Positions 1-64,000 of a stretch of DNA of 64,000 bases are shown in pieces. The notes beneath the pieces are model-generated. The model searched no databases, was not told the DNA's origin, and worked only from the letters and a program-made list of their open reading frames with translations. The translations under genes and the position numbers were made by a program. Position 1 is the stretch's first letter. Each line of letters opens with the position of its first letter. The DNA is taken from contig JASMBU010000003.1 of the NCBI GenBank assembly GCA_030753675.1, positions 1-64,000 on the forward strand, written 5' to 3'. The stretch comes from Methylococcales bacterium (GTDB lineage: Bacteria; Pseudomonadota; Gammaproteobacteria; Methylococcales; Methylomonadaceae).

Positions 1-1436
1 GGATTATTGTCAGCATAAACAATCAAGGTAAGTTAACAACCGAACTTAAACAACGCATTAATGACTGTCGCACCAAAACTGATCTAGAAAACCTGTACTT
101 ACCTTACAAACCAAAACGTCAAACCAAAACACAAAAAGCACGCGATGCTGGCCTTGGTGCGCTTGCAGAAGCACTGCTCAAAAATCGTTCAACACCCCCA
201 CTAACCATTGCCAACCAGTTTCTAAATCCAAGTAAAAATATCCCTGACAATGTCACTGTACTAGAAGGTGCAAAACATATTATTTCAGAGCAACTCTTTG
301 AAACACCCTCATTAATCCAAAACTTAAGAAATTATATCTGGAACCACGGCTGTTTAAAATCTTCCGTTATACGCCGCCAAGAACATGCCGGCCAAAAGTT
401 TTCAGACTACTTTAATTATCAAGAGGCTACAGGACGTCGGCGAATATGCCCTTGCAAATAAATTACTTCCTCACATAGAAACTGATTTATGTCTGAAAGT
501 CCATGACCTTGCAGAAACCGAAGCCATTACTGTATTTGCCAATAACTTGCGTGACCTTCTTCTAGCCGCACCAGCAGGCCCTAAAATCACCATCGGACTC
601 GATCCCGGCATTAGAACAGGTGTAAAACTTGCTTTGATCGATGGCACAGGGAAAATCATCACCACTGAGACTATCTATCCCCACCCGCCCAAGAAACAGT
701 GGCCCCAGAGTATAAACAAAATGACCGCACTAATTAAAAAACACACTGTCGAACTGATTAGTATAGGAAACGGAACCGGTTCACGAGAAACAGAAAAACT
801 GATCACGGATTTGTTAAAAGAAAATCCCGATTTAACCATCAGTTCAATTATCGTCTCTGAAGCAGGCGCATCGATTTATTCCGCCTCTGAATTAGCTACT
901 CATGAATTTCCCAATCTTGATGTTTCGCTTCGAGGCGCGGTATCTATTGCCCGTCGTTTACAGGATCCACTGGCGGAATTGGTTAAGATTGAAGCAAAAG
1001 CCAATGGCGTTGGTCAATACCAACATGATGTAAACCAAAGTAACCTGTCACGAAGCCTTAATGCTGTGATTGAAGATTGCGTCAATGCCGTAGGCTCAAA
1101 AAACCAGGTCGCAACCCTCGCCCTGAATTCAAAAATGCACAATTTAAAACAGGTATTGAGAAGCTATCTGACTTAATCCCGGGCATGGTACTGGAGGGCG
1201 TGGTAACCAATGTTGCAAATTTTGGTGCTTTTGTTGATATCGGTGTACACCAAGATGGCTTAGTCAATATTTCAGAATTAGCCCATACTTTTGTGAAAGA
1301 TCCAAGGCAAATTGTTAAAACCGGTAACATCGTAACCGTATGTATTTTAAACGTTGAACCGACCCGAAAAAGAATCCAATTGACCATGAAAATTCAAGGC
1401 CAGATAAAATATAAATTCAAAGCACCCAGGCTTTGA
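1..1436 (+). pseudogene. tex: tex (transcription accessory protein), broken by two internal deletions; 5' end outside window
   Basis: Tex is a conserved cytoplasmic RNA-binding protein with a helical core, an RNase H-like fold, a helix-hairpin-helix segment and a C-terminal S1 domain. The window opens inside its N-terminal part, read in frame 3 (LENLYLPYKPKR near 87-122) as far as [10 protein letters not shown] (about 396-425). Homology resumes in frame 1 at [10 protein letters not shown] (about 460) and runs through [11 protein letters not shown] and [16 protein letters not shown] to DCVNAVG (about 1093). It then jumps back to frame 3 at [11 protein letters not shown] and continues through the S1 domain ([20 protein letters not shown]) to a stop at 1434-1436. 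Compared with remembered E. coli Tex, roughly 65-75 residues are missing at the first junction and about 125, including the helix-hairpin-helix region, at the second. Neither gap keeps frame, so no full-length Tex can be made. Flanking protein sequence is well conserved, so the decay looks recent. Confidence 0.9.
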
Positions 1437-1460
1437 CCCCTATTGGCAATATCGAAAGAC

Positions 1461-4400
1461 CTAGGCAACAACGTCTAATCGACTAAAACCGCCCTGTTCT
1501 CGAGTCATTTTGATTTGTGTTTTAACCCGCTCTTGTAATTCCTGAATATGAGAAATTACACCGACTAATTTTCCTTCGTGGCGTAAATTCTCAAGTGTAC
1601 TTAGGACAACGTATAAAGATTCATCATCTAAAGTACCAAACCCTTCATCAATAAAAAGAGAATCAACAGCTCGACCATAATTCGCTATCTCAGAAAGCCC
1701 CAACGCTAATGATAAGCTAATGATGAAAGTTTCACCGCCCGATAATGTTTTCATCGAGCGTTTTTTATTGGCTTGGAACGAATCCGTGATTTCTAAAGCC
1801 AACCCCTGTTTTTCTTTAATTTGACTTAACCGATAACGACCACTTATTTTCTCTAAGTAATCATTACTAATATCCAATAAATTACTGGCTACATCTTGCT
1901 GAATTCGTCGCTTAAACGACTGACTGTCTTCCAATTCAAACTCAGAAAGTATTTTATTTGCTTCATCGACGCGTTGCTGCTGCTGTTCTATTTTCTGATT
2001 AATCTCATCAGTATTACGGACCAAATTAACCTGCTGCGCTAAAATACTTTCCACATGATGAACCTCTTGTTCCGCTATAGTTAACTTATTCTCTAGGGCA
2101 TGTAACTCATGCTCTATATCTTGTCGATTCAAAACACCTTGTAATTGTGCTAATTCAGCCTGCTGCTCCAGTTGCTTAGATTCTAAATCAACTTTACCGG
2201 CCTCTAATTCAAGCAGCGTTGATTGCAATTGAGGCGTATTTTCTTTTTGGTGAGCAAGGGCGTGTACTTCCTCTGGCGTCGCAATGCCCTTTTCGGTTAA
2301 CCGCGTCATGGCTTCTTTAATCAACCGATCACGATCACCTTTAAAAACTTGGATTTTATTATCAATCTTCGTGACTTCTTCTTGCTTCTCATACAACTTA
2401 ACATACAAACGCATAGTCTCAGCCACATTAAGCTGTTTTGTATAGCCTTCTAATTTTTCAGACAGTAGTATGTTTTCTTCCTGACAGTGATCATGTTTCT
2501 GCTCTAAATCTGCCAACTCATTAGTGAGCTCAGTCCGACGTAAGACATAAACTTGAAAATCCTGTCGTCGCTGATTTAAACGCTTAATTAATTTATCTTC
2601 ACGCCCTTTAGCCGGTATTTTATCGCCTAATACTTTGAGTGTTTCTATCAAGCTCCCTAATAAATCCTGCTCAACTTCTATCGTATTTTGTAGTGTTATT
2701 TCTATAGATTTAACAGGCGATGCTTGAATTTCACCTGCCGAATCATAATGAACGGGTAAACTAACATCTTGGTCTCCTAAGGTTTTTAGTTCCGCCCGAT
2801 ATGCTTTCAATTGTTGATTCTGTTCTTCTAGCTTGGGCGCCAAAACATTATAATTCTTTATAATCTTCTTAAGATGATCTAGGCTCTTTTTTTCCTGATC
2901 TTTTAATTTTTTTAATGCCTTTAAATTATCAATCGTCAACTCACTACTAACAATATTCAAGCGGGTGCACAAATGAGACCATTCGGACCTCATAACTGCA
3001 CGCTCACGCTTCTCTTCCCGACATTGTTCTTGGAAATCGTGATATTCTTTTAACTGGATTTTCATATGATCGGTACGATCGCGAAGATAATCGACCTTAC
3101 TTTTCTGATCAGCAACTAATTGCCTAGAATCACCTATTTCCGGTAAAGAATGGACAAAAGGATGGTCTAATGCTCCGCATAAGCCACACGGCTCGCCGTC
3201 TAACAAAGCCCCTCTATCTTGATGATGCTTTCGAAGCTGAAGCTCCCAGGATGCCGTTTTCTGCAAAGCATCCAGAACCTTTTGCTCTTGTTCTAATTCA
3301 ATCAAAAGTTGTTCATAATCGTTCGCTAATCCTAGTGGGATATCGATCTTAACAGGCGCTGAGCGAAACCACCCTCCTGCCCCACCTTGATTAAATACCT
3401 TAAATCTTAATGAAAGTGCTTCTAAGGACTTAATAACTTGGTCGCGATTAGCTTGGTCTTCTTCTAAACCCATGACTTCCTTAAGACTTTTACCATCCAT
3501 AAAATGATCACGTTTTTGCTCTGACTTAGCAATGGTAGCCTCTAACTGTTCGCTTGAGCGGGTCAGTCGCTTTATGTCATTTTGACGCTTTTTATTAGCC
3601 GCTAAATTTTGCTTGATATCCTTTTCTGCTGTTTTCTTTTTTTCCCTAAGTCGATCAATCTCTACTCGACTTTTTTTCAGCGCTAAAACATCAGGCATAT
3701 TATCAATCAATGTTTTATCCATTGAACGATTTTTTAACCATGTATCCACCGTATCCAAGATAGATTTTTTCTCTACCATTTGATCAGATAAAGTTTGTAA
3801 TAATGTTTCTTCTGAGCCTTTATCTAATCGAATCTGCCCTAATTGAGATTTCAATTTATCAATATCTTCAATCGGTCTTAGATGCGTCTGCTCATTCGGC
3901 GCCATCTCCAAACGATCCACTGCGCCACGCTGCTCTAACTCATTTTTAAGCGCAGTAACCTCAACCTCTCCAGCGGCTAATTCCTTTTGAGATTGGTTAA
4001 TTTGCCCCTCCATTCGATCAGACTCTGTTAATTGAGTCATGACTTTACCAATCTCAGTAAATTCCTCTAATGTCGACAACGTACTGTTCAACTGATCGAT
4101 TTCCAATTGTTTATTCGCAATAGCCTTATCAGTCTGCTGAATAAACTCTTCAACCCGCTCAACCTCAACGACCTGCTCTAACTGCTGCTCAAATACTTTT
4201 TTCTCATTAATAAAATCAACAATCTGCACTTTAAAGTCTGCCAGATCAAAACGACTGGCCTCTAATTCACCCGGTGTTAATAATTTTATTTCATTCAACT
4301 GGACTCGAAATTGATCTAAGCTATTTTGTTGCTGTTCAACATCAGAATCAATGCGTTGTTTATAATCAGTATATATTTCGGATCCGAGGATTTTCTCAAG

Positions 4401-4898
4401 AATATCCATACGCTCGTTATCAAGCGCCTTTAAAAAAGCTGAAAACTCACCTTGTGCTAAAACAATGCAACGGGTAAATCTTCGAAAATCCATACCCGTT
4501 AAATCAGCAATAAATGCCCGTACTTTTGCAGGCTGACTTTCAATTATTTCTTGTGTACCATTCATACGACTCACTTGCATTTCAGGCGTTCTAACTTGAC
4601 CCTCAATACATTTAACCGACCATCGAGATTGAAATTGCTCCTCTCCTAAAGAAAAAGAAACCTCACAAAAACTTTCATCCTCTTGCCTTGTCACTACAAA
4701 ATTTGAAGGCTGATCAAACTTAATCGTTTCGCCATACAACCCTAAAGTGATTACATCGAGAATACTACTCTTACCCGAGCCATTGGGCCCAGTAATGGCA
4801 AACACTCCTGTATCAGAAAGGGGTGATTCATTAAAATCAACCTGCCACTGACCTTTAAGCGAATTAATGTTCTTAAAACGAATTGAATCTATTTTCAT
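1461..4898 (-). CDS. sbcC: SbcC, ATPase subunit of the SbcCD nuclease
   Basis: SbcC is the SMC/Rad50-type ATPase that works with the nuclease SbcD to cleave DNA hairpins and blocked ends. The 1145-residue protein has a Walker A motif GPNGSGKSS at residues 37-45, two long coiled-coil arms, a zinc hook Cys-Gly-Leu-Cys at 571-574, an ABC signature (LSGGETFIISLSLALG) and a Walker B (SLFIDEGFGTLD) near the C terminus. Length suits the family. The usual upstream partner sbcD is absent: the next gene (aas) is divergent and 201 bases away. A short open frame of 19 codons ends in a TGA overlapping this ATG, as if the tail of a former upstream gene. The identification is firm; whether a functional SbcD exists elsewhere cannot be seen here. 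Confidence 0.95.
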   Translation of the reverse strand: MKIDSIRFKNINSLKGQWQVDFNESPLSDTGVFAITGPNGSGKSSILDVITLGLYGETIKFDQPSNFVVTRQEDESFCEVSFSLGEEQFQSRWSVKCIEGQVRTPEMQVSRMNGTQEIIESQPAKVRAFIADLTGMDFRRFTRCIVLAQGEFSAFLKALDNERMDILEKILGSEIYTDYKQRIDSDVEQQQNSLDQFRVQLNEIKLLTPGELEASRFDLADFKVQIVDFINEKKVFEQQLEQVVEVERVEEFIQQTDKAIANKQLEIDQLNSTLSTLEEFTEIGKVMTQLTESDRMEGQINQSQKELAAGEVEVTALKNELEQRGAVDRLEMAPNEQTHLRPIEDIDKLKSQLGQIRLDKGSEETLLQTLSDQMVEKKSILDTVDTWLKNRSMDKTLIDNMPDVLALKKSRVEIDRLREKKKTAEKDIKQNLAANKKRQNDIKRLTRSSEQLEATIAKSEQKRDHFMDGKSLKEVMGLEEDQANRDQVIKSLEALSLRFKVFNQGGAGGWFRSAPVKIDIPLGLANDYEQLLIELEQEQKVLDALQKTASWELQLRKHHQDRGALLDGEPCGLCGALDHPFVHSLPEIGDSRQLVADQKSKVDYLRDRTDHMKIQLKEYHDFQEQCREEKRERAVMRSEWSHLCTRLNIVSSELTIDNLKALKKLKDQEKKSLDHLKKIIKNYNVLAPKLEEQNQQLKAYRAELKTLGDQDVSLPVHYDSAGEIQASPVKSIEITLQNTIEVEQDLLGSLIETLKVLGDKIPAKGREDKLIKRLNQRRQDFQVYVLRRTELTNELADLEQKHDHCQEENILLSEKLEGYTKQLNVAETMRLYVKLYEKQEEVTKIDNKIQVFKGDRDRLIKEAMTRLTEKGIATPEEVHALAHQKENTPQLQSTLLELEAGKVDLESKQLEQQAELAQLQGVLNRQDIEHELHALENKLTIAEQEVHHVESILAQQVNLVRNTDEINQKIEQQQQRVDEANKILSEFELEDSQSFKRRIQQDVASNLLDISNDYLEKISGRYRLSQIKEKQGLALEITDSFQANKKRSMKTLSGGETFIISLSLALGLSEIANYGRAVDSLFIDEGFGTLDDESLYVVLSTLENLRHEGKLVGVISHIQELQERVKTQIKMTREQGGFSRLDVVA

Positions 4899-5099
4899 AA
4901 ACCTGTCGCCTTAATGACGGCTTTAAATCTTGGATAATAATATGAATTATACTACCGATAAATGAATTTCGCTCAATTTGAGCCCGGCAATATACCTTAA
5001 ACAACAGCAAAACATGATCTTTATGTCTTCAACATACACTAAACCACTTGTAGTGGGGCTCTTAAAGTTTCTGTTATCATAAAAAAAACAGGAGCAAAC

Positions 5100-7256
5100 A
5101 TGAAAACCGTCTTAAAAACCATTTTACACTCGCTTTTAACCTGGCTTTTTAAGGTAGAAGTTCATGGACTGGAAAATTACCATAACGCTGGAAAACGCGT
5201 TTTAATTATTGCTAATCACACCTCTTTTCTAGACCCTTTACTCTTAGGTGTTTTTTTACCTGACAACATAACCTTTGCTATTAACACCCATATTGCCAAA
5301 AACCAATTCATTAAATCATTTCTCGGTTTGGCTCAGGTTTTTGTCATGGATAACACCAATCCGTTATCGCTAAAATCTTTAGTCAACTTCTTAAAAACAG
5401 ACCAAAAAACAGTTATTTTCCCCGAGGGTCGAATTACCACTACCGGCTCTTTGATGAAAATTTATAACGGCACCGGCATGATTGCCAATAAAACACAAGC
5501 CGCCATACTCCCTATACGCCTTGATGGCCCTCAATACAGTTACTTTTCCCGTCTTAAAAAAACACATCGCCTACAACTATTTCCCAAAATAACCATTCAT
5601 ATCCAACCCCATAGCTTTATTACCCCTCCTGACCACCTTACTGGCCGAGCAAGACATGCCTACAGTAACCAACAAATAACGACTTTAATGAACCGCATGA
5701 TGTTTGCCAGTTCCCAATACCAACAGACTGTTTTTTCTGCGCTACTCGAAGCTCGCCGTCGCCATGGTGGCTCACACAGCATCGTAGAAGATACAGACCG
5801 GCAACCTTTACACTACAACGCACTGATTACTCGTACCTTTATCGTCGCAAACCTGCTCAAACAATTTACCCGCGAAACTGAAACCATTGGCATATTACTG
5901 CCCACTTCAACAAAAACATTGAATGTTGTCCTTGGGTTACAACTTTATAACCGCGTCCCTGCAATGATCAATTTCTCCATGGGTTCTGCCGGAATGATTT
6001 CTGTTTGCGAAACTGCCGTCATCAAAACTGTAATCACTTCACGGCGATTTATTTCACTGGTAAAACTGGAGGCTGCTATTGAAAAATTAACGGTCTCAGT
6101 TAACGTTGTTTTTCTAGAAGATCTCATTGAAAACCTCACCATTACAGACAAACTTTTAGCCTTATATCAAGGTTACTTTGCCCAAACTATTTATAATAAA
6201 ATTACCCCCCAATCCACAGATAGAGCCATCATCTTATTTACTTCAGGGTCAGAAGCAAAACCCAAAGGCGTTGTATTATCACACCAAAATATCTTAGCGA
6301 ACCATAGCCAACTAGCCGCCGTTATCAACTTTACGCCTCAAGATATTGTCTTAAATGTATTACCCATGTTTCATTCATTTAGCTTTACTATCGGCACACT
6401 ATTACCGGTCTTAAATGGTATGAAAACCTTCCTTTACCCAACACCATTACATTTCAATATTATTCCTGAGCTTTCCTACGAATTAAATGCCACTGTCCTT
6501 TTCGGCACTAACACCTTTTTATCAGCCTATGGTCAAGCCGCCCACCCGTACGACTTTCAAGGTATTCGTTATGTTTTTGCAGGTGCAGAATCTTTACAAC
6601 GTAATACCCACGACCTCTGGTCAGAAAAATTCGGTATTCGTATTTTTGAAGGTTATGGTGCCACTGAAACCAGCCCGGTACTTTCTGTCAACAGCCCTAA
6701 ACACTATCAAGCCGGCTCTGTAGGACAGTTTTTACCTGGAATAGATTATCAGCTAGAAACAATTCCAGGGATTAGCACCGGCCAACAACTCCACGTTTTC
6801 GGTAGCAATGTCATGCTCGGTTATCTCTTACCTGATGCCCCCGGGGAATTGGTTCCTCCCGCTTCTATTTTTGGCGCTGGCTGGTACAACACCGGTGACA
6901 TCGTTTCCATCGACGAAGCCGGATTCATAACAATTTGTGGCCGAAGTAAACGCTTTGCAAAAATCGGAGGTGAAATGATTTCTCTGTTAGTTATTGAACA
7001 ACTCGCCAGCACAACTTGGCCGGACTCAAAGCATGCAGCTACAACAATTCCTGACCTTAAAAAAGGCGAGCAAATCATATTACTAACCACACAGAAAGAA
7101 GCCACACTGACAGCATTAACCCTAACGCTTAAAACACAAGGATTAAGCACGCTTAATCTACCTAAGAAAATCATCGTCATAAATGAAATACCTACCCTTG
7201 CTACAGGCAAGACCGATTACCCAGAAATTACAAAACAAGTCACACTCAGCAACTAA
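5100..7256 (+). CDS. aas: Aas, bifunctional 2-acyl-glycerophosphoethanolamine acyltransferase / acyl-ACP synthetase
   Basis: Aas re-acylates lysophospholipids at the inner membrane, using an acyl chain it first loads onto ACP. The 718-residue protein matches the usual length. The N-terminal PlsC-type acyltransferase domain has the catalytic NHTSFLD motif (His40, Asp45) and FPEGRI at 107-112. The C-terminal adenylate-forming domain has the ATP-binding loop FTSGSEAKPKG at about residue 380 and YGATETSP at about 520. The start follows an AGGAGCAAAC ribosome binding site. The next gene, 27 bases downstream on the same strand, encodes an LplT-like transporter, the partner of Aas in E. coli, so the two form a lysophospholipid import and repair unit. 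Confidence 0.92.
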   Translation: MKTVLKTILHSLLTWLFKVEVHGLENYHNAGKRVLIIANHTSFLDPLLLGVFLPDNITFAINTHIAKNQFIKSFLGLAQVFVMDNTNPLSLKSLVNFLKTDQKTVIFPEGRITTTGSLMKIYNGTGMIANKTQAAILPIRLDGPQYSYFSRLKKTHRLQLFPKITIHIQPHSFITPPDHLTGRARHAYSNQQITTLMNRMMFASSQYQQTVFSALLEARRRHGGSHSIVEDTDRQPLHYNALITRTFIVANLLKQFTRETETIGILLPTSTKTLNVVLGLQLYNRVPAMINFSMGSAGMISVCETAVIKTVITSRRFISLVKLEAAIEKLTVSVNVVFLEDLIENLTITDKLLALYQGYFAQTIYNKITPQSTDRAIILFTSGSEAKPKGVVLSHQNILANHSQLAAVINFTPQDIVLNVLPMFHSFSFTIGTLLPVLNGMKTFLYPTPLHFNIIPELSYELNATVLFGTNTFLSAYGQAAHPYDFQGIRYVFAGAESLQRNTHDLWSEKFGIRIFEGYGATETSPVLSVNSPKHYQAGSVGQFLPGIDYQLETIPGISTGQQLHVFGSNVMLGYLLPDAPGELVPPASIFGAGWYNTGDIVSIDEAGFITICGRSKRFAKIGGEMISLLVIEQLASTTWPDSKHAATTIPDLKKGEQIILLTTQKEATLTALTLTLKTQGLSTLNLPKKIIVINEIPTLATGKTDYPEITKQVTLSN

Positions 7257-7283
7257 TAAACAACTATACGGTCAGCTTTTTCC

Positions 7284-8480
7284 ATGAACAAAAATATTCT
7301 AATTTTACTGATCGTACAGTTTTTATCGGCTTTTGCAGATAATGCCATTTTATTTACCGTTATTGCTATAACGTTACAAAGTTCTATGGTTTCCAGTTGG
7401 TACATTCCGGCTTTACAAGCCATCTTTCTAATGGCTTTTGTTTTGCTCGCACCATGGGTGGGTGCAATTGCGGACCGCTACCCAAAACCAAGAATATTGG
7501 TCTTGGCAAATCTCATTAAAGCAACCGGAGCACTATTATTATTTTTCGCCATTGAGCCTCTCATTGCCTACGGCATCATTGGTGTAGGCGCGGCCTTATA
7601 CAGTCCTGCAAAATACGGGATATTACCCGAGTATAGCCAGCAACAAGCCCTGCTTAAAGCCAACAGTTGGGTTGAGGGATCAACCATTCTTGCCATTTTA
7701 TCCGGCATGGTGATTGGCGCTAAAATTGCCGACCACTCCACTGAACAAGCATTACTAACCGTTCTTTTCTTATTTATTGCATCTGCTGCCATTACCCTAC
7801 TCTTACCGCAAAAACAACCACCCAAACAAACATTAAAAATAGGCATTGCAACCTTTTACCGACAATTTAAAGCATTCTTGAACCACCCGACCTGTCGGTT
7901 TGCCCTAATAAATGCGGCTATATTCTGGGCGACAGCAGCAACACTTCGAGTCATCTTAATTGCTTGGGCCCCGTTAACACTACAGTTAACCAGTGCCACC
8001 GAAATTGCCGAATTAACCTTTTTTATTGCCCTCGGAATAATTATAGGTTCTTCCTTAGTCCCCCAACTTATCCCCTTTGAAAAATTGCGCCGCATACTCA
8101 TACCGGCTTATTTAATGGGAGTGCTGATCATCTTTTTAAGCTTACTGTCTACTCTATTGCCCGCACGTATGACACTGTTGCTTATCGGCTTAATGGGAGG
8201 GCTTTATATCGTCCCTGTCAATACCAGCCTACAAGCCCTTGGCCATCAGGGTATCGGTAGTGGTCGAGCCGTTGCACTACAAGGGTTCTTTCAAAATATT
8301 GCCATGCTTTGTGCTATCGGCCTGTATACCTTATCGACCTCTTTATCATTATCCCCTAACCATGCGATGATCATTTTAGGTTGTAACATTCTCCTTTGTA
8401 CAACCTTGGTATTCTTAAACTTTGCTAAGAATACGACACCGCCGGTATATAAAAATAACTCACAAAACCCCAATGAATAA
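7284..8480 (+). CDS. lplT: LplT-like lysophospholipid transporter (major facilitator superfamily)
   Basis: The protein (398 residues) is highly hydrophobic with about twelve predicted membrane segments and an MFS-type signature after segment 2 (WVGAIADRYPKPRILV). In E. coli, LplT flips lysophospholipids across the inner membrane to Aas. Here the gene directly follows aas, probably in the same transcript, which is the main support for LplT over a generic MFS exporter. The C-terminal tail (KNTTPPVYKNNSQNPNE) is polar and cytoplasmic in the usual topology. Confidence 0.87.
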   Translation: MNKNILILLIVQFLSAFADNAILFTVIAITLQSSMVSSWYIPALQAIFLMAFVLLAPWVGAIADRYPKPRILVLANLIKATGALLLFFAIEPLIAYGIIGVGAALYSPAKYGILPEYSQQQALLKANSWVEGSTILAILSGMVIGAKIADHSTEQALLTVLFLFIASAAITLLLPQKQPPKQTLKIGIATFYRQFKAFLNHPTCRFALINAAIFWATAATLRVILIAWAPLTLQLTSATEIAELTFFIALGIIIGSSLVPQLIPFEKLRRILIPAYLMGVLIIFLSLLSTLLPARMTLLLIGLMGGLYIVPVNTSLQALGHQGIGSGRAVALQGFFQNIAMLCAIGLYTLSTSLSLSPNHAMIILGCNILLCTTLVFLNFAKNTTPPVYKNNSQNPNE

Positions 8481-8494
8481 TAATTACCCTACTC

Positions 8495-9007
8495 ATGATA
8501 AAAGAAAAACTCGCAGTCGTTAATGCGCAAGATAAGATCATTGAAATTCGGGATCGCGATGAAGTACACCGATTAACCCTACGCCACCGCGCCGTCCATA
8601 TTCTGATCTTCAACCAAAAGCAAAAACTATTCTTACAAAAACGTTCACATCAAAAAGATATCAATGCTGGTTTATGGGATAGTTCTGCTGCAGGTCATGT
8701 CGATGCGGAAGAAGATTATGATCATTGTGTTATCCGAGAAGTATCTGAAGAATTAGGGATACAACTACACCAGCAACCAGAATTCTTATTTAAACTTAGC
8801 CCGTGTTATGACAACGGTATGGAATTCATTCATGTATACCGCAGCCCGCACAATGGCCCATTTACACTCTGCACAGAGGAGATTGAGCAAGGTCAGTGGT
8901 TTTCAATCCCTGAAATATCCGAACTGGTTTCTGAAAATGCACTGCATTTAACATCGACGTTTAAATCGATCTGGAAATCCTTTATTACTTTATCTAAAAC
9001 CTATTAA
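8495..9007 (+). CDS. Nudix hydrolase, YfcD/IDI-like
   Basis: This 170-residue protein has a complete Nudix box: GHVDAEEDYDHCVIREVSEE at about residues 67-86 supplies the Gly-x5-Glu-x7-Arg-Glu-x2-Glu-Glu pattern that binds divalent metal and cleaves nucleoside diphosphate-linked substrates. The N-terminal segment (AVVNAQDKIIEIRDRDEVH) and the phrase LFLQKRSHQKDINAGLWD resemble the YfcD and isopentenyl-diphosphate isomerase-like branch of Nudix proteins. The substrate cannot be read from the sequence. It lies 14 bases after lplT and 9 bases before the Nif3-like gene, so the genes are probably co-transcribed. Confidence 0.88.
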   Translation: MIKEKLAVVNAQDKIIEIRDRDEVHRLTLRHRAVHILIFNQKQKLFLQKRSHQKDINAGLWDSSAAGHVDAEEDYDHCVIREVSEELGIQLHQQPEFLFKLSPCYDNGMEFIHVYRSPHNGPFTLCTEEIEQGQWFSIPEISELVSENALHLTSTFKSIWKSFITLSKTY

Positions 9008-9016
9008 AAAATAGTC

Positions 9017-9784
9017 ATGTCTATTTCTCGCAACCAATTAATTCAATTTTATAGCACCTTACTAAAAACTCAGGACTTTCAAGACTACGGGCCCAATGGA
9101 CTACAAATTGAAGGCACCCATGAAATCAAGAAAATCGCCTTTGCCGTTTCTGCAACGGTAGAATCCATTTCACAAGCCATTAACTTTCAAGCAGATGCTC
9201 TCGTTGTTCACCACGGCCTTTTCTGGTCCTTTCATGGGCCAAGAACATTAACAGGCCCCTTTGCTAAACGCATTTTTCCACTCGTTCAAAATAAAATAAA
9301 TTTGTTAGGCTATCATCTTCCGCTTGATGCTCATGTAACTATCGGCAATGCAGCCGAAATTGGTCAACGACTGTCTTTAAAAAATATCGAACCTTTTGGT
9401 AACTACAAAAATTGCCCAACCGGCATCAAAGGTCAATTGAATAATCACTTAACCGCCCAGCAATTAGCCGATGATTTAGCCCGTATTTTGAATCATTCCG
9501 TCATTCTTGCTTCTCCCAGCACATCTGCTGTCCTTCGTTCCATTGGAATTATTACCGGCGGAGCAAACAGTGATTGGAAACTCGCTGCAGAACAAGGTCT
9601 AGACGGTTATATCACCGGTGAAATCAGTGAGCATGACTGGCATGAAAGTCAAGAATCAGGAATCCATATGTTTGCTGGCGGCCATCATGCAACCGAACAA
9701 TTCGGTATTCAGGCCTTACTCGAAAAAACTCAGCGTGAATTTGAGGTTGAATGTATGTTTTTCAATAGCCAGAATCCTGCCTAA
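9017..9784 (+). CDS. Nif3-like dinuclear metal centre protein (YbgI family)
   Basis: This is a 255-residue member of the YbgI/NIF3 family, toroidal hexamers with two metal ions per subunit; family members have been described as GTP cyclohydrolase I type 2 homologues, but the physiological reaction is unsettled. Metal-ligand motifs are all present: VVHHGLFW at about 67-74, YHLPLDAH at about 96-103, and EISEHDWHES with GGHHATEQFG near 200-235. Length agrees with the family. It sits 9 bases after the Nudix gene. Confidence 0.9.
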   Translation: MSISRNQLIQFYSTLLKTQDFQDYGPNGLQIEGTHEIKKIAFAVSATVESISQAINFQADALVVHHGLFWSFHGPRTLTGPFAKRIFPLVQNKINLLGYHLPLDAHVTIGNAAEIGQRLSLKNIEPFGNYKNCPTGIKGQLNNHLTAQQLADDLARILNHSVILASPSTSAVLRSIGIITGGANSDWKLAAEQGLDGYITGEISEHDWHESQESGIHMFAGGHHATEQFGIQALLEKTQREFEVECMFFNSQNPA

Positions 9785-9873
9785 CCCATTAAAACAACAA
9801 GCCACAAAACTGAACCTTTTTTAAACTTCATTGACAATAACTCCCACTGTATTAATCACAAAACGTAGTCCTT

Positions 9874-10545
9874 ATGAAAAAAGAAAATATCACTATTCGC
9901 ATCAATGACAAAATCTCAATCTCTTCCGTTTGGCACACGCCTGATTGTTATTCGAAAATATTAATTATTGCCCACGGTGCAGGTCAAGGCATGCTCTCGA
10001 ACTTTATTAGTCAACTCCATGAGGGTATTGCTGAAAAAGACATTCTTACCATTAAATTTAATTTTCCTTATATGGAAAAGGGCCGAAAAGCTCCCGACCG
10101 CGCCGCCCTTCTTAAAGCGACTTGGGAAGCTGTCATTCATTTTGTTTTGGAAAGAACTCAGAGTCGCCTTGAACAATTATATATTTCAGGAAAAAGTATG
10201 GGTGGACGATACGCAACACTGGTCGCGGCTAACACTGAATTAGCGATAGGAGGCCTTATTGTCTATGGTTACCCGCTACATGCACCCGGAAAGACGGATC
10301 GATTAAAGAATGAACATTTTCCTCAAATCACCTGCCCGTTATTAATTTTTCAGGGGACACGTGATACTTTAGGAAAAATTGAGCTATTAGAATCATCGCT
10401 CTTGAAAGTCCCTAAACCCGCCACATTAACGATTATTAACGGCGGCGATCATTCATTCAAGTTGTTAAAAAAACTCAATAAAAGTCCTGAGACTATGATG
10501 ACTGAACTCACGGAGAAAACCAGTGAATGGATCAAACAACATTAA
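9874..10545 (+). CDS. Alpha/beta-hydrolase, Tex30/KANL3-type
   Basis: The 223-residue protein has an alpha/beta-hydrolase fold: IIAHGAGQGM near the start forms the oxyanion-hole region, Gly-Lys-Ser-Met-Gly at about 108-112 is the nucleophile elbow, GTRDTLG holds the acid, and GGDHSFKLLKK the catalytic histidine. This layout, with a lysine before the serine, is typical of the small Tex30/KANL3-like hydrolases, whose substrates are unknown. It lies 89 bases after the Nif3-like gene and converges with rimO. Confidence 0.85.
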   Translation: MKKENITIRINDKISISSVWHTPDCYSKILIIAHGAGQGMLSNFISQLHEGIAEKDILTIKFNFPYMEKGRKAPDRAALLKATWEAVIHFVLERTQSRLEQLYISGKSMGGRYATLVAANTELAIGGLIVYGYPLHAPGKTDRLKNEHFPQITCPLLIFQGTRDTLGKIELLESSLLKVPKPATLTIINGGDHSFKLLKKLNKSPETMMTELTEKTSEWIKQH

Positions 10546-10593
10546 CTGGGCCTCATTGAGTGACCTTAAAAAGACTGTGACCGAGCCACAACG

Positions 10594-11904
10594 TTAAATT
10601 AATTTACCCCATAAATCATGCTCATCTGCATCTTCTATTTCAACCTTGACCCAGTCGCCTACATTTAAATGCGTTGCGCCATCAATAAATACCTGACCGT
10701 CAATTTCAGGGGCATCAAAACGACTTCGGGCTACCGCACCTTCAGCGACTACCTCATCAACCAACACTTTCTCAATGGTACCAATACGATTTTTCATTTT
10801 AGTCGTACTAATTTTAGCTTGATGCGCCATAAAACGTGCTAAACGATCTTCTTTTACTGCTTCAGGAACGGGGTCGGTCAATGTATTAGCAACAGCCCCC
10901 TTAACGGGCGAATAGGTGAAGCAACCAACGCGATCTAATTGTGCAGCTGTCAAAAATTCTAATAATAACTCAAACTCTGCTTCCGTTTCCCCCGGGAAAC
11001 CAACAATAAAAGTACTGCGTATAACTATCTCAGGACAAATATTACGCCAGGCTTGAATCCGCTCTAAATTATTTTCTGCTGCCGCAGGACGTTTCATTAA
11101 TTTTAGGATTCTGGGGCTAGCATGTTGAAAAGGTATATCCAAATAAGGCAGAACATTACCCTCAGCCATTAACGGAACTATATTATCAACGTGTGGATAA
11201 GGATAAACATAATGCATACGCACCCACACACCTAATTCACCCAATGCTCGTGCTAAATCATAAAACTGTGCTTTCCATACTTGTCCACGCCACGTACTTT
11301 CCCGATATTTAATATCTACACCATAAGCACTGGTATCTTGAGAGACAACCAACAATTCCTTGACCCCTGCAGCCACAAGTTTTTCAGCCTCGACCAAAAC
11401 ATCGTCAAAAGGTCGACTCACCAAATCACCTCGCATTGAAGGAATAATACAAAATGTACAGCGGTGATTACAGCCTTCCGATATTTTCAAATAAGCATAA
11501 TGACTGGGTGTCAACTTCACACCCTGAGGAGGCACTAAATTATTATAAGGCTCAGCTTCAATTGGGAGATGATCATGAACGGCAGCAACGACTTGATCAT
11601 AAGCATGCGCACCAGTCACACTCAAAACTTGTGGGTACTTAGCACGTATTTCATCTTCTCTAGATCCTAAACAGCCGGTCACAATAACCTTACCGTTCTC
11701 CGCAATCGCTTCTCCAATACTATCCAGTGATTCCTCAACAGCCGCATCAATAAAACCACAAGTGTTAACGACCACTAAATCAGCCCGATCATAATTAGCA
11801 ACAACCTGATATCCATCCATTCGCAGGGTTGTCAAAATACGCTCGCTATCAACCAAAGCCTTAGGGCAACCTAAACTAATAAATCCTACTGTAGGGTCTT
11901 TCAT
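10594..11904 (-). CDS. rimO: RimO, ribosomal protein S12 methylthiotransferase
   Basis: RimO is a radical SAM enzyme that methylthiolates an aspartate of ribosomal protein S12. Visible features are the N-terminal UPF0004 domain with cluster cysteines ([31 protein letters not shown]), the radical SAM motif Cys-Asn-His-Arg-Cys-Thr-Phe-Cys, [27 protein letters not shown], and a C-terminal TRAM domain ending DLWGKLI. I chose ATG 11904 because AAGAG lies six bases upstream of it. ATG 11910 and a TTG at 11940 are in-frame alternatives, but the TTG lies inside the end of cmoB. The gene follows cmoB closely on the same strand. Confidence 0.95.
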
Positions 11905-11917
11905 ACTCATCTCTTTT

Positions 11918-12892
11918 TTATAGTTTTTGTGCAACAACAATGGCCCGCATGGGTGCAGGCAATCCTTCGCAGGTTAAATCTTGATTATCAGGGTCTAAGA
12001 AATCTGGTAGTGAATTAAAAGTCATCCACTCGGTTTGGCGCTGTTCCTTTGGGGTCGTTTTGCTCACATCAATTAGTTGAATATTTTTAAATCCACAACG
12101 TTTTAACCAATGAATCAAAGCGTCGCAACTGGGCAAAAACCAAACATTACGCATTTTAGCGTAACGTTCACCGGGCATCATCACATGATGACAGTCACCT
12201 TCAGTGACTAACGTTTCCAAAACCAATTCACCCCCCGGACGTAAACAACGGTGCAAGTCTTTCAAATGATCAATCGGTGAGCGTCGATGATATAAAACAC
12301 CCATCGAAAAAACAGTATCAAATAACGCCAATGGTTGTGGAATCTGTTCTAATGTCAACGGCAATACATAAATCGGCGCTTCACCATAAAGCTTTCTAAT
12401 CACTTGAAATTGCATCACATTAATCATGGTAGGATCAACACCAACAACCATTCTGGCTTGTTCACCGAGCATACGCCAACAATGATAACCATTACCACAA
12501 CCAACATCCAACACCAAACGATTCCGCAGTGGTTCTATAGCCGCTTTCAATCTGTCCCATTTCAAGTCAGAACGCCATTCTGTATCAATGGAAACCCCTA
12601 ATAGCGTGAAAGGACCTTTGCGCCATGGATGAAAAGCTTTTAACTTATCCTTTAACTCCTCCTGAAACTCCAGCGTAATATCAGTGGCGCCACCAATAAC
12701 AATAGAACTCTCACGCAACCCCTCCAGAGAACCAAAACCTTCAGGTAATGCTTCAACAATGTTTTTCCAAACACTCAAGCTACCGTGTCTTTTCTGATTA
12801 AATGCTTCAGCTATTTGAGTCGGTATAATTTTCACCCATTGATCTGCATTGGCTGCAGTCAACGCTCTATATAACGGATCGTAGTCAATCAT
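11918..12892 (-). CDS. cmoB: CmoB, tRNA U34 carboxymethyltransferase
   Basis: CmoB transfers the carboxymethyl group of carboxy-SAM to 5-hydroxyuridine at tRNA position 34, giving uridine-5-oxyacetic acid for expanded wobble decoding. Family motifs are clear: [20 protein letters not shown], the SAM-binding [26 protein letters not shown] and [19 protein letters not shown] 12892 is chosen because it gives the family-typical MIDYDPLY start and overlaps the cmoA stop as ATGA. The preceding gene makes the carboxy-SAM donor, so both steps are co-expressed. Confidence 0.96.
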
Positions 12893-13620
12893 TTCAATGC
12901 CAAAATAGAGGCAAAATTGAAATATTGGAACCACACTTCACTACTTTCAAAACCAATACCTCGAAGCCGTTCCTGATGTTCGACTAAGGTTTCAGGTAAT
13001 AAAATATTATCAAGCGCCAAACGTTTTTGACTTATCTCAAGGTCACTATAGCCATTAGCCTTCTTGAAAATATGGTGCATATCGGTATGCAATTCATTCT
13101 GGCGATCGTCAGAAAATTGCAACTTCTCCGACAGAACAAGAATACCACCCGGCAACAATCCATGAAAAACATGGGTCAATAAGGCTAACCGGTCATCGCG
13201 TGGTAAAAATTGCAAGGTAAAATTAAGCACCACGACAGAGGCTTTCTTCACAACTATTTCACGTACGTCTGCTTCAATCACTTGAACCGGGATTACGCCA
13301 TCATCTTCATTCACTAGTCGCTGACACTGTTCAATCATTGCCGGTGAATTATCCACTGCAATAATTTCGCAAGTGCTCTCAGTGATCTGGTGCCGCATGG
13401 ATAACGTAGCCGCACCTAATGAACAACCCAAATCATAGCAAATACTATTCGGTTGAACAAAACGCTCAGACAGGAGTCCTATCGCCGATATCATCGCTCT
13501 ATAACCGGGCACAGAACGCTGAATCATATCCGGAAACACCGTTGCAACAGAGGCATCAAATTTAAAATCAGCAACCTCTGCAAGAGGCTTAGAAAAAATT
13601 GAATCTACGCTAGATGCCAT
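12889..13620 (-). CDS. cmoA: CmoA, carboxy-S-adenosylmethionine synthase
   Basis: CmoA makes carboxy-S-adenosyl-L-methionine from SAM and prephenate. The 243-residue protein shows the family signature [13 protein letters not shown], the SAM-binding [41 protein letters not shown] and [19 protein letters not shown]. Its TGA stop overlaps the cmoB ATG by four bases (ATGA), a typical translational coupling. Length and motifs match the enterobacterial enzyme. Confidence 0.96.
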
Positions 13621-13651
13621 TACTTACAATAACAGTCCCGTCTGGTTTTTC

Positions 13652-14266
13652 TCAAGGCGCCAAAGCCGCGACATTATTGTCATGTAGCTTATCAATCATT
13701 TTTTGTAAGGATCCAATCTTCTTAATCTGTCCATTAAAACTACTTCTATAATTAGTAACCAGACTGACACCCTCAATAATAATATCGTAAACCAGCCAAC
13801 GCCCTTTTTTCAGATGCATCCGGTAATTTACCGAAATAGGTTGTATTCCCGGCTGTAAAACTTCTGTTTTGACAACTGTCTTTTTAGCATCGTTAGCCAA
13901 TCTCAAGGGTAAATAACGAATTGACCATTCTTTAAATTCCAAAAATGCCCGCGCATAGGTACGAATTAATTTCACCTTAAATGCTTCTGTGAACGCAACC
14001 CGCTGCTCAGGCGTCGCCTTTTTCCACTGCTTACCCAGAACTAACATTGAAATACGTTCAAAGTTAACACGCGGCTCAATAATTGTTGTTACGTTATTGA
14101 AAACTGTTGGAAAGTCTTTACCCACAGTTTCATCTTCTAAGCTGGCTTTAAACCGAGTAGATGCTTCATTCAAAACAAACTGGGGAGCCAATAAATCAGC
14201 GGCTAAGACTGGTTTCAGAGGCATTAGCAATAAAGCTAAAAGCAAGATCCTTATGTTGTTATCCAT
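13652..14266 (-). CDS. mlaC: MlaC-family periplasmic phospholipid-binding protein (toluene tolerance Ttg2D)
   Basis: MlaC shuttles phospholipids between the outer and inner membrane in the Mla pathway. The 204-residue protein begins with a cleavable Sec signal (ILLLALLLMPLKPVLAAD, cut near residue 22) followed by an MlaC/Tgt2 domain: LGKQWKKATPEQRVAFTEAF, LIRTYARAFLEF and VYDIIIEGVSLVTNYRSSF are characteristic. No mlaFEDB genes are adjacent; the neighbours are cmoA and, divergently, hemB. It may serve a transporter encoded elsewhere or be a solitary paralogue. Confidence 0.88.
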   Translation of the reverse strand: MDNNIRILLLALLLMPLKPVLAADLLAPQFVLNEASTRFKASLEDETVGKDFPTVFNNVTTIIEPRVNFERISMLVLGKQWKKATPEQRVAFTEAFKVKLIRTYARAFLEFKEWSIRYLPLRLANDAKKTVVKTEVLQPGIQPISVNYRMHLKKGRWLVYDIIIEGVSLVTNYRSSFNGQIKKIGSLQKMIDKLHDNNVAALAP

Positions 14267-14398
14267 TTCCTATTAACTCCGCTATAGTTTCATTAAAGTT
14301 TAATTAACTACACGTCTATATATTATCAATAAAATTTTTTTTATAAATCCCTGATACAATGCAATTAAACTAAATCCAACTGTCTATTTTATCTTTAA

Positions 14399-16229
<1,831 letters not shown>

Positions 16230-16265
16230 CGGACTACTCGCTTTATTATGAACCCCAGCAAGACC

Positions 16266-16814
16266 TTACAACAATGGTTCTTGCTCGGATAAATATTGGT
16301 CCTTTAACTGTCTATAATGATTACACGAATAGACCAGGTAGTCCTTCTCTGTTGCAGTTAACACTCTGACCTGACGCACCGGTGAGCCATGATATAAAAA
16401 CCCACTCTCCAAATGCTTTCCCGGTGGCACTAAGGCACCTGCACCCAGCATCACAAAGTCATCTAACACCGCTCCATCCATCACAATGGTGCCGATACCA
16501 ATTAAACAATGATCACCAATGGTACAAGCATGCAAGACCGCACGATGCCCAACCGTGACACCGACACCTAAGGTTAATGAAAATCCACCCGGCGCATAAG
16601 GACTATCATGGGAAACATGAAGAATCGCCCCATCCTGTATATTACAAACCTCCCCTATCGTAATTTGTTGAACATCACCTCGTACGATAGCCATAGGCCA
16701 AATTGATACATGGTCTGATAAAACAACATCCCCAATAACCCGAGCCGTTGTATCAATAAATACACCTTCCCCGACTCGTGGTTGCAAACCCTTAAAACTT
16801 TTTAGTGTTACCAT
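16266..16814 (-). CDS. Gamma-carbonic anhydrase-like protein (YrdA family)
   Basis: The 182-residue protein is a left-handed beta-helix hexapeptide-repeat protein, with repeats such as VIGDVVLSDHVSIWPMAIV and ACTIGDHCLIGIGTIVMDGA. Histidines matching gamma-carbonic-anhydrase metal ligands are visible in AILHVSHD and VGHRAVLHAC. YrdA-type proteins bind zinc, but carbonic anhydrase activity is often not shown. It converges with aroE, 36 bases away. Confidence 0.9.
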   Translation of the reverse strand: MVTLKSFKGLQPRVGEGVFIDTTARVIGDVVLSDHVSIWPMAIVRGDVQQITIGEVCNIQDGAILHVSHDSPYAPGGFSLTLGVGVTVGHRAVLHACTIGDHCLIGIGTIVMDGAVLDDFVMLGAGALVPPGKHLESGFLYHGSPVRQVRVLTATEKDYLVYSCNHYRQLKDQYLSEQEPLL

Positions 16815-16982
16815 AAAATAAAAATCCTTCTTAAAACTAACATGACCTTGGTTGCAAATAACAAGAATGCTCTTGAAACAAGTAAAATTAATGATACGAT
16901 AAATTGATAACTATTAATATCCACCCCTAATAAGAACGTCATTAAACCTTGATCCCTACTTTAATTAACGCATAATAAAATA

Positions 16983-19022
16983 ATGAACAACCCGTTACTG
17001 ACTACAGAGACCTTACCTCCATTTTCAAAAATAGAGCCCGAGCACATTGAGCCTGCTATCGATTACTTGCTTGAAGAATGTCGCGCTCTGGTCAAAATAA
17101 AAACACAATTGACAGAACCTTTTAGCTGGGAAAACTTTGTTGATCCCATTGAAAAAATAGAAGACCGCCTCAATAAAGCCTGGTCTCCTATCAGCCATAT
17201 CAATTCAGTTGTTAACAACAAAGACATTCGTGAAGCTTATAATGCCTGCCTACCTAAACTAAGTCAGTATTCCACTGAAATGGGCCAGAACAAGGCGCTT
17301 TACAATGCCTACAATCAAATTGCTAATGACCCTGATTTCTCAACCTTAAGTCAAGGTCAACAAAAAACCATCCAAAATGCATTACGTGATTTTGAACTTT
17401 CTGGCATCAGTCTTACTCCAGGCCAACAAGTTCGTTACCGAGAAATCAGCCAAGAATTGACTACATTAACCAGTAAATTTGAGGAAAATGTTCTCGATGC
17501 GACACATGCTTGGAAAAAACATATCCTAGATGAAACGCTGCTTGCTGGGCTGCCTGCATCAACCTGCACCTTGGCAAAAACAACAGCTGAAACAGATGGC
17601 CTTTCAGGCTGGGTATTAACCTTAGATTTCCCCTGTTATCTTGCCGTTATGACTTATGCTGATAATCCTGAACTGCGTCAAGAAATCTATACAGCCTTTG
17701 CCACACGAGCATCAGAAGTTAATCCCGAAACAGCGCAATGGGACAATACTCAGGTCATGGATGATCTGTTAGCACTGCGGCATGAAAAATCGCAACTTTT
17801 AGGCTTTAATAACTATGCTGAATTATCACTAGCCACTAAAATGGCTGACAACCCTCAGCAAGTCACCGATTTCTTAGAAGACCTTGCAAATAAATCAAAA
17901 GAGCACGCACAAAAAGATTTTGATGCCCTACAACAATTTGCTCGACAGGAATATAACGTAAAACAATTGGACGCCTGGGATATCAATTATTTCTCAGAAA
18001 AAATGCGACAACAACACCTTGAATTGTCACAAGAAGAAATACGTAACTACTTTCCAATCACCCGCGTCCTCCCTGGCTTATTCACTATAGTCAACAAACT
18101 ATACGGCTTAACCATTAGTGAAATTCATGATTTTGATCGTTGGCATTCAGATGTTCGTTTTTTTGAAATACACGACAAAAACAAGGTCATGCGAGGTAAA
18201 TTCTACTTGGACCTATACGCACGCCCCAATAAACGTGGCGGTGCCTGGATGGACGACTGTGTCTCACGCAAAAATGGCCCTGAGGGTCTACAAACACCGG
18301 TCGCCTATCTAACCTGTAACTTCACCCCCCCCTCCAGCGATGACCCTGCTCTACTGAGTCACGATGAAGTCATTACCTTATTTCATGAGTTTGGTCATGG
18401 GTTACATCATATGTTAACCCAAGTAGATGCGCTATCCGTCTCAGGAATCAACGGTGTTCAATGGGATGCCGTAGAATTACCCAGTCAATTTATGGAAAAC
18501 TGGTGCTGGCAAAAATCTGCTCTAGAAATTATTTCTGGGCATTATAAGTCCGGCAACCCTCTCCCTGAATCATTGTTAGACAAGATGTTAGCCGCCAAAA
18601 ACTTTCAATCCGGTATGTTCATGATTCGACAACTGGAATTTAGTTTATTTGATTTCCAAATTCATCTTAATTTCAACCCACGCGAACCCAGTAATATTTA
18701 TTCCACCCTATCCGCTATTCGTAATCAATTTTCAGTCGTGATTCCACCATCGTTTAACCGTTTCGCTCACAGTTTCTCACACATTTTTGCCGGCGGTTAT
18801 GCCGCAGGTTATTACAGTTATAAATGGGCTGAATTATTATCCTGTGATGCCTTCTCACGGTTTGAGGAAGAAGGTATTTTCAACCCTCAAACCGGCCATG
18901 CTTTTTTAACCCACATTTTAGAAAAAGGTGGCAGCATTGATGCAATGGACTTATTTGTTGATTTCAGAGGCCGAGAACCCACTATTGATGCACTACTACA
19001 ACATAATGGAATAATGGTATGA
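16983..19022 (+). CDS. prlC: PrlC, oligopeptidase A (M3 metallopeptidase)
   Basis: Oligopeptidase A is a cytoplasmic zinc endopeptidase that degrades short peptides, including cleaved signal peptides. The 679-residue protein has the thermolysin-type motif [12 protein letters not shown] at about residues 467-478, the downstream glutamate in [14 protein letters not shown], and the M3-typical [15 protein letters not shown]. Length matches the E. coli enzyme. Its TGA overlaps the ubiD ATG by four bases (ATGA), so the two genes are translationally coupled despite unrelated roles. Confidence 0.95.
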
Positions 19023-20476
19023 GTTATAAAGACTTACGAGATTTCTTAACCTTACTTGAAACCTCTGGGGAACTTAAAAGAATACAATACCCTGCTGACC
19101 CTTATTTAGAAATCACCGAGATATGCGACCGCATGTTAAAGCAAAATGGGCCTGCTTTATTGTTTGAAACACCCAAAAACTCTACTACGCCCTTATTAGG
19201 CAATTTATTCGGCACGTCACACCGTGTTGCTCTGGGGATGGGGGCAGAATCAATTACCGAATTACGCGAAGTCGGTAAGTTACTCGCTTACCTTAAAGAA
19301 CCAGAACCGCCTAAAGGAATGAAAGACGCCGTCAAAAAACTGCCCGTCTTCAAAAAAGTTCTGCACATGGCCCCTAAAATCATTAAAAATCCTAAGTGCC
19401 AAGAAACAGTGATTGAAAGTAGCGATGTTGACCTATCGAACTACCCTATACAAACTTGTTGGCCAAAAGATATCGGGCCACTGATTACTTGGGCATTAGT
19501 CATTACTAAAGGACCTAATAAAGAACGCCAAAACCTCGGCATTTACCGACTACAAGTTTTAGAAAAAAACAAGGTTATTATGCGCTGGCTAGCCCATCGA
19601 GGAGGCGCTCTAGACTTCAAAGAATGGCAAGAAACCCACCCCGGAAAACCCTTCCCAATTGCCGTTGCTTTAGGCGCAGATCCTGCCACTATCCTAGGAG
19701 CCGTTACGCCTATTCCTGATAGCCTATCTGAATATGCCTTCTCTGGCTTATTAAGGGGTAATAAAACTGAAGTGTCCCAATGCCTTAGCCATGACCTCCA
19801 AGTACCTGCCTCTGCTGAAATTGTTTTAGAAGGATTTATTTACCCTGATGAGATGGCGCCAGAAGGACCCTTCGGTGATCATACCGGCTATTACAATGAA
19901 GTCGAAGAGTTTCCTATTTTCACTATTGAAAAGATTACTCAACGAGAAAAACCAATCTACCATAGCACTTATACCGGTCGCCCTCCCGATGAACCCGCTA
20001 TTTTAGGGGTCGCACTTAATGAGGTGTTTATACCTATTTTGCAAAAACAATTCCCCGAAATTATTGATTTTTATCTGCCACCTGAAGGGTGCTCCTACCG
20101 CATGGCCGTGATTAGCATAAAAAAACAATACATCGGTCATGCCAAAAGGGTCATGCTAGGGACATGGTCTTTTTTGCGTCAATTCATGTATACAAAATTT
20201 GTTGTCGTTGTTGACGATGATGTCGATGCGCGAAATTGGGAGGATGTCATTTGGGCCATGACAACCCGCATGGACCCCGCGAGAGATATTACCCTGCTAG
20301 AAAATACTCCGATTGACTATTTAGATTTTGCATCACCAGTCTCCGGCTTAGGCTCAAAAGCCGGTTTTGATGCGACTAACAAATGGCCTGGAGAAACGAC
20401 ACGAGAGTGGGGTGAACCGATAGTGAAATCAGCTGAAATCATCAAAAAAGTAGATGAAATATGGTCTAGCTTATAA
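19019..20476 (+). CDS. ubiD: UbiD, 4-hydroxy-3-polyprenylbenzoate decarboxylase
   Basis: UbiD decarboxylates the polyprenylated 4-hydroxybenzoate intermediate of ubiquinone synthesis with the prenylated flavin cofactor made by UbiX. The 485-residue protein shows [20 protein letters not shown], the catalytic-loop [13 protein letters not shown] and [19 protein letters not shown]. It is coupled to prlC by an ATGA overlap. Its last 11 bases overlap the 3' end of the convergent hemY. Confidence 0.95.
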
Positions 20477-21776
20477 GCTTTTCATCACTACCGCTAACGG
20501 GTTCTGCGACTTCGTTAGCGGTATCTTCAGCAATCACCAATGGCTCATCAGGACTACGCTCAATCGTCTTTACTAATTGATTTGAGTGCATGACTAGCCC
20601 TTGCTTAAAAAATTCTGCCGCTTTCTCAAAATCTCCTTTCATGGCCATGATCTCAGCTAACATATGATAGGCCGATACTGCTGGATTTAATTCAATACTT
20701 CTGGTTAAAAAAGCTTGGGCTTGTTCCCAATTTTCGGCCACATAAAATAATTTACCGACAACTCGAAGCAATACTGCATTTCGAGGGTACAATTGAGCCC
20801 ACTGTTCTGCGACTTGTATTTGTCGCGCCATATCATCCGATACAATATCCCCATAAAGCTCAAGTAATGTATCTTCCTTATCAACCATTAAATGCTCAAC
20901 AAGTTTGGCTTCAACCCTAGCACCTGCACCGCATTGAATCATAGCGGTAAAATAACCAACCGCTATCGCTTTAACTCCTTTAATATCGGCAGGGATATCT
21001 GCCCACAATCTCTCGACATCTTGCGCGTCGCCCTTTTCCCCTTGTTGCACTAATAACCCACCGTACACATTGAGCGCTAAGGTTTTTCGTTCGGTTGCAA
21101 GCAATACCTTGTTCTTATCTAGAACCGGAAATAATTCCACTAGAGACTGCCAATCATCCTGCTTTAAATAAGCCTGATAGAGTAATTTAATAAGTCCTGA
21201 ATGCGAGGCATCTAGGGCCTGTAAGTGCAACAAGGTTTCTTGGGCTTCAGCATAATGATCCTGCGACAACTCGAGCTCTGCCTTTGTTAGGCCAATAGCA
21301 AATTCTGAACCAGTAAACTGGTCTGCTGCCATATTCAGATAACTATCCCGACTATCAAATGCGCCGCGTAAATGAGCCGCCCTAGCGGCCGTTAAGTAAT
21401 AAACCAAAGGTGCCGAACTACTGGGTGCATGCTTAATTAGAATCTTCTCAGAACGCTCCCAATTCCCTTCAGCATAATCTACCAGACCAGAAACAAGCGC
21501 TTCTTTGGAGCGATTTAAGATAACATTATGACCCTTCGATTTTATTTTATTAGGTAACCGAATGCACCAACCTAACCACCGCACCAGTAGATAGAAAACA
21601 GTAAAACCAAACCATAAAACAACGGTAAAAAAAGCTAAGGTACTTTCCAGTGACCAGCGACCAATCCCAAGAATGACATAACCTGGATCATCATGATCAA
21701 AGAGCGTTTCCCATGCGTAATAGACCGCTACAACCAACAGCATCAAGGAAACTAAAAAATAAAAAATTCTTTTCAC
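20466..21776 (-). CDS. hemY: HemY, inner-membrane TPR protein of the heme operon
   Basis: HemY of gammaproteobacteria is a membrane protein with two N-terminal membrane segments (residues about 4-20 and 40-65 here) and a large periplasmic-side domain of tetratricopeptide repeats, for example [23 protein letters not shown]. It is linked to heme synthesis by position; its biochemical role is unresolved. It is unrelated to protoporphyrinogen oxidase HemY. The start is GTG at 21776, preceded by GAGGGG eight bases upstream. The end overlaps convergent ubiD. Confidence 0.88.
20491..20521. other. Perfect 9-bp inverted repeat inside the 3' end of hemY, 15 bases past the ubiD stop
   Basis: CCGCTAACG (20491-20499) and CGTTAGCGG (20513-20521) can form a GC-rich hairpin with a 13-base loop. 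No T-run follows on either strand. It lies within hemY coding sequence, 14 bases after the ubiD stop, so it could stabilise or end the ubiD mRNA. The function is inferred from position only. Confidence 0.4.
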
Positions 21777-21809
21777 GCTAAAAACCCCTCAATAAATCTT
21801 AACCCGTAA

Positions 21810-22994
21810 TTACAAGGCTTTATCGGCTTCGACTCTCAATTTACTAATATTCCTCAACATAGTCAGTGATTTACTCACATCGGGTATATCACTATGGATC
21901 GGTGTATTTTGTAACTCTTTAATATCTAAAATAATCTGTGTTGCTTGTTCATTAGCCTCATAATTACTTTTTATCCAAAGTTTTGAATCTTCAAGATCTT
22001 GTTTGAAAAGGTCATCTTGGTGTTGTAACAACGAGAGCTTAGCCACTTCAATTCTAAGTTTTAATTGTTGCTTAATAAAATGCGCATCTCCGTGAGAAAT
22101 AATTGCACGTACCGGTTGTTCGGCACGGCGTATACTCACCAATCCATTGAGGTCCGCCAATAAATCTACAAACCATTGCTCCTCACCATCTTCAGATTCA
22201 ACATTACTCACCAAGTCAACGGCAACTTTCTTCCCTGTGTAAGGGAATCGAAGCGTTAACGTCTCTGAATCCTTAGCAATCAACTTTAGCTTTGAATAAA
22301 TACCGACAACATCAGGAACTTGAACTTTCTGTAACAAAGAAATTTCTGTTGCGATTTCTTCACGTACTTTAAAAACACCGCCTCCGCCGCTTTCTCTAAG
22401 GCGCTGATCTGCAGCAGTGAGCGCTTTGATGGCCGCATTGACATCGCCGACAAGATGTAACCGCTGGTTAGCAACAGTCAACAAATATTCTGCATCAGCA
22501 ATTAACCAATCTCCACGTGTTTTCCCTAATTGCCTTTTAATTTGCTCTATAGAAATACTCAACTCTTTCTTATTCGCTGCTAACTTTTCATCATTTAATC
22601 CTGAAAAGTTCTCCAACGCCTGATTAACAGCCTGATCTTGATTCGTAATTTCAGACTCCATCGTTGAAAATTGCGTTTGGATAGTTGCAAACTGTAATTG
22701 CATAGCCGCTAACTGTTTCTGGTATTCCGTCATCTGCCCAGATATTTCAATTAACTGTGAATCTTCCTTATGAACTTCATTGGTTAGCTCGCTCAAATCA
22801 TCACGTTGAATTTCAAACAGATAGAAGCCAATTCCCGCAATGGCCAACACCAAAAAAATATTCAATAAGCCCAACCAAAGACCTTGTTGAGAACCGCCCT
22901 TAGCGTTTGCCACCACAGGACTTACAGTGTTGTTTTCACTACTCGTAGATTCATCAGCTTTATCTTGTATTTCTTCAGCCACAATGCTCTCCAT
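21810..22994 (-). CDS. hemX: HemX, membrane-anchored coiled-coil protein of the heme operon
   Basis: This 394-residue protein matches the HemX family (often misnamed uroporphyrinogen-III methyltransferase). An acidic cytoplasmic N terminus is followed by one membrane segment (WLGLLNIFLVLAIAGIGFYL, about residues 40-59) and a coiled coil rich in Gln and Glu, then the globular HemX domain (DWLIADAEYLLTVANQRL, VRAIISHGDAHFIKQQLKLR). No methyltransferase motifs are present, so no catalytic role is assigned. It starts 20 bases before the end of hemD. Confidence 0.9.
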   Translation of the reverse strand: MESIVAEEIQDKADESTSSENNTVSPVVANAKGGSQQGLWLGLLNIFLVLAIAGIGFYLFEIQRDDLSELTNEVHKEDSQLIEISGQMTEYQKQLAAMQLQFATIQTQFSTMESEITNQDQAVNQALENFSGLNDEKLAANKKELSISIEQIKRQLGKTRGDWLIADAEYLLTVANQRLHLVGDVNAAIKALTAADQRLRESGGGGVFKVREEIATEISLLQKVQVPDVVGIYSKLKLIAKDSETLTLRFPYTGKKVAVDLVSNVESEDGEEQWFVDLLADLNGLVSIRRAEQPVRAIISHGDAHFIKQQLKLRIEVAKLSLLQHQDDLFKQDLEDSKLWIKSNYEANEQATQIILDIKELQNTPIHSDIPDVSKSLTMLRNISKLRVEADKAL

Positions 22995-23739
22995 TCGAAA
23001 TGCTTTTAACTGCTGTCACAATATCTTTATTCGCTGGAGTTTGGGTGACTACAATCTTCTGAAACCCTAAACCCAATGCTTTTTTTCTAATTCTTTCACT
23101 AATAACCACCAATGGTTTTAATTTCAAAACCTTTTGAACATCGTCATCGACCATATCCAACAAATTTTCCAGCGCTTCATTACTCGTTATTGTAACAATA
23201 TCAACCGTATTTTCAATATCTAACCCTATCATAACCTGGTCAGATATTGGGGGTTTTATTCGTCGATAAACCTCGCAATAATCAACTTCAGCACCTAAAG
23301 ATCGCAAATGCTCCGCTAACCACTCCCGACCGCCTTGCCCTCTCACAATAAGGATTTTCTGCCCTGAAACCTGCCGTTCACTCAAAGCAGCCAACAAAGC
23401 TTCACTATTAAACCCTGACTCAGGAATAACATCAACCCCCATGCCGACAGCCTCTATTGCCTGAGCCGTTGCCAACCCGACAGCAGCTATGTTTGGCTTG
23501 CATAATATTTGTTGTGCTTGGGGGCAAACTGCCAAACTAAATTTAACCGCATTGGCACTGACAAAAACCAGCCAATCATAACCGGCTACTTTATCTAAGA
23601 AAAACGTATTCTTCGGCTGCTGTAATGCTTCAATCTCAATCACAGGTATTAGCCTAGACAAACACCCCGCTTGTGCTAACAAACGACAGAGCACCTCTGC
23701 CTGATTTTTCGGCCGGGTTACTAACACACAGACACTCAT
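22975..23739 (-). CDS. hemD: HemD, uroporphyrinogen-III synthase
   Basis: HemD cyclises hydroxymethylbilane with inversion of ring D to give uroporphyrinogen III. The protein is weakly conserved, as usual for this family. It begins VCVLVTRPKNQAEVLCRLL, has DWLVFVSANAVKF and a VVAVGLATAQAIEA-like middle segment, and ends in the typical VVISERIRKKALGLGF region. Position between hemC and hemX makes the call secure. ATG 23739 gives a family-like start with GAG seven bases upstream; ATG 23742 and TTG 23751 are alternatives. Confidence 0.9.
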   Translation of the reverse strand: MSVCVLVTRPKNQAEVLCRLLAQAGCLSRLIPVIEIEALQQPKNTFFLDKVAGYDWLVFVSANAVKFSLAVCPQAQQILCKPNIAAVGLATAQAIEAVGMGVDVIPESGFNSEALLAALSERQVSGQKILIVRGQGGREWLAEHLRSLGAEVDYCEVYRRIKPPISDQVMIGLDIENTVDIVTITSNEALENLLDMVDDDVQKVLKLKPLVVISERIRKKALGLGFQKIVVTQTPANKDIVTAVKSISNGEHCG

Positions 23740-23756
23740 CATCAAACTCAAAAATT

Positions 23757-24683
23757 CTATGAATAAACTGCTTGTAATATTTTCTTAGCGCCCTTTGCTA
23801 ACAATTCTTCAGCAATCTCGTAACCAATGGCTTTGGCCTGATGGACTTCGCCCTGACTTTGCGCACGTATAATTTTCTGACCATTCGGCATTCCAACCAA
23901 GCCCTGCATAAATAAGCCGCCATCTTGTAACTGAGCAAACCCAGCAATCGGCACTTGACAGCCACCCTCTAAACGCTCATTCATAGCGCGCTCTGCAAGG
24001 ACACATTGCTGTGTTTCATGATCATGCAACGCATTAATAACATCAGCAACACGGGCATCTTCTACACGGCACTCAATACCTAGGGCGCCTTGACCCACAG
24101 CCGGTAAACTAACCGAGGTAGGAATAATTTGCTTTATCCGATTAACCATCGCTAATCTTTTTAATCCAGCTGCAGCCAAAATAATAGCATCAAAGTCACC
24201 AGCATCTAGCTTAGCAAGCCGAGTATTAACATTACCACGTAACGGCAAAATATGACCCTTAGGAATTACCTGCAATATTTGTGACTGACGCCGTAGACTA
24301 GAGGTACCAATACGAGCATCTTCAGGCAATTCTTCTAAGCAATTATAACGATTCGAAACCAATGCGTCACAGGGTTCTTCACGCGCTAAGATAACCTTTA
24401 ACTCCAGCCCGTCAGGAAAATCAACGGGAACATCCTTCATCGAGTGAACAGCGATATCGGCCTGCCCAGCTAACAGCCCCTGTTCCAACTCTTTAACAAA
24501 CAAACCTTTCCCACCTATCTTTGCCAGTGGCGCATCAAGAATTTTATCCCCGCGCGTGGTCATTTTTACCAATTCAGTTTTCAGATCAGGGTGAATTTGT
24601 CGTAATTGTTCGGCAATGTAATTAGCTTGCCAAAGTGCCAAAGGGCTATTTCGTGTAGCAATCCTGATCAACTGGTTATTCAC
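23757..24683 (-). CDS. hemC: HemC, hydroxymethylbilane synthase (porphobilinogen deaminase)
   Basis: HemC polymerises four porphobilinogens on a dipyrromethane cofactor. The 308-residue protein shows [56 protein letters not shown] and the cofactor-binding cysteine in [13 protein letters not shown] (about residue 241). The start codon is GTG, with AAGGA nine bases upstream. It heads the minus-strand heme cluster and is divergent from argH across 211 bases that must hold both promoters. Confidence 0.95.
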
Positions 24684-24894
24684 TGAATAAGGTCCTTAAT
24701 TTGAGAGCATTAACGGCTATTGTACCTTTATTTTACAAACACAAAAATTAGTAAATTAATCCTCATACCTTACTTATAGCGACTAGTGGTGTACTTTTCA
24801 CCGCTCCATCAACACCTCCAGACACCCCATAAAGATAAAAAAACTGTATCATAGGGGCTTGAGTTCTTAATACCTTTTACGTTATTACCTGAAT

Positions 24895-26280
24895 ATGACT
24901 ACATCAAACAAAGATAAACTCTGGGGCGGCCGTTTCACACAAGCGACAGATAGCTTCGTTGAAGCTTTTACCGCTTCGGTTAATTTTGACCAACGCATGG
25001 CCGCACATGACATTCAAGGCTCTATCGCGCATGCTAAAATGCTTCACAAAATAGGCATCCTAACCGACCTTGAACTTGACAGTATTCTTACAGGTCTCGA
25101 AGAAATTCTAATTGACATCAATAATGGTGATTTCAACTGGTCAGTCGCGTTAGAAGACGTCCACATGAACATTGAAGCCCAGCTCACAACAGCGATTGGT
25201 CCTGCTGGCAAAAAACTTCATACGGGTCGTTCACGAAACGATCAGGTTGCCACAGACATACGTCTTTATCTACGCGAAGAAATCAGTCATATTTGCGCTG
25301 AACTACATCGCCTTAAAACAGGCTTATTAAATCTAGCCGAACAAGAACACGACACCATCATGCCTGGGTTCACTCATCTTCAAGTCGCCCAACCCATCAC
25401 TTTTGGCCACCACTTAATGGCCTGGTTTGAAATGCTCAAACGCGACCAAGAAAGAATGCAGGACTGCCTGAAAAGAATCAATATCATGCCCCTTGGTTCT
25501 GCTGCACTTGCAGGCACCAGCTACCCGATTGACCGATTCATGACTGCTGAACTTCTCGGTTTCGACCGACCTTCTGATAACTCACTGGATTCTGTTAGTG
25601 ATCGTGATTTTGCCATCGAATTTTCATCTGCGGCCAGCCTTATCATGATGCACCTGTCCCGATTCTCTGAAGAATTAGTTTTATGGGCTAGCACTCAATT
25701 TGACTTTATTGACATTCCAGATACTTTTTGTACCGGCTCATCAATCATGCCACAAAAGAAGAACCCTGATGTCCCCGAATTAGTTCGAGGCAAAACCGGT
25801 CGTGTTAGTGGCAATTTAATTGCCCTACTGATGCTAATGAAGGGTCAACCCTTAGCCTATAACAAAGACAACCAGGAAGATAAAGAGCCTTTATTTGACT
25901 CAGCAGATACCGTTGTTAATTCCTTACGCGCGTTTGCAGATATGATGCCTCACGTTAAAGCAAAGCGCCAAAACATGTATCAAGCGGCTAAACAAGGCTT
26001 CTCAACAGCCACTGATTTAGCTGACTATCTGGTTGGCAAAAACATCCCGTTCCGAGACGCCCACGAGATAGTGGGTCTCGCCGTTCGACTCGGTATTGAA
26101 ACCCATCGCGACCTCTCAGAACTTACGCTCACAGAATTACAACAATTTTCTGGTGAAATAGATAACGAGGTTTTCAACATCCTGACCTTGGAAGGCTCCG
26201 TAGCCGCTCGAAATCATATCGGTGGCACCGCCCCTGACACCGTTAAAAAAGCAATTAAAAACGCTAGAAAGCAAATGTAA
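24895..26280 (+). CDS. argH: ArgH, argininosuccinate lyase
   Basis: ArgH cleaves argininosuccinate to arginine and fumarate, the last step of arginine synthesis. The 461-residue protein has LWGGRF at the N terminus, [31 protein letters not shown] and the superfamily signature [11 protein letters not shown] at about residue 281-291, including the catalytic serine. The divergent argH/hemC arrangement is common in Pseudomonas-like gammaproteobacteria. Confidence 0.96.
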
Positions 26281-26300
26281 CGCCCCTAATCGCCGTATTT

Positions 26301-26328
26301 CATCCACCTTACAAACGGAAGGTGGATG
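26301..26328. terminator. Hairpin between convergent argH and the TRAP binding protein gene
   Basis: A perfect 10-bp inverted repeat CATCCACCTT / AAGGTGGATG with an 8-base loop starts 21 bases after the argH stop. T-runs are short on both strands, so termination strength is uncertain, but the position between two convergent genes fits a shared terminator. Confidence 0.55.
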
Positions 26329-26330
26329 AT

Positions 26331-27401
26331 TTATAACGCTCTCGCTCTCAAAAAGGCCCGCTCGGACAATTCATGCCAAGCGCTAACTTGTTCCTTAAAA
26401 CCCATCACTGAATCATACACGCGTCGGGCCATCGCATCGCTATCAGCTAACTCAGCAACAACATCATCAGAAAGCACCAACAACTTTTTAAGCACATCAT
26501 CTGGCAAAGCCATGACCTTGACTCCATGTTTATCAACGAGTGTTTTTAGCGCCTGGTTATTACGCGCCGTATACTCTGATAACATATCTAAATTAGCAGC
26601 TTTACAAGCAACCAAAACAATTTCCTGCAAATCCTTAGGTAAAGAATTAAATGCCTCCTCATTAATGAGACACTCCATTGTTGATCCGGGTTCATGCCAG
26701 CCTGGGTAATAATAATATTTTGCCACCTTGTGCAACCCAAAAGCCAGATCGTTATAAGGACCCACCCACTCCGTGGCATCCAAGGTCCCTGTTTGCAATG
26801 CTGTAAATAACTCCCCTCCTGGAATATTAACCGTCGTACCGCCAGCTCGTCTCAACACCTCTCCACCCAAGCCCGGAATACGCATTTTTAAACCACTAAG
26901 ATCTTCAAATGAATTTATTTCTCGATTAAACCAGCCTGCCATCTGGACACCTGAATTCCCAGTCGCCGCAGGAATAATACCAAAAGGTTGATATAACTCA
27001 CGCCACAACTCCATTCCACCGCCATAATACAACCAACTATTCATTTCTTGAGCCGTTAGCCCAAAAGGCACTGCCGAAAAGAACTGTGTTGTTGCCGATT
27101 TACCTTTCCAGTAATACGCTCCAGAATGGCCCAACTCCGCAACCCCTTTAGAAACCGCATCAAAAACCTCAAAGGCAGGCACTAATTCTTTAGCACCATA
27201 AACCTTAATTTTAATTCGGCCCCCACTCATGGTGTTGATCATCTGAGCCAACAAATTTGCATTCGTCCCCAGCCCCGGGAAATTCTTAGGCCAAGCTGTG
27301 ACCATTTTCCAACGAAATTCAGCCTTAGCATTAGTCACTGTTGGCATAGCAGCCAATAAAGGGCTAGCCCCGACTGCGACCATAAAGCTTCTTCTTTTCA
27401 T
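26331..27401 (-). CDS. TRAP-transporter type periplasmic solute-binding protein (DctP/TakP family), no permease nearby
   Basis: This protein binds a small anionic solute in the periplasm for a TRAP transporter. It starts with a twin-arginine-like signal (KRRSFMVAVGAS, cleavage near AKA). The mature part shows the family landmarks FRWKMVTAWPKNFPG, AVSKGVAELGHSGAYYW, LKMRIPGLGGEVLRRAGG and FTALQTGTLDATEWVGPYND. That last block resembles the keto-acid binding TakP branch, so a carboxylate ligand is likely but unproven. ATG 27401 has GGTGAG just upstream; TTG 27404 is less likely. The membrane subunits DctQ and DctM are not in the window. Confidence 0.88.
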   Translation of the reverse strand: MKRRSFMVAVGASPLLAAMPTVTNAKAEFRWKMVTAWPKNFPGLGTNANLLAQMINTMSGGRIKIKVYGAKELVPAFEVFDAVSKGVAELGHSGAYYWKGKSATTQFFSAVPFGLTAQEMNSWLYYGGGMELWRELYQPFGIIPAATGNSGVQMAGWFNREINSFEDLSGLKMRIPGLGGEVLRRAGGTTVNIPGGELFTALQTGTLDATEWVGPYNDLAFGLHKVAKYYYYPGWHEPGSTMECLINEEAFNSLPKDLQEIVLVACKAANLDMLSEYTARNNQALKTLVDKHGVKVMALPDDVLKKLLVLSDDVVAELADSDAMARRVYDSVMGFKEQVSAWHELSERAFLRARAL

Positions 27402-27720
27402 CAACTCACCTTGTCTCTTGTCTCAAACATAAACAGCCTTTATTCAAAAGGATAAAATAGAATCCACGAGATTACCAACCCTATTACGCGTGGCCACCCT
27501 TAAAAAATACTTTCTTCAAGCTCATTAAAGTTTTCTTCGATGCAAAATTTTCAGTATTTTGTCATCTTCCTGTCACAATACCCTCGTATCCTAAATGGAC
27601 TTTATAACCAAAACCCTTTATAATTTGGGGGTTTATAAGAACGCATTCAATCTTAAGCCTTAGTGAATAACCACAAGGCTTCAGCAGGAAATTTCTAACA
27701 ATTACGCAGGAGAGACATCA
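27402..27720. promoter_or_regulatory. 319-base intergenic region with candidate gap promoter
   Basis: This is the only gene-free stretch above 300 bases. On the plus strand TGGACT (27596-27601), a 17-base spacer and TATAAT (27619-27624) make a good sigma-70 promoter about 95 bases before gap. The -10 box sits in the loop of an AAACCC...GGGTTT inverted repeat (27611-27634), which could be an operator or an initial RNA hairpin. GCAGGAGAGAC at 27706-27716 is the gap ribosome binding site. No open frame of note and no RNA gene is visible in the remainder. Confidence 0.5.
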
Positions 27721-28734
27721 ATGGCAATTAAAGTTGCAATTAACGGTTATGGCCGTATTGGACGAAACATTTTACGCGCACTTTACGAATCAAACCGGAC
27801 CAACGACATTCAAATTGTTGCAATCAACGACTTAGGCGACGCAAACACAAACGCTCATCTTACTCAATATGATACTGCGCATGGAAAATTCCCAGGTGAA
27901 GTAACTGTTGACGGTGACGCTATGGTTGTTAATGGCGATCGCATCAAAGTTTTTGCTGAAAGAGACCCTTCTAAACTTCCTTGGGGAGAATTAGGCATTG
28001 ATGTTGTTCATGAGTCAACCGGTTTTTTTGCTAGCAAAGAGAAAGCTTCTGCGCATATTGCTGCCGGTGCTAAAAAAGTTATCATTTCCGCACCCGGCGG
28101 TAACGATGTCGATGCAACTATTGTTTACGGCGTCAATGACAACACTTTAACCGCTTCAGATACCATCATTTCTAATGCCTCTTGTACAACAAATTGTTTA
28201 GCGCCTTTAGTTAAACCACTGTTTGACACATTAGGGTTTGATCACGGTTTAATGACCACAATCCATTCCTACACTAACGATCAAGTTTTGACCGATGTTT
28301 TTCACCCCGACTTACGTCGCGCAAGATCGGCAACGCAATCGATGATCCCAACTAAAACTGGGGCTGCTGCAGCTGTTGGCTTAGTGTTACCTGAATTAGC
28401 TGGAAAACTTGACGGTTTCGCTATGCGCGTTCCCACTATCAATGTTTCTGTTGTTGATTTAACCTTCCAAGCCTCAAGAGAAACAACCAAAGAAGAAGTG
28501 GATGCTATCTTAAAAACAGCTTCTGAAACTTCGCTAAAAGGTATTTTAGAATTCAATGACAAACCACTGGTTTCTATTGATTTCAACCATAACCCAGCTT
28601 CTTCTATTTACGAGTCTTCACTGACAAAAGTACTAGAAGGTAACTTTGTTAAAGTTCTTTCATGGTATGACAATGAGTGGGGATTCTCTAACAGAATGCT
28701 TGATACCACTATTGCACTATACAACGCTAAATAA
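27721..28734 (+). CDS. gap: Glyceraldehyde-3-phosphate dehydrogenase, type I
   Basis: This 337-residue enzyme oxidatively phosphorylates glyceraldehyde 3-phosphate to 1,3-bisphosphoglycerate. It carries the NAD-binding [13 protein letters not shown] at 8-20, the catalytic [12 protein letters not shown] with Cys at about 155, the histidine in TIHSYTNDQ, and the C-terminal [13 protein letters not shown]. It is followed after 21 bases by pyk; no phosphoglycerate kinase gene, often found between them in related clusters, is present. Confidence 0.96.
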
Positions 28735-28755
28735 TTTAACTTAGGCTCTTAGTTC

Positions 28756-30186
28756 ATGAAAAATCTTAGACGCACGAAAATACTGGCCACGCTAGGTCCT
28801 GCAACCGATGCACCAGGCGTCCTTGAAGGAATGTTTGAAGCCGGGCTCGATGTTGTCCGACTCAACTTCTCTCACGGCGATGCTGAGACTCAAATTGAGC
28901 GTGCTAACGCTGTCCGCAGCATTAGCGCACAGACTGGTCGACATGTTGGCATTCTTGTAGACTTACAAGGCCCTAAAATTCGTATTGAACGCTTCAAGGA
29001 TAACAAAGTTATTCTTGAAGAGGGCCAATCGTTTTCTTTAGATATTAACCTTGATGGCAATGCTGGTGATGAAACACAAGTCGGTATTTCTTACAAACCG
29101 TTAGCGCAAGACGTCAATCCTGGTGACCGCCTACTTTTAGATGATGGCCGTGTTGTTATGGACGTTGTCAACGTCGTCAATATGCGTGTTAATTGTACCG
29201 TTATTGTAGGGGGAGACTTATCCAACAATAAAGGGATTAATTTACAAGGTGGCGGTTTATCTGCAGCAGCACTAACCGATAAAGATAAAGCTGACATCCT
29301 AACTGCAGCGAAAATTAATGCTGATTACGTTGCCGTATCTTTCCCACGCACGGCTGACGACATTCATGAGGCAAGAATGCTTCTAAATCGCGCTGGCTCT
29401 AGCGCTGGTATTGTCGCAAAAATTGAACGCGCTGAAGCACTAGATGTCATTGATGAAATCATCATAGCCTCTGATGCCATTATGGTAGCCCGCGGAGACT
29501 TAGGTGTTGAAATTGGCGATGCCAACTTACCACCGGTTCAAAAAGACCTGATTAAAAGAGCACGCGCATTAGATAAAGTTGCGATCACTGCAACACAAAT
29601 GATGGAATCGATGATTACAAACCCAATCCCAACACGTGCCGAGGTCTTTGATGTTGCTAATGCTGTTGTCGATGGCACTGATGTTATTATGCTTTCAGCA
29701 GAAACCGCTGCAGGCAAATACCCTGTTAAAGCTATTCAAGCGATGGACCGTGTCTGTCTTGAAACTGAAAAGCAAGCCAATGTAAGACTCTCGAACCACC
29801 GGGTTGAATCACAATTTGATCGATCTGATGAAGCCATTGCTATGTCTGCTATGTATCTAGCCAACCATGCTAACTGCAAAGCGATTGTATCACTGACCTG
29901 CACCGGATCAACACCGTTGTGGATGTCTCGAATTAGTTCTGGAATACCTATTTTCGCCTTTACCCACGATGCTAAAACTGCAAGTAAAGTAACCTTATAT
30001 CGAGGCGTTTTTCCTTTTCTATTTGAAGACAATTCACCTGATCAAGAAACACGTTACCAAGCAATTTTTAATATTTTGAAAAGTCGTCACCAAGCGGAGA
30101 CCGGAGACAATATTATTATTACGCATGGGGACTTCCATCGCGTAGAAGGTGGTACAAATACCCTTCAGATTGTTAACGTTAAATAA
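28756..30186 (+). CDS. pyk: Pyruvate kinase
   Basis: Pyruvate kinase converts phosphoenolpyruvate and ADP to pyruvate and ATP. The 476-residue protein has the N-terminal RRTKILATLGPATDAP, the NFSHG loop, LVDLQGPKIRIERF, the active-site signature region VAKIERAEALDVIDEII, MVARGDLGVEIG, ATQMMESMI and DGTDVIMLSAETAAGKYP. Domain order (A, B, A, C) and length are standard. It shares the gap transcript; a hairpin terminator lies just beyond. Confidence 0.96.
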   Translation: MKNLRRTKILATLGPATDAPGVLEGMFEAGLDVVRLNFSHGDAETQIERANAVRSISAQTGRHVGILVDLQGPKIRIERFKDNKVILEEGQSFSLDINLDGNAGDETQVGISYKPLAQDVNPGDRLLLDDGRVVMDVVNVVNMRVNCTVIVGGDLSNNKGINLQGGGLSAAALTDKDKADILTAAKINADYVAVSFPRTADDIHEARMLLNRAGSSAGIVAKIERAEALDVIDEIIIASDAIMVARGDLGVEIGDANLPPVQKDLIKRARALDKVAITATQMMESMITNPIPTRAEVFDVANAVVDGTDVIMLSAETAAGKYPVKAIQAMDRVCLETEKQANVRLSNHRVESQFDRSDEAIAMSAMYLANHANCKAIVSLTCTGSTPLWMSRISSGIPIFAFTHDAKTASKVTLYRGVFPFLFEDNSPDQETRYQAIFNILKSRHQAETGDNIIITHGDFHRVEGGTNTLQIVNVK

Positions 30187-30196
30187 CACTAAGAGC

Positions 30197-30228
30197 ACTT
30201 ACTCCTTGCATCAGCTCGGAGTAAGTTT
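30197..30228. terminator. Terminator hairpin after pyk
   Basis: ACTTACTCC (30197-30205) pairs with GGAGTAAGT (30218-30226) around a 12-base loop, followed by a short TTT. It lies between the convergent ends of pyk and dnaQ and may serve both. Confidence 0.65.
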
Positions 30229-30943
30229 AATGCCTCTTATCCTGTAACCATAAGCAAACCCCATCACTCTCAGCCGCAATCGCTTTTAAGCGCGCCTCAT
30301 GCAAGACTTGCTCTTCAGGAGTACAAAAAACAACGGGCAATGGCTTTCTATCTTTCAAAATCTGACTGACTAGCGAACCAACAGCACTCTCTTTTCCCCC
30401 TCCCTCATCATCCAATAAGGAAGACTGCCCACCCGTCATCATCAAAAAGACTTCTGCTAAAATTTCCGCATCTAACAAAGCCCCGTGAAGCGTGCGATGA
30501 CTGTTATTAATCGCATATCGTTTACAAAGAGCATCCAAACTATTACGCTGCCCAGGATGTTTTTTTCTGGCATAGACTAGGGTGTCCAATACCGTACAGT
30601 GCGCCTCTAAAGCACCTGAAGCATAATCCATACGGGCTAATTCTGTTTCAATAAAACCGATATCAAAAGGCGCATTATGAATAATTAATTCAGCCCCTCG
30701 AACAAAATCCATAAACTCATCGGCAATATCTTCGAATCGCTGTTTATCTTGAAGGAATTCATTAGTTAGACCGTGCACTTCTATAGCCCCTTGGTCAATC
30801 AATCGATCAGGGTTCAAATAGACTTGATACTGACGACCTGTAACTCGCCGATCAAGCAACTCAATACAGCCAATCTCAATGATCCTATGACCCTCAGCGA
30901 CTGAAATACCCGTGGTTTCTGTATCTAGAACGACCTGCCTCAT
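30227..30943 (-). CDS. dnaQ: DnaQ, DNA polymerase III epsilon subunit (proofreading exonuclease)
   Basis: Epsilon is the 3'-5' proofreading exonuclease of the replicative polymerase. The 238-residue protein has Exo I LDTETTG at 6-12 (Asp7, Glu9), Exo II IHNAPFDIGF near 90-99, Exo III HRTLHGALLDAEILAEVF near 150-167, and a C-terminal tail that in homologues binds the alpha subunit. It lies 7 bases downstream of rnhA on the same strand, the common gammaproteobacterial pairing. Confidence 0.95.
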   Translation of the reverse strand: MRQVVLDTETTGISVAEGHRIIEIGCIELLDRRVTGRQYQVYLNPDRLIDQGAIEVHGLTNEFLQDKQRFEDIADEFMDFVRGAELIIHNAPFDIGFIETELARMDYASGALEAHCTVLDTLVYARKKHPGQRNSLDALCKRYAINNSHRTLHGALLDAEILAEVFLMMTGGQSSLLDDEGGGKESAVGSLVSQILKDRKPLPVVFCTPEEQVLHEARLKAIAAESDGVCLWLQDKRH

Positions 30944-30950
30944 AAAATAA

Positions 30951-31400
30951 TCACGCTAATGAATCTATGCCATCATTAGCTAATCGGTCCGCATGCTCAT
31001 TACCTGAATTACCAGAATGACCTTTCACCCAGATCCAATTGATATCATGTCCGCTCATAGCTTGATCCAGTCGACGCCATAAATCTACATTTTTAACCGG
31101 TTTTCTAGCCGCTGTCAGCCAGTTCCGTTTTTTCCAGTTAAAAATCCACTCGGTAATACCTTTTAAAACATATTTCGAATCAATATTTAAATTCACTTTA
31201 CTGGAATGCTTTAGACTTTCTAAGGCCATAATAGCCCCCATTAACTCCATACGGTTATTAGTGGTCTCAATCTCTCCCCCGAACAATTCCTTGGTATATC
31301 CATCATATTGCATGACAACACCCCAACCACCTGGCCCTGGATTTCCACGACAGGCCCCGTCTGTATAGATTTCAACCACGGTTATCTTTTTTTCATTCAT
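30951..31400 (-). CDS. rnhA: RnhA, ribonuclease HI
   Basis: RNase HI cleaves RNA in RNA-DNA hybrids. The 149-residue protein has the four acidic active-site residues in [16 protein letters not shown] (Asp14), [19 protein letters not shown] and NEHADRLAN, plus the basic handle [12 protein letters not shown]-like segment and the histidine in [13 protein letters not shown]. The length is close to E. coli RnhA. It is transcribed with dnaQ. Confidence 0.95.
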
Positions 31401-31440
31401 TAATAAAAGCTCTACAAATAATAATTAACACAATGAACTG

Positions 31441-32124
31441 TTAAATAGGTTTAATAACAGGAAAGCCTAGATATAGATCTAAAGCGTCTAGTTTGATGAT
31501 ATTATCACAACGTTTAATCCCCCTTAGAGCATAAGCGGTTATAAAATAAGACTCTGCTCTTCGCCGGTATTCTTGAGGAACCTGATAGTGTTTCCGACAA
31601 TCAAAACCTGCAACTGTTTCTACCTCATAATCAAGCGATAAGAGCCGATGACTAAATTGTGCTCGACTCAATGCATGATTAGGTAATGATATTTTATTAA
31701 GTGTTTTGGCCAGAGAATAATCAGATGCAAACCAACTCCAAGGATTAAAACCAATAATAATAACCTCCCCTTCAGGCTTTAGCACCCTGTCAACCTCATC
31801 TAAAACAGCTTGAAAATCATCTGCAAACTCTAAAAAATGAGGCAGGATAACAAAATCAATCGATTCGGTTTCAAAAGGCAACAAATAGGACTGCCCCACA
31901 ATATAAGAACAAGGTACCAGATAATGCAAAGAGGAATCTAAAATAAAAGTACTCTGAGCACAGTAATCATTCAAAAAATCTCTTTCCCAACCTAAAAAAC
32001 CGATTTGCAATAAACATTGCTTACTCGTTACTGAAAGATTGTATCGCAAGAATAAAGACTCATTATGTCGTAACACTTTGCCTTGAGGGGTCTTAAACCA
32101 CTTGTAAAGAAGATCTCTAGTCAC
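31441..32124 (-). CDS. SAM-dependent methyltransferase-like protein (YafS type)
   Basis: The 227-residue protein is a class I methyltransferase of the type found between gloB and rnhA in gammaproteobacteria. Visible landmarks are LPFETESIDFVILPHFLEF, VLDEVDRVLKPEGEVIIIGFNPWSWF. The glycine-rich SAM loop is weak (LLQIGFLGWERDF), as in other YafS proteins, so activity is uncertain. The start is GTG 32124. The target is unknown. gloB, a frequent neighbour, is absent. Confidence 0.8.
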   Translation of the reverse strand: MTRDLLYKWFKTPQGKVLRHNESLFLRYNLSVTSKQCLLQIGFLGWERDFLNDYCAQSTFILDSSLHYLVPCSYIVGQSYLLPFETESIDFVILPHFLEFADDFQAVLDEVDRVLKPEGEVIIIGFNPWSWFASDYSLAKTLNKISLPNHALSRAQFSHRLLSLDYEVETVAGFDCRKHYQVPQEYRRRAESYFITAYALRGIKRCDNIIKLDALDLYLGFPVIKPI

Positions 32125-32210
32125 AATATTATTAAATAAAAAATCAATTAATAAATGAGTTAAAATACACTAATTCTTTTGTGCATTATATTGCCTTATT
32201 GTCCAAATAA

Positions 32211-33740
32211 ATGAAATATTTCCTTATCCTTGTAAATATTATTCTCAGTAGCTGTGCGATGCAAAATCAACTCGCCGTTATTCCCAATGATCTACTGCCC
32301 TCTCAAGACAGTGTTTCACACAGCCTAACAAAAAAATTAGCGCCCACAACGCCTAAAACTCAAACAAACATTTGGCAACGAATCTTCGATAACTATCGAC
32401 TTCAAGATATTAACCACCCCAAAGTGACCCAAGAAATTGAGCGCTATCTAAAGAACCCTAAATTTTTGGACATTATTCAAAAACGTGCTGAACCCTATCT
32501 CTATCTTATTTTCGAAGCAACAGAGCGACAAAACCTTCCCAGTGAACTTGCATTATTACCTATCATAGAAAGCGGTTTCCAACCTAACGCCTACTCTTCT
32601 GGAAAGGCATCCGGTCTTTGGCAATTTATTCCATCAACGGGACGAATGTTTGGCCTAAAACAGAATTGGTGGTACGACGGTCGCAGAGATGTCTATGCCT
32701 CAACGCAAGCCGCCACACGTTACCTCAAACAACTTAATGAAGAATTCAATGGCGACTGGCTGCTAACACTCGCCTCGTATAATGCTGGGAAAGGCACGGT
32801 TCGCAAAGCCATTAAAAAAAATAAAAAGAAACACCGATCAACAACATTCTGGGCACTGCCACTACCCCAAGAAACACAGACTTACGTTCCAAGATTATTG
32901 GCTATCGCCAGAATTTTAGGTCATGCCAAAGACTATCATCTACCTCAACCGACTGCTGCAAACAAACCTTACCTCGAACTGGTTGACATCAAAACACAAC
33001 TAGATCTTAAAAAAGCAGCCGCAATCGCACAAATTCCATTGCAAGAGCTCCTTCAACTTAATGCGGGCCTAAACCGATGGTGTACACCGCCCGAAGGACC
33101 ACACTACCTTTTAATACCCAAAGAAAAAAAGGCACGCTTTGAAGAAAAATTAGCTAAACTTCCTCTAAATGAGCGCCTAACTTGGCGCCGGCATAAAATA
33201 ACCGCTGGTGAAAATCTAGGTCTCATCGCACTAAAATATCACACCAGTGTCAAAGCAATTCGTGAAGTCAACCGACTTTCCGGCTCGCTCATTAGAACGG
33301 GTAAATTTTTACTCATTCCTACTGGCTCAAATAGTAAATACAATAACTATGCTGCCACGGCACGCCCTTTTAAAAACCATAACACGGTTAAGAAAACAGC
33401 CGTCTATACCGTTAAAAAGAATGATAACTTATGGTTAATTGCCCAAAAATTCTCAACACAATCCAGTAAAATTGCTCAACTCAACCACCTCAAGAAAACC
33501 ACTTATATCCAACCAGGACAAAAACTACGCATCCCTCAAAAGGAAAAGAACACCCCCAACAAACGACTATCTTTAAGGAGAGCACTACAAAAAATTTATT
33601 ACACTATCCGCCGAGGTGATTCATTATCGCGCATCGCAAAGAAATTCAATGTTTCAATTAGCAACCTCCACAAATGGAATAAGATTGGCCATTACATCCA
33701 ACCGGGTCAGAAACTAAAACTCCTGATTAACAATCCTTAG
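32211..33740 (+). CDS. mltD: MltD-like membrane-bound lytic murein transglycosylase with three LysM repeats
   Basis: MltD cleaves peptidoglycan glycan strands, forming 1,6-anhydro ends. A lipoprotein signal ends in the lipobox LSSC (Cys15). The SLT domain (about 95-230) has the catalytic glutamate in PIIESGF (about 120), SGKASGLWQFIPSTGRMFGL and LASYNAGKGTVRKA. Three LysM peptidoglycan-binding repeats follow at about 325-370, 398-442 and 463-506. Divergent from the YafS-like gene across 86 bases that must hold both promoters. Confidence 0.92.
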   Translation: MKYFLILVNIILSSCAMQNQLAVIPNDLLPSQDSVSHSLTKKLAPTTPKTQTNIWQRIFDNYRLQDINHPKVTQEIERYLKNPKFLDIIQKRAEPYLYLIFEATERQNLPSELALLPIIESGFQPNAYSSGKASGLWQFIPSTGRMFGLKQNWWYDGRRDVYASTQAATRYLKQLNEEFNGDWLLTLASYNAGKGTVRKAIKKNKKKHRSTTFWALPLPQETQTYVPRLLAIARILGHAKDYHLPQPTAANKPYLELVDIKTQLDLKKAAAIAQIPLQELLQLNAGLNRWCTPPEGPHYLLIPKEKKARFEEKLAKLPLNERLTWRRHKITAGENLGLIALKYHTSVKAIREVNRLSGSLIRTGKFLLIPTGSNSKYNNYAATARPFKNHNTVKKTAVYTVKKNDNLWLIAQKFSTQSSKIAQLNHLKKTTYIQPGQKLRIPQKEKNTPNKRLSLRRALQKIYYTIRRGDSLSRIAKKFNVSISNLHKWNKIGHYIQPGQKLKLLINNP

Positions 33741-33750
33741 TTTTCTCCAG

Positions 33751-35364
33751 CTAACCCACACTGATCTTAGGAACTGCCTTCAATAATTGTTGGGTATATG
33801 GTTGCCTTGGATCATTCAAGAGCTGATAGACTGGTCCATATTCCACTACCTTCCCCTCGTACATAACAGCAAGTTCATCTGCTATTTCTGAAACAACCGC
33901 TAAGTCATGGGTAATAAATAAATAACTCATTTCATACTGCTGCTGCAATGATTTTAATAGAAGAATAATCTTCTCTTGAACTGAAACATCTAGTGCACTA
34001 GTCGGCTCATCACAAATAATAAGTTTAGGTCGAACAGCCAACGCTCTCGCAATACAGATTCTTTGCCTTTGTCCTCCTGAAAATTCATGGGGATAACGCG
34101 TCGCACATTCCGCGGATAAACCAACCTGTTGCAATAATGTGGCGACCTCAACTTTACGCTGCTGAGAAGAAATTTCCGGATGTAATGATCGCAAACCCTC
34201 CCCAATAATCTGTCCTACTAACATGCGAGGATTCATAGAAGAAAAAGGGTCTTGGAAAATAATTTGTATATTTGACCGCATCTGGCGCAAAGGCTCTCCC
34301 TGCAAACCATTAATATTTTGACCTGCCCACATAATATGACCTTCAACATTCTCAATCAAATTCAACAACCCTTTTGCTAAAGTTGTTTTACCACAACCCG
34401 ACTCACCGACAAGAGCCAATGTTTTCCCTGCATGTAATGTTAAATTAACACCATCAACTGCTTGATGATGACTTACTATGCGATTAAAAATTCCTTTTCT
34501 TACCGGATACGAAATTCTAATATTCTTCAGCTCAAGTAGAATATCTCCCGTTACATTCGCTTCTTCACGGCAACTGTCAATTGAAGGTAACGCGGCTAAT
34601 AACTTTTGCGTATAAGCGTGCTCTGGGTAGGTAAATAACTGCTGAGTTTCAGCTACTTCGACAATACGCCCTTTTTTCATGACCGCCACGCGATCAACCA
34701 TAGATGAAACTAATGCGAGATCGTGACTAATTAACCATAAACTCATACCGACCTGACGCTGAATAGACTTAAGCAACGTTAAAATCTGCGCTTGTATCGT
34801 TACATCTAATGCCGTTGTCGGTTCATCAGCAATTAACAAATCAGGTTCTCCGGCTAGTGCCGCTGCAATCATAACGCGTTGTAATTGTCCTCCTGAAAAT
34901 TGATGCGGGTAATCACCGATACGACTTTCTGGTGATGGTATTTCAACCTGTCGTAACAGTGTCAAAACACGACTTTGAATCTCACTGGATGATAATTCAA
35001 AATGGATCTTAATCACTTCAGAAATTTGATGACCAATACTCTTAACAGGGTTCAGCGCAATCATGGGATCTTGGAAAATCATTGCAATCCTACGCCCTCT
35101 AATTTGGCACATACTCGTTTCGGGTAACGTTAATAAATCCTTTTCCTTAAAAAAAACATGCTTCCCACTCATTTTTGCACTACGGGGTAATAACCTTAGA
35201 ATAGCCAATGCTGATATTGACTTACCCGACCCTGATTCGCCCACTAAACCAAATGTCTCTGACTCAAGAATATCAAAACTAATATCATCTACCACCAAAA
35301 CTTTTTCATTATCAGTCTGAAACTGAACCGATAAACCTTGTACGGATAACACACGCTTAGTCAT
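33751..35364 (-). CDS. yejF: YejF-like peptide ABC transporter, double ATP-binding protein
   Basis: This is the ATPase of a peptide importer, with two fused nucleotide-binding domains in about 537 residues. Domain 1 has [25 protein letters not shown] and [12 protein letters not shown]; domain 2 has [26 protein letters not shown] and [12 protein letters not shown]. Each domain also has the C-terminal YTQKLL/YTQQLL segment of oligopeptide-type ATPases. ATG 35364 is preferred and overlaps the end of the permease gene by 8 bases; an upstream start at 35391 would lie deep in yejE. Confidence 0.93.
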
Positions 35365-36700
35365 GTTGGTTACGCCTTGGATCAAAAGCATCCCTTACCG
35401 CATCCGCAAATAAATTTGCCGTTAATACCAAAATAAACATAAACACAAAAGCGGCAATCAAGGGCCACCAAACCACCGGCTCTCTAGCCATTTCTAACCG
35501 CGCGCCATTAATCATATTGCCCCAACTATAAGTACTAGGATCAACGCCAACATTAATATAAGACAATACGGCCTCCGCTAAGACTAAAGCGCTAAAATCC
35601 AAAACAACTGAAATCAAGATGATATGCATGACATTCGGCAGAATATGTTGAAATAAGATCCCTATAGGCCTGACGCCTAATACTTTAGCAGCCTGTACAT
35701 AGCCCATTTCACGCAACTTTAAAGTCTCTGCACGTAACATTCGGCACAACCCCGTCCAACTGGTTACACCCAAGATTAAACATAAAAATAATAGACGTAG
35801 GTCTGCCCGACTCTCAAGATTAGTAAATAATTCCGGATGATTCACCATATAAATCTGAACCATTAAAATAGATGCCGCAATCAATAACACACTGGGTATA
35901 GAATTTAATGTGGTATAGCTATATTGAATTAAATCATCCACCCAACCACGATAAAAACCCGCCAAAATACCAAAAACAACAGCCAGTGGTAACATAATAA
36001 AGGTCGTTAAAGACCCAATAACCAAGCCCGTCCGGATACTTTTAATCGTTTGATAGAAAACATCTTCTCCCACCTTATCCGTGCCCAGAATATGGTAATA
36101 CGTAGATAACTCAATAATGCCCGATAACCCAACAACAACAATGATAATGGTTATCCCCATAAACCCAGGCCTAACTTGAAGTCTAATCTGCCCAGCCTTT
36201 TTAGCTAAGCACAAAGCACGCAGACCTACCCATGATATGCAAAAAACAAATCCCTTACTTAGCCCGACGATTAATTTAATTAACACATCAGCTGTTTTTT
36301 CAATCTCTGGATTTAGCAAATGGCTGCCACCAAATTTTAAGCGTGGAAAACCCCACGACTGAAAACCATTTGCTTGGGTGATATATGCCTTACTATAAAG
36401 ATAAGCTGAAAAGGGAGCGGAATAGGTTTTTTCCGTTTGTTGCCACAACGGCTGAGTGCAGTAATCTAACACACTAATAATCCCAGAAGCGCGTTGCCCC
36501 TCAGCCTTAAAATGAAGAGAATCCAAGAGCCCAATAGCTACGAAAAACAATAAAATTATCATTGATACCATCGCGCTTTTATTGGCCGCTATTTTATTCA
36601 ATGGTCGCTTAAGCCCTTCATAATTCCTTAAAAAAAATCCGCTAACCATAGCCGTGGTTAACAGTAGATAAATAAGCGCATCCGTCCATAAAATTATCAT
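35357..36700 (-). CDS. yejE: YejE-like peptide ABC transporter permease
   Basis: The 447-residue protein is an inner-membrane permease of the DppC/YejE group, with a C-terminal BPD_transp_1 domain (from about residue 220) including the EAA-type loop (REMGYVQAAKVLGVRPIGILFQHILPN) that docks to the ATPase. It ends [15 protein letters not shown], as YejE does. It is about 100 residues longer than E. coli YejE as I recall it: two extra hydrophobic segments and a loop lie before the transport domain. Confidence 0.9.
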   Translation of the reverse strand: MIILWTDALIYLLLTTAMVSGFFLRNYEGLKRPLNKIAANKSAMVSMIILLFFVAIGLLDSLHFKAEGQRASGIISVLDYCTQPLWQQTEKTYSAPFSAYLYSKAYITQANGFQSWGFPRLKFGGSHLLNPEIEKTADVLIKLIVGLSKGFVFCISWVGLRALCLAKKAGQIRLQVRPGFMGITIIIVVVGLSGIIELSTYYHILGTDKVGEDVFYQTIKSIRTGLVIGSLTTFIMLPLAVVFGILAGFYRGWVDDLIQYSYTTLNSIPSVLLIAASILMVQIYMVNHPELFTNLESRADLRLLFLCLILGVTSWTGLCRMLRAETLKLREMGYVQAAKVLGVRPIGILFQHILPNVMHIILISVVLDFSALVLAEAVLSYINVGVDPSTYSWGNMINGARLEMAREPVVWWPLIAAFVFMFILVLTANLFADAVRDAFDPRRNQHD

Positions 36701-36711
36701 CTGAATTAAAC

Positions 36712-37689
36712 CTATAACAATTTCACACGAGGATCAACCAAGGTGTAGCAGATATCCGTCAATAATAAACCAAGGATATACAGTACTGAGCCTAAGAAAA
36801 CCATTGATCTGACTATTGCAAAATCCTGTCTATTAATGGCATCAATGGTATAACTGCCTAAACCCGGTATACTAAAAAAAGACTCCATAATTAAACTACC
36901 CATAAACAATAACGGTAAAACCACAACAACTCCGGTTAAAATAGGAATCATCGCATTACCTAAAACATGCCGGAATAATACCTGTGTCTCAGACAATCCT
37001 TTTGCGCGAGCGGTTACCACATAATCTTTTTCAACTTCTTCAATAAACAAAGCCCGATACCAACGCCCCCCGGAGCCTAACCCTGATACGACACTAATCA
37101 CAACCGGTAAAATTAAAAACTTCAATGCATCAACACCAGAACCAAAACCAGATATAGGTACCAATTTAAGCAATTTGCTAAACAAAAATTGCCCTCCAAT
37201 AATATAAAACAGTGCTGATATAGACATGATCACAACACAAGCAACCAAGCCCCAAAACTCTAGATAACTCTGCCTAAAAAGTACCATCAACAATGCAGCC
37301 AATATGTTAACCGATAATCCTATCAATAAAGCAGGTAATGCAACGGCCAAACTTGGCCACATACGCTGCTTAATATCCGCACCAATATTCCTTCCACTGT
37401 CAGAAATACCAAACTGAAAAACAAATAACTTTATGGATTTTTGATAAAAAATCGTTTCGGTTATCGTTTTAAAAGAATCCTTCCCAGAATTAATAAATAG
37501 CGGTAAATCATAGCCATGGTCAATCTTCCACTTACTCACTGCTTGCTCAGTGACATGCTTCTGCCCTAATTGCATTCTTGCCATATCATCTGGCGTATTA
37601 ACCACAAAGAATAAAAAGAACGTTAAAATATTAACACCCAGTAACAGAGGGATCGAATACATAAGCCTGCGGATAATATACTGAATCAT
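36712..37689 (-). CDS. yejB: YejB-like peptide ABC transporter permease
   Basis: This 325-residue permease starts MIQYIIRRLMYSIPLLLGVNILTF, the standard DppB/YejB opening, has six predicted membrane segments, and contains the EAA loop VVTARAKGLSETQVLFRHVLGNAMIPILT and a C-terminal DPRVKL. It pairs with the YejE-like permease 11 bases downstream. Confidence 0.92.
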   Translation of the reverse strand: MIQYIIRRLMYSIPLLLGVNILTFFLFFVVNTPDDMARMQLGQKHVTEQAVSKWKIDHGYDLPLFINSGKDSFKTITETIFYQKSIKLFVFQFGISDSGRNIGADIKQRMWPSLAVALPALLIGLSVNILAALLMVLFRQSYLEFWGLVACVVIMSISALFYIIGGQFLFSKLLKLVPISGFGSGVDALKFLILPVVISVVSGLGSGGRWYRALFIEEVEKDYVVTARAKGLSETQVLFRHVLGNAMIPILTGVVVVLPLLFMGSLIMESFFSIPGLGSYTIDAINRQDFAIVRSMVFLGSVLYILGLLLTDICYTLVDPRVKLL

Positions 37690-37728
37690 CTGTTATCCAT
37701 GTCCGTTAAGAAATAAATATAACTCACA

Positions 37729-39873
37729 TTAGCGTGCATTAATGACTGCCTTTTTACGTCTACGATAGATCACCAGCGCAGGCCAAAGTAAAATAGCCCC
37801 CACCCCAATCAAAAGCACCATAGGCCACCATAAAGGTTTATTCCATAGTTGGCGTTGCCGAGCACGATAGTCACTATCAATACGCGTATATTTCAACTTA
37901 TTATTAGCCATAAGATTAGGCTTAAGATTTTGATACCATTTATGAATAAGCGAATAACTTTTAGGATAAAACCCTAAAACCCAAGGAGCATCATAGCGAA
38001 TGATTTCCTGCAATTGATGAATTTTTTCTAATCGAACTGGTCCATTAGCCAAATTACGCATTTCCTCAAAGAGCCGGTCATACACAGCATTTTGATAATT
38101 GGCTGCATTTTCACCCCCAGTTTTAATTTTTGAATGTGGCCCATATAACAGAAATAAAAAGTTTTCTGGATCCGGATAATCCGCATTCCAACCCCATAAA
38201 AATAATTGCGCATTACCCGAACGAATTTTCTGTTGAAACCTATTATAGTCGGTTGCCCGAATGACTAATTGAAGACCTATTTTTGAGAATTGTTTCCGAT
38301 ACCAATTCAACCGCGCTCTATCATCTGGACCACTCGCTGCCGTATCCAAATAAAGCACTAGCGCCTCTTGGGTAGATGGGTCAACGCCACCTTTAAAACC
38401 CGCCTCACTTAACAACCGCTTAGCGGTATCCATTGACTTACGATGATAACCGTCATGCCAGTCATAAACATATGGATTTAGCCCCTGCACACCAGACTCA
38501 TAACCAAATATTCCAGGAGGTAATAAACCTTGCGCAGGCACACCTCGGCCATTCATAAAAATAGCTATATATTCTTCATAATCAATAATAATCGAAATCG
38601 CTTGTCTTAATTTTCTTGCCTTATCCGATCTCCCCCCGACAACGCCATCTATCATGTTAAACCCCAGATAAGAAATAGAAGTCGTGACCGCCGTTTGTAA
38701 TCGAATTTCTTTTTTCTGTAATGCCGGAGTTAGAGCAGCCTTCCCGTCACCCATAAACTGAATCGCCTGATCAAAGCTATCCGATGCGACCCCCGAAGCG
38801 TCATAGTAACCTTGCAAAAACTTATTCCAATAAGGAATGGTTTCTTTCTCTAAAACATAAATGACCTTGTCAATGAAAGGTAATGATTTTCCTGCATCTG
38901 CCAACAACCCCGACTCAAAATCACCCGGCTCACCAGAATTAGGATAGCGCTCCAAATGAAAATATGGGTTCTTCGATAAAACCATTTGTCGATTAGGATT
39001 ATTCTCCGACAACATATAAGCGCCTGAACCTATTGGAAACCAATCTAATGAAATATTTTTGTCGGCTAAGCCATCTTGCCCATAAAAAACATCTGCCTCC
39101 CAAGGCATTGGTGAGAAAAAAGGCATAGATAACCAAAAAATAAATTGCGGATACTTACCATAAATACGAATCCGAAAGTGGAACTTATCAATCACTTCCA
39201 CACCAGAAATATTTAGCCCCCTAAATGCAACCGGATCCTGTATTTCCGCCATTTTAGAAAATTCTTCTAAGCCAACAATATACTCCTTCATTAATTCTGC
39301 AATAGGCGAGTGTATTTTGGGATGAACTAAGCGCTTGATCTGATGAACATAATCTTCTGCAACCACTTCTCGCGTTCCGCTGTGTTCAAAATCTGTAATG
39401 GTAGAAATATCAATGACGTCTTCTACCTGTAGATTATGATAAATATAATCCTTACCTTTTGCTAAAGCGGGATGTGGCTGAAAACGAATACCAGGCTTAA
39501 TTTCAATCATATAATCTGTAAAACGTACTTTTTCAGGCTCCAAATGGGTTTTTATCAATACACCCGATTGATCTTCAATAAGATAAGTTATTTCCGGCAT
39601 TTTTGCCGCCGTCAAAGGAACTAATTGATACGGCCGTTTCAAATAATGATACTGAAGCAGTGGCTCATAAATTTGTCCAATAATTGCATACTCATTAGAA
39701 CTATAGGAAACCGCAGGATCCAAATGCTTGGGACGCTCCGAGAAAGAACTGTACAAAATGGACTGCTTATCTTCTTTTGCTGGATAAGGATTATTTAACA
39801 TAGCGTCATTACAACTACTAAGTAATAGGCAATGAATTAATAGCAACCAACGCTTACAACTTACACTAAACAT
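37729..39873 (-). CDS. yejA: YejA-like family 5 solute-binding lipoprotein with a C-terminal membrane anchor
   Basis: This is the substrate receptor of the Yej-type transporter. It has a lipoprotein signal with lipobox LSSC (Cys21), a family 5 extracellular binding domain (SEANEYAIIGQIYEPLLQY-like opening, PIGSGAYMLSENNPNRQMVL, FLWGWNADYPDPENFLFLLY), and unusually a C-terminal membrane segment PMVLLIGVGAILLWPALVIY followed by RRRKK. Both ends would thus be tied to the inner membrane. Size is 714 residues. The ligand is presumably a peptide, inferred from the family only. Confidence 0.88.
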   Translation of the reverse strand: MFSVSCKRWLLLIHCLLLSSCNDAMLNNPYPAKEDKQSILYSSFSERPKHLDPAVSYSSNEYAIIGQIYEPLLQYHYLKRPYQLVPLTAAKMPEITYLIEDQSGVLIKTHLEPEKVRFTDYMIEIKPGIRFQPHPALAKGKDYIYHNLQVEDVIDISTITDFEHSGTREVVAEDYVHQIKRLVHPKIHSPIAELMKEYIVGLEEFSKMAEIQDPVAFRGLNISGVEVIDKFHFRIRIYGKYPQFIFWLSMPFFSPMPWEADVFYGQDGLADKNISLDWFPIGSGAYMLSENNPNRQMVLSKNPYFHLERYPNSGEPGDFESGLLADAGKSLPFIDKVIYVLEKETIPYWNKFLQGYYDASGVASDSFDQAIQFMGDGKAALTPALQKKEIRLQTAVTTSISYLGFNMIDGVVGGRSDKARKLRQAISIIIDYEEYIAIFMNGRGVPAQGLLPPGIFGYESGVQGLNPYVYDWHDGYHRKSMDTAKRLLSEAGFKGGVDPSTQEALVLYLDTAASGPDDRARLNWYRKQFSKIGLQLVIRATDYNRFQQKIRSGNAQLFLWGWNADYPDPENFLFLLYGPHSKIKTGGENAANYQNAVYDRLFEEMRNLANGPVRLEKIHQLQEIIRYDAPWVLGFYPKSYSLIHKWYQNLKPNLMANNKLKYTRIDSDYRARQRQLWNKPLWWPMVLLIGVGAILLWPALVIYRRRKKAVINAR

Positions 39874-39964
39874 TAAATAGTCATTTCCTTAAATTTACTG
39901 GACAACGATAAACAGCTCATAGATACTTAATATATTCTATCAATAATTTTAACAGGAGATGATA

Positions 39965-40756
39965 ATGGGTTTTTTGCAGGGCAAGCGCATTTTAATTGTT
40001 GGCCTAGCCAGCAACCGTTCAATCGCCTGGGGTATCGCTCAGGCAATGCACAGGGAAGGCGCTGATTTAGCGTTTACGTATCAAAATGAAAAATTAAAAG
40101 GTCGCGTAGAAAAAATGGCCGCTGAATGTGATTCAACTATTACCGCTGAATGTGATGTAAGTTCTGACGATCAAATTAATAACGTTTTTGATACTCTAGC
40201 ACAACATTGGGATGGTTTAGATGGTATTGTTCATTCTGTTGCTTTTGCCCCTCGAGAAGCCTTAGAAGGCAGTTATGTTGATTCCGTCACACGCGAAAAT
40301 TTCCGTATTGCTCATGACATTAGTGCCTACAGCTTTGCCGCACTGGCAAAAGCCGGTAAACCTATGATGGATGGCAGAAATGGCTCTTTACTCACATTAA
40401 GCTACTTAGGCTCACAACGGGCAATTCCTAACTACAATGTCATGGGTGTTGCAAAAGCTAGCCTAGATGCAAATGTGCGCTATATGGCGGCTTCTTTAGG
40501 TCCGGATGGAACACGTGTGAATGCTGTATCCGCCGGTCCCATTAGAACCCTTGCGGCAGCTGGAATTAATAATTTTAGGTCTATGCTTAGTAAAGCTGCC
40601 GATACGGCTCCCATGAAGAAAAACGTTTCAATTGAGGAAGTTGGCAATGCCGCCGCTTTCTTATGCTCAGACTTGGCTTCTGGAATTACTGGGGAAATTC
40701 TCTTTGTAGACGCGGGTTATAATATCGCAGGATTAGCTGCATCCAGCGAAGAATAA
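39965..40756 (+). CDS. fabI: FabI, enoyl-ACP reductase (NADH)
   Basis: FabI reduces enoyl-ACP in the last step of each fatty acid elongation cycle. The protein shows the short-chain reductase variant typical of Fab[80 protein letters not shown] with the Tyr-x6-Lys catalytic pair, and [19 protein letters not shown] at 39954-39958 is six bases from ATG 39965, which gives the family start MGFLQG; ATG 39959 is too close to it. Confidence 0.95.
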
Positions 40757-40776
40757 TTAGTTTTTCTAATCCACAT

Positions 40777-40804
40777 AAAAAAGGGGCTTTAAAGCCCCTT
40801 TTTT
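40777..40804. terminator. Bidirectional terminator between fabI and ppiD
   Basis: A perfect 28-base palindrome with a GGGGC/GCCCC core, an A-run on the left and a T-run on the right. It works as a rho-independent terminator in both directions, matching the convergent genes on either side. Confidence 0.92.
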
Positions 40805-40826
40805 ACATCCTAAAATTTATCATCCA

Positions 40827-42674
40827 TTAAGGCTCTGATACATTAACTAATGCGTTCGCTTGTAAACTACTTAAAACGGCATCAAAGTCACCATCAGCCA
40901 ACAACTTACTAATGTTAGTTCGAGCGATACCAAACTCCTTTTTATTTGCTTTGGCTAATTGTCCTTCCGTAACACTTAATAAATTCACCACGGCCTGTTC
41001 ACCCGACTCTAAAGCCACTACCATGGTTGTCGGTCGGTCACTTTTGGGTTTTGCACCGACAAAAATAGCACTGTTAATTTCCCATGGAAAATCAGCGTTA
41101 TTTCTTTGTATATCATCCGCAACTATAAAAGATAATCCTTTTTCCTTTGCTAATACGGCCAACGACTGCCCTGATTGAACGAGTGATTTTAATTCCTTAG
41201 CCACGGCTAAAGCCTGTTGCTTAGCAGCATCGCTTTTAAGTCGATCTTTAATCAAGGAACTTACTTCCAACAAAGGCCTTACTTTTGCTACGCTATGACT
41301 CAAAACCCTTAAAACCACTATCCGATCTGAACCCAACTCTATAACTTCACTGTTATTTCCTGCCAACACATCTTCAGAAAAAGCTTTTTCTCGAACCAAG
41401 TCTTCAACTGAAATATCATCATGACCTTGCGTACGAGTAAAACTCTCGGTCTCTCGAACAGAGACACCAATAGATTCTGCTGCCACTTCTAAATTATCAG
41501 GATTTTCAAAACTAATTTCAGCAAGCGTCTCACCTAACTCATAAAAAATATTTTCCGCTTCTACCTTTTTAAAGCCCAGTTCAACAACTTCCTTAACTTC
41601 CTCATAGGGCTTAACGACACCTAGTGTTAATTCAGTCACTTTAATAATATGATAACCAAATTCAGTTTTCACAGGTTCTGAGACTTCACCTTCTGCCAAT
41701 CCTAGTGCTACTCCTTCAAAGGCCTCATCCATATCCCCGGCAACAATCAACCCTAAATCACCACCTTTACTGGCCGATAATTTATCCGCTGAAAATTCAC
41801 GGGCTAACGCTTCAAAACCACTGGTTTTTAAACGTGCTTTGATCTCTGCCGCTTGTACTAAAGCCGTATCCATGTCCGCTAATAAAATATGACTTATTTT
41901 ACGACGCTCATCCGTCCTAAAAGCATCTTGTTGCTCTTGATAAAATAACTCTAATTGAGCCGGTGACGGATGAATGTTTTTCGCTAAATCATCTAATGCT
42001 AACTCGATATATTCAATAGAAACTTTAGCCTCAGTACGATAACTCTCAGCATTGTCCTGATAGTATTGCTGAACTTCTTCCTCCCCAACTACTGTAATAT
42101 CTGTCGGCAAAGGAACGATTACAAAACGTGCAGACCGCAATTGATTCTGAATCTTAAAGAACTGCTCAACATCGTAATCGGTACTAAACCCACTCTCTAC
42201 AATAGTACGTTGGAATTGCTCCATAATCATTGCTTTCTTAATTCTTCTGACAAACTCATCAGAAGTCATTTTTTGCTGCGACAATAAATTCTGGTATCGT
42301 TCTTTATCAAACTTTCCGTCAGTTTGAAAATATTCAAGCGTAGCTACAAAATCACGAACGGCCTTATCTGTTACAGCAAGCCCCTCATTTTCTACATACT
42401 GTAGCAACACTTCATCTCGAATAAGCTTTTCTAATGCCAATTTCTTCAATTGTGCTTCATCAATATTCATACCCTTAAAGCTTTGGCTATGTTGGTTATA
42501 GGCTCGATTTACATCACGTTGAAAGAATTCTTTGTCACCAATAGTTACAACAGGACTCTCCTCACCCTCTCCCAAATAATTCTGAATGCCCCATAACCCA
42601 AATGGAACACAAATCATAAGTAAAATTAACCATGAAAATACACCCTGTGACTTCTCTCTTATCTTTAGCAACAT
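40827..42674 (-). CDS. ppiD: PpiD-like periplasmic folding chaperone (SurA_N and parvulin domains)
   Basis: PpiD is anchored in the inner membrane next to the Sec translocon and assists folding of exported proteins. The 615-residue protein has an N-terminal membrane segment (GVFSWLILLMICVPFGLWGIQ), a SurA_N-like helical domain, and a parvulin domain at about 260-360 (RRKISHILLADMD, SADKLSASKGGDLGLI, FGYHIIKVTE). The position after hupB and lon is the standard one. Confidence 0.93.
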   Translation of the reverse strand: MLLKIREKSQGVFSWLILLMICVPFGLWGIQNYLGEGEESPVVTIGDKEFFQRDVNRAYNQHSQSFKGMNIDEAQLKKLALEKLIRDEVLLQYVENEGLAVTDKAVRDFVATLEYFQTDGKFDKERYQNLLSQQKMTSDEFVRRIKKAMIMEQFQRTIVESGFSTDYDVEQFFKIQNQLRSARFVIVPLPTDITVVGEEEVQQYYQDNAESYRTEAKVSIEYIELALDDLAKNIHPSPAQLELFYQEQQDAFRTDERRKISHILLADMDTALVQAAEIKARLKTSGFEALAREFSADKLSASKGGDLGLIVAGDMDEAFEGVALGLAEGEVSEPVKTEFGYHIIKVTELTLGVVKPYEEVKEVVELGFKKVEAENIFYELGETLAEISFENPDNLEVAAESIGVSVRETESFTRTQGHDDISVEDLVREKAFSEDVLAGNNSEVIELGSDRIVVLRVLSHSVAKVRPLLEVSSLIKDRLKSDAAKQQALAVAKELKSLVQSGQSLAVLAKEKGLSFIVADDIQRNNADFPWEINSAIFVGAKPKSDRPTTMVVALESGEQAVVNLLSVTEGQLAKANKKEFGIARTNISKLLADGDFDAVLSSLQANALVNVSEP

Positions 42675-42727
42675 AATGCTTTACCTTGCGCAAACAATTA
42701 AAAAAAATTCATACCGTCAGATACAAA

Positions 42728-42758
42728 AAAACCCCAGACTTTTGAGTCATGGGGTTTT
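42728..42758 (-). terminator. Terminator after tRNA-Asp
   Basis: On the minus strand AAAACCCCA...TGGGGTTTT forms a stem with a small inner bulge (also GACT/AGTC paired), ending in a run of seven T. It starts nine bases past the tRNA-Asp CCA end and closes the tRNA-Val/tRNA-Asp transcript. Confidence 0.88.
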
Positions 42759-42766
42759 CATAAACT

Positions 42767-42843
42767 TGGCGGAGCGGACGGGACTCGAACCCGCGACCCC
42801 CGGCGTGACAGGCCGGTATTCTAACCAACTGAACTACCGCTCC
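42767..42843 (-). tRNA. tRNA-Asp (anticodon GTC)
   Basis: 77 bases on the minus strand, with acceptor stem GGAGCGG/CCGCTCC, D-loop GTTCAGTTGGTTAGAA, anticodon loop CTGTCAC (anticodon GTC), T-arm GCGGGTTCGAACCCGT, discriminator G and encoded CCA. All four stems pair. It follows tRNA-Val after 7 bases. Confidence 0.97.
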
Positions 42844-42850
42844 AATTTTT

Positions 42851-42926
42851 TGGTGGGTGCTGAGGGGATCGAACCCCCGACCCTCGCCTTGTAAGGGCGA
42901 TGCTCTCCCAGCTGAGCTAAGCACCC
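42851..42926 (-). tRNA. tRNA-Val (anticodon TAC)
   Basis: 76 bases on the minus strand, acceptor stem GGGTGCT/AGCACCC, D-arm AGCTCAGCTGGGAGAGCA, anticodon loop with TAC, T-arm GGGGGTTCGATCCCCT, encoded CCA. It sits 13 bases after hupB and before tRNA-Asp, so the three may share a transcript. Confidence 0.97.
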
Positions 42927-42939
42927 AGAATCAAAAAAG

Positions 42940-43212
42940 CTATTTTACCGAATCTTTAAGTGATTTTCCAGCTTTAAATGAAGGAATATTTGCTGCTGAA
43001 ATTGTTATCTCCGCACCTGTTTGAGGGTTACGACCTTTTCTTTCTGCACGATGCTTTACTAAGAAAGTACCAAAACCAATAAGCGCCACTGAATCTTCAT
43101 TCTTTAAAGTTTCAGTTACTATACTGGTAAATGCCTCTAAGGATTTTGCTGTATCTGCTTTTGATAAGCCAGATGCGTCAGCCATAGATTCAATTAATTC
43201 CGATTTATTCAT
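42940..43212 (-). CDS. hupB: HupB, DNA-binding protein HU
   Basis: HU bends and compacts DNA non-specifically as a dimer. The 90-residue protein starts [21 protein letters not shown] and has the beta-arm core [21 protein letters not shown] with the Arg-Asn-Pro tip. The order lon-hupB-ppiD is the gammaproteobacterial norm. A good promoter lies 66 bases upstream, so it is probably expressed apart from lon. Confidence 0.96.
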
Positions 43213-43277
43213 TTACTTTCCCCTTCATTGGAATTTAAAATTCATAATAAGCTTTAGTACAAAAGCTGTTACCGTAG

Positions 43278-43305
43278 TTTATATTGTGGATACTAAAATT
43301 GTCTA
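43278..43305 (-). promoter_or_regulatory. Candidate sigma-70 promoter of hupB
   Basis: Read on the minus strand: -35 TAGACA (43305-43300), a 16-base spacer and -10 TATAAA (43283-43278), each five of six matches to consensus. It lies between lon and hupB and points at hupB. Confidence 0.6.
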
Positions 43306-43367
43306 TGTTTTTATCGCTATTTTTTAATATCCAATTCAAGCGATACAACATGCCATTAATACCACAG

Positions 43368-45794
43368 TTAATGAGATGACAACCGACTTGATGACGCTGT
43401 CGTTGTTTCCGATTCTTCCGTCGCTCCAGAGTCCTCGTCCAAAAGTGCTGTTGGCTGATATTGTAATGCACTTTCAAGCACTTCTTCTATCCACCGTACC
43501 GGGCGAATCTCTAATTTCTCTAAAACGGCTTCTGGTATTTCTTTCAAGTCCTTTTCATTTTCCCAAGGAATTAAAATCGTGATTATCCCACCTCTATGCG
43601 CTGCTAATAACTTTTCTTTTAATCCACCAATGGGCAATACTTCACCTCTCAACGTAATCTCCCCTGTCATGGCAACATCAGATTTCACAGGTATATTAGT
43701 CAATGCGGAAACAATAGCCGTACACATCGCAACACCTGCACTTGGACCATCTTTGGGGGTTGCTCCTTCTGGAACATGAATATGAACATCATGTTTCTGA
43801 CTGGCTTTTTCATCTATCCCTAACAATTTTAACCGGCTCTGAACAACCGTGCTTGCCACTCGAATAGACTCTTTCATAACCTTCTCAAGATTACCTGTTG
43901 GGTCTTTAAAATTCCCTTTACCATTCACTAAGGCAGCTTCAATGGTCAATAATTCACCTCCCACCTCAGTCCATGCCAACCCAGTAACCTGTCCAATCCT
44001 ATTTTCCGCTTCTGCGTGTCCGTAGCGAAATCGCTGAACACCCAGATAAATCTCTAAACTTTCTTTATCTAAAATTATTTTCTTATCGTCGTGACACAAC
44101 AATAATTGCTTGACCACTTTACGACAAATTTTTGAAATCTCACGCTCCAACCCTCGAACACCGGCTTCACGCGTATAAAACCGAATAATATCTCTAACAA
44201 CTTCTTCAGAAATATCAATCTCACCTTTCTTCAAGCCATTATTTTCAATCTGCTTTGGAATCAGATAACGTTTCGCAATATTAGCTTTTTCATCTTCCGT
44301 ATAACCCGCTAAACGAATAACCTCCATTCTATCTAGCAAAGCCGATGGAATATTTAAAGTATTTGCTGTCGCCACAAACATGACATCAGACAAATCAAAA
44401 TCAACCTCAAGATAATGGTCAGAAAAAGTATGATTCTGCTCAGGATCCAATACCTCCAACATTGCAGAAGCAGGATCGCCCCTAAAATCCATAGCCATTT
44501 TATCAATCTCATCCAGTAAAAACATGGGGTTACGTGTTTTTACTTTGGATAAGTTTTGTAAGATCTTTCCCGGTAAAGATCCAATATAGGTTCTCCGGTG
44601 CCCTCGAATTTCAGCCTCATCTCGAACCCCCCCTAAAGCCATACGAACATATTTCCTATTCGTGGCCCGTGCTATAGACTGACCCAAAGACGTTTTACCA
44701 ACACCCGGAGGTCCGACTAAGCATAAAATTGGCCCTTTCAGTTTTCTTACCCGTTGCTGAACCGCCAAATATTCTAAGATGCGCTCTTTAACCTTCTCTA
44801 ATCCAAAATGGTCAGTTTCAAGAACTTCTTCAGCAACCTTTAAATCATGACGAACTTTGGTTTTCTTTTTCCAAGGAACATTAATCATCCATTCAATATA
44901 ATTGCGGACAACGGTTGCCTCTGCGGACATGGGCGACATCAACTTCAACTTATTGAGTTCTGACTCAGCTTTAACCCTGGCTTCTTTAGACATCCCTGAC
45001 TTTTTAATATTAGCCGCCATCTCTTCTAATTCATTAGGCACATCATCCATCTCGCCTAACTCTTGCTGAATGGCTTTCATTTGCTCATTCAGATAATACT
45101 CTCGCTGATTCTTTTCCATCTGTTGCTTAACACGACCGCGAATCTTTTTTTCCATTTCCAAAAGACCCATTTCACTTTCCATAAGGGTCATCAGATTTTC
45201 TAACCGGTCAGCAACTTCAGTAGTTTCTAATATAATTTGTTTTTCATCTACCTTTAACGCCATATGTGCAGCGATGGTATCACCCAGACGACTCGCATCA
45301 TCAATACCTGCTAATGCACTTAAAACTTCGGGAGGGATTTTATTATTCAATTTAACGTACTGATCAAATGAATTTATAACCGCCCGAACCAAAACATCGG
45401 CTTCCTCTTCCCTTAAATCAAATGAATCCTCTAGCGCTTCAGCTTCGGCAGAATACCCCCCCTCCGTTTCTTTAATTTCTAAAACTCGGCAACGCTCACA
45501 ACCTTCAACCAGTACTTTCACCGTACCATCAGGTAATTTAAGCAATTGTAAAATATTTGCTAATGTCCCAATTTCGTATAAGTCTTCTACTAAAGGGTCA
45601 TCAATTTCCGCTTCTTTCTGAGCAATTAATAAGATTTGTTTATCTTCTTTCATCGCAACATCAAGCGCATCAATCGACTTTTCTCTCCCCACAAATAGAG
45701 GAATAACCATATGCGGATAAACCACAACATCTCGTAATGGTAATACCGGAACTAAAGCATTCATTGGTAATAAACCCGTTTCATCTGTTTCCAT
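43368..45794 (-). CDS. lon: Lon, ATP-dependent serine protease
   Basis: Lon degrades misfolded and regulatory proteins in the cytoplasm. The N-terminal LAN domain begins VPVLPLRDVVVYPHMVIPL, followed by a coiled-coil helical region, an AAA+ module with Walker A GPPGVGKTS (about 361-369) and Walker B FLLDEIDKM, and a protease domain with the catalytic serine in PKDGPSAGVAM (about 681) and the partner lysine in GGLKEKLLAAHRGG. ATG 45794 is chosen for AGAAGG seven bases upstream; ATG 45830 and GTG 45839 are possible earlier starts. It follows clpX on the same strand. Confidence 0.95.
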   Translation of the reverse strand: METDETGLLPMNALVPVLPLRDVVVYPHMVIPLFVGREKSIDALDVAMKEDKQILLIAQKEAEIDDPLVEDLYEIGTLANILQLLKLPDGTVKVLVEGCERCRVLEIKETEGGYSAEAEALEDSFDLREEEADVLVRAVINSFDQYVKLNNKIPPEVLSALAGIDDASRLGDTIAAHMALKVDEKQIILETTEVADRLENLMTLMESEMGLLEMEKKIRGRVKQQMEKNQREYYLNEQMKAIQQELGEMDDVPNELEEMAANIKKSGMSKEARVKAESELNKLKLMSPMSAEATVVRNYIEWMINVPWKKKTKVRHDLKVAEEVLETDHFGLEKVKERILEYLAVQQRVRKLKGPILCLVGPPGVGKTSLGQSIARATNRKYVRMALGGVRDEAEIRGHRRTYIGSLPGKILQNLSKVKTRNPMFLLDEIDKMAMDFRGDPASAMLEVLDPEQNHTFSDHYLEVDFDLSDVMFVATANTLNIPSALLDRMEVIRLAGYTEDEKANIAKRYLIPKQIENNGLKKGEIDISEEVVRDIIRFYTREAGVRGLEREISKICRKVVKQLLLCHDDKKIILDKESLEIYLGVQRFRYGHAEAENRIGQVTGLAWTEVGGELLTIEAALVNGKGNFKDPTGNLEKVMKESIRVASTVVQSRLKLLGIDEKASQKHDVHIHVPEGATPKDGPSAGVAMCTAIVSALTNIPVKSDVAMTGEITLRGEVLPIGGLKEKLLAAHRGGIITILIPWENEKDLKEIPEAVLEKLEIRPVRWIEEVLESALQYQPTALLDEDSGATEESETTTASSSRLSSH

Positions 45795-45915
45795 AGTGGG
45801 ACCTTCTAATAATTCAGTGACATTGCTCATACAATGCACACCTAATATGGTGTTAACCTTTAAAATAACAAGTATTGTATAACGTACTTTTCTAGTGTGT
45901 TATCAATAAAACAAC

Positions 45916-47190
45916 TTATGAGTCTGTGCCAGATGCTACTATAGAGTCATTTTCATAAACTAAATATGGCGAGGTTTCACCCTCAATCACTGAACCATCA
46001 ACCACAACCTTAGTCACACCTTCAGATGAGGGTATTTCATACATCGTATCCAAAAGAACTGATTCCACAATAGTTCTTAATCCGCGCGCACCGGTTTTTC
46101 TTTGTGTGGATTTTTTGGCAATTGCCGATAAAGAATCATCCCTAAACTGTAACTCAACACCTTCCATATCGAAAAGTAACTGATATTGTTTCACCAAAGA
46201 ATTCTTTGGCTCGGTAAGAATTTGAATTAATGCGCTCTCATCTAATTCCTCTAATGAAGCCACTATGGGTAATCGACCAATAAATTCTGGAATCAACCCA
46301 TACTTAATTAAATCTTCAGACTCAACTTTTGCAAAAATCTCACCAACATTACCACGGTCTTCTTTGCTTTTCACATCGACAGAGAAACCAATCCCGCTTT
46401 TCTCGGTACGATCTTGAATCACTTTATCAAGACCTGCAAAAGCACCGCCCACAATAAACAACATATTACGGGTATCAACTTGCAAGAATTCTTGTTGGGG
46501 ATGCTTCCTTCCCCCTTGCGGTGGCACAGAAGCAATAGTGCCTTCAATTAGCTTTAACAAGGCTTGCTGCACCCCTTCGCCCGAAACATCACGCGTCAAT
46601 GAAGGGTTATCAGATTTTCGAGATATTTTATCTATCTCATCAATATAGACAATTCCAGTCCCTGCCTTTTCTACATCATAATCACAATTCTGCAATACCT
46701 TTTGAATGATATTTTCTACATCTTCACCCACATAGCCTGCTTCTGTTAAAGTTGTGGCATCTGCGATAGTAAAAGGAACATCCAATAATTTGGCTAACGT
46801 TTCAGCCAATAACGTCTTACCAGACCCTGTTGGGCCAATCAATAAAATATTACTTTTTGCTAATTCCACATCGCCTTCCTGTGGCTTATTTTTAAGGCGC
46901 TTGTAATGATTATATACGGCAACAGCCAAAATTTTCTTCGCGCTATTTTGACCAATCACATACTCATCAAGAACTTGATTGATTTCTTTTGGCGTTGGAA
47001 GATCAGTTCTCTCAGCACCTGCTTCCTCTTGCAACTCTTCACGAATAATATCATTACAAAGCGCTACACATTCATCACATACGTATACAGACGGGCCTGC
47101 TATCAACTTCTTTACTTCATGCTGGCTTTTACCGCAAAACGAACAATACAGTAACTTTTCATCCTCTATACTGCGTTTATCATCACTCAT
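45916..47190 (-). CDS. clpX: ClpX, unfoldase subunit of ClpXP
   Basis: ClpX unfolds tagged proteins and feeds them to ClpP. The 424-residue protein has an N-terminal C4 zinc finger (YCSFCGKSQ and VCDECVALC), Walker A GPTGSGKT, Walker [10 protein letters not shown], the pore-loop [21 protein letters not shown] and the sensor-2 [10 protein letters not shown]. It follows clpP by 76 bases. Confidence 0.96.
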
Positions 47191-47266
47191 TGAAAACCTC
47201 TGAAACCTAATTTATCCGCTTAATCTTGCACTAAATGTTAATAGACTCAATACAACTTTAGAATAC

Positions 47267-47905
47267 CTATCGATCAGAACCCGCCACCCGGCTCGCCAAA
47301 ACTTGATCAATCAACCCAAACTTTACCGCATCAGACCCACTCAAAAAGTTATCTCTGTCCGTGTCTTTCTGAATCTTCTTCATCGATTGCCCCGTATGAT
47401 CCGCCATAATCCGGTTAAGTCGCTCTCGAACCAAAATAATTTCTTTAGCATGAATATCAATATCTGATGCCTGTCCCTGAAATCCACCTAATGGCTGGTG
47501 TATCATCATCCTTGAGTTCGGCAAACAATAACGCTTACCTTTCGCGCCACCAGTGAGCAATAATGCCCCCATACTCGCCGCTTGCCCAATACACATCGTC
47601 GAGACATCCGGCTTAATAAACTGCATGGTGTCATAAATAGCCAACCCAGCAGATACAGAGCCACCTGGAGAATTTATATATAAGTGTATATCTTTATCTG
47701 GATTCTCTGATTCCAAAAAAAGCAACTGAGCAACAATCAAATTGGCCATATGATCTTCAACTTGCCCAACCATGAAAATAACACGCTCTTTTAAAAGCCG
47801 TGAATAAATATCATAAGAACGTTCACCTCGAGCCGTTTGCTCGATAACCATAGGAACCAAGCCACTACTTGTTAATTCAGCAACACTTTCTTTAAAATCA
47901 GCCAT
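47267..47905 (-). CDS. clpP: ClpP, proteolytic subunit of ClpXP
   Basis: ClpP is the tetradecameric serine peptidase chamber. The 212-residue protein has the catalytic Ser111 in [12 protein letters not shown], His136 in [12 protein letters not shown] and the aspartate in the TDRDNFLS region (about 185), plus INSPGGSV. The start overlaps the tig stop by 8 bases, so tig and clpP are translationally coupled. Confidence 0.96.
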
Positions 47906-49223
47906 TTACAACCCCTGAATTCTGTACCGTCATTAATTCATCAAATGCAACATTCTCTTCAACCACGGTATTATGCTTAACGACCCAATCAATCACCTGC
48001 TCTTCAAGAATCATTCTCTCGACATCAGCCAAGCGTTTTTTATCTGCATAATACCAATTTACCACATCCTCTGGTTTCTCATAAGTATTAGCCATCACTT
48101 CAATTTCTTGCCGCACTCTTGCGGCATCCACTTGAATTTCATTTTCTTGGATAATCTCAGATAACAGCAACCCTAAAGCAACCCGACGCTTCGCCTGTTC
48201 TTCAAACATCTCACGCGGCAAGTCGCTATCTGAAATAGCCTGCTTTTGACGCTTAGCATTTTCCTTATAAGGCTGTTTGAGTGCTTCTATCTCCTGATCC
48301 ACTAAGACACCAGGAAGATTCATAGGGGATTTATCAAACAATGAATCCATAACCTGATTCTTAAGATGTCGTTTAATTGCTTGGCCTAATTCAATTTCTA
48401 AATTAGCCTTCACCTCACCCTTAAATGAATCAACATCACCGGCCGTACTGCCAAAAGACTTTATAAATTCTTCATTAACTACCGGTAAGCTCATCTCTTC
48501 AACCAACACAACTTCAACGTCAAATGTGGCCGTTTTACCGGCTAAATCAGCATTCCCATACTCTTCAGGAAAGACACTATCAAACACCTTCTGTTGACCC
48601 GCATTAAGGCCGAGCAACTCATCTTCAAATCCTGGAATCATTTGATTCGACCCCAATTCCAATTGATAATTCTCTACCTTGCCATCGGTGAAATTTTTAT
48701 CATCACAAACACCCGAAAAATGAAATGTTAAACGATCGGTCTCTTGACCACTGCGTTCTACGGCATTCCATTCTTTCTTGTTAAGTCGTAACGTTTCAAT
48801 TGTTTTTTCAATATTCTCTTCCTGTACACTACAAACAGGCTGTTTAACTTCAATTTGATCGATACCGGCTAAGTCGACTTCCGGTAAGACTTCAAAATCT
48901 GCAACATACTCAAACCCATCATCATTGCCTTGATCCTCACTCGGTACAATATGGGGTGCACCTGCTGGTTTCAAGCCTTCACTTTGCAATGCTTCATAAT
49001 AAGAAGATTCAATTAACGCACTAATTACTTCACCCCTAGCGCGCTCACCAAACATTTTCTTAACGACATGAAAGGGCACCTTACCAGGCCTGAAACCATC
49101 TAACTTAACGTCTTTAGCCAATGTCTTCAGTCGAGTCTCAGCCTTTTCTTGGATGCTTTCTTCCAAAACACGAACAGTCATTTTTCTGCTCAAATCAGAA
49201 ACTTTCTCAACAGAAACTTGCAT
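47898..49223 (-). CDS. tig: Trigger factor, ribosome-associated chaperone
   Basis: Trigger factor binds nascent chains at the ribosome exit tunnel. The 441-residue protein has the ribosome-binding signature [17 protein letters not shown] (Phe-Arg-x-Gly-x-x-Pro), a peptidyl-prolyl isomerase domain in the middle ([15 protein letters not shown] to [21 protein letters not shown]) and a helical C-terminal chaperone domain. Length matches the family. tRNA-Leu lies 132 bases upstream on the same strand. Confidence 0.95.
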
Positions 49224-49355
49224 TTATTTACCTCAATAAATTTGTAGGGATATAGAATATGAAATGTGGAATAGGTCTGGTAATGTTATGCTAGCACCCT
49301 CTAGTAACTGATCTAGTTATAGACGAGTCAAACCAACATCCATTAGGATAAAATA

Positions 49356-49439
49356 TGGTGCGAATGGAGAGACTCGAACTCTCACATCAAAGATACTGGT
49401 ACCTAAAACCAGCGCGTCTACCAATTCCGCCACATTCGC
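49356..49439 (-). tRNA. tRNA-Leu (anticodon TAG)
   Basis: 84 bases on the minus strand with a long variable arm (TATCTTTGATGT region), acceptor stem GCGAATG/CATTCGC, D-arm GGCGGAATTGGTAGACGC, anticodon loop TTTAGGT (anticodon TAG), T-arm GAGAGTTCGAGTCTCTC and encoded CCA. It lies upstream of tig, a placement common in gammaproteobacteria. Confidence 0.96.
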
Positions 49440-49507
49440 ATTTGAATTATCATTATATTATAACTTAATATTCACAAACCTAACAATAAAAAATCTTTGT
49501 TCCCTTT

Positions 49508-50407
49508 ATGAAAACATTGCTTTCTGCGCTGACTCCGCTCGCCATACTAACCCTTGCAATTATTATCGCGGGTGTCTTAGGGTATTTTATATTCCTCGCT
49601 ATTGACGGGGCAGTTCCTTTGCGCAAACTCATCAGTAAAACAGCCTTGGTACTTCTTCTACTCAGCATATTCCCTTTAATGCATTTTCTTAAACTATCTA
49701 AGGCCGACCTAGGTATTACAGCCAAAAAAGATTTTGCACACCAAATAATAACCGGATTAGTCCTAGGTATCGCTATCCTAACGCCTCTATTTCTTACTTT
49801 TTACTATCTTGATATCTGGGTTATTGATCACAACTTTCAGTTCACAGCAACCATAATACTGGCTAAAATATTCAAAATACTGCTCATTTCATTCCTTGTT
49901 TCCATCCCAGAAGAGATGCTTTTTCGAGGCATTCTTTTGACTAGCCTAACGCGTGCAAAAGGGATGCTATTTGCCATTCCATTCAGCGCTTTTTATTACG
50001 CAGGCCTCCATTTCCTTAAAAGTAAAACAGAAATACCTCCTGACGAAGCCAGCCTATCCAGTAGCTACTATTTAATAGCCGATGCTTTAACTCAACTGAC
50101 TAACCCTGAAAACCTATCTGCCTTTATTGCCCTCATGTCTGTAGGTATCTTTCTTGCCACTATACGAACAAAATCACCTATGAGCCTTGGGATATGCATT
50201 GGAATCCATGCCGGTTGGGTCTTTCTAATCAAAACAAATTCGGCATTTCTAAATCGAAATCCTAGTTCTGATTGGTATTTCTTGGTCAGCAATTATGACG
50301 GCGTTATCGGTCCTTTAGTCACCGTTTGGCTAACACTCATTACCGCGACATTTATAACCTATACCTACATACGGGACAAATCGACTAATAGCTCACTTGA
50401 ACCCTAA
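49508..50407 (+). CDS. CPBP-family intramembrane metalloprotease (CAAX/Abi type)
   Basis: The 299-residue protein has about eight hydrophobic segments and the three CPBP motifs: Glu-Glu-x3-Arg in PEEMLFRGILL (about 138-147), the histidine in FYYAGLHFL (about 167) and GIHAGWVF (about 237). In known members these bind zinc in the membrane. Family roles range from prenyl-protein processing to bacteriocin immunity; the substrate here is unknown. It starts 68 bases from the divergent tRNA-Leu and its last 23 bases overlap the convergent radical SAM gene. Confidence 0.87.
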   Translation: MKTLLSALTPLAILTLAIIIAGVLGYFIFLAIDGAVPLRKLISKTALVLLLLSIFPLMHFLKLSKADLGITAKKDFAHQIITGLVLGIAILTPLFLTFYYLDIWVIDHNFQFTATIILAKIFKILLISFLVSIPEEMLFRGILLTSLTRAKGMLFAIPFSAFYYAGLHFLKSKTEIPPDEASLSSSYYLIADALTQLTNPENLSAFIALMSVGIFLATIRTKSPMSLGICIGIHAGWVFLIKTNSAFLNRNPSSDWYFLVSNYDGVIGPLVTVWLTLITATFITYTYIRDKSTNSSLEP

Positions 50408-51236
50408 AGCCGATCCTTCTAATACTATCTGCCACCCGGTCCAATTGATAGCCTTGCACAGGAGCAATAACCCGCGCCTCCGGTTGCAAAGGTGGTCGCG
50501 CTATAGTATATAAATAAACTCCTTGGATCTTTGCTTTGATCCGAATCTCTTGCAAAAACAATTGATATGCCCTAACTTCACCATCAAAACTTATCTTTCC
50601 TGGATAATCAAATAAACAAGTTTGCAGCCAAAGCTCACACACCTCGCCAGTCACCTTAATATTTTCCATAATGCGTTCTACAGGAATCATCGTACTATTG
50701 ATTAACTCTCGCCCAGTGACCGTTGCACTATCTAACTTAAACCATACATGCCCACCCAATGCTCCCCATAGCGCCAAACCACACCTAACGGATTCTCGAT
50801 GCAATAAGCTACCATTAGTAATTAACACTAACTTGATCTGGCCCAACTTAGACCTACGCTCCAAAACCTCCTTAACCACCTCAATAGCCTCACCAAAACT
50901 GGCTAAACTCGTCGGCTCACCATTCCCGGAAATAGAAATATCCTTAATATCTCTACAATTAGGATCAACAGAAAAGTCACTATAAAAACGTCCTGAATCG
51001 ACATACGCAAGAAAAAAATACAGTTCTTCTCGTAATTTCAACAAATCAATATCCGGCGCACTGCCAACAGACAGTCCAGGCACTTGGCAATAGACACAAC
51101 GCCAATTACAGGCATTATTAACATTAAAATTAATCCCTACAGAAATTCCGCCTGCTCGCCTCGACAAAACGGGATAAATATAAGTCAATCCTGCCACATC
51201 ACGGCTGTGATCTTGAGTCGTTAACGTTGTTGCCAT
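50385..51236 (-). CDS. Radical SAM protein (COG0731-like), substrate unknown
   Basis: The protein (283 residues from ATG 51236) has the radical SAM cluster motif Cys-x3-Cys-x2-Cys at 43-50 (ACNWRCVYCQ), then DISISGNGEPTSL (a GGE-like SAM contact) and LVLITNGSLLHRE. It resembles Fe-S oxidoreductases related to wyosine-type enzymes, but without a clear substrate domain. TTG 51260 is an in-frame alternative start. It is divergent from the Fae-like gene, with 95 bases between, and so may share its regulation. No function should be assigned beyond radical SAM chemistry. Confidence 0.85.
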   Translation of the reverse strand: MATTLTTQDHSRDVAGLTYIYPVLSRRAGGISVGINFNVNNACNWRCVYCQVPGLSVGSAPDIDLLKLREELYFFLAYVDSGRFYSDFSVDPNCRDIKDISISGNGEPTSLASFGEAIEVVKEVLERRSKLGQIKLVLITNGSLLHRESVRCGLALWGALGGHVWFKLDSATVTGRELINSTMIPVERIMENIKVTGEVCELWLQTCLFDYPGKISFDGEVRAYQLFLQEIRIKAKIQGVYLYTIARPPLQPEARVIAPVQGYQLDRVADSIRRIGFRVQVSY

Positions 51237-51331
51237 AAAGCAAATAAATATAACCCACAAATATGCTATTCTAGTCGTTTACATTACTAATCATAAGTAT
51301 TTTTTTAACCACCTTCTTTTGGAGAAACACC

Positions 51332-51880
51332 ATGAGTGAAAGAATTATAATGCGGACCGGTGAATCCTTAGTCGCTGGCGGTCCTCCCGGAACAGCAGCA
51401 GAACCCGAAATAATTATTGGTGAACTAGACGGTCCTGTTGGCACTGCTCTAGCAACATTAACGGGCGACCAAGTCAAAGGCCACTCGCGCGTTTTTGCTA
51501 TTTTAAATACCGATATACAAGTTCGCCCGGTCACATTAATGGTGAGCAAAGTCACTGTTAAAGATAATCGCTATACTAATATTTTAATGGGCACTGTCCA
51601 AGCTGCTATTGCAAACGGTGTTTTGGATGCTGTTAGAGCCGGTGACATTCCTAAGGAAAAAGCAAACGACTTAGGTATTATCGTATCTGTATGGCTTAAC
51701 CCTAGCGTTGCCACAGATGATAATCTCGACCACCAAATCCTTTTCGATATTCATCGTAAAGCAACGGCCCAAGCCATTCATAAAGCCATGAACCACCAAC
51801 CGAGTATTGACTGGCTTTTAGAGAATCAAGAAAATATTACCCACAAATATTTTCAAATGGGATTAGACGGTAAAATCTAA
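51332..51880 (+). CDS. Formaldehyde-activating enzyme (Fae) family paralogue, probable catalytic His replaced
   Basis: True Fae condenses formaldehyde with tetrahydromethanopterin. This 182-residue protein aligns along its length: GESLVAGG near the N terminus, EIIIGELDGPVGTAL, PVTLMVSKVTVKDNRY and MGTVQAAIANGVLDAVRAGDI. Against remembered M. extorquens Fae, the proposed general-acid His17 (context VAHIDLIIG) aligns with Glu24 (context AAEPEIIIG), so the protein is probably a Fae2/Fae3-type paralogue, not the main enzyme. A strong ribosome site TTTTGGAGAAACACC precedes it and a terminator follows. Its place beside the fhc genes ties it to C1 metabolism. Confidence 0.85.
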   Translation: MSERIIMRTGESLVAGGPPGTAAEPEIIIGELDGPVGTALATLTGDQVKGHSRVFAILNTDIQVRPVTLMVSKVTVKDNRYTNILMGTVQAAIANGVLDAVRAGDIPKEKANDLGIIVSVWLNPSVATDDNLDHQILFDIHRKATAQAIHKAMNHQPSIDWLLENQENITHKYFQMGLDGKI

Positions 51881-51900
51881 TCTTCATAGCTAACACAAAG

Positions 51901-51954
51901 ACCTAAGGCCCACAGAGACTGTTAACTCTGTAGCCCTTAGGTGCTTTACTTTTT
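51901..51954 (+). terminator. Terminator after the Fae-like gene
   Basis: Arms ACCTAAGG...ACAGAG (51901-51917) and CTCTGT...CCTTAGGT (51926-51942) pair around a 3-base internal loop and an 8-base apical loop, followed by TTTACTTTTT. It lies 21 bases past the stop and isolates this gene from the next. Confidence 0.72.
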
Positions 51955-52034
51955 GGCCTAAAACGGTCAAACAACACTGGATTCCAACACGCCAACCAAC
52001 ACCACTTCTATTACTTGGCTCAGATAACACGATA

Positions 52035-52631
52035 ATGGTAAACCGAAAAACCACACTCAGCTTTCTTGCTTCTCACGGTGGCTCTGCTGCAAAAGCAATT
52101 ATCCAAGCGATAAGAAACCATGAACTCAGTGCCAACATTGGGGTTGTTATTACCAACAATGAGAACTCTGATATTTCTCAATGGTGCCTAGAAAACACGA
52201 TAAAAATAATTCACATCAGTGCATTAACGCACCCAAATAGTGTCCAAGAGGATAAAGCCATTGAAGACGCCCTCTCAGTCACCGGAACAGATTACGTAAT
52301 TTTATCTGGCTACATGAAGCATATAAAACAACAAACATTAGCCCGCTTCTCAAACAAAATATTGAATGTCCACCCGGCGTTACTACCAAAACACGGCGGC
52401 CAAGGCATGTATGGTGACCGCGTACATCAAGCGGTTCTTAATGCAAAAGAAACAATTAGCGGCGCCAGTATTCACTTTATCAATGAGGTCTATGATGATG
52501 GCCCCGTCATTGCCCAACAAGAAGTCCCTGTGTATCCCAATGATACTGTCGACACACTACGCCAACGTGTACAAGCTATCGAGCCGTTGCTTTATATTAA
52601 ATCAATCGCCAAAATACTAGACGCCCACTAA
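52035..52631 (+). CDS. PurN-like formyltransferase
   Basis: This 198-residue protein has the formyltransferase fold of glycinamide ribonucleotide transformylase. The catalytic Asn, His and Asp are all present: Asn111 and His113 in LNVHPALLPKHGGQGMYG, and Asp154/155 in YDDGPVIAQ. The N-terminal phosphate loop differs from classic PurN (SHGGSAAKAI in place of the Gly-Ser-Gly-Ser-Asn pattern), and GGQGMYG marks a separate branch also seen in Bacteroidetes-type PurN. It could be the purine enzyme or, given its place between the Fae-like and fhc genes, act on a C1-carrier substrate. Context alone suggests the latter. Confidence 0.85.
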   Translation: MVNRKTTLSFLASHGGSAAKAIIQAIRNHELSANIGVVITNNENSDISQWCLENTIKIIHISALTHPNSVQEDKAIEDALSVTGTDYVILSGYMKHIKQQTLARFSNKILNVHPALLPKHGGQGMYGDRVHQAVLNAKETISGASIHFINEVYDDGPVIAQQEVPVYPNDTVDTLRQRVQAIEPLLYIKSIAKILDAH

Positions 52632-52637
52632 AACGAT

Positions 52638-53459
52638 CTAGGCGCTACCCACCCGAACCAGAATCTCGCCACGACCAATCCCTGCTATATCGCCACCATA
52701 TCTATGCACACGATTAAAGTGTTGAGAGGAATCTGAAAATTTAGAATCAAATTTCGCCATTGTCTTAAACAACATGGGTAAAAATGAAAACGTATGGGTT
52801 CCACAATCACCAAATGTGACCGGAATCTTAGGTTGCTGCCACAATAACAATGTACCACGACGCATACCATAACCAATATTTCGTCCCGTCTCACCCATAA
52901 CCGCGATAGTTCCCGCCGTCATTCTAGCGCCACAATAATCGCCAGTACCGCCTTCAATCAAAATCATTCCGCGTCGCATATGATCTCCCACACGATCACC
53001 CGCATTCCCTTTAATAAGGACGGTACCACCCTGGATACCTTTTTTATTCCCCGGTAAAGCACTGCCGAGGAAATCACTAACATCACCAAGAACCTGTAAA
53101 AATCCATTTTTCATTTGGCAAGCAGCATATATCCCAACATTACCCGATACCGTTATTTCCCCCGCTCGCATATCCATAGCTAAATAAGCGCCCACATCAC
53201 CGGTTACCAGAATACTGCCACCGTCTAACCCACAACCAATATAATCTAATTTAGAAAAACTATTATTGATGTGTATCTTCCCAACATCTGACCCTGAAAT
53301 TGAAAACAACTCATCAACACGTAATTTTCTTTTACCATTCTGCAATTCAATAGCCGCAATTTCAGCCAAATCCAATCCTGCTAATTTATCACAGGTTATA
53401 GGCGACATATCAACACGCTGATCAGGCCTATACTTCATTGTCAACGTCAAATCAGTCAT
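52638..53459 (-). CDS. fhcC: FhcC, subunit C of the formyltransferase/hydrolase complex
   Basis: FhcC is the beta-helix subunit of the complex that converts formyl-H4MPT to formate through methanofuran. The 273-residue protein is made of Gly-rich repeats (GGSILVTGDVGAYLAMDMRAG, GGTVLIKGNAGDRVGDHMRRG, AGTIAVMGETGRNIGYGMRRG), as in FmdC/FwdC and the C-terminal domain of glutamate synthase. It overlaps fhcD by 8 bases and its end is 6 bases from the convergent PurN-like gene. Confidence 0.94.
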   Translation of the reverse strand: MTDLTLTMKYRPDQRVDMSPITCDKLAGLDLAEIAAIELQNGKRKLRVDELFSISGSDVGKIHINNSFSKLDYIGCGLDGGSILVTGDVGAYLAMDMRAGEITVSGNVGIYAACQMKNGFLQVLGDVSDFLGSALPGNKKGIQGGTVLIKGNAGDRVGDHMRRGMILIEGGTGDYCGARMTAGTIAVMGETGRNIGYGMRRGTLLLWQQPKIPVTFGDCGTHTFSFLPMLFKTMAKFDSKFSDSSQHFNRVHRYGGDIAGIGRGEILVRVGSA

Positions 53460-54351
53460 TCATAATCTCCTGTAAATGAAAATGATAGGGCCCTAATTTC
53501 CCGCCATAATTACCGGCGCTAATACGTTTAACACCATTATAAGCACCAATCGAACAAAAGGTCTCCATGCCTACTTTCATCGCTTTTTTTATATCAGTCT
53601 CGGTCAAACCATCAATAACAATCTCCATGACCGATTCAATTTCTGGAGACAACTCAGATTTCGTAATCCCTTTTAACGTTGGACAAAAAGCATCATTAGT
53701 CGATGCGGTCAAAGCCGGATACTTTGACCCAACTTTAGAACCAGAACGCACCACACCCCCCGGGAAAGGCAAGATAACATTAGGTACTTTGCGCATTTCA
53801 AGAACAGCCTTTTCACATGCCTCTAATGCATCTACTTCAGACTCCGCCAGAATAAGTAAATTACCGCCGCCAATAGCATTCACCTGCCCCGTTGTTTCTT
53901 CAACCAGAAACTCACCATCCATCACAGGAATTCGCCAATAACGATTATCATTAATCACTTTAGAGGTCTGAAAACCATCACCAAAATAACGCAAATTCTT
54001 GCCTAATGGAATTCGGATACCGCCATCGATACCTGAAAACAAAGCAGAGGTCGGAGAGGTCAACACACTCTGCCCCGCTCTCGTTTCAAGCTGCTTTACT
54101 AATGATTTGGCACCCATGGTAAACAACATGGCAGAAACGCCTGGACGCCCATCCGGTGTCTCTGAAGGCTTTAAATACCGTTCAATATCTGCCTCACAAC
54201 CACAGCCAATGACTGACGTCGCAAATCCCGTCATCGACTTAGCCGCATTAAAAGCCCATTGCTCAGTATGTGCCGTAATGACGACACGCGTAGCCTTCAT
54301 CGAAAAAGCTTCTGCGAAAGTATGATCGACCAAGACACCATTAATGATCAT
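53452..54351 (-). CDS. fhcD: FhcD, formylmethanofuran:tetrahydromethanopterin formyltransferase
   Basis: FhcD (Ftr) transfers the formyl group between H4MPT and methanofuran. The 299-residue protein shows the family opening (NGVLVDHTFAEAFSMKATRVVITA), GCGCEADIERYL, TPDGRPGVSAMLF, NAIGGGNLLILAES, FPGGVVRSGSKVGSKYP and a C-terminal NYGGKLGPYHFHL. Length matches archaeal Ftr. It overlaps fhcA by four bases and fhcC by eight: a tightly coupled operon. Confidence 0.96.
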   Translation of the reverse strand: MIINGVLVDHTFAEAFSMKATRVVITAHTEQWAFNAAKSMTGFATSVIGCGCEADIERYLKPSETPDGRPGVSAMLFTMGAKSLVKQLETRAGQSVLTSPTSALFSGIDGGIRIPLGKNLRYFGDGFQTSKVINDNRYWRIPVMDGEFLVEETTGQVNAIGGGNLLILAESEVDALEACEKAVLEMRKVPNVILPFPGGVVRSGSKVGSKYPALTASTNDAFCPTLKGITKSELSPEIESVMEIVIDGLTETDIKKAMKVGMETFCSIGAYNGVKRISAGNYGGKLGPYHFHLQEIMND

Positions 54352-56012
54352 AAAATACCTCTCTGGGTTGGTTGAACAGTCAATGTGTTTCGCCCGTCTT
54401 CGGTTATTTCATCATTACTAATTTTGAAGTTCCCCATCTTCATGGTCATATGGCGACTAAAATATTTCGCCAAATCCTTTTCAATACCGCTATCAAATTC
54501 AGGCGTAACAATATGTGTTGTACCCCATTTAATATGAACAATTTCACCGTCTCTAACTACTAATTCGCCATCTTTAAACACATAATCAGGCTTTTCAAAC
54601 ATCTTTTCTCGATTATCATCCGGTGTATATACCGTAATATCTGCCCAAGCCCCTACACCCAAATGCCCTCGATTTTCCAAACCCACTAACTTTGCCGCCC
54701 CTGCACGCGTCATAATTGCAATCTCTTGCAATGAATACTCTCTGTCAATTGTATCTAGCGTTGTCATTTTCTGCGCTTCAGGATGAATCGTTTTCAACAT
54801 ATCGTTGCGAAAACTTCTATCCATTAGTAACCGAATCAAATGTGGGTAAGAGGTAAAAGGAGCTCCATTAGGATGATCTGTTGTCAAAAAGATGCGCCAA
54901 GGATCTTCAACCAAAAGAAAGGTTTCTAAACCAATCGCCCACTGTAAGGCATTAACAAAATTCTGATCCCGATACTTGAAAGGAACCAAACCACAACCTG
55001 CATCACATTCTATATCCATACAAACCCACTTATTAGGACTTGCATGCTTATGATTAGCATGTTGTTTCATGCTATCCCCAGATGCCGTAATCGTTTGCCC
55101 GAACATCACCTGCCCCACATCAACGGTAATATTCTTATTCTTATTAATTGCTTCGGCAATTTCAGTGGCGCCCGAAGAAAATTTAAAATCACCTTCAACC
55201 CCATAACTGTGAAACTGTATATGGGTTAAATGCATCGACAACCCGCCAATACCCTCAATGGTTGACAGGGTGGTATCTTTATTACCCGGTACGCCAAGAT
55301 TACAACCATGAACATGCAATGGATGTGAAATACCCAATTCTTTAACTGCTATCGCCAAAACACTAAGAATATCTCTAGGGGTCACATTATAAAACTGATT
55401 ATTTTCATCCAGATCAAGTTGACGTTGATTAAATTTGAAGGCATTAATACCGCCTGGATTAACAACTTTTACACCAATACCTTTTGTAGCATTAAGCGTC
55501 CATGCCACATAATCGTTGATTGCTTGTTGATCCTTTTTAGCCGTCATCATTTGCAAGAAATAATCATCGCTTCCCATCAAGACATAGCCGCCTTTATCTA
55601 AAATAGGGATGTCACCCATTTCCATATGCGCTTGACGAGCATTAACCGGCAATACTGCCGGTTCAAAAACTGAGGTATACCCCATTTCAGCATATCGATA
55701 ACCAGTCACATAAGAAGAAGGCAAAGCACGCCCTGTTCCTGATCGCGTTAATTCTGTAGCTGCAACCGGATCAGAACGATGATCTTCTGGTAACAAAATT
55801 CTAGCAATATTATTTTTCCCGCCACCGACATGGGTATGTATATCTATAGCACCCGCCATTACTATTTTGCCACGCAGATCAATTTCCTGATCAACCTGAG
55901 TTACTTCTTGCTTAGATACAATACGATCATTTTTAATGTAAATATCTAGCGCTTTGCCATTAACATTATTGGCGGGGTCGTAAACCATCCCACCGGTAAG
56001 TTTTATTATCAT
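54348..56012 (-). CDS. fhcA: FhcA, amidohydrolase subunit of the formyltransferase/hydrolase complex
   Basis: FhcA hydrolyses formylmethanofuran to formate and methanofuran at a dinuclear metal site. The 554-residue protein is an amidohydrolase: IDIHTHVGGG (His59, His61), further ligands in HPLHVHGCNLG and LTHIQFHSYG, and the aspartate in FLTTDHPNGAPF. The C-terminal VGLENRGHLGVGAWADITVY is typical of dihydroorotase-like folds. It begins 4 bases after fhcB. Confidence 0.96.
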   Translation of the reverse strand: MIIKLTGGMVYDPANNVNGKALDIYIKNDRIVSKQEVTQVDQEIDLRGKIVMAGAIDIHTHVGGGKNNIARILLPEDHRSDPVAATELTRSGTGRALPSSYVTGYRYAEMGYTSVFEPAVLPVNARQAHMEMGDIPILDKGGYVLMGSDDYFLQMMTAKKDQQAINDYVAWTLNATKGIGVKVVNPGGINAFKFNQRQLDLDENNQFYNVTPRDILSVLAIAVKELGISHPLHVHGCNLGVPGNKDTTLSTIEGIGGLSMHLTHIQFHSYGVEGDFKFSSGATEIAEAINKNKNITVDVGQVMFGQTITASGDSMKQHANHKHASPNKWVCMDIECDAGCGLVPFKYRDQNFVNALQWAIGLETFLLVEDPWRIFLTTDHPNGAPFTSYPHLIRLLMDRSFRNDMLKTIHPEAQKMTTLDTIDREYSLQEIAIMTRAGAAKLVGLENRGHLGVGAWADITVYTPDDNREKMFEKPDYVFKDGELVVRDGEIVHIKWGTTHIVTPEFDSGIEKDLAKYFSRHMTMKMGNFKISNDEITEDGRNTLTVQPTQRGIL

Positions 56013-56015
56013 TTT

Positions 56016-57272
56016 TTACAGTGCCTGATCAATTAACGTCAATACTTCTGCTGTTGAAGGCAATCCTGACTCCCTTAATTTTTGCAATCGAATAGCAACG
56101 ATACCATCCATTCGGAATGCATGCCCACAATGATCGATTCCCGGTGTACCAACCGGAATGAATACCGCTGGTTCTTTTTCAAAATGCATCCCAGAACGAC
56201 CAATCACAATCGTTGGAACAACACCCTCGGGTGGTAATGCCTTACTATTAAAGTCATGCACCCATAATAAGGCATCAACCTCTTTATTCTCCAACAATAA
56301 CTGCCCATCATAAAGATAAGGATCGTACTCTGGGAAACCTTTTGCAAAAGACAATCGAGCGGGATAACCTGTCAACCAAGCCGTTACTTGATTCGCAGTT
56401 TGATCACCGTCACTACCCCCTAGCGGCAAGCCAGAGCAGCGCGTTTTTCCATTAAGATCTTTCACCAACTCACAAATAACCTGCACCGTCAATTCTGCAT
56501 GCGGGAAATCCAATGAACCAGCTGACCAAGTCACTACACCATAAACAGCCCCTTTTAACTGCCCAGCCAACGCCTGTAAGTCCGTTAACGCTAAACCGTC
56601 CACTTCATAGTGGGAAATATTATTTCCTTTTACTAAAGCCCTTAAAACGGCCACTACTTCTGGCAAATCCTCATCTGCACAAGGCAATACTTGAGGCCTA
56701 ACACCCGCCGGTGATACCGCAGATTGGCCCGAAGGTTCTTTACCTAAATAAATCACTTTACATTGCGCACCAGCCTCTAAAAACATGGGCGATTCATTCC
56801 AGATGAAATGCTCAAAAAAACGCGGTGAAACCTCTTCTAAATCAGTACCAATAACCACCAACAAATCACAACGATTTTTAACCTCAGCAAGCGTTGTCGT
56901 CATCCAACCCGAATCTTGTAAGGCCAAAATATTACGGCGTGTTGTATTAAATGCAATATTATCGACAACTGCACCGTTATGATCCGCCAATGAAACCAAA
57001 GCACGCATACCATTTACGTCCGTTGCACAGCCCCCAATTAAAGTCTGATGCGAAGTCTTAAGAATATCTGCTGCTTGTGCGACAGCGTCCTCAATTGCAA
57101 CCTCTTTCCCGTTGACCCTAGGAACAATATCTCCAATGGCTTGCTCAAATGCCGGTGTATTAATAGCACAACCATTGGCCAGCACATTAATAGATTTTCC
57201 ATCTACATTAAGCACTAGATCATCTGTCCCGATACCGCAAAAAGGGCTAGGAACCTCAGTTTTTGTCGTCAT
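56016..57272 (-). CDS. fhcB: FhcB, subunit B of the formyltransferase/hydrolase complex
   Basis: FhcB corresponds to the molybdenum/tungsten subunit of archaeal formylmethanofuran dehydrogenase, but bacterial versions carry no redox site. The 418-residue protein keeps the fold (PFCGIGTDDLVLNVDG, GGCATDVNGMRALVSLAD, VKNRCDLLVVIGTDL, GLPLGGSDGDQTANQV). The position aligned with the archaeal metal-ligand cysteine appears to be Thr in FNTTRRNILALQ. It is the first gene of fhcBADC, starts 45 bases after the rpsI terminator, and has AGGA before its ATG. Confidence 0.93.
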   Translation of the reverse strand: MTTKTEVPSPFCGIGTDDLVLNVDGKSINVLANGCAINTPAFEQAIGDIVPRVNGKEVAIEDAVAQAADILKTSHQTLIGGCATDVNGMRALVSLADHNGAVVDNIAFNTTRRNILALQDSGWMTTTLAEVKNRCDLLVVIGTDLEEVSPRFFEHFIWNESPMFLEAGAQCKVIYLGKEPSGQSAVSPAGVRPQVLPCADEDLPEVVAVLRALVKGNNISHYEVDGLALTDLQALAGQLKGAVYGVVTWSAGSLDFPHAELTVQVICELVKDLNGKTRCSGLPLGGSDGDQTANQVTAWLTGYPARLSFAKGFPEYDPYLYDGQLLLENKEVDALLWVHDFNSKALPPEGVVPTIVIGRSGMHFEKEPAVFIPVGTPGIDHCGHAFRMDGIVAIRLQKLRESGLPSTAEVLTLIDQAL

Positions 57273-57310
57273 CTATTGTCCTATACATGAATTTACAAAA
57301 AAAATTATCA

Positions 57311-57352
57311 AAAAAAAAGGCTGTAGTTATCAAAAAACTACAACCTTTTTTT
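57311..57352. terminator. Terminator between rpsI and fhcB
   Basis: GGCTGTAGTT (57319-57328) pairs with AACTACAACC (57336-57345) with one mismatch and a 7-base loop, flanked by A- and T-runs of at least seven, so it terminates well on the minus strand after rpsI. It separates the ribosomal protein operon from fhcBADC. Confidence 0.85.
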
Positions 57353-57429
57353 CTTCCTTTTTTGTTCAAGTTCTAATCTCAATAATTAAAAATACCTCTA
57401 ATGAAATTAAAAATAACAAAAACAGAAAA

Positions 57430-57822
57430 TTAACGTTTCGAGTACTGTGGGCGCTTTCTCGCTTTATGAAGACCCACTTTCTTACGCTCAACTTTTCGTG
57501 AATCACGAGTAACAAACCCTGCTGAACGCAAAGAAGGCCGTAACGTCTCATCAAATTCCATCAATGCACGCGCAAGACCATGACGAATAGCACCGGCTTG
57601 CCCCGAAGGACCACTACCTTTAACATAAACATCAAGATCAAAATCAGATGTCATTTCAAGATGCTCTAAAGGTTGACGCACAATCATCTGATCTGTCTTA
57701 CGCCCAAAGTAAGCATCAATACTTTTACTATTGATAGTGATTTGACCAGAACCTTTTTTTGCATAAACTCGTGCTACTGCACTTTTACGCCGTCCTGTTC
57801 CATAATACTGAACTTCTGCCAT
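57430..57822 (-). CDS. rpsI: Ribosomal protein S9
   Basis: The 130-residue small-subunit protein shows [15 protein letters not shown] at the N terminus, [20 protein letters not shown]-like core ([18 protein letters not shown]) and the conserved C-terminal [11 protein letters not shown], whose tail reaches the P-site tRNA. Spacing to rplM is 21 bases: the standard rplM-rpsI operon. Confidence 0.98.
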
Positions 57823-57843
57823 AGTTTTTTTCCTACTAATTCT

Positions 57844-58272
57844 CTAGATTTCCAAAACCTTAGGCTCTTGCGCCTGATGATCATGGTTAGGGCCTGCATA
57901 TACTTTCAGCTTGCGAAACATCGCTCTGCCCAATGGGTTCTTAGGTAACATTCCCTTGACTGCCGTACTTATAATCCGGTCAGGAAATGTTCTTCTTAAT
58001 TTGTTTAGATTAACCGATTTAAGGTTTCCGACATAGCCTGTATGGTGATAGTAGACTTTATCTTTTTCCTTATTACCCGTAACATGAATTTTTTCCGCAT
58101 TGATTACAATAATGTAATCTCCGGTATCCACATGCGGGGTATATACTGGTTTGTGTTTTCCGCGTAAACGTTTTGCAATTTCGCTTGAAAGTCGACCTAA
58201 CGTCTTTCCTTCGGCATCAACAACATACCAATCACGTTTCACTTCGGCTGGTTTTGCGCTAAATGTTTTCAT
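57844..58272 (-). CDS. rplM: Ribosomal protein L13
   Basis: The 142-residue large-subunit protein starts [21 protein letters not shown] and shows [55 protein letters not shown]. It heads the rplM-rpsI operon. A strong promoter sits 40 bases upstream; the leader is too short to hold a complex riboswitch. Confidence 0.98.
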
Positions 58273-58311
58273 CAGTGCTTCGTATTTGATTGAGACAATA
58301 TAAAACCGGTA

Positions 58312-58340
58312 ATTATAATGAATAAACCATTAGTCATCAA
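58312..58340 (-). promoter_or_regulatory. Candidate sigma-70 promoter of rplM-rpsI
   Basis: On the minus strand: -35 TTGATG (58340-58335), a 17-base spacer and a perfect -10 TATAAT (58317-58312). It would give a leader of about 33 bases before the rplM ATG at 58272. Confidence 0.65.
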
Positions 58341-58371
58341 GTTTTTTTACACCTACAGCCTAACATTATGT

Positions 58372-59730
58372 CTATAACTTGATCTTTAGGGCGTGCAACT
58401 TCCGATACAAATGAGTCCTTTCCATACCAATTGCCTTCGAAAGCTTGGCAACACTACCATCCGTACGTTCTAAATGATACTGAATATAAGACTTTTCGAA
58501 ATGCTCTCGCGCCTCTTTTAACGATAAATTAAAGAACTCAGGCATCGTAGAAACCCCAAAAACCACCGACGACCCCAAGGCTTTTTTTACTTCATCAACC
58601 CCAATTTCTTCACCAACTCCTAAAATAAGCAATCGTTGCACCAAGTTCTTCAACTCCCGCACATTACCAGGCCAACCATAATTTCGTAAAAAATTCTGCG
58701 CCGCTATAGAAAACTTCCGAAATAACAATTTTTCATCTTTGACAAAAAAATCAACATAAAAACTCAACAAAACCGGAATGTTCTCACTGTGCTCTCTTAA
58801 CGGTGGAATATCAAAACTCACAACGTTTAACAAATAAAATAAATCCTGACGAAATCGACCTGCATTCACCTCTGCTTCTAAAGAAACACGCGTAGATGCA
58901 ATAACTCTAACATCGACAGAAACCGATGCGTTTCCCCCGACCCGAAGAAAAGAGCTTGAATCCATCGCACTCACTAAACGTAACTGCGTTTCCAAATCCA
59001 TATCAGCCACTTCACCTAAAAAAAGTACGCCGCCATGAGCTCTCTCTAACAATCCAGGGTAAATATTACCGACTTCATCTTCTGTTCCAAAAAACTCTGT
59101 TGCTGCATTCTCAGACGCAATACTCCCTACGGATACATCAACAAAAGGACCTGTTCGCCGCGGGCTATGTCGATGCAAAAACCGAGCAAATAATTCTTTC
59201 CCTGCGCCCCCTTCTCCTAAAAACAGCACCCGCGCATCATATTGCGCTAACCGTTTCAACTTATCTTTCAATTGCTCAATTTGAGCACCACTCCCAACAG
59301 GGTCAACCAATCTATTTAACTGTAATTTTAAACCCGTATTCTCACTTTGCAGTAAACCAGCCTCCAGCCCCCGCTCAACGACTAATAATAATTTCGCTAA
59401 AGACAGTGGTTTCTCAAGAAAATCATATGCCCCTAGCCGTGTTGCTTCTACTGCTGTTTCAATAGTTCCATGCCCAGACATCATGACTATAGGTATATTC
59501 ACAACATCCTCAGAAACCCATTCTTTTAAAAGCGTAATACCATCAGTATCGGGCATCCAAATATCCAACAATATTAAATCGGGCTGCTCACTTTTCTTAA
59601 GCTCTCTAGCAACCTGGGCATTTTCTGCCATAGTAACCTGATAACCATCATCCTTAAGGATGTCATGAACCAATTGACGAATATCTGGCTCGTCATCCAC
59701 AACCAGTACTTTCGTATTATGCTTTGACAT
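58372..59730 (-). CDS. ntrX: NtrX-like response regulator with a degenerate AAA+ domain
   Basis: The 452-residue protein has a receiver domain (VDDEPD, phospho-acceptor Asp56, Lys107), an AAA+ domain (about 145-380) and a Fis-type DNA-binding helix-turn-helix (SVAKLSKAIGMERTHLYRKL). The Walker A is present as GEGGAGKE (171-178). The GAFTGA loop that contacts sigma-54 is absent, as I recall for NtrX generally. In addition the Walker B reads FLGE (Asp replaced by Gly238), the arginine of the usual FHRLNV motif is Leu299, and the sensor segment reads ASTR. ATPase activity is therefore doubtful; it may act as a conventional DNA-binding regulator. It pairs with the kinase gene upstream. Confidence 0.92.
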   Translation of the reverse strand: MSKHNTKVLVVDDEPDIRQLVHDILKDDGYQVTMAENAQVARELKKSEQPDLILLDIWMPDTDGITLLKEWVSEDVVNIPIVMMSGHGTIETAVEATRLGAYDFLEKPLSLAKLLLVVERGLEAGLLQSENTGLKLQLNRLVDPVGSGAQIEQLKDKLKRLAQYDARVLFLGEGGAGKELFARFLHRHSPRRTGPFVDVSVGSIASENAATEFFGTEDEVGNIYPGLLERAHGGVLFLGEVADMDLETQLRLVSAMDSSSFLRVGGNASVSVDVRVIASTRVSLEAEVNAGRFRQDLFYLLNVVSFDIPPLREHSENIPVLLSFYVDFFVKDEKLLFRKFSIAAQNFLRNYGWPGNVRELKNLVQRLLILGVGEEIGVDEVKKALGSSVVFGVSTMPEFFNLSLKEAREHFEKSYIQYHLERTDGSVAKLSKAIGMERTHLYRKLHALKIKL

Positions 59731-59758
59731 AGTTAAACTGTTCCTAATGATTATTTAA

Positions 59759-61882
59759 TTACACAAGAGGCAGTTGAAAAACAAAACCAGCTCCTTCGTG
59801 ATACTCCGTATCCAACCAAATGCTCCCTCGATGCTCTTCAATTATTTTTTTCACAATTGCCAAACCCAAACCGGTCCCCTTTTCTTTATGCGTAATATAG
59901 GGTTCAAAAATATCATCCATTCGCTCTGTCGTAATACCTGGGCCATTATCATAAATACCAACCTCAACCATTTGCACATTTTTTTTATCTAAAAACTGAA
60001 CCGATACCGTTATGTTACCTTCATAAACTAATGCCTCTAAGGCATTCTTTATTAAATTATGCAACACCTGCCTCATTTGAATCGGGTCAGCATGTACATT
60101 CGGTACTGTAGCAGCTAACTGTACGTTAAATTCAACCTTCGGTTGCAGGGAGTATAACGCGACCACCTGCTGAATCAAATCAGGTAAAGAAATACTTTCC
60201 GGATTCTTTTTAGAGGGTTTAGCATACTCAGCAAATTCATCCACCATTTTTTTCATAACCTCAACCTGCTGAATAATGGTTTTTGTCGAGCGATTCAGCA
60301 TAGCTGCCGATGAATCCTCCAGCAATCCAGCAAGTTTTAACTGTAACCGCTCTGCTGACAACTGTATGGGTGTTAGTGGGTTTTTTATTTCATGCGCCAA
60401 CCGCCTGGCAACTTCACCCCACGCAGCATTTTTTTGCGCCTGAATTAAATCTGAAACATCGTCAAAAACAATAACTGCTCCAATCCGTACCTGATTTTGA
60501 GAAAACAATGGCGCACCCCTACAAAGAATTTCTTGTCGCCCCTTCGGTCCTAACAAACTAACATGCTGCTGCCAGGTAAAGTTTGCATATTCCATTTTGA
60601 CATGGATCATTTTCACCAAGTGCTGCAAATCTGATCGTCCCTGAGTAAATGCTAGCAATGGTTGACCGGAGAATTGATTAATTACACAGTGAAAAATTGC
60701 ATCCGCAGCTTGATTAGCAGTCCGAATATTAAATTCACCATCTAAACTAATCACACCAGACGTTAAACTGGATAAAATCGTTTGTAAATAAGCCCGTTGA
60801 TCCTCAATTTCAATACTTGATAAGCGCGCCTCATCTCTAGCCAACCCGACGCGTTGACTCATTTTATTAAAGGACTCGACCAAAAACCCCATGTCATCAT
60901 GCACCAAAACTGGCAACTGCTGAGAATAATCGCCATCTGCAACAGCCTGCGTACCTTTTACTAATTGCTTAACCGGTGCAATAATATTTCGAATACTTAT
61001 AAAGGCTATCCAAATAGCCGCCAATAAACTTAACAGTAATACCAACCCCAGTACCAAAGAAAAACTCACCTTTAATGAATTCCTCAAATAAGTCATCTCT
61101 TGATAACGCACAAATGCAAACTCAACAGAATCGGCCAGGTCGGCAATACGCTGAGAAACAGGAAACAACGCGTGTAAGAATTGCGGATTTTCCGTGTTAA
61201 TCTTGACAATGACGCGGACACTTAGCTCCCTATCTTTCACCGAATCTAACCCCGCATAACTATCGCTACGCCCTAAAATAAGTAACGTGTTTTCCACATC
61301 CGGCAACTCCAGCGTTGATGACAAACTACTAAAAGCTTTAATATGCCCCTGACTGGAAAGTAACGTTAATTCATCTGCCGAAATACTATCTCGTAATACT
61401 TCAATATCAACCCGCTCACCAGCCACTATATGTTCAACCAACTTTTCCATTTTTTTTAAATGATCACGCACTTTCTGCTCTAAAGAAACCTGACTAATTT
61501 CCAAGGCATCATCCATAGCCCGATCAATTTCAACATTAAACCAGCTATCGATACTCCGGTCTAAAAACTGTACTGAATAAAAGAACACAATCCCTGCGGG
61601 GGCTAGTGAGAGAAAAACGAAAAGCAACACCATTTTTGTCGTTAACTGCGAGCCGGCCTCACGCTTTCTCATTTGTCTAAATAATGAGTAGACATTAAAG
61701 CCTACCAACAACAACAGAATGACCGATCCAATGGCATTAATGAGTACCAATGAAGAATATAACTGACTTAACTCTGATGACTCCTGCGTTGCTGAACTCA
61801 TTAAATGAAGAGACAACAAGACCAAACTCAGCAATAAAAACGCCAAGATACTGATAGGAAGTTTTATTTTTAAAAAGACCAT
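59759..61882 (-). CDS. ntrY: NtrY-like membrane sensor histidine kinase
   Basis: NtrY kinases sense through a periplasmic domain and phosphorylate NtrX. The protein has membrane segments near residues 8-30, 40-60 and 85-105, a periplasmic region, a fourth segment (SFSLVLGLVLLLSLLAAIWIA is split here across about 275-300), a HAMP domain (IIAPVKQLVKGTQAVADGDY), a PAS domain (LTSGVISLDGEFNIRTANQAA), the phospho-acceptor histidine in RRLAHEIKNPLTPI, and an ATPase domain (NLIKNALEAL, DNGPGI, GTGLGLAIVKKI). ATG 61882 is chosen over GTG 61891; it overlaps the DUF4390 gene. Confidence 0.94.
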   Translation of the reverse strand: MVFLKIKLPISILAFLLLSLVLLSLHLMSSATQESSELSQLYSSLVLINAIGSVILLLLVGFNVYSLFRQMRKREAGSQLTTKMVLLFVFLSLAPAGIVFFYSVQFLDRSIDSWFNVEIDRAMDDALEISQVSLEQKVRDHLKKMEKLVEHIVAGERVDIEVLRDSISADELTLLSSQGHIKAFSSLSSTLELPDVENTLLILGRSDSYAGLDSVKDRELSVRVIVKINTENPQFLHALFPVSQRIADLADSVEFAFVRYQEMTYLRNSLKVSFSLVLGLVLLLSLLAAIWIAFISIRNIIAPVKQLVKGTQAVADGDYSQQLPVLVHDDMGFLVESFNKMSQRVGLARDEARLSSIEIEDQRAYLQTILSSLTSGVISLDGEFNIRTANQAADAIFHCVINQFSGQPLLAFTQGRSDLQHLVKMIHVKMEYANFTWQQHVSLLGPKGRQEILCRGAPLFSQNQVRIGAVIVFDDVSDLIQAQKNAAWGEVARRLAHEIKNPLTPIQLSAERLQLKLAGLLEDSSAAMLNRSTKTIIQQVEVMKKMVDEFAEYAKPSKKNPESISLPDLIQQVVALYSLQPKVEFNVQLAATVPNVHADPIQMRQVLHNLIKNALEALVYEGNITVSVQFLDKKNVQMVEVGIYDNGPGITTERMDDIFEPYITHKEKGTGLGLAIVKKIIEEHRGSIWLDTEYHEGAGFVFQLPLV

Positions 61883-62433
61883 ATATTCCACTGACTAGTC
61901 AGTGCCCACTCCGGGTCATAATAAGCAACTAGGCGTAAGGGTACCGGCAACCGTTCCTTATCTAATGCAAATAACAAACCTATACTATATAGATTGTTCT
62001 TAGAAATAGACCTATCCGCTGTAATTAAAATATTTTTTAAGCTTCCGATCTCATTTAACGCTAGCTGCAAACTGGTAAATGTGTTCTCAGCGCCACTCTG
62101 CTCATCTTTTACCCGATAGATATCCATCAAGGCGTGATAGCTAATTTGATAACGGTAAACAACCTCTGCTATCTTTTTATCCCATATAATCTCACGCGAC
62201 TGCCATAGCCGAGCAGTAACAACCCACACCAAAGGAACTCCATTTTTTAGTGCTTTTTCAGCCTCCGCACCTAACTGCACACCCACGTCCGCATCCAAAA
62301 CAACGCCTTGCTCACTTGCTCTGATCGCTTTTTTCAAAAACTGGATATTTTTTTGCTCATCCCCTACAGAACATGACAGACACAATAAAACACCCAGTAA
62401 AACAACCCCTTTACTGCTTAACAATGACTGCAT
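61870..62433 (-). CDS. DUF4390 protein, exported
   Basis: This protein of 187 residues (from ATG 62433) has an N-terminal hydrophobic segment (VVLLGVLLCLSC) and a DUF4390 domain, recognised by the order rsmB-DUF4390-ntrY and motifs WQSREIIWDKKIAE, YRYQISYHALMDIYRV and YYDPEWALTSQWNIW. It is probably a periplasmic or membrane-anchored protein of unknown role. The family sits with the ntrYX genes in many beta- and gammaproteobacteria. It begins within the 3' end of rsmB, and earlier in-frame ATGs reach 62457. Confidence 0.85.
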   Translation of the reverse strand: MQSLLSSKGVVLLGVLLCLSCSVGDEQKNIQFLKKAIRASEQGVVLDADVGVQLGAEAEKALKNGVPLVWVVTARLWQSREIIWDKKIAEVVYRYQISYHALMDIYRVKDEQSGAENTFTSLQLALNEIGSLKNILITADRSISKNNLYSIGLLFALDKERLPVPLRLVAYYDPEWALTSQWNIWSF

Positions 62434-63697
62434 AAAAAAAACCATCCATCCCATCATCTCCTGTTAAAATCTGGCGCCCACACCGACGCGCCTGGCCCCA
62501 AGCCGCAGTAATTGCAACAGAATCAGCATCTTCCTGAGATGCTAAAAACTGCACAACCTGTTCCTCATTCTCCTGCTGCAAAACAGAACAAGTCGCATAA
62601 ACAAGGCGCCCACCCGGCTTCAATAATGCCCAGATCGCACACATAATCTTCTGCTGTAGCTCTACAATAGCCGCTATATCTTTCGGCTGCCTCAACCATT
62701 TTATGTCTGGGTGTCGCCGCACCACACCGGTTGCAGAACAAGGCGCATCCAATAAAATACGATCAAACAACACACCGTCCCACCAGTCTTCTGGCCGAGA
62801 AGCATCACCCCGCACTAACTCAGCATCTAACGCTAAACGCTCCAAATTCTCTTTAACACGCGATAAGCGATTGGCATCAATATCTAAAGCCACAACGGCT
62901 GCTAATGCCGGCTCCGTTTCTAAGATATGGGTTGTCTTCCCTCCAGGAGCAGCACAAACATCCAGTACTCGCTGACCCGGCTGCAAATCCAACACTGTAA
63001 CGGCTAATTGGGCCGCACTGTCTTGCACAAAAGAATGCCCCTCTGAAAAACCGGGCAACCGCTCCACAGCAATAGGTTTTTCTAAGACCAAAGCAGATGA
63101 ACAATGCGACACCATTGTGGCATTAATAGCCTGACTAGCTAAAACCGCCTGATATTGTGTTTGAGTATAATATTTTGGATTAACGCGAATAGTCATAGGG
63201 GGCTGCTGATTATTTGCCTTTAAAATAGCGTGCGCCTGATCTGGCCATTGTTCAACTAACATCTCAACCATCCAAACAGGATGTGCTTCTCGAATCGGCA
63301 AGTCTAACGTATTAATTTGTTGATCAAGCGCCTCTTGTTCTCTAAGGTATCTTCTCAAAAGCGCATTCAGTAAAGGCCGTGCCCAACTCTTTTTTCGAAC
63401 CGCTGAAACAGTCTCAGAAACGGCTGCATGAGGCTTAACCCGCATAAACTTAATCTGGTATAACCCGATCAAAGCGAGAATCTTAATATCCAGATCTTTA
63501 ATCGGTTTACGCGTCAAGACTCCTAGTAACGCCTCTAAATAAAAATACCAGCGCATCACACCAAAACACAACGCTTGGATAAAGGCACTATCTTTTTTTG
63601 ATTCCCCCCCCAACAATTCATCCAAAGCTAACGTTAAAGATACGTTATCTTTAAGAACCTTATACAAGGCCTTGGCCGCAATATGCCTAGAATTCAC
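62411..63697 (-). CDS. rsmB: RsmB, 16S rRNA m5C967 methyltransferase
   Basis: RsmB methylates C967 of 16S rRNA. The 428-residue protein has an N-terminal NusB-like RNA-binding domain (SRHIAAKALYKVLKD) and a C-terminal Rossmann domain with the SAM-binding VLDVCAAPGGKTTHIL, DAPCSATGVVRRHPDIKW (Pro-Cys motif) and the catalytic cysteine in VYATCSVLQQENEEQ. The start is GTG 63697; no upstream ATG lies in frame before the fmt stop. It sits 61 bases after fmt, the common fmt-rsmB pairing. Confidence 0.94.
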   Translation of the reverse strand: MNSRHIAAKALYKVLKDNVSLTLALDELLGGESKKDSAFIQALCFGVMRWYFYLEALLGVLTRKPIKDLDIKILALIGLYQIKFMRVKPHAAVSETVSAVRKKSWARPLLNALLRRYLREQEALDQQINTLDLPIREAHPVWMVEMLVEQWPDQAHAILKANNQQPPMTIRVNPKYYTQTQYQAVLASQAINATMVSHCSSALVLEKPIAVERLPGFSEGHSFVQDSAAQLAVTVLDLQPGQRVLDVCAAPGGKTTHILETEPALAAVVALDIDANRLSRVKENLERLALDAELVRGDASRPEDWWDGVLFDRILLDAPCSATGVVRRHPDIKWLRQPKDIAAIVELQQKIMCAIWALLKPGGRLVYATCSVLQQENEEQVVQFLASQEDADSVAITAAWGQARRCGRQILTGDDGMDGFFYAVIVKQ

Positions 63698-63758
63698 AAT
63701 GATTCACGAAAAACCTTCTACTCTAAAATTAATAAATAACGACTGTTCCCTCATAATG

Positions 63759-64000
63759 CTAACCAAACGTAACACCGGTAACATCATGTGCATTTAAAAA
63801 AGCTTCACTCGACATGCGTTTTCCACCCGGAAGTTGCACTTCCAATAATCGCAAAACCCCTTGGCCGGTCACCACTTCTAAAACGCGCTCTTTACTCTCA
63901 CGGACAGCACCTGACGGCTCCCCCTCGACAACCGACTCATACGCACAGGCACGCCAAATCCTTAAGACCTGACCATGGTATAAAGTCTGAGCAACAGGCC
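63759..64000 (-). CDS. fmt: Fmt, methionyl-tRNA formyltransferase, C-terminal fragment
   Basis: The last 79 codons of a minus-strand gene run off the window edge. The encoded tail (QTLYHGQVLRIWRACAYES, ERVLEVVTGQGVLRLLEVQ, LPGGKRMSSEAFLN) matches the C-terminal domain of methionyl-tRNA formyltransferase, which formylates initiator tRNA using formyl-tetrahydrofolate. It stops at TAG 63761-63759 and is followed by rsmB on the same strand, the expected order. Confidence 0.93.
   Translation of the reverse strand, partial: PVAQTLYHGQVLRIWRACAYESVVEGEPSGAVRESKERVLEVVTGQGVLRLLEVQLPGGKRMSSEAFLNAHDVTGVTFG

Follow-up and report, generated by a model that had tools for sequence, protein, structure and literature searches.

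Fae3 of a Methylococcales bacterium, a Fae paralogue with an invariant glutamate in place of the proposed catalytic histidine and a possible accessory role in the H4MPT pathway

Methylotrophs have long been seen to carry homologues of the formaldehyde-activating enzyme, Fae, that have no assigned function. One of these homologues is encoded in the window analysed here, a stretch of 64,000 nucleotides from the genome of a Methylococcales bacterium, and the question it raises is what a protein with the Fae fold does once the proposed catalytic histidine has gone. The initial annotation of the gene suggested that its product may bind methylene-H4MPT or formaldehyde without catalysing condensation, for example as a sensor, carrier or chaperone, or that it may catalyse another reaction.

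The open reading frame occupies exactly positions 51332-51880 of the forward strand and encodes 182 aa. This lone fae3 gene is preceded by a divergent radical SAM gene and followed by a PurN-like gene and then by fhcCDAB on the opposite strand (Table 1). The strong ribosome site claimed for it is present as a GGAG, and the claim that it possesses its own terminator stands in part: a strong hairpin lies downstream of the gene and is shared with four near relatives, which do not share the T-run behind it, so that the status of the hairpin as fae3's own terminator is only plausible. The PurN-like formyltransferase (198 aa, 52035-52631, forward strand) scores 140.6 bits, just under the NCBI PurN cut-off of 150.1, and its gene adjoins fae3 in the nearest relatives too.

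Table 1. Positions in the window of fae3, of its flanking features and of the codons discussed in the text
Feature	Position	Strand	Basis or remark
Radical SAM gene, divergent fae3 neighbour in many Methylococcales	50385..51260	-	PF04055 just over cut-off; synteny
Ribosome-binding site GGAG	51321..51324	+	7 nt before ATG; kept in near relatives
fae3, 182-aa Fae paralogue with Glu at the His17 position	51332..51880	+	PF08714, AlphaFold2 model, orthologues
Codons 18-19 (Pro-Pro), two-residue insertion before the active-site strand	51383..51388	+	Alignments
Codons Glu24-Pro25-Glu26, replacing His17-Ile18-Asp19 of canonical Fae	51401..51409	+	Motif counts; model strand start at Pro25
Codons Lys73-Val74-Thr75; Lys73 and Thr75 correspond to canonical Lys66 and Thr68	51548..51556	+	Invariant in Fae3 clade, nearly so in canonical Fae
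Codon Gln90, corresponding to canonical Gln83	51599..51601	+	121/121 Fae3 clade, 55/57 canonical, 40/40 sister clade
Hairpin 3' of fae3, possible terminator	51897..51947	+	-22.8 kcal/mol, z -3.41
fhcC	52638..53459	-	Place in fhcCDAB order next to fhcB; families shared with other loci
fhcD	53452..54351	-	fhcCDAB order; families shared with other loci
fhcA	54348..56012	-	fhcCDAB order; families shared with other loci
fhcB	56016..57272	-	TIGR03129, 339.9 bits (cut-off 327.8)

Membership of the Fae family is clear. The protein matches PF08714 with 198.4 bits (curated cut-off 27), and its AlphaFold2 model (pLDDT 95.7) superimposes on 1y5y with a Z score of 25.2 and an rmsd of 1.3 Å over 161 residues; for 1y5y and 1y60 taken together, Z is 25, the rmsd 1.3-1.5 Å and TM 0.86, in agreement with the claim that the rest of the fold is conserved. 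These two structures of M. extorquens Fae and a chain named Avd with a Fae part are the only solved-structure relatives of the protein. The model of Fae3 and that of the canonical Fae encoded elsewhere in the genome share the same elements, with a two-residue shift up to the last strand that matches the sequence alignment. The strand bearing His17 begins later in Fae3, at residue 26 as against 23 predicted from the canonical model, and Pro25 sits there.

The departure from the enzyme lies in the active site. His17, which we take to be the proposed catalytic histidine of M. extorquens Fae in the literature numbering (residue 21 in the PDB chain when Ala1 is taken as the first; six annotated positions of the enzyme all fit this chain with one constant offset), stands opposite Glu24 in sequence, profile and multiple alignments, VAHIDLIIG pairing with AAEPEIIIG ungapped to the IIG anchor. 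This pairing had been proposed from the outset together with an N-terminal loop two residues longer, and the extra residues are indeed found upstream of Glu24, as the prolines at 18-19. The histidine of the AHID motif, which marks the enzyme Fae, is absent from the window protein, as had been claimed, and also from its orthologues: among the distinct sequences gathered from relatives, the position is Glu in 121/121 proteins of the Fae3 clade, His in 57/57 canonical proteins and Met in 40/40 proteins of a sister clade. The surrounding motif is equally strict, reading EPE, HID and MPE, respectively, in every member of the three sets, with Ile18 replaced by Pro and Asp19 by Glu in both non-canonical clades. 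Chance or an alignment artefact was rejected as the source of the change, since the motif is invariant and the alignment ungapped to the anchor. Canonical His116 is also gone, with Asn123 in its place in 114 of the 121 Fae3 sequences. Lys66, Thr68 and Gln83, which we take from the UniProt annotation of M. extorquens Fae to be its H4MPT contacts, are all kept, as Lys73, Thr75 and Gln90.

Glutamate can serve as a general acid; loss of the histidine alone is therefore no proof of lost catalysis, and Glu24 itself could act as the acid. No substitute for His17 is evident among the Fae3 histidines compared across the classes (H51, H171, H134 and H141). H171 is universal and common to all classes, and H51 is an unlikely replacement because it occurs together with His17 in 19 of the 57 canonical proteins. 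H134 and H141, the sole histidines specific to the Fae3 clade, would be the candidates, judging from their distribution among the sequences.

Published work bears on the activity of the clade, as genome position and Fae content identify the window gene as orthologous to MEALZ_RS07105, the Fae3 gene of Methylotuvimicrobium alcaliphilum 20Z. One of the genomes compared (G726) is that of this strain, its plasmid matching NC_016108.1 at 100%, and just three Fae genes occur in it, of which two are canonical and one, at 1,649,428, is of the Glu type. The three match the tags MEALZ_RS04100, RS07105 and RS11875, described as fae1-2, fae3 and fae1, respectively (PMC11748545), in order and spacing (227, 232 and 234 bp per tag unit), and the Glu-type gene is therefore fae3. 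In an AM1 delta-fae background, fae3 neither relieved methanol sensitivity nor restored growth, whereas two canonical fae copies did relieve the sensitivity on plates; deletion of fae3 in M. alcaliphilum caused no laboratory growth defect, and its transcripts amount to about a quarter of those of fae1 (PMC11748545). The same paper describes Fae groups 2-4 as being of unknown function and makes no mention of active-site residues; our literature search found no paper naming the loss of the histidine, and one may still exist. Two other reports concern genes with similar names. The La-induced fae2 of PMC6277846 is apparently the gene later named fae1-2 rather than an orthologue of the window gene, and a Fae3 described in Methyloversatilis universalis as 12-fold upregulated on methylamine (PMC5023235) may or may not belong to the Glu clade.

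The proposal that the protein does not catalyse condensation is thus backed by the failure of an orthologue to replace Fae in vivo, a failure that the His-to-Glu change fits. It is very improbable that Fae3 is a working Fae isoenzyme with Glu24 in place of the histidine: the fold and the annotated contact residues are intact, and the NCBI equivalog-domain model TIGR03126 is just passed (118.9 bits, cut-off 118.05), but the orthologue does not complement where the canonical copies do, and none of the canonical proteins has a glutamate at this position. As TIGR03126 lets Fae3 through as a formaldehyde-activating enzyme by less than 1 bit, surveys of genomes that equate fae genes with functional Fae can give a misleading picture.

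Three Fae classes are found in Methylococcales. In the tree, the Glu class (support 99/98) holds both the window protein and M. alcaliphilum Fae3 (L294, assigned to MEALZ_RS07105 by position), the Met class is supported by 98/97, and a long branch joins both to canonical Fae. The Glu class ranges over Gammaproteobacteria (in the GTDB sense, including Methylophilaceae), other proteobacteria and Planctomycetes, and coexists with a canonical copy in nearly all genomes. This includes the window's own genome, in which the suggested check for a canonical fae located one at G000:C66:15214-15687. A canonical Fae frame at L001:1489-2130 (reverse strand) can be read from a GTG start, which lengthens it by about 44 residues; the internal ATG at MAKINKM... 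is likelier. A Methylophilales MAG with Fae3 and no true Fae (G066) proved unusable, as the contig with its H4MPT island ends near the expected place of fae. Several Met-type paralogues from Methylococcales (L136, L140, L154, L155, L180, L181 and others) adjoin genes that look, by sequence, like pqiA, pqiB and pqiC, and a further Fae class, seen in other genomes from the same GTDB class (L318, L319, L320 and L321), has AHIN or SHIN for AHID, keeping the histidine and changing Asp19 to Asn.

Strong purifying selection acts on fae3. Its dN/dS against near relatives is 0.02-0.05 and the frames are open throughout, on which grounds a pseudogene or decaying copy was rejected, and the gene is retained even in genomes of 1.0-1.1 Mb. 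In 13/13 genome pairs compared, Fae3 shows a higher identity to the window protein than canonical Fae shows to its own counterpart; for a Rhodopirellula pair, the values are 90% for Fae3 and 58% for canonical Fae. The Fae3 proteins of some Pirellulaceae (Planctomycetes; L075, L112 and L223-L228) nest among the gammaproteobacterial ones, with the same 90% identity to the window protein and 58% for canonical Fae, which suggests horizontal transfer. Such transfer may lie behind part of the higher conservation of Fae3 for Pirellulaceae, not for pairs inside Methylococcales.

The common denominator of fae3 genomes is the H4MPT pathway. Mch was found in 11/12 genomes tested and wherever the genome looked complete, and the sole exception is also without canonical fae; for G002, where canonical fae and mch are both missing, a lost contig is likely. 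Genes for Fhc lie close by at 23 of 128 Glu-class loci (a partly redundant set in which some genomes are counted twice) and at 0/30 Met-class loci; a single one of the 23 is from outside Methylococcales. In G399, a distant lineage, the genes run fhcB-A-D-C-fae3 on a single strand in an operon-like array, fhcC being separated from fae3 by about 30 bp, and mch and canonical fae lie about 8-11 kb away. No conserved neighbour of fae3 was found across the loci compared outside Methylococcales and G399, so the Fhc link is local, and, as those in Methylococcales may go back to a single inheritance, it rests on two arrangements. A PQQ methanol dehydrogenase is missing from several fae3 genomes, and a general association with this enzyme was accordingly dropped. 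Five genomes of 1.0-1.1 Mb (G106, G208, G320, G352 and G415) keep fae and fae3, and mch in the two tested, and in none of the five does a PQQ methanol dehydrogenase exceed the cut-off.

Two further explanations give Fae3 an active role. It could be the enzyme of another C1 reaction, with Glu24 and Glu26 as acid-base groups, releasing formaldehyde from H4MPT and H4F, for example, or exchanging the methylene group between them. Two acidic residues invariant in 121/121 proteins exceed the needs of a mere binder, slow evolution points the same way, and earlier work has put such an exchange forward for Fae homologues (PMC5023235, PMC6277846). Growth of the fae3 deletion mutant without defect speaks against it, and formaldehyde release for the RuMP pathway is no general role because hexulose-phosphate synthase exceeds the cut-off in only 6/29 proteobacterial fae3 genomes of the panel; a general link between fae3 and that pathway was rejected for the same reason. 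On balance, we regard another C1 reaction as unlikely. A role in sensing or regulation, in which Fae3 would respond to formaldehyde or to the charging of H4MPT and signal via a conserved surface or the C-terminal tail, is more doubtful still. The tail is clade-specific, most of its positions showing a conservation of about 90% or more, Fae homologues have been suggested as sensors (PMC3728764, PMC11748545), and the deletion mutant shows no phenotype under constant laboratory growth; against this, no conserved regulatory partner lies beside fae3, and most fae3 genomes from outside Methylococcales lack the radical SAM neighbour, which was also rejected as an obligate partner there.

With the pocket residues kept, the histidine gone and complementation negative, the most economical reading is that of an H4MPT binder without useful condensing activity, and we put the probability that Fae3 is such an accessory of the H4MPT oxidation pathway, an old and slowly evolving paralogue beside canonical Fae, at roughly 0.45. 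Fae3 would use the Fae pocket to bind H4MPT or methylene-H4MPT, would lack a useful rate of formaldehyde condensation onto H4MPT, and would hold or buffer the C1-loaded cofactor or pass it along, perhaps towards Fhc, the C-terminal tail being a candidate contact surface. More tentatively, it might be a distinct H4MPT-dependent protein, either an enzyme or a C1-cofactor carrier, that works with Fhc, has an invariant Glu-Pro-Glu for the proposed catalytic histidine and is held to stricter cross-phylum conservation than its parent enzyme. The interpretation that was offered at the start stands in so far as this is a Fae paralogue without the proposed catalytic histidine, with a canonical fae present and the annotated H4MPT contacts kept; it does not stand as a peculiarity, the protein being an ordinary member of a Fae3 family already described. 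New here are the invariant His-to-Glu replacement, the slow evolution, the fhc adjacency and the absence of a general RuMP or PQQ link. With a single invariant change in the active site, in line with the published failure of complementation, the question of the Fae homologues becomes testable.

Among known systems, canonical Fae of M. extorquens AM1 (1y5y, 1y60) shares with Fae3 the fold, Lys66, Thr68, Gln83 and the general length, at 28-30% identity to the window protein. It differs in His17, Ile18, Asp19 and His116, which are Glu, Pro, Glu and Asn in Fae3, and in lacking the two inserted residues, a five-residue insertion near 128-132 and the C-terminal tail. The Met-type paralogues (AMPE motif), a neighbouring clade in the tree and about 45% identical, have likewise lost His17, acquired the PE motif and kept the contact residues, but have Met instead of Glu, are without fhc neighbours and are absent from both M. 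alcaliphilum and the window genome; they may be what the literature calls Fae2. The closest described system is Fae3 of M. alcaliphilum 20ZR (PMC11748545), which is 93% identical, has the same EPE motif and coexists with canonical Fae; nothing of note distinguishes the two proteins, and the difference lies in the surroundings, the M. alcaliphilum gene standing beside a radical SAM gene and not fhc, the window copy next to fhcCDAB and the PurN-like gene.
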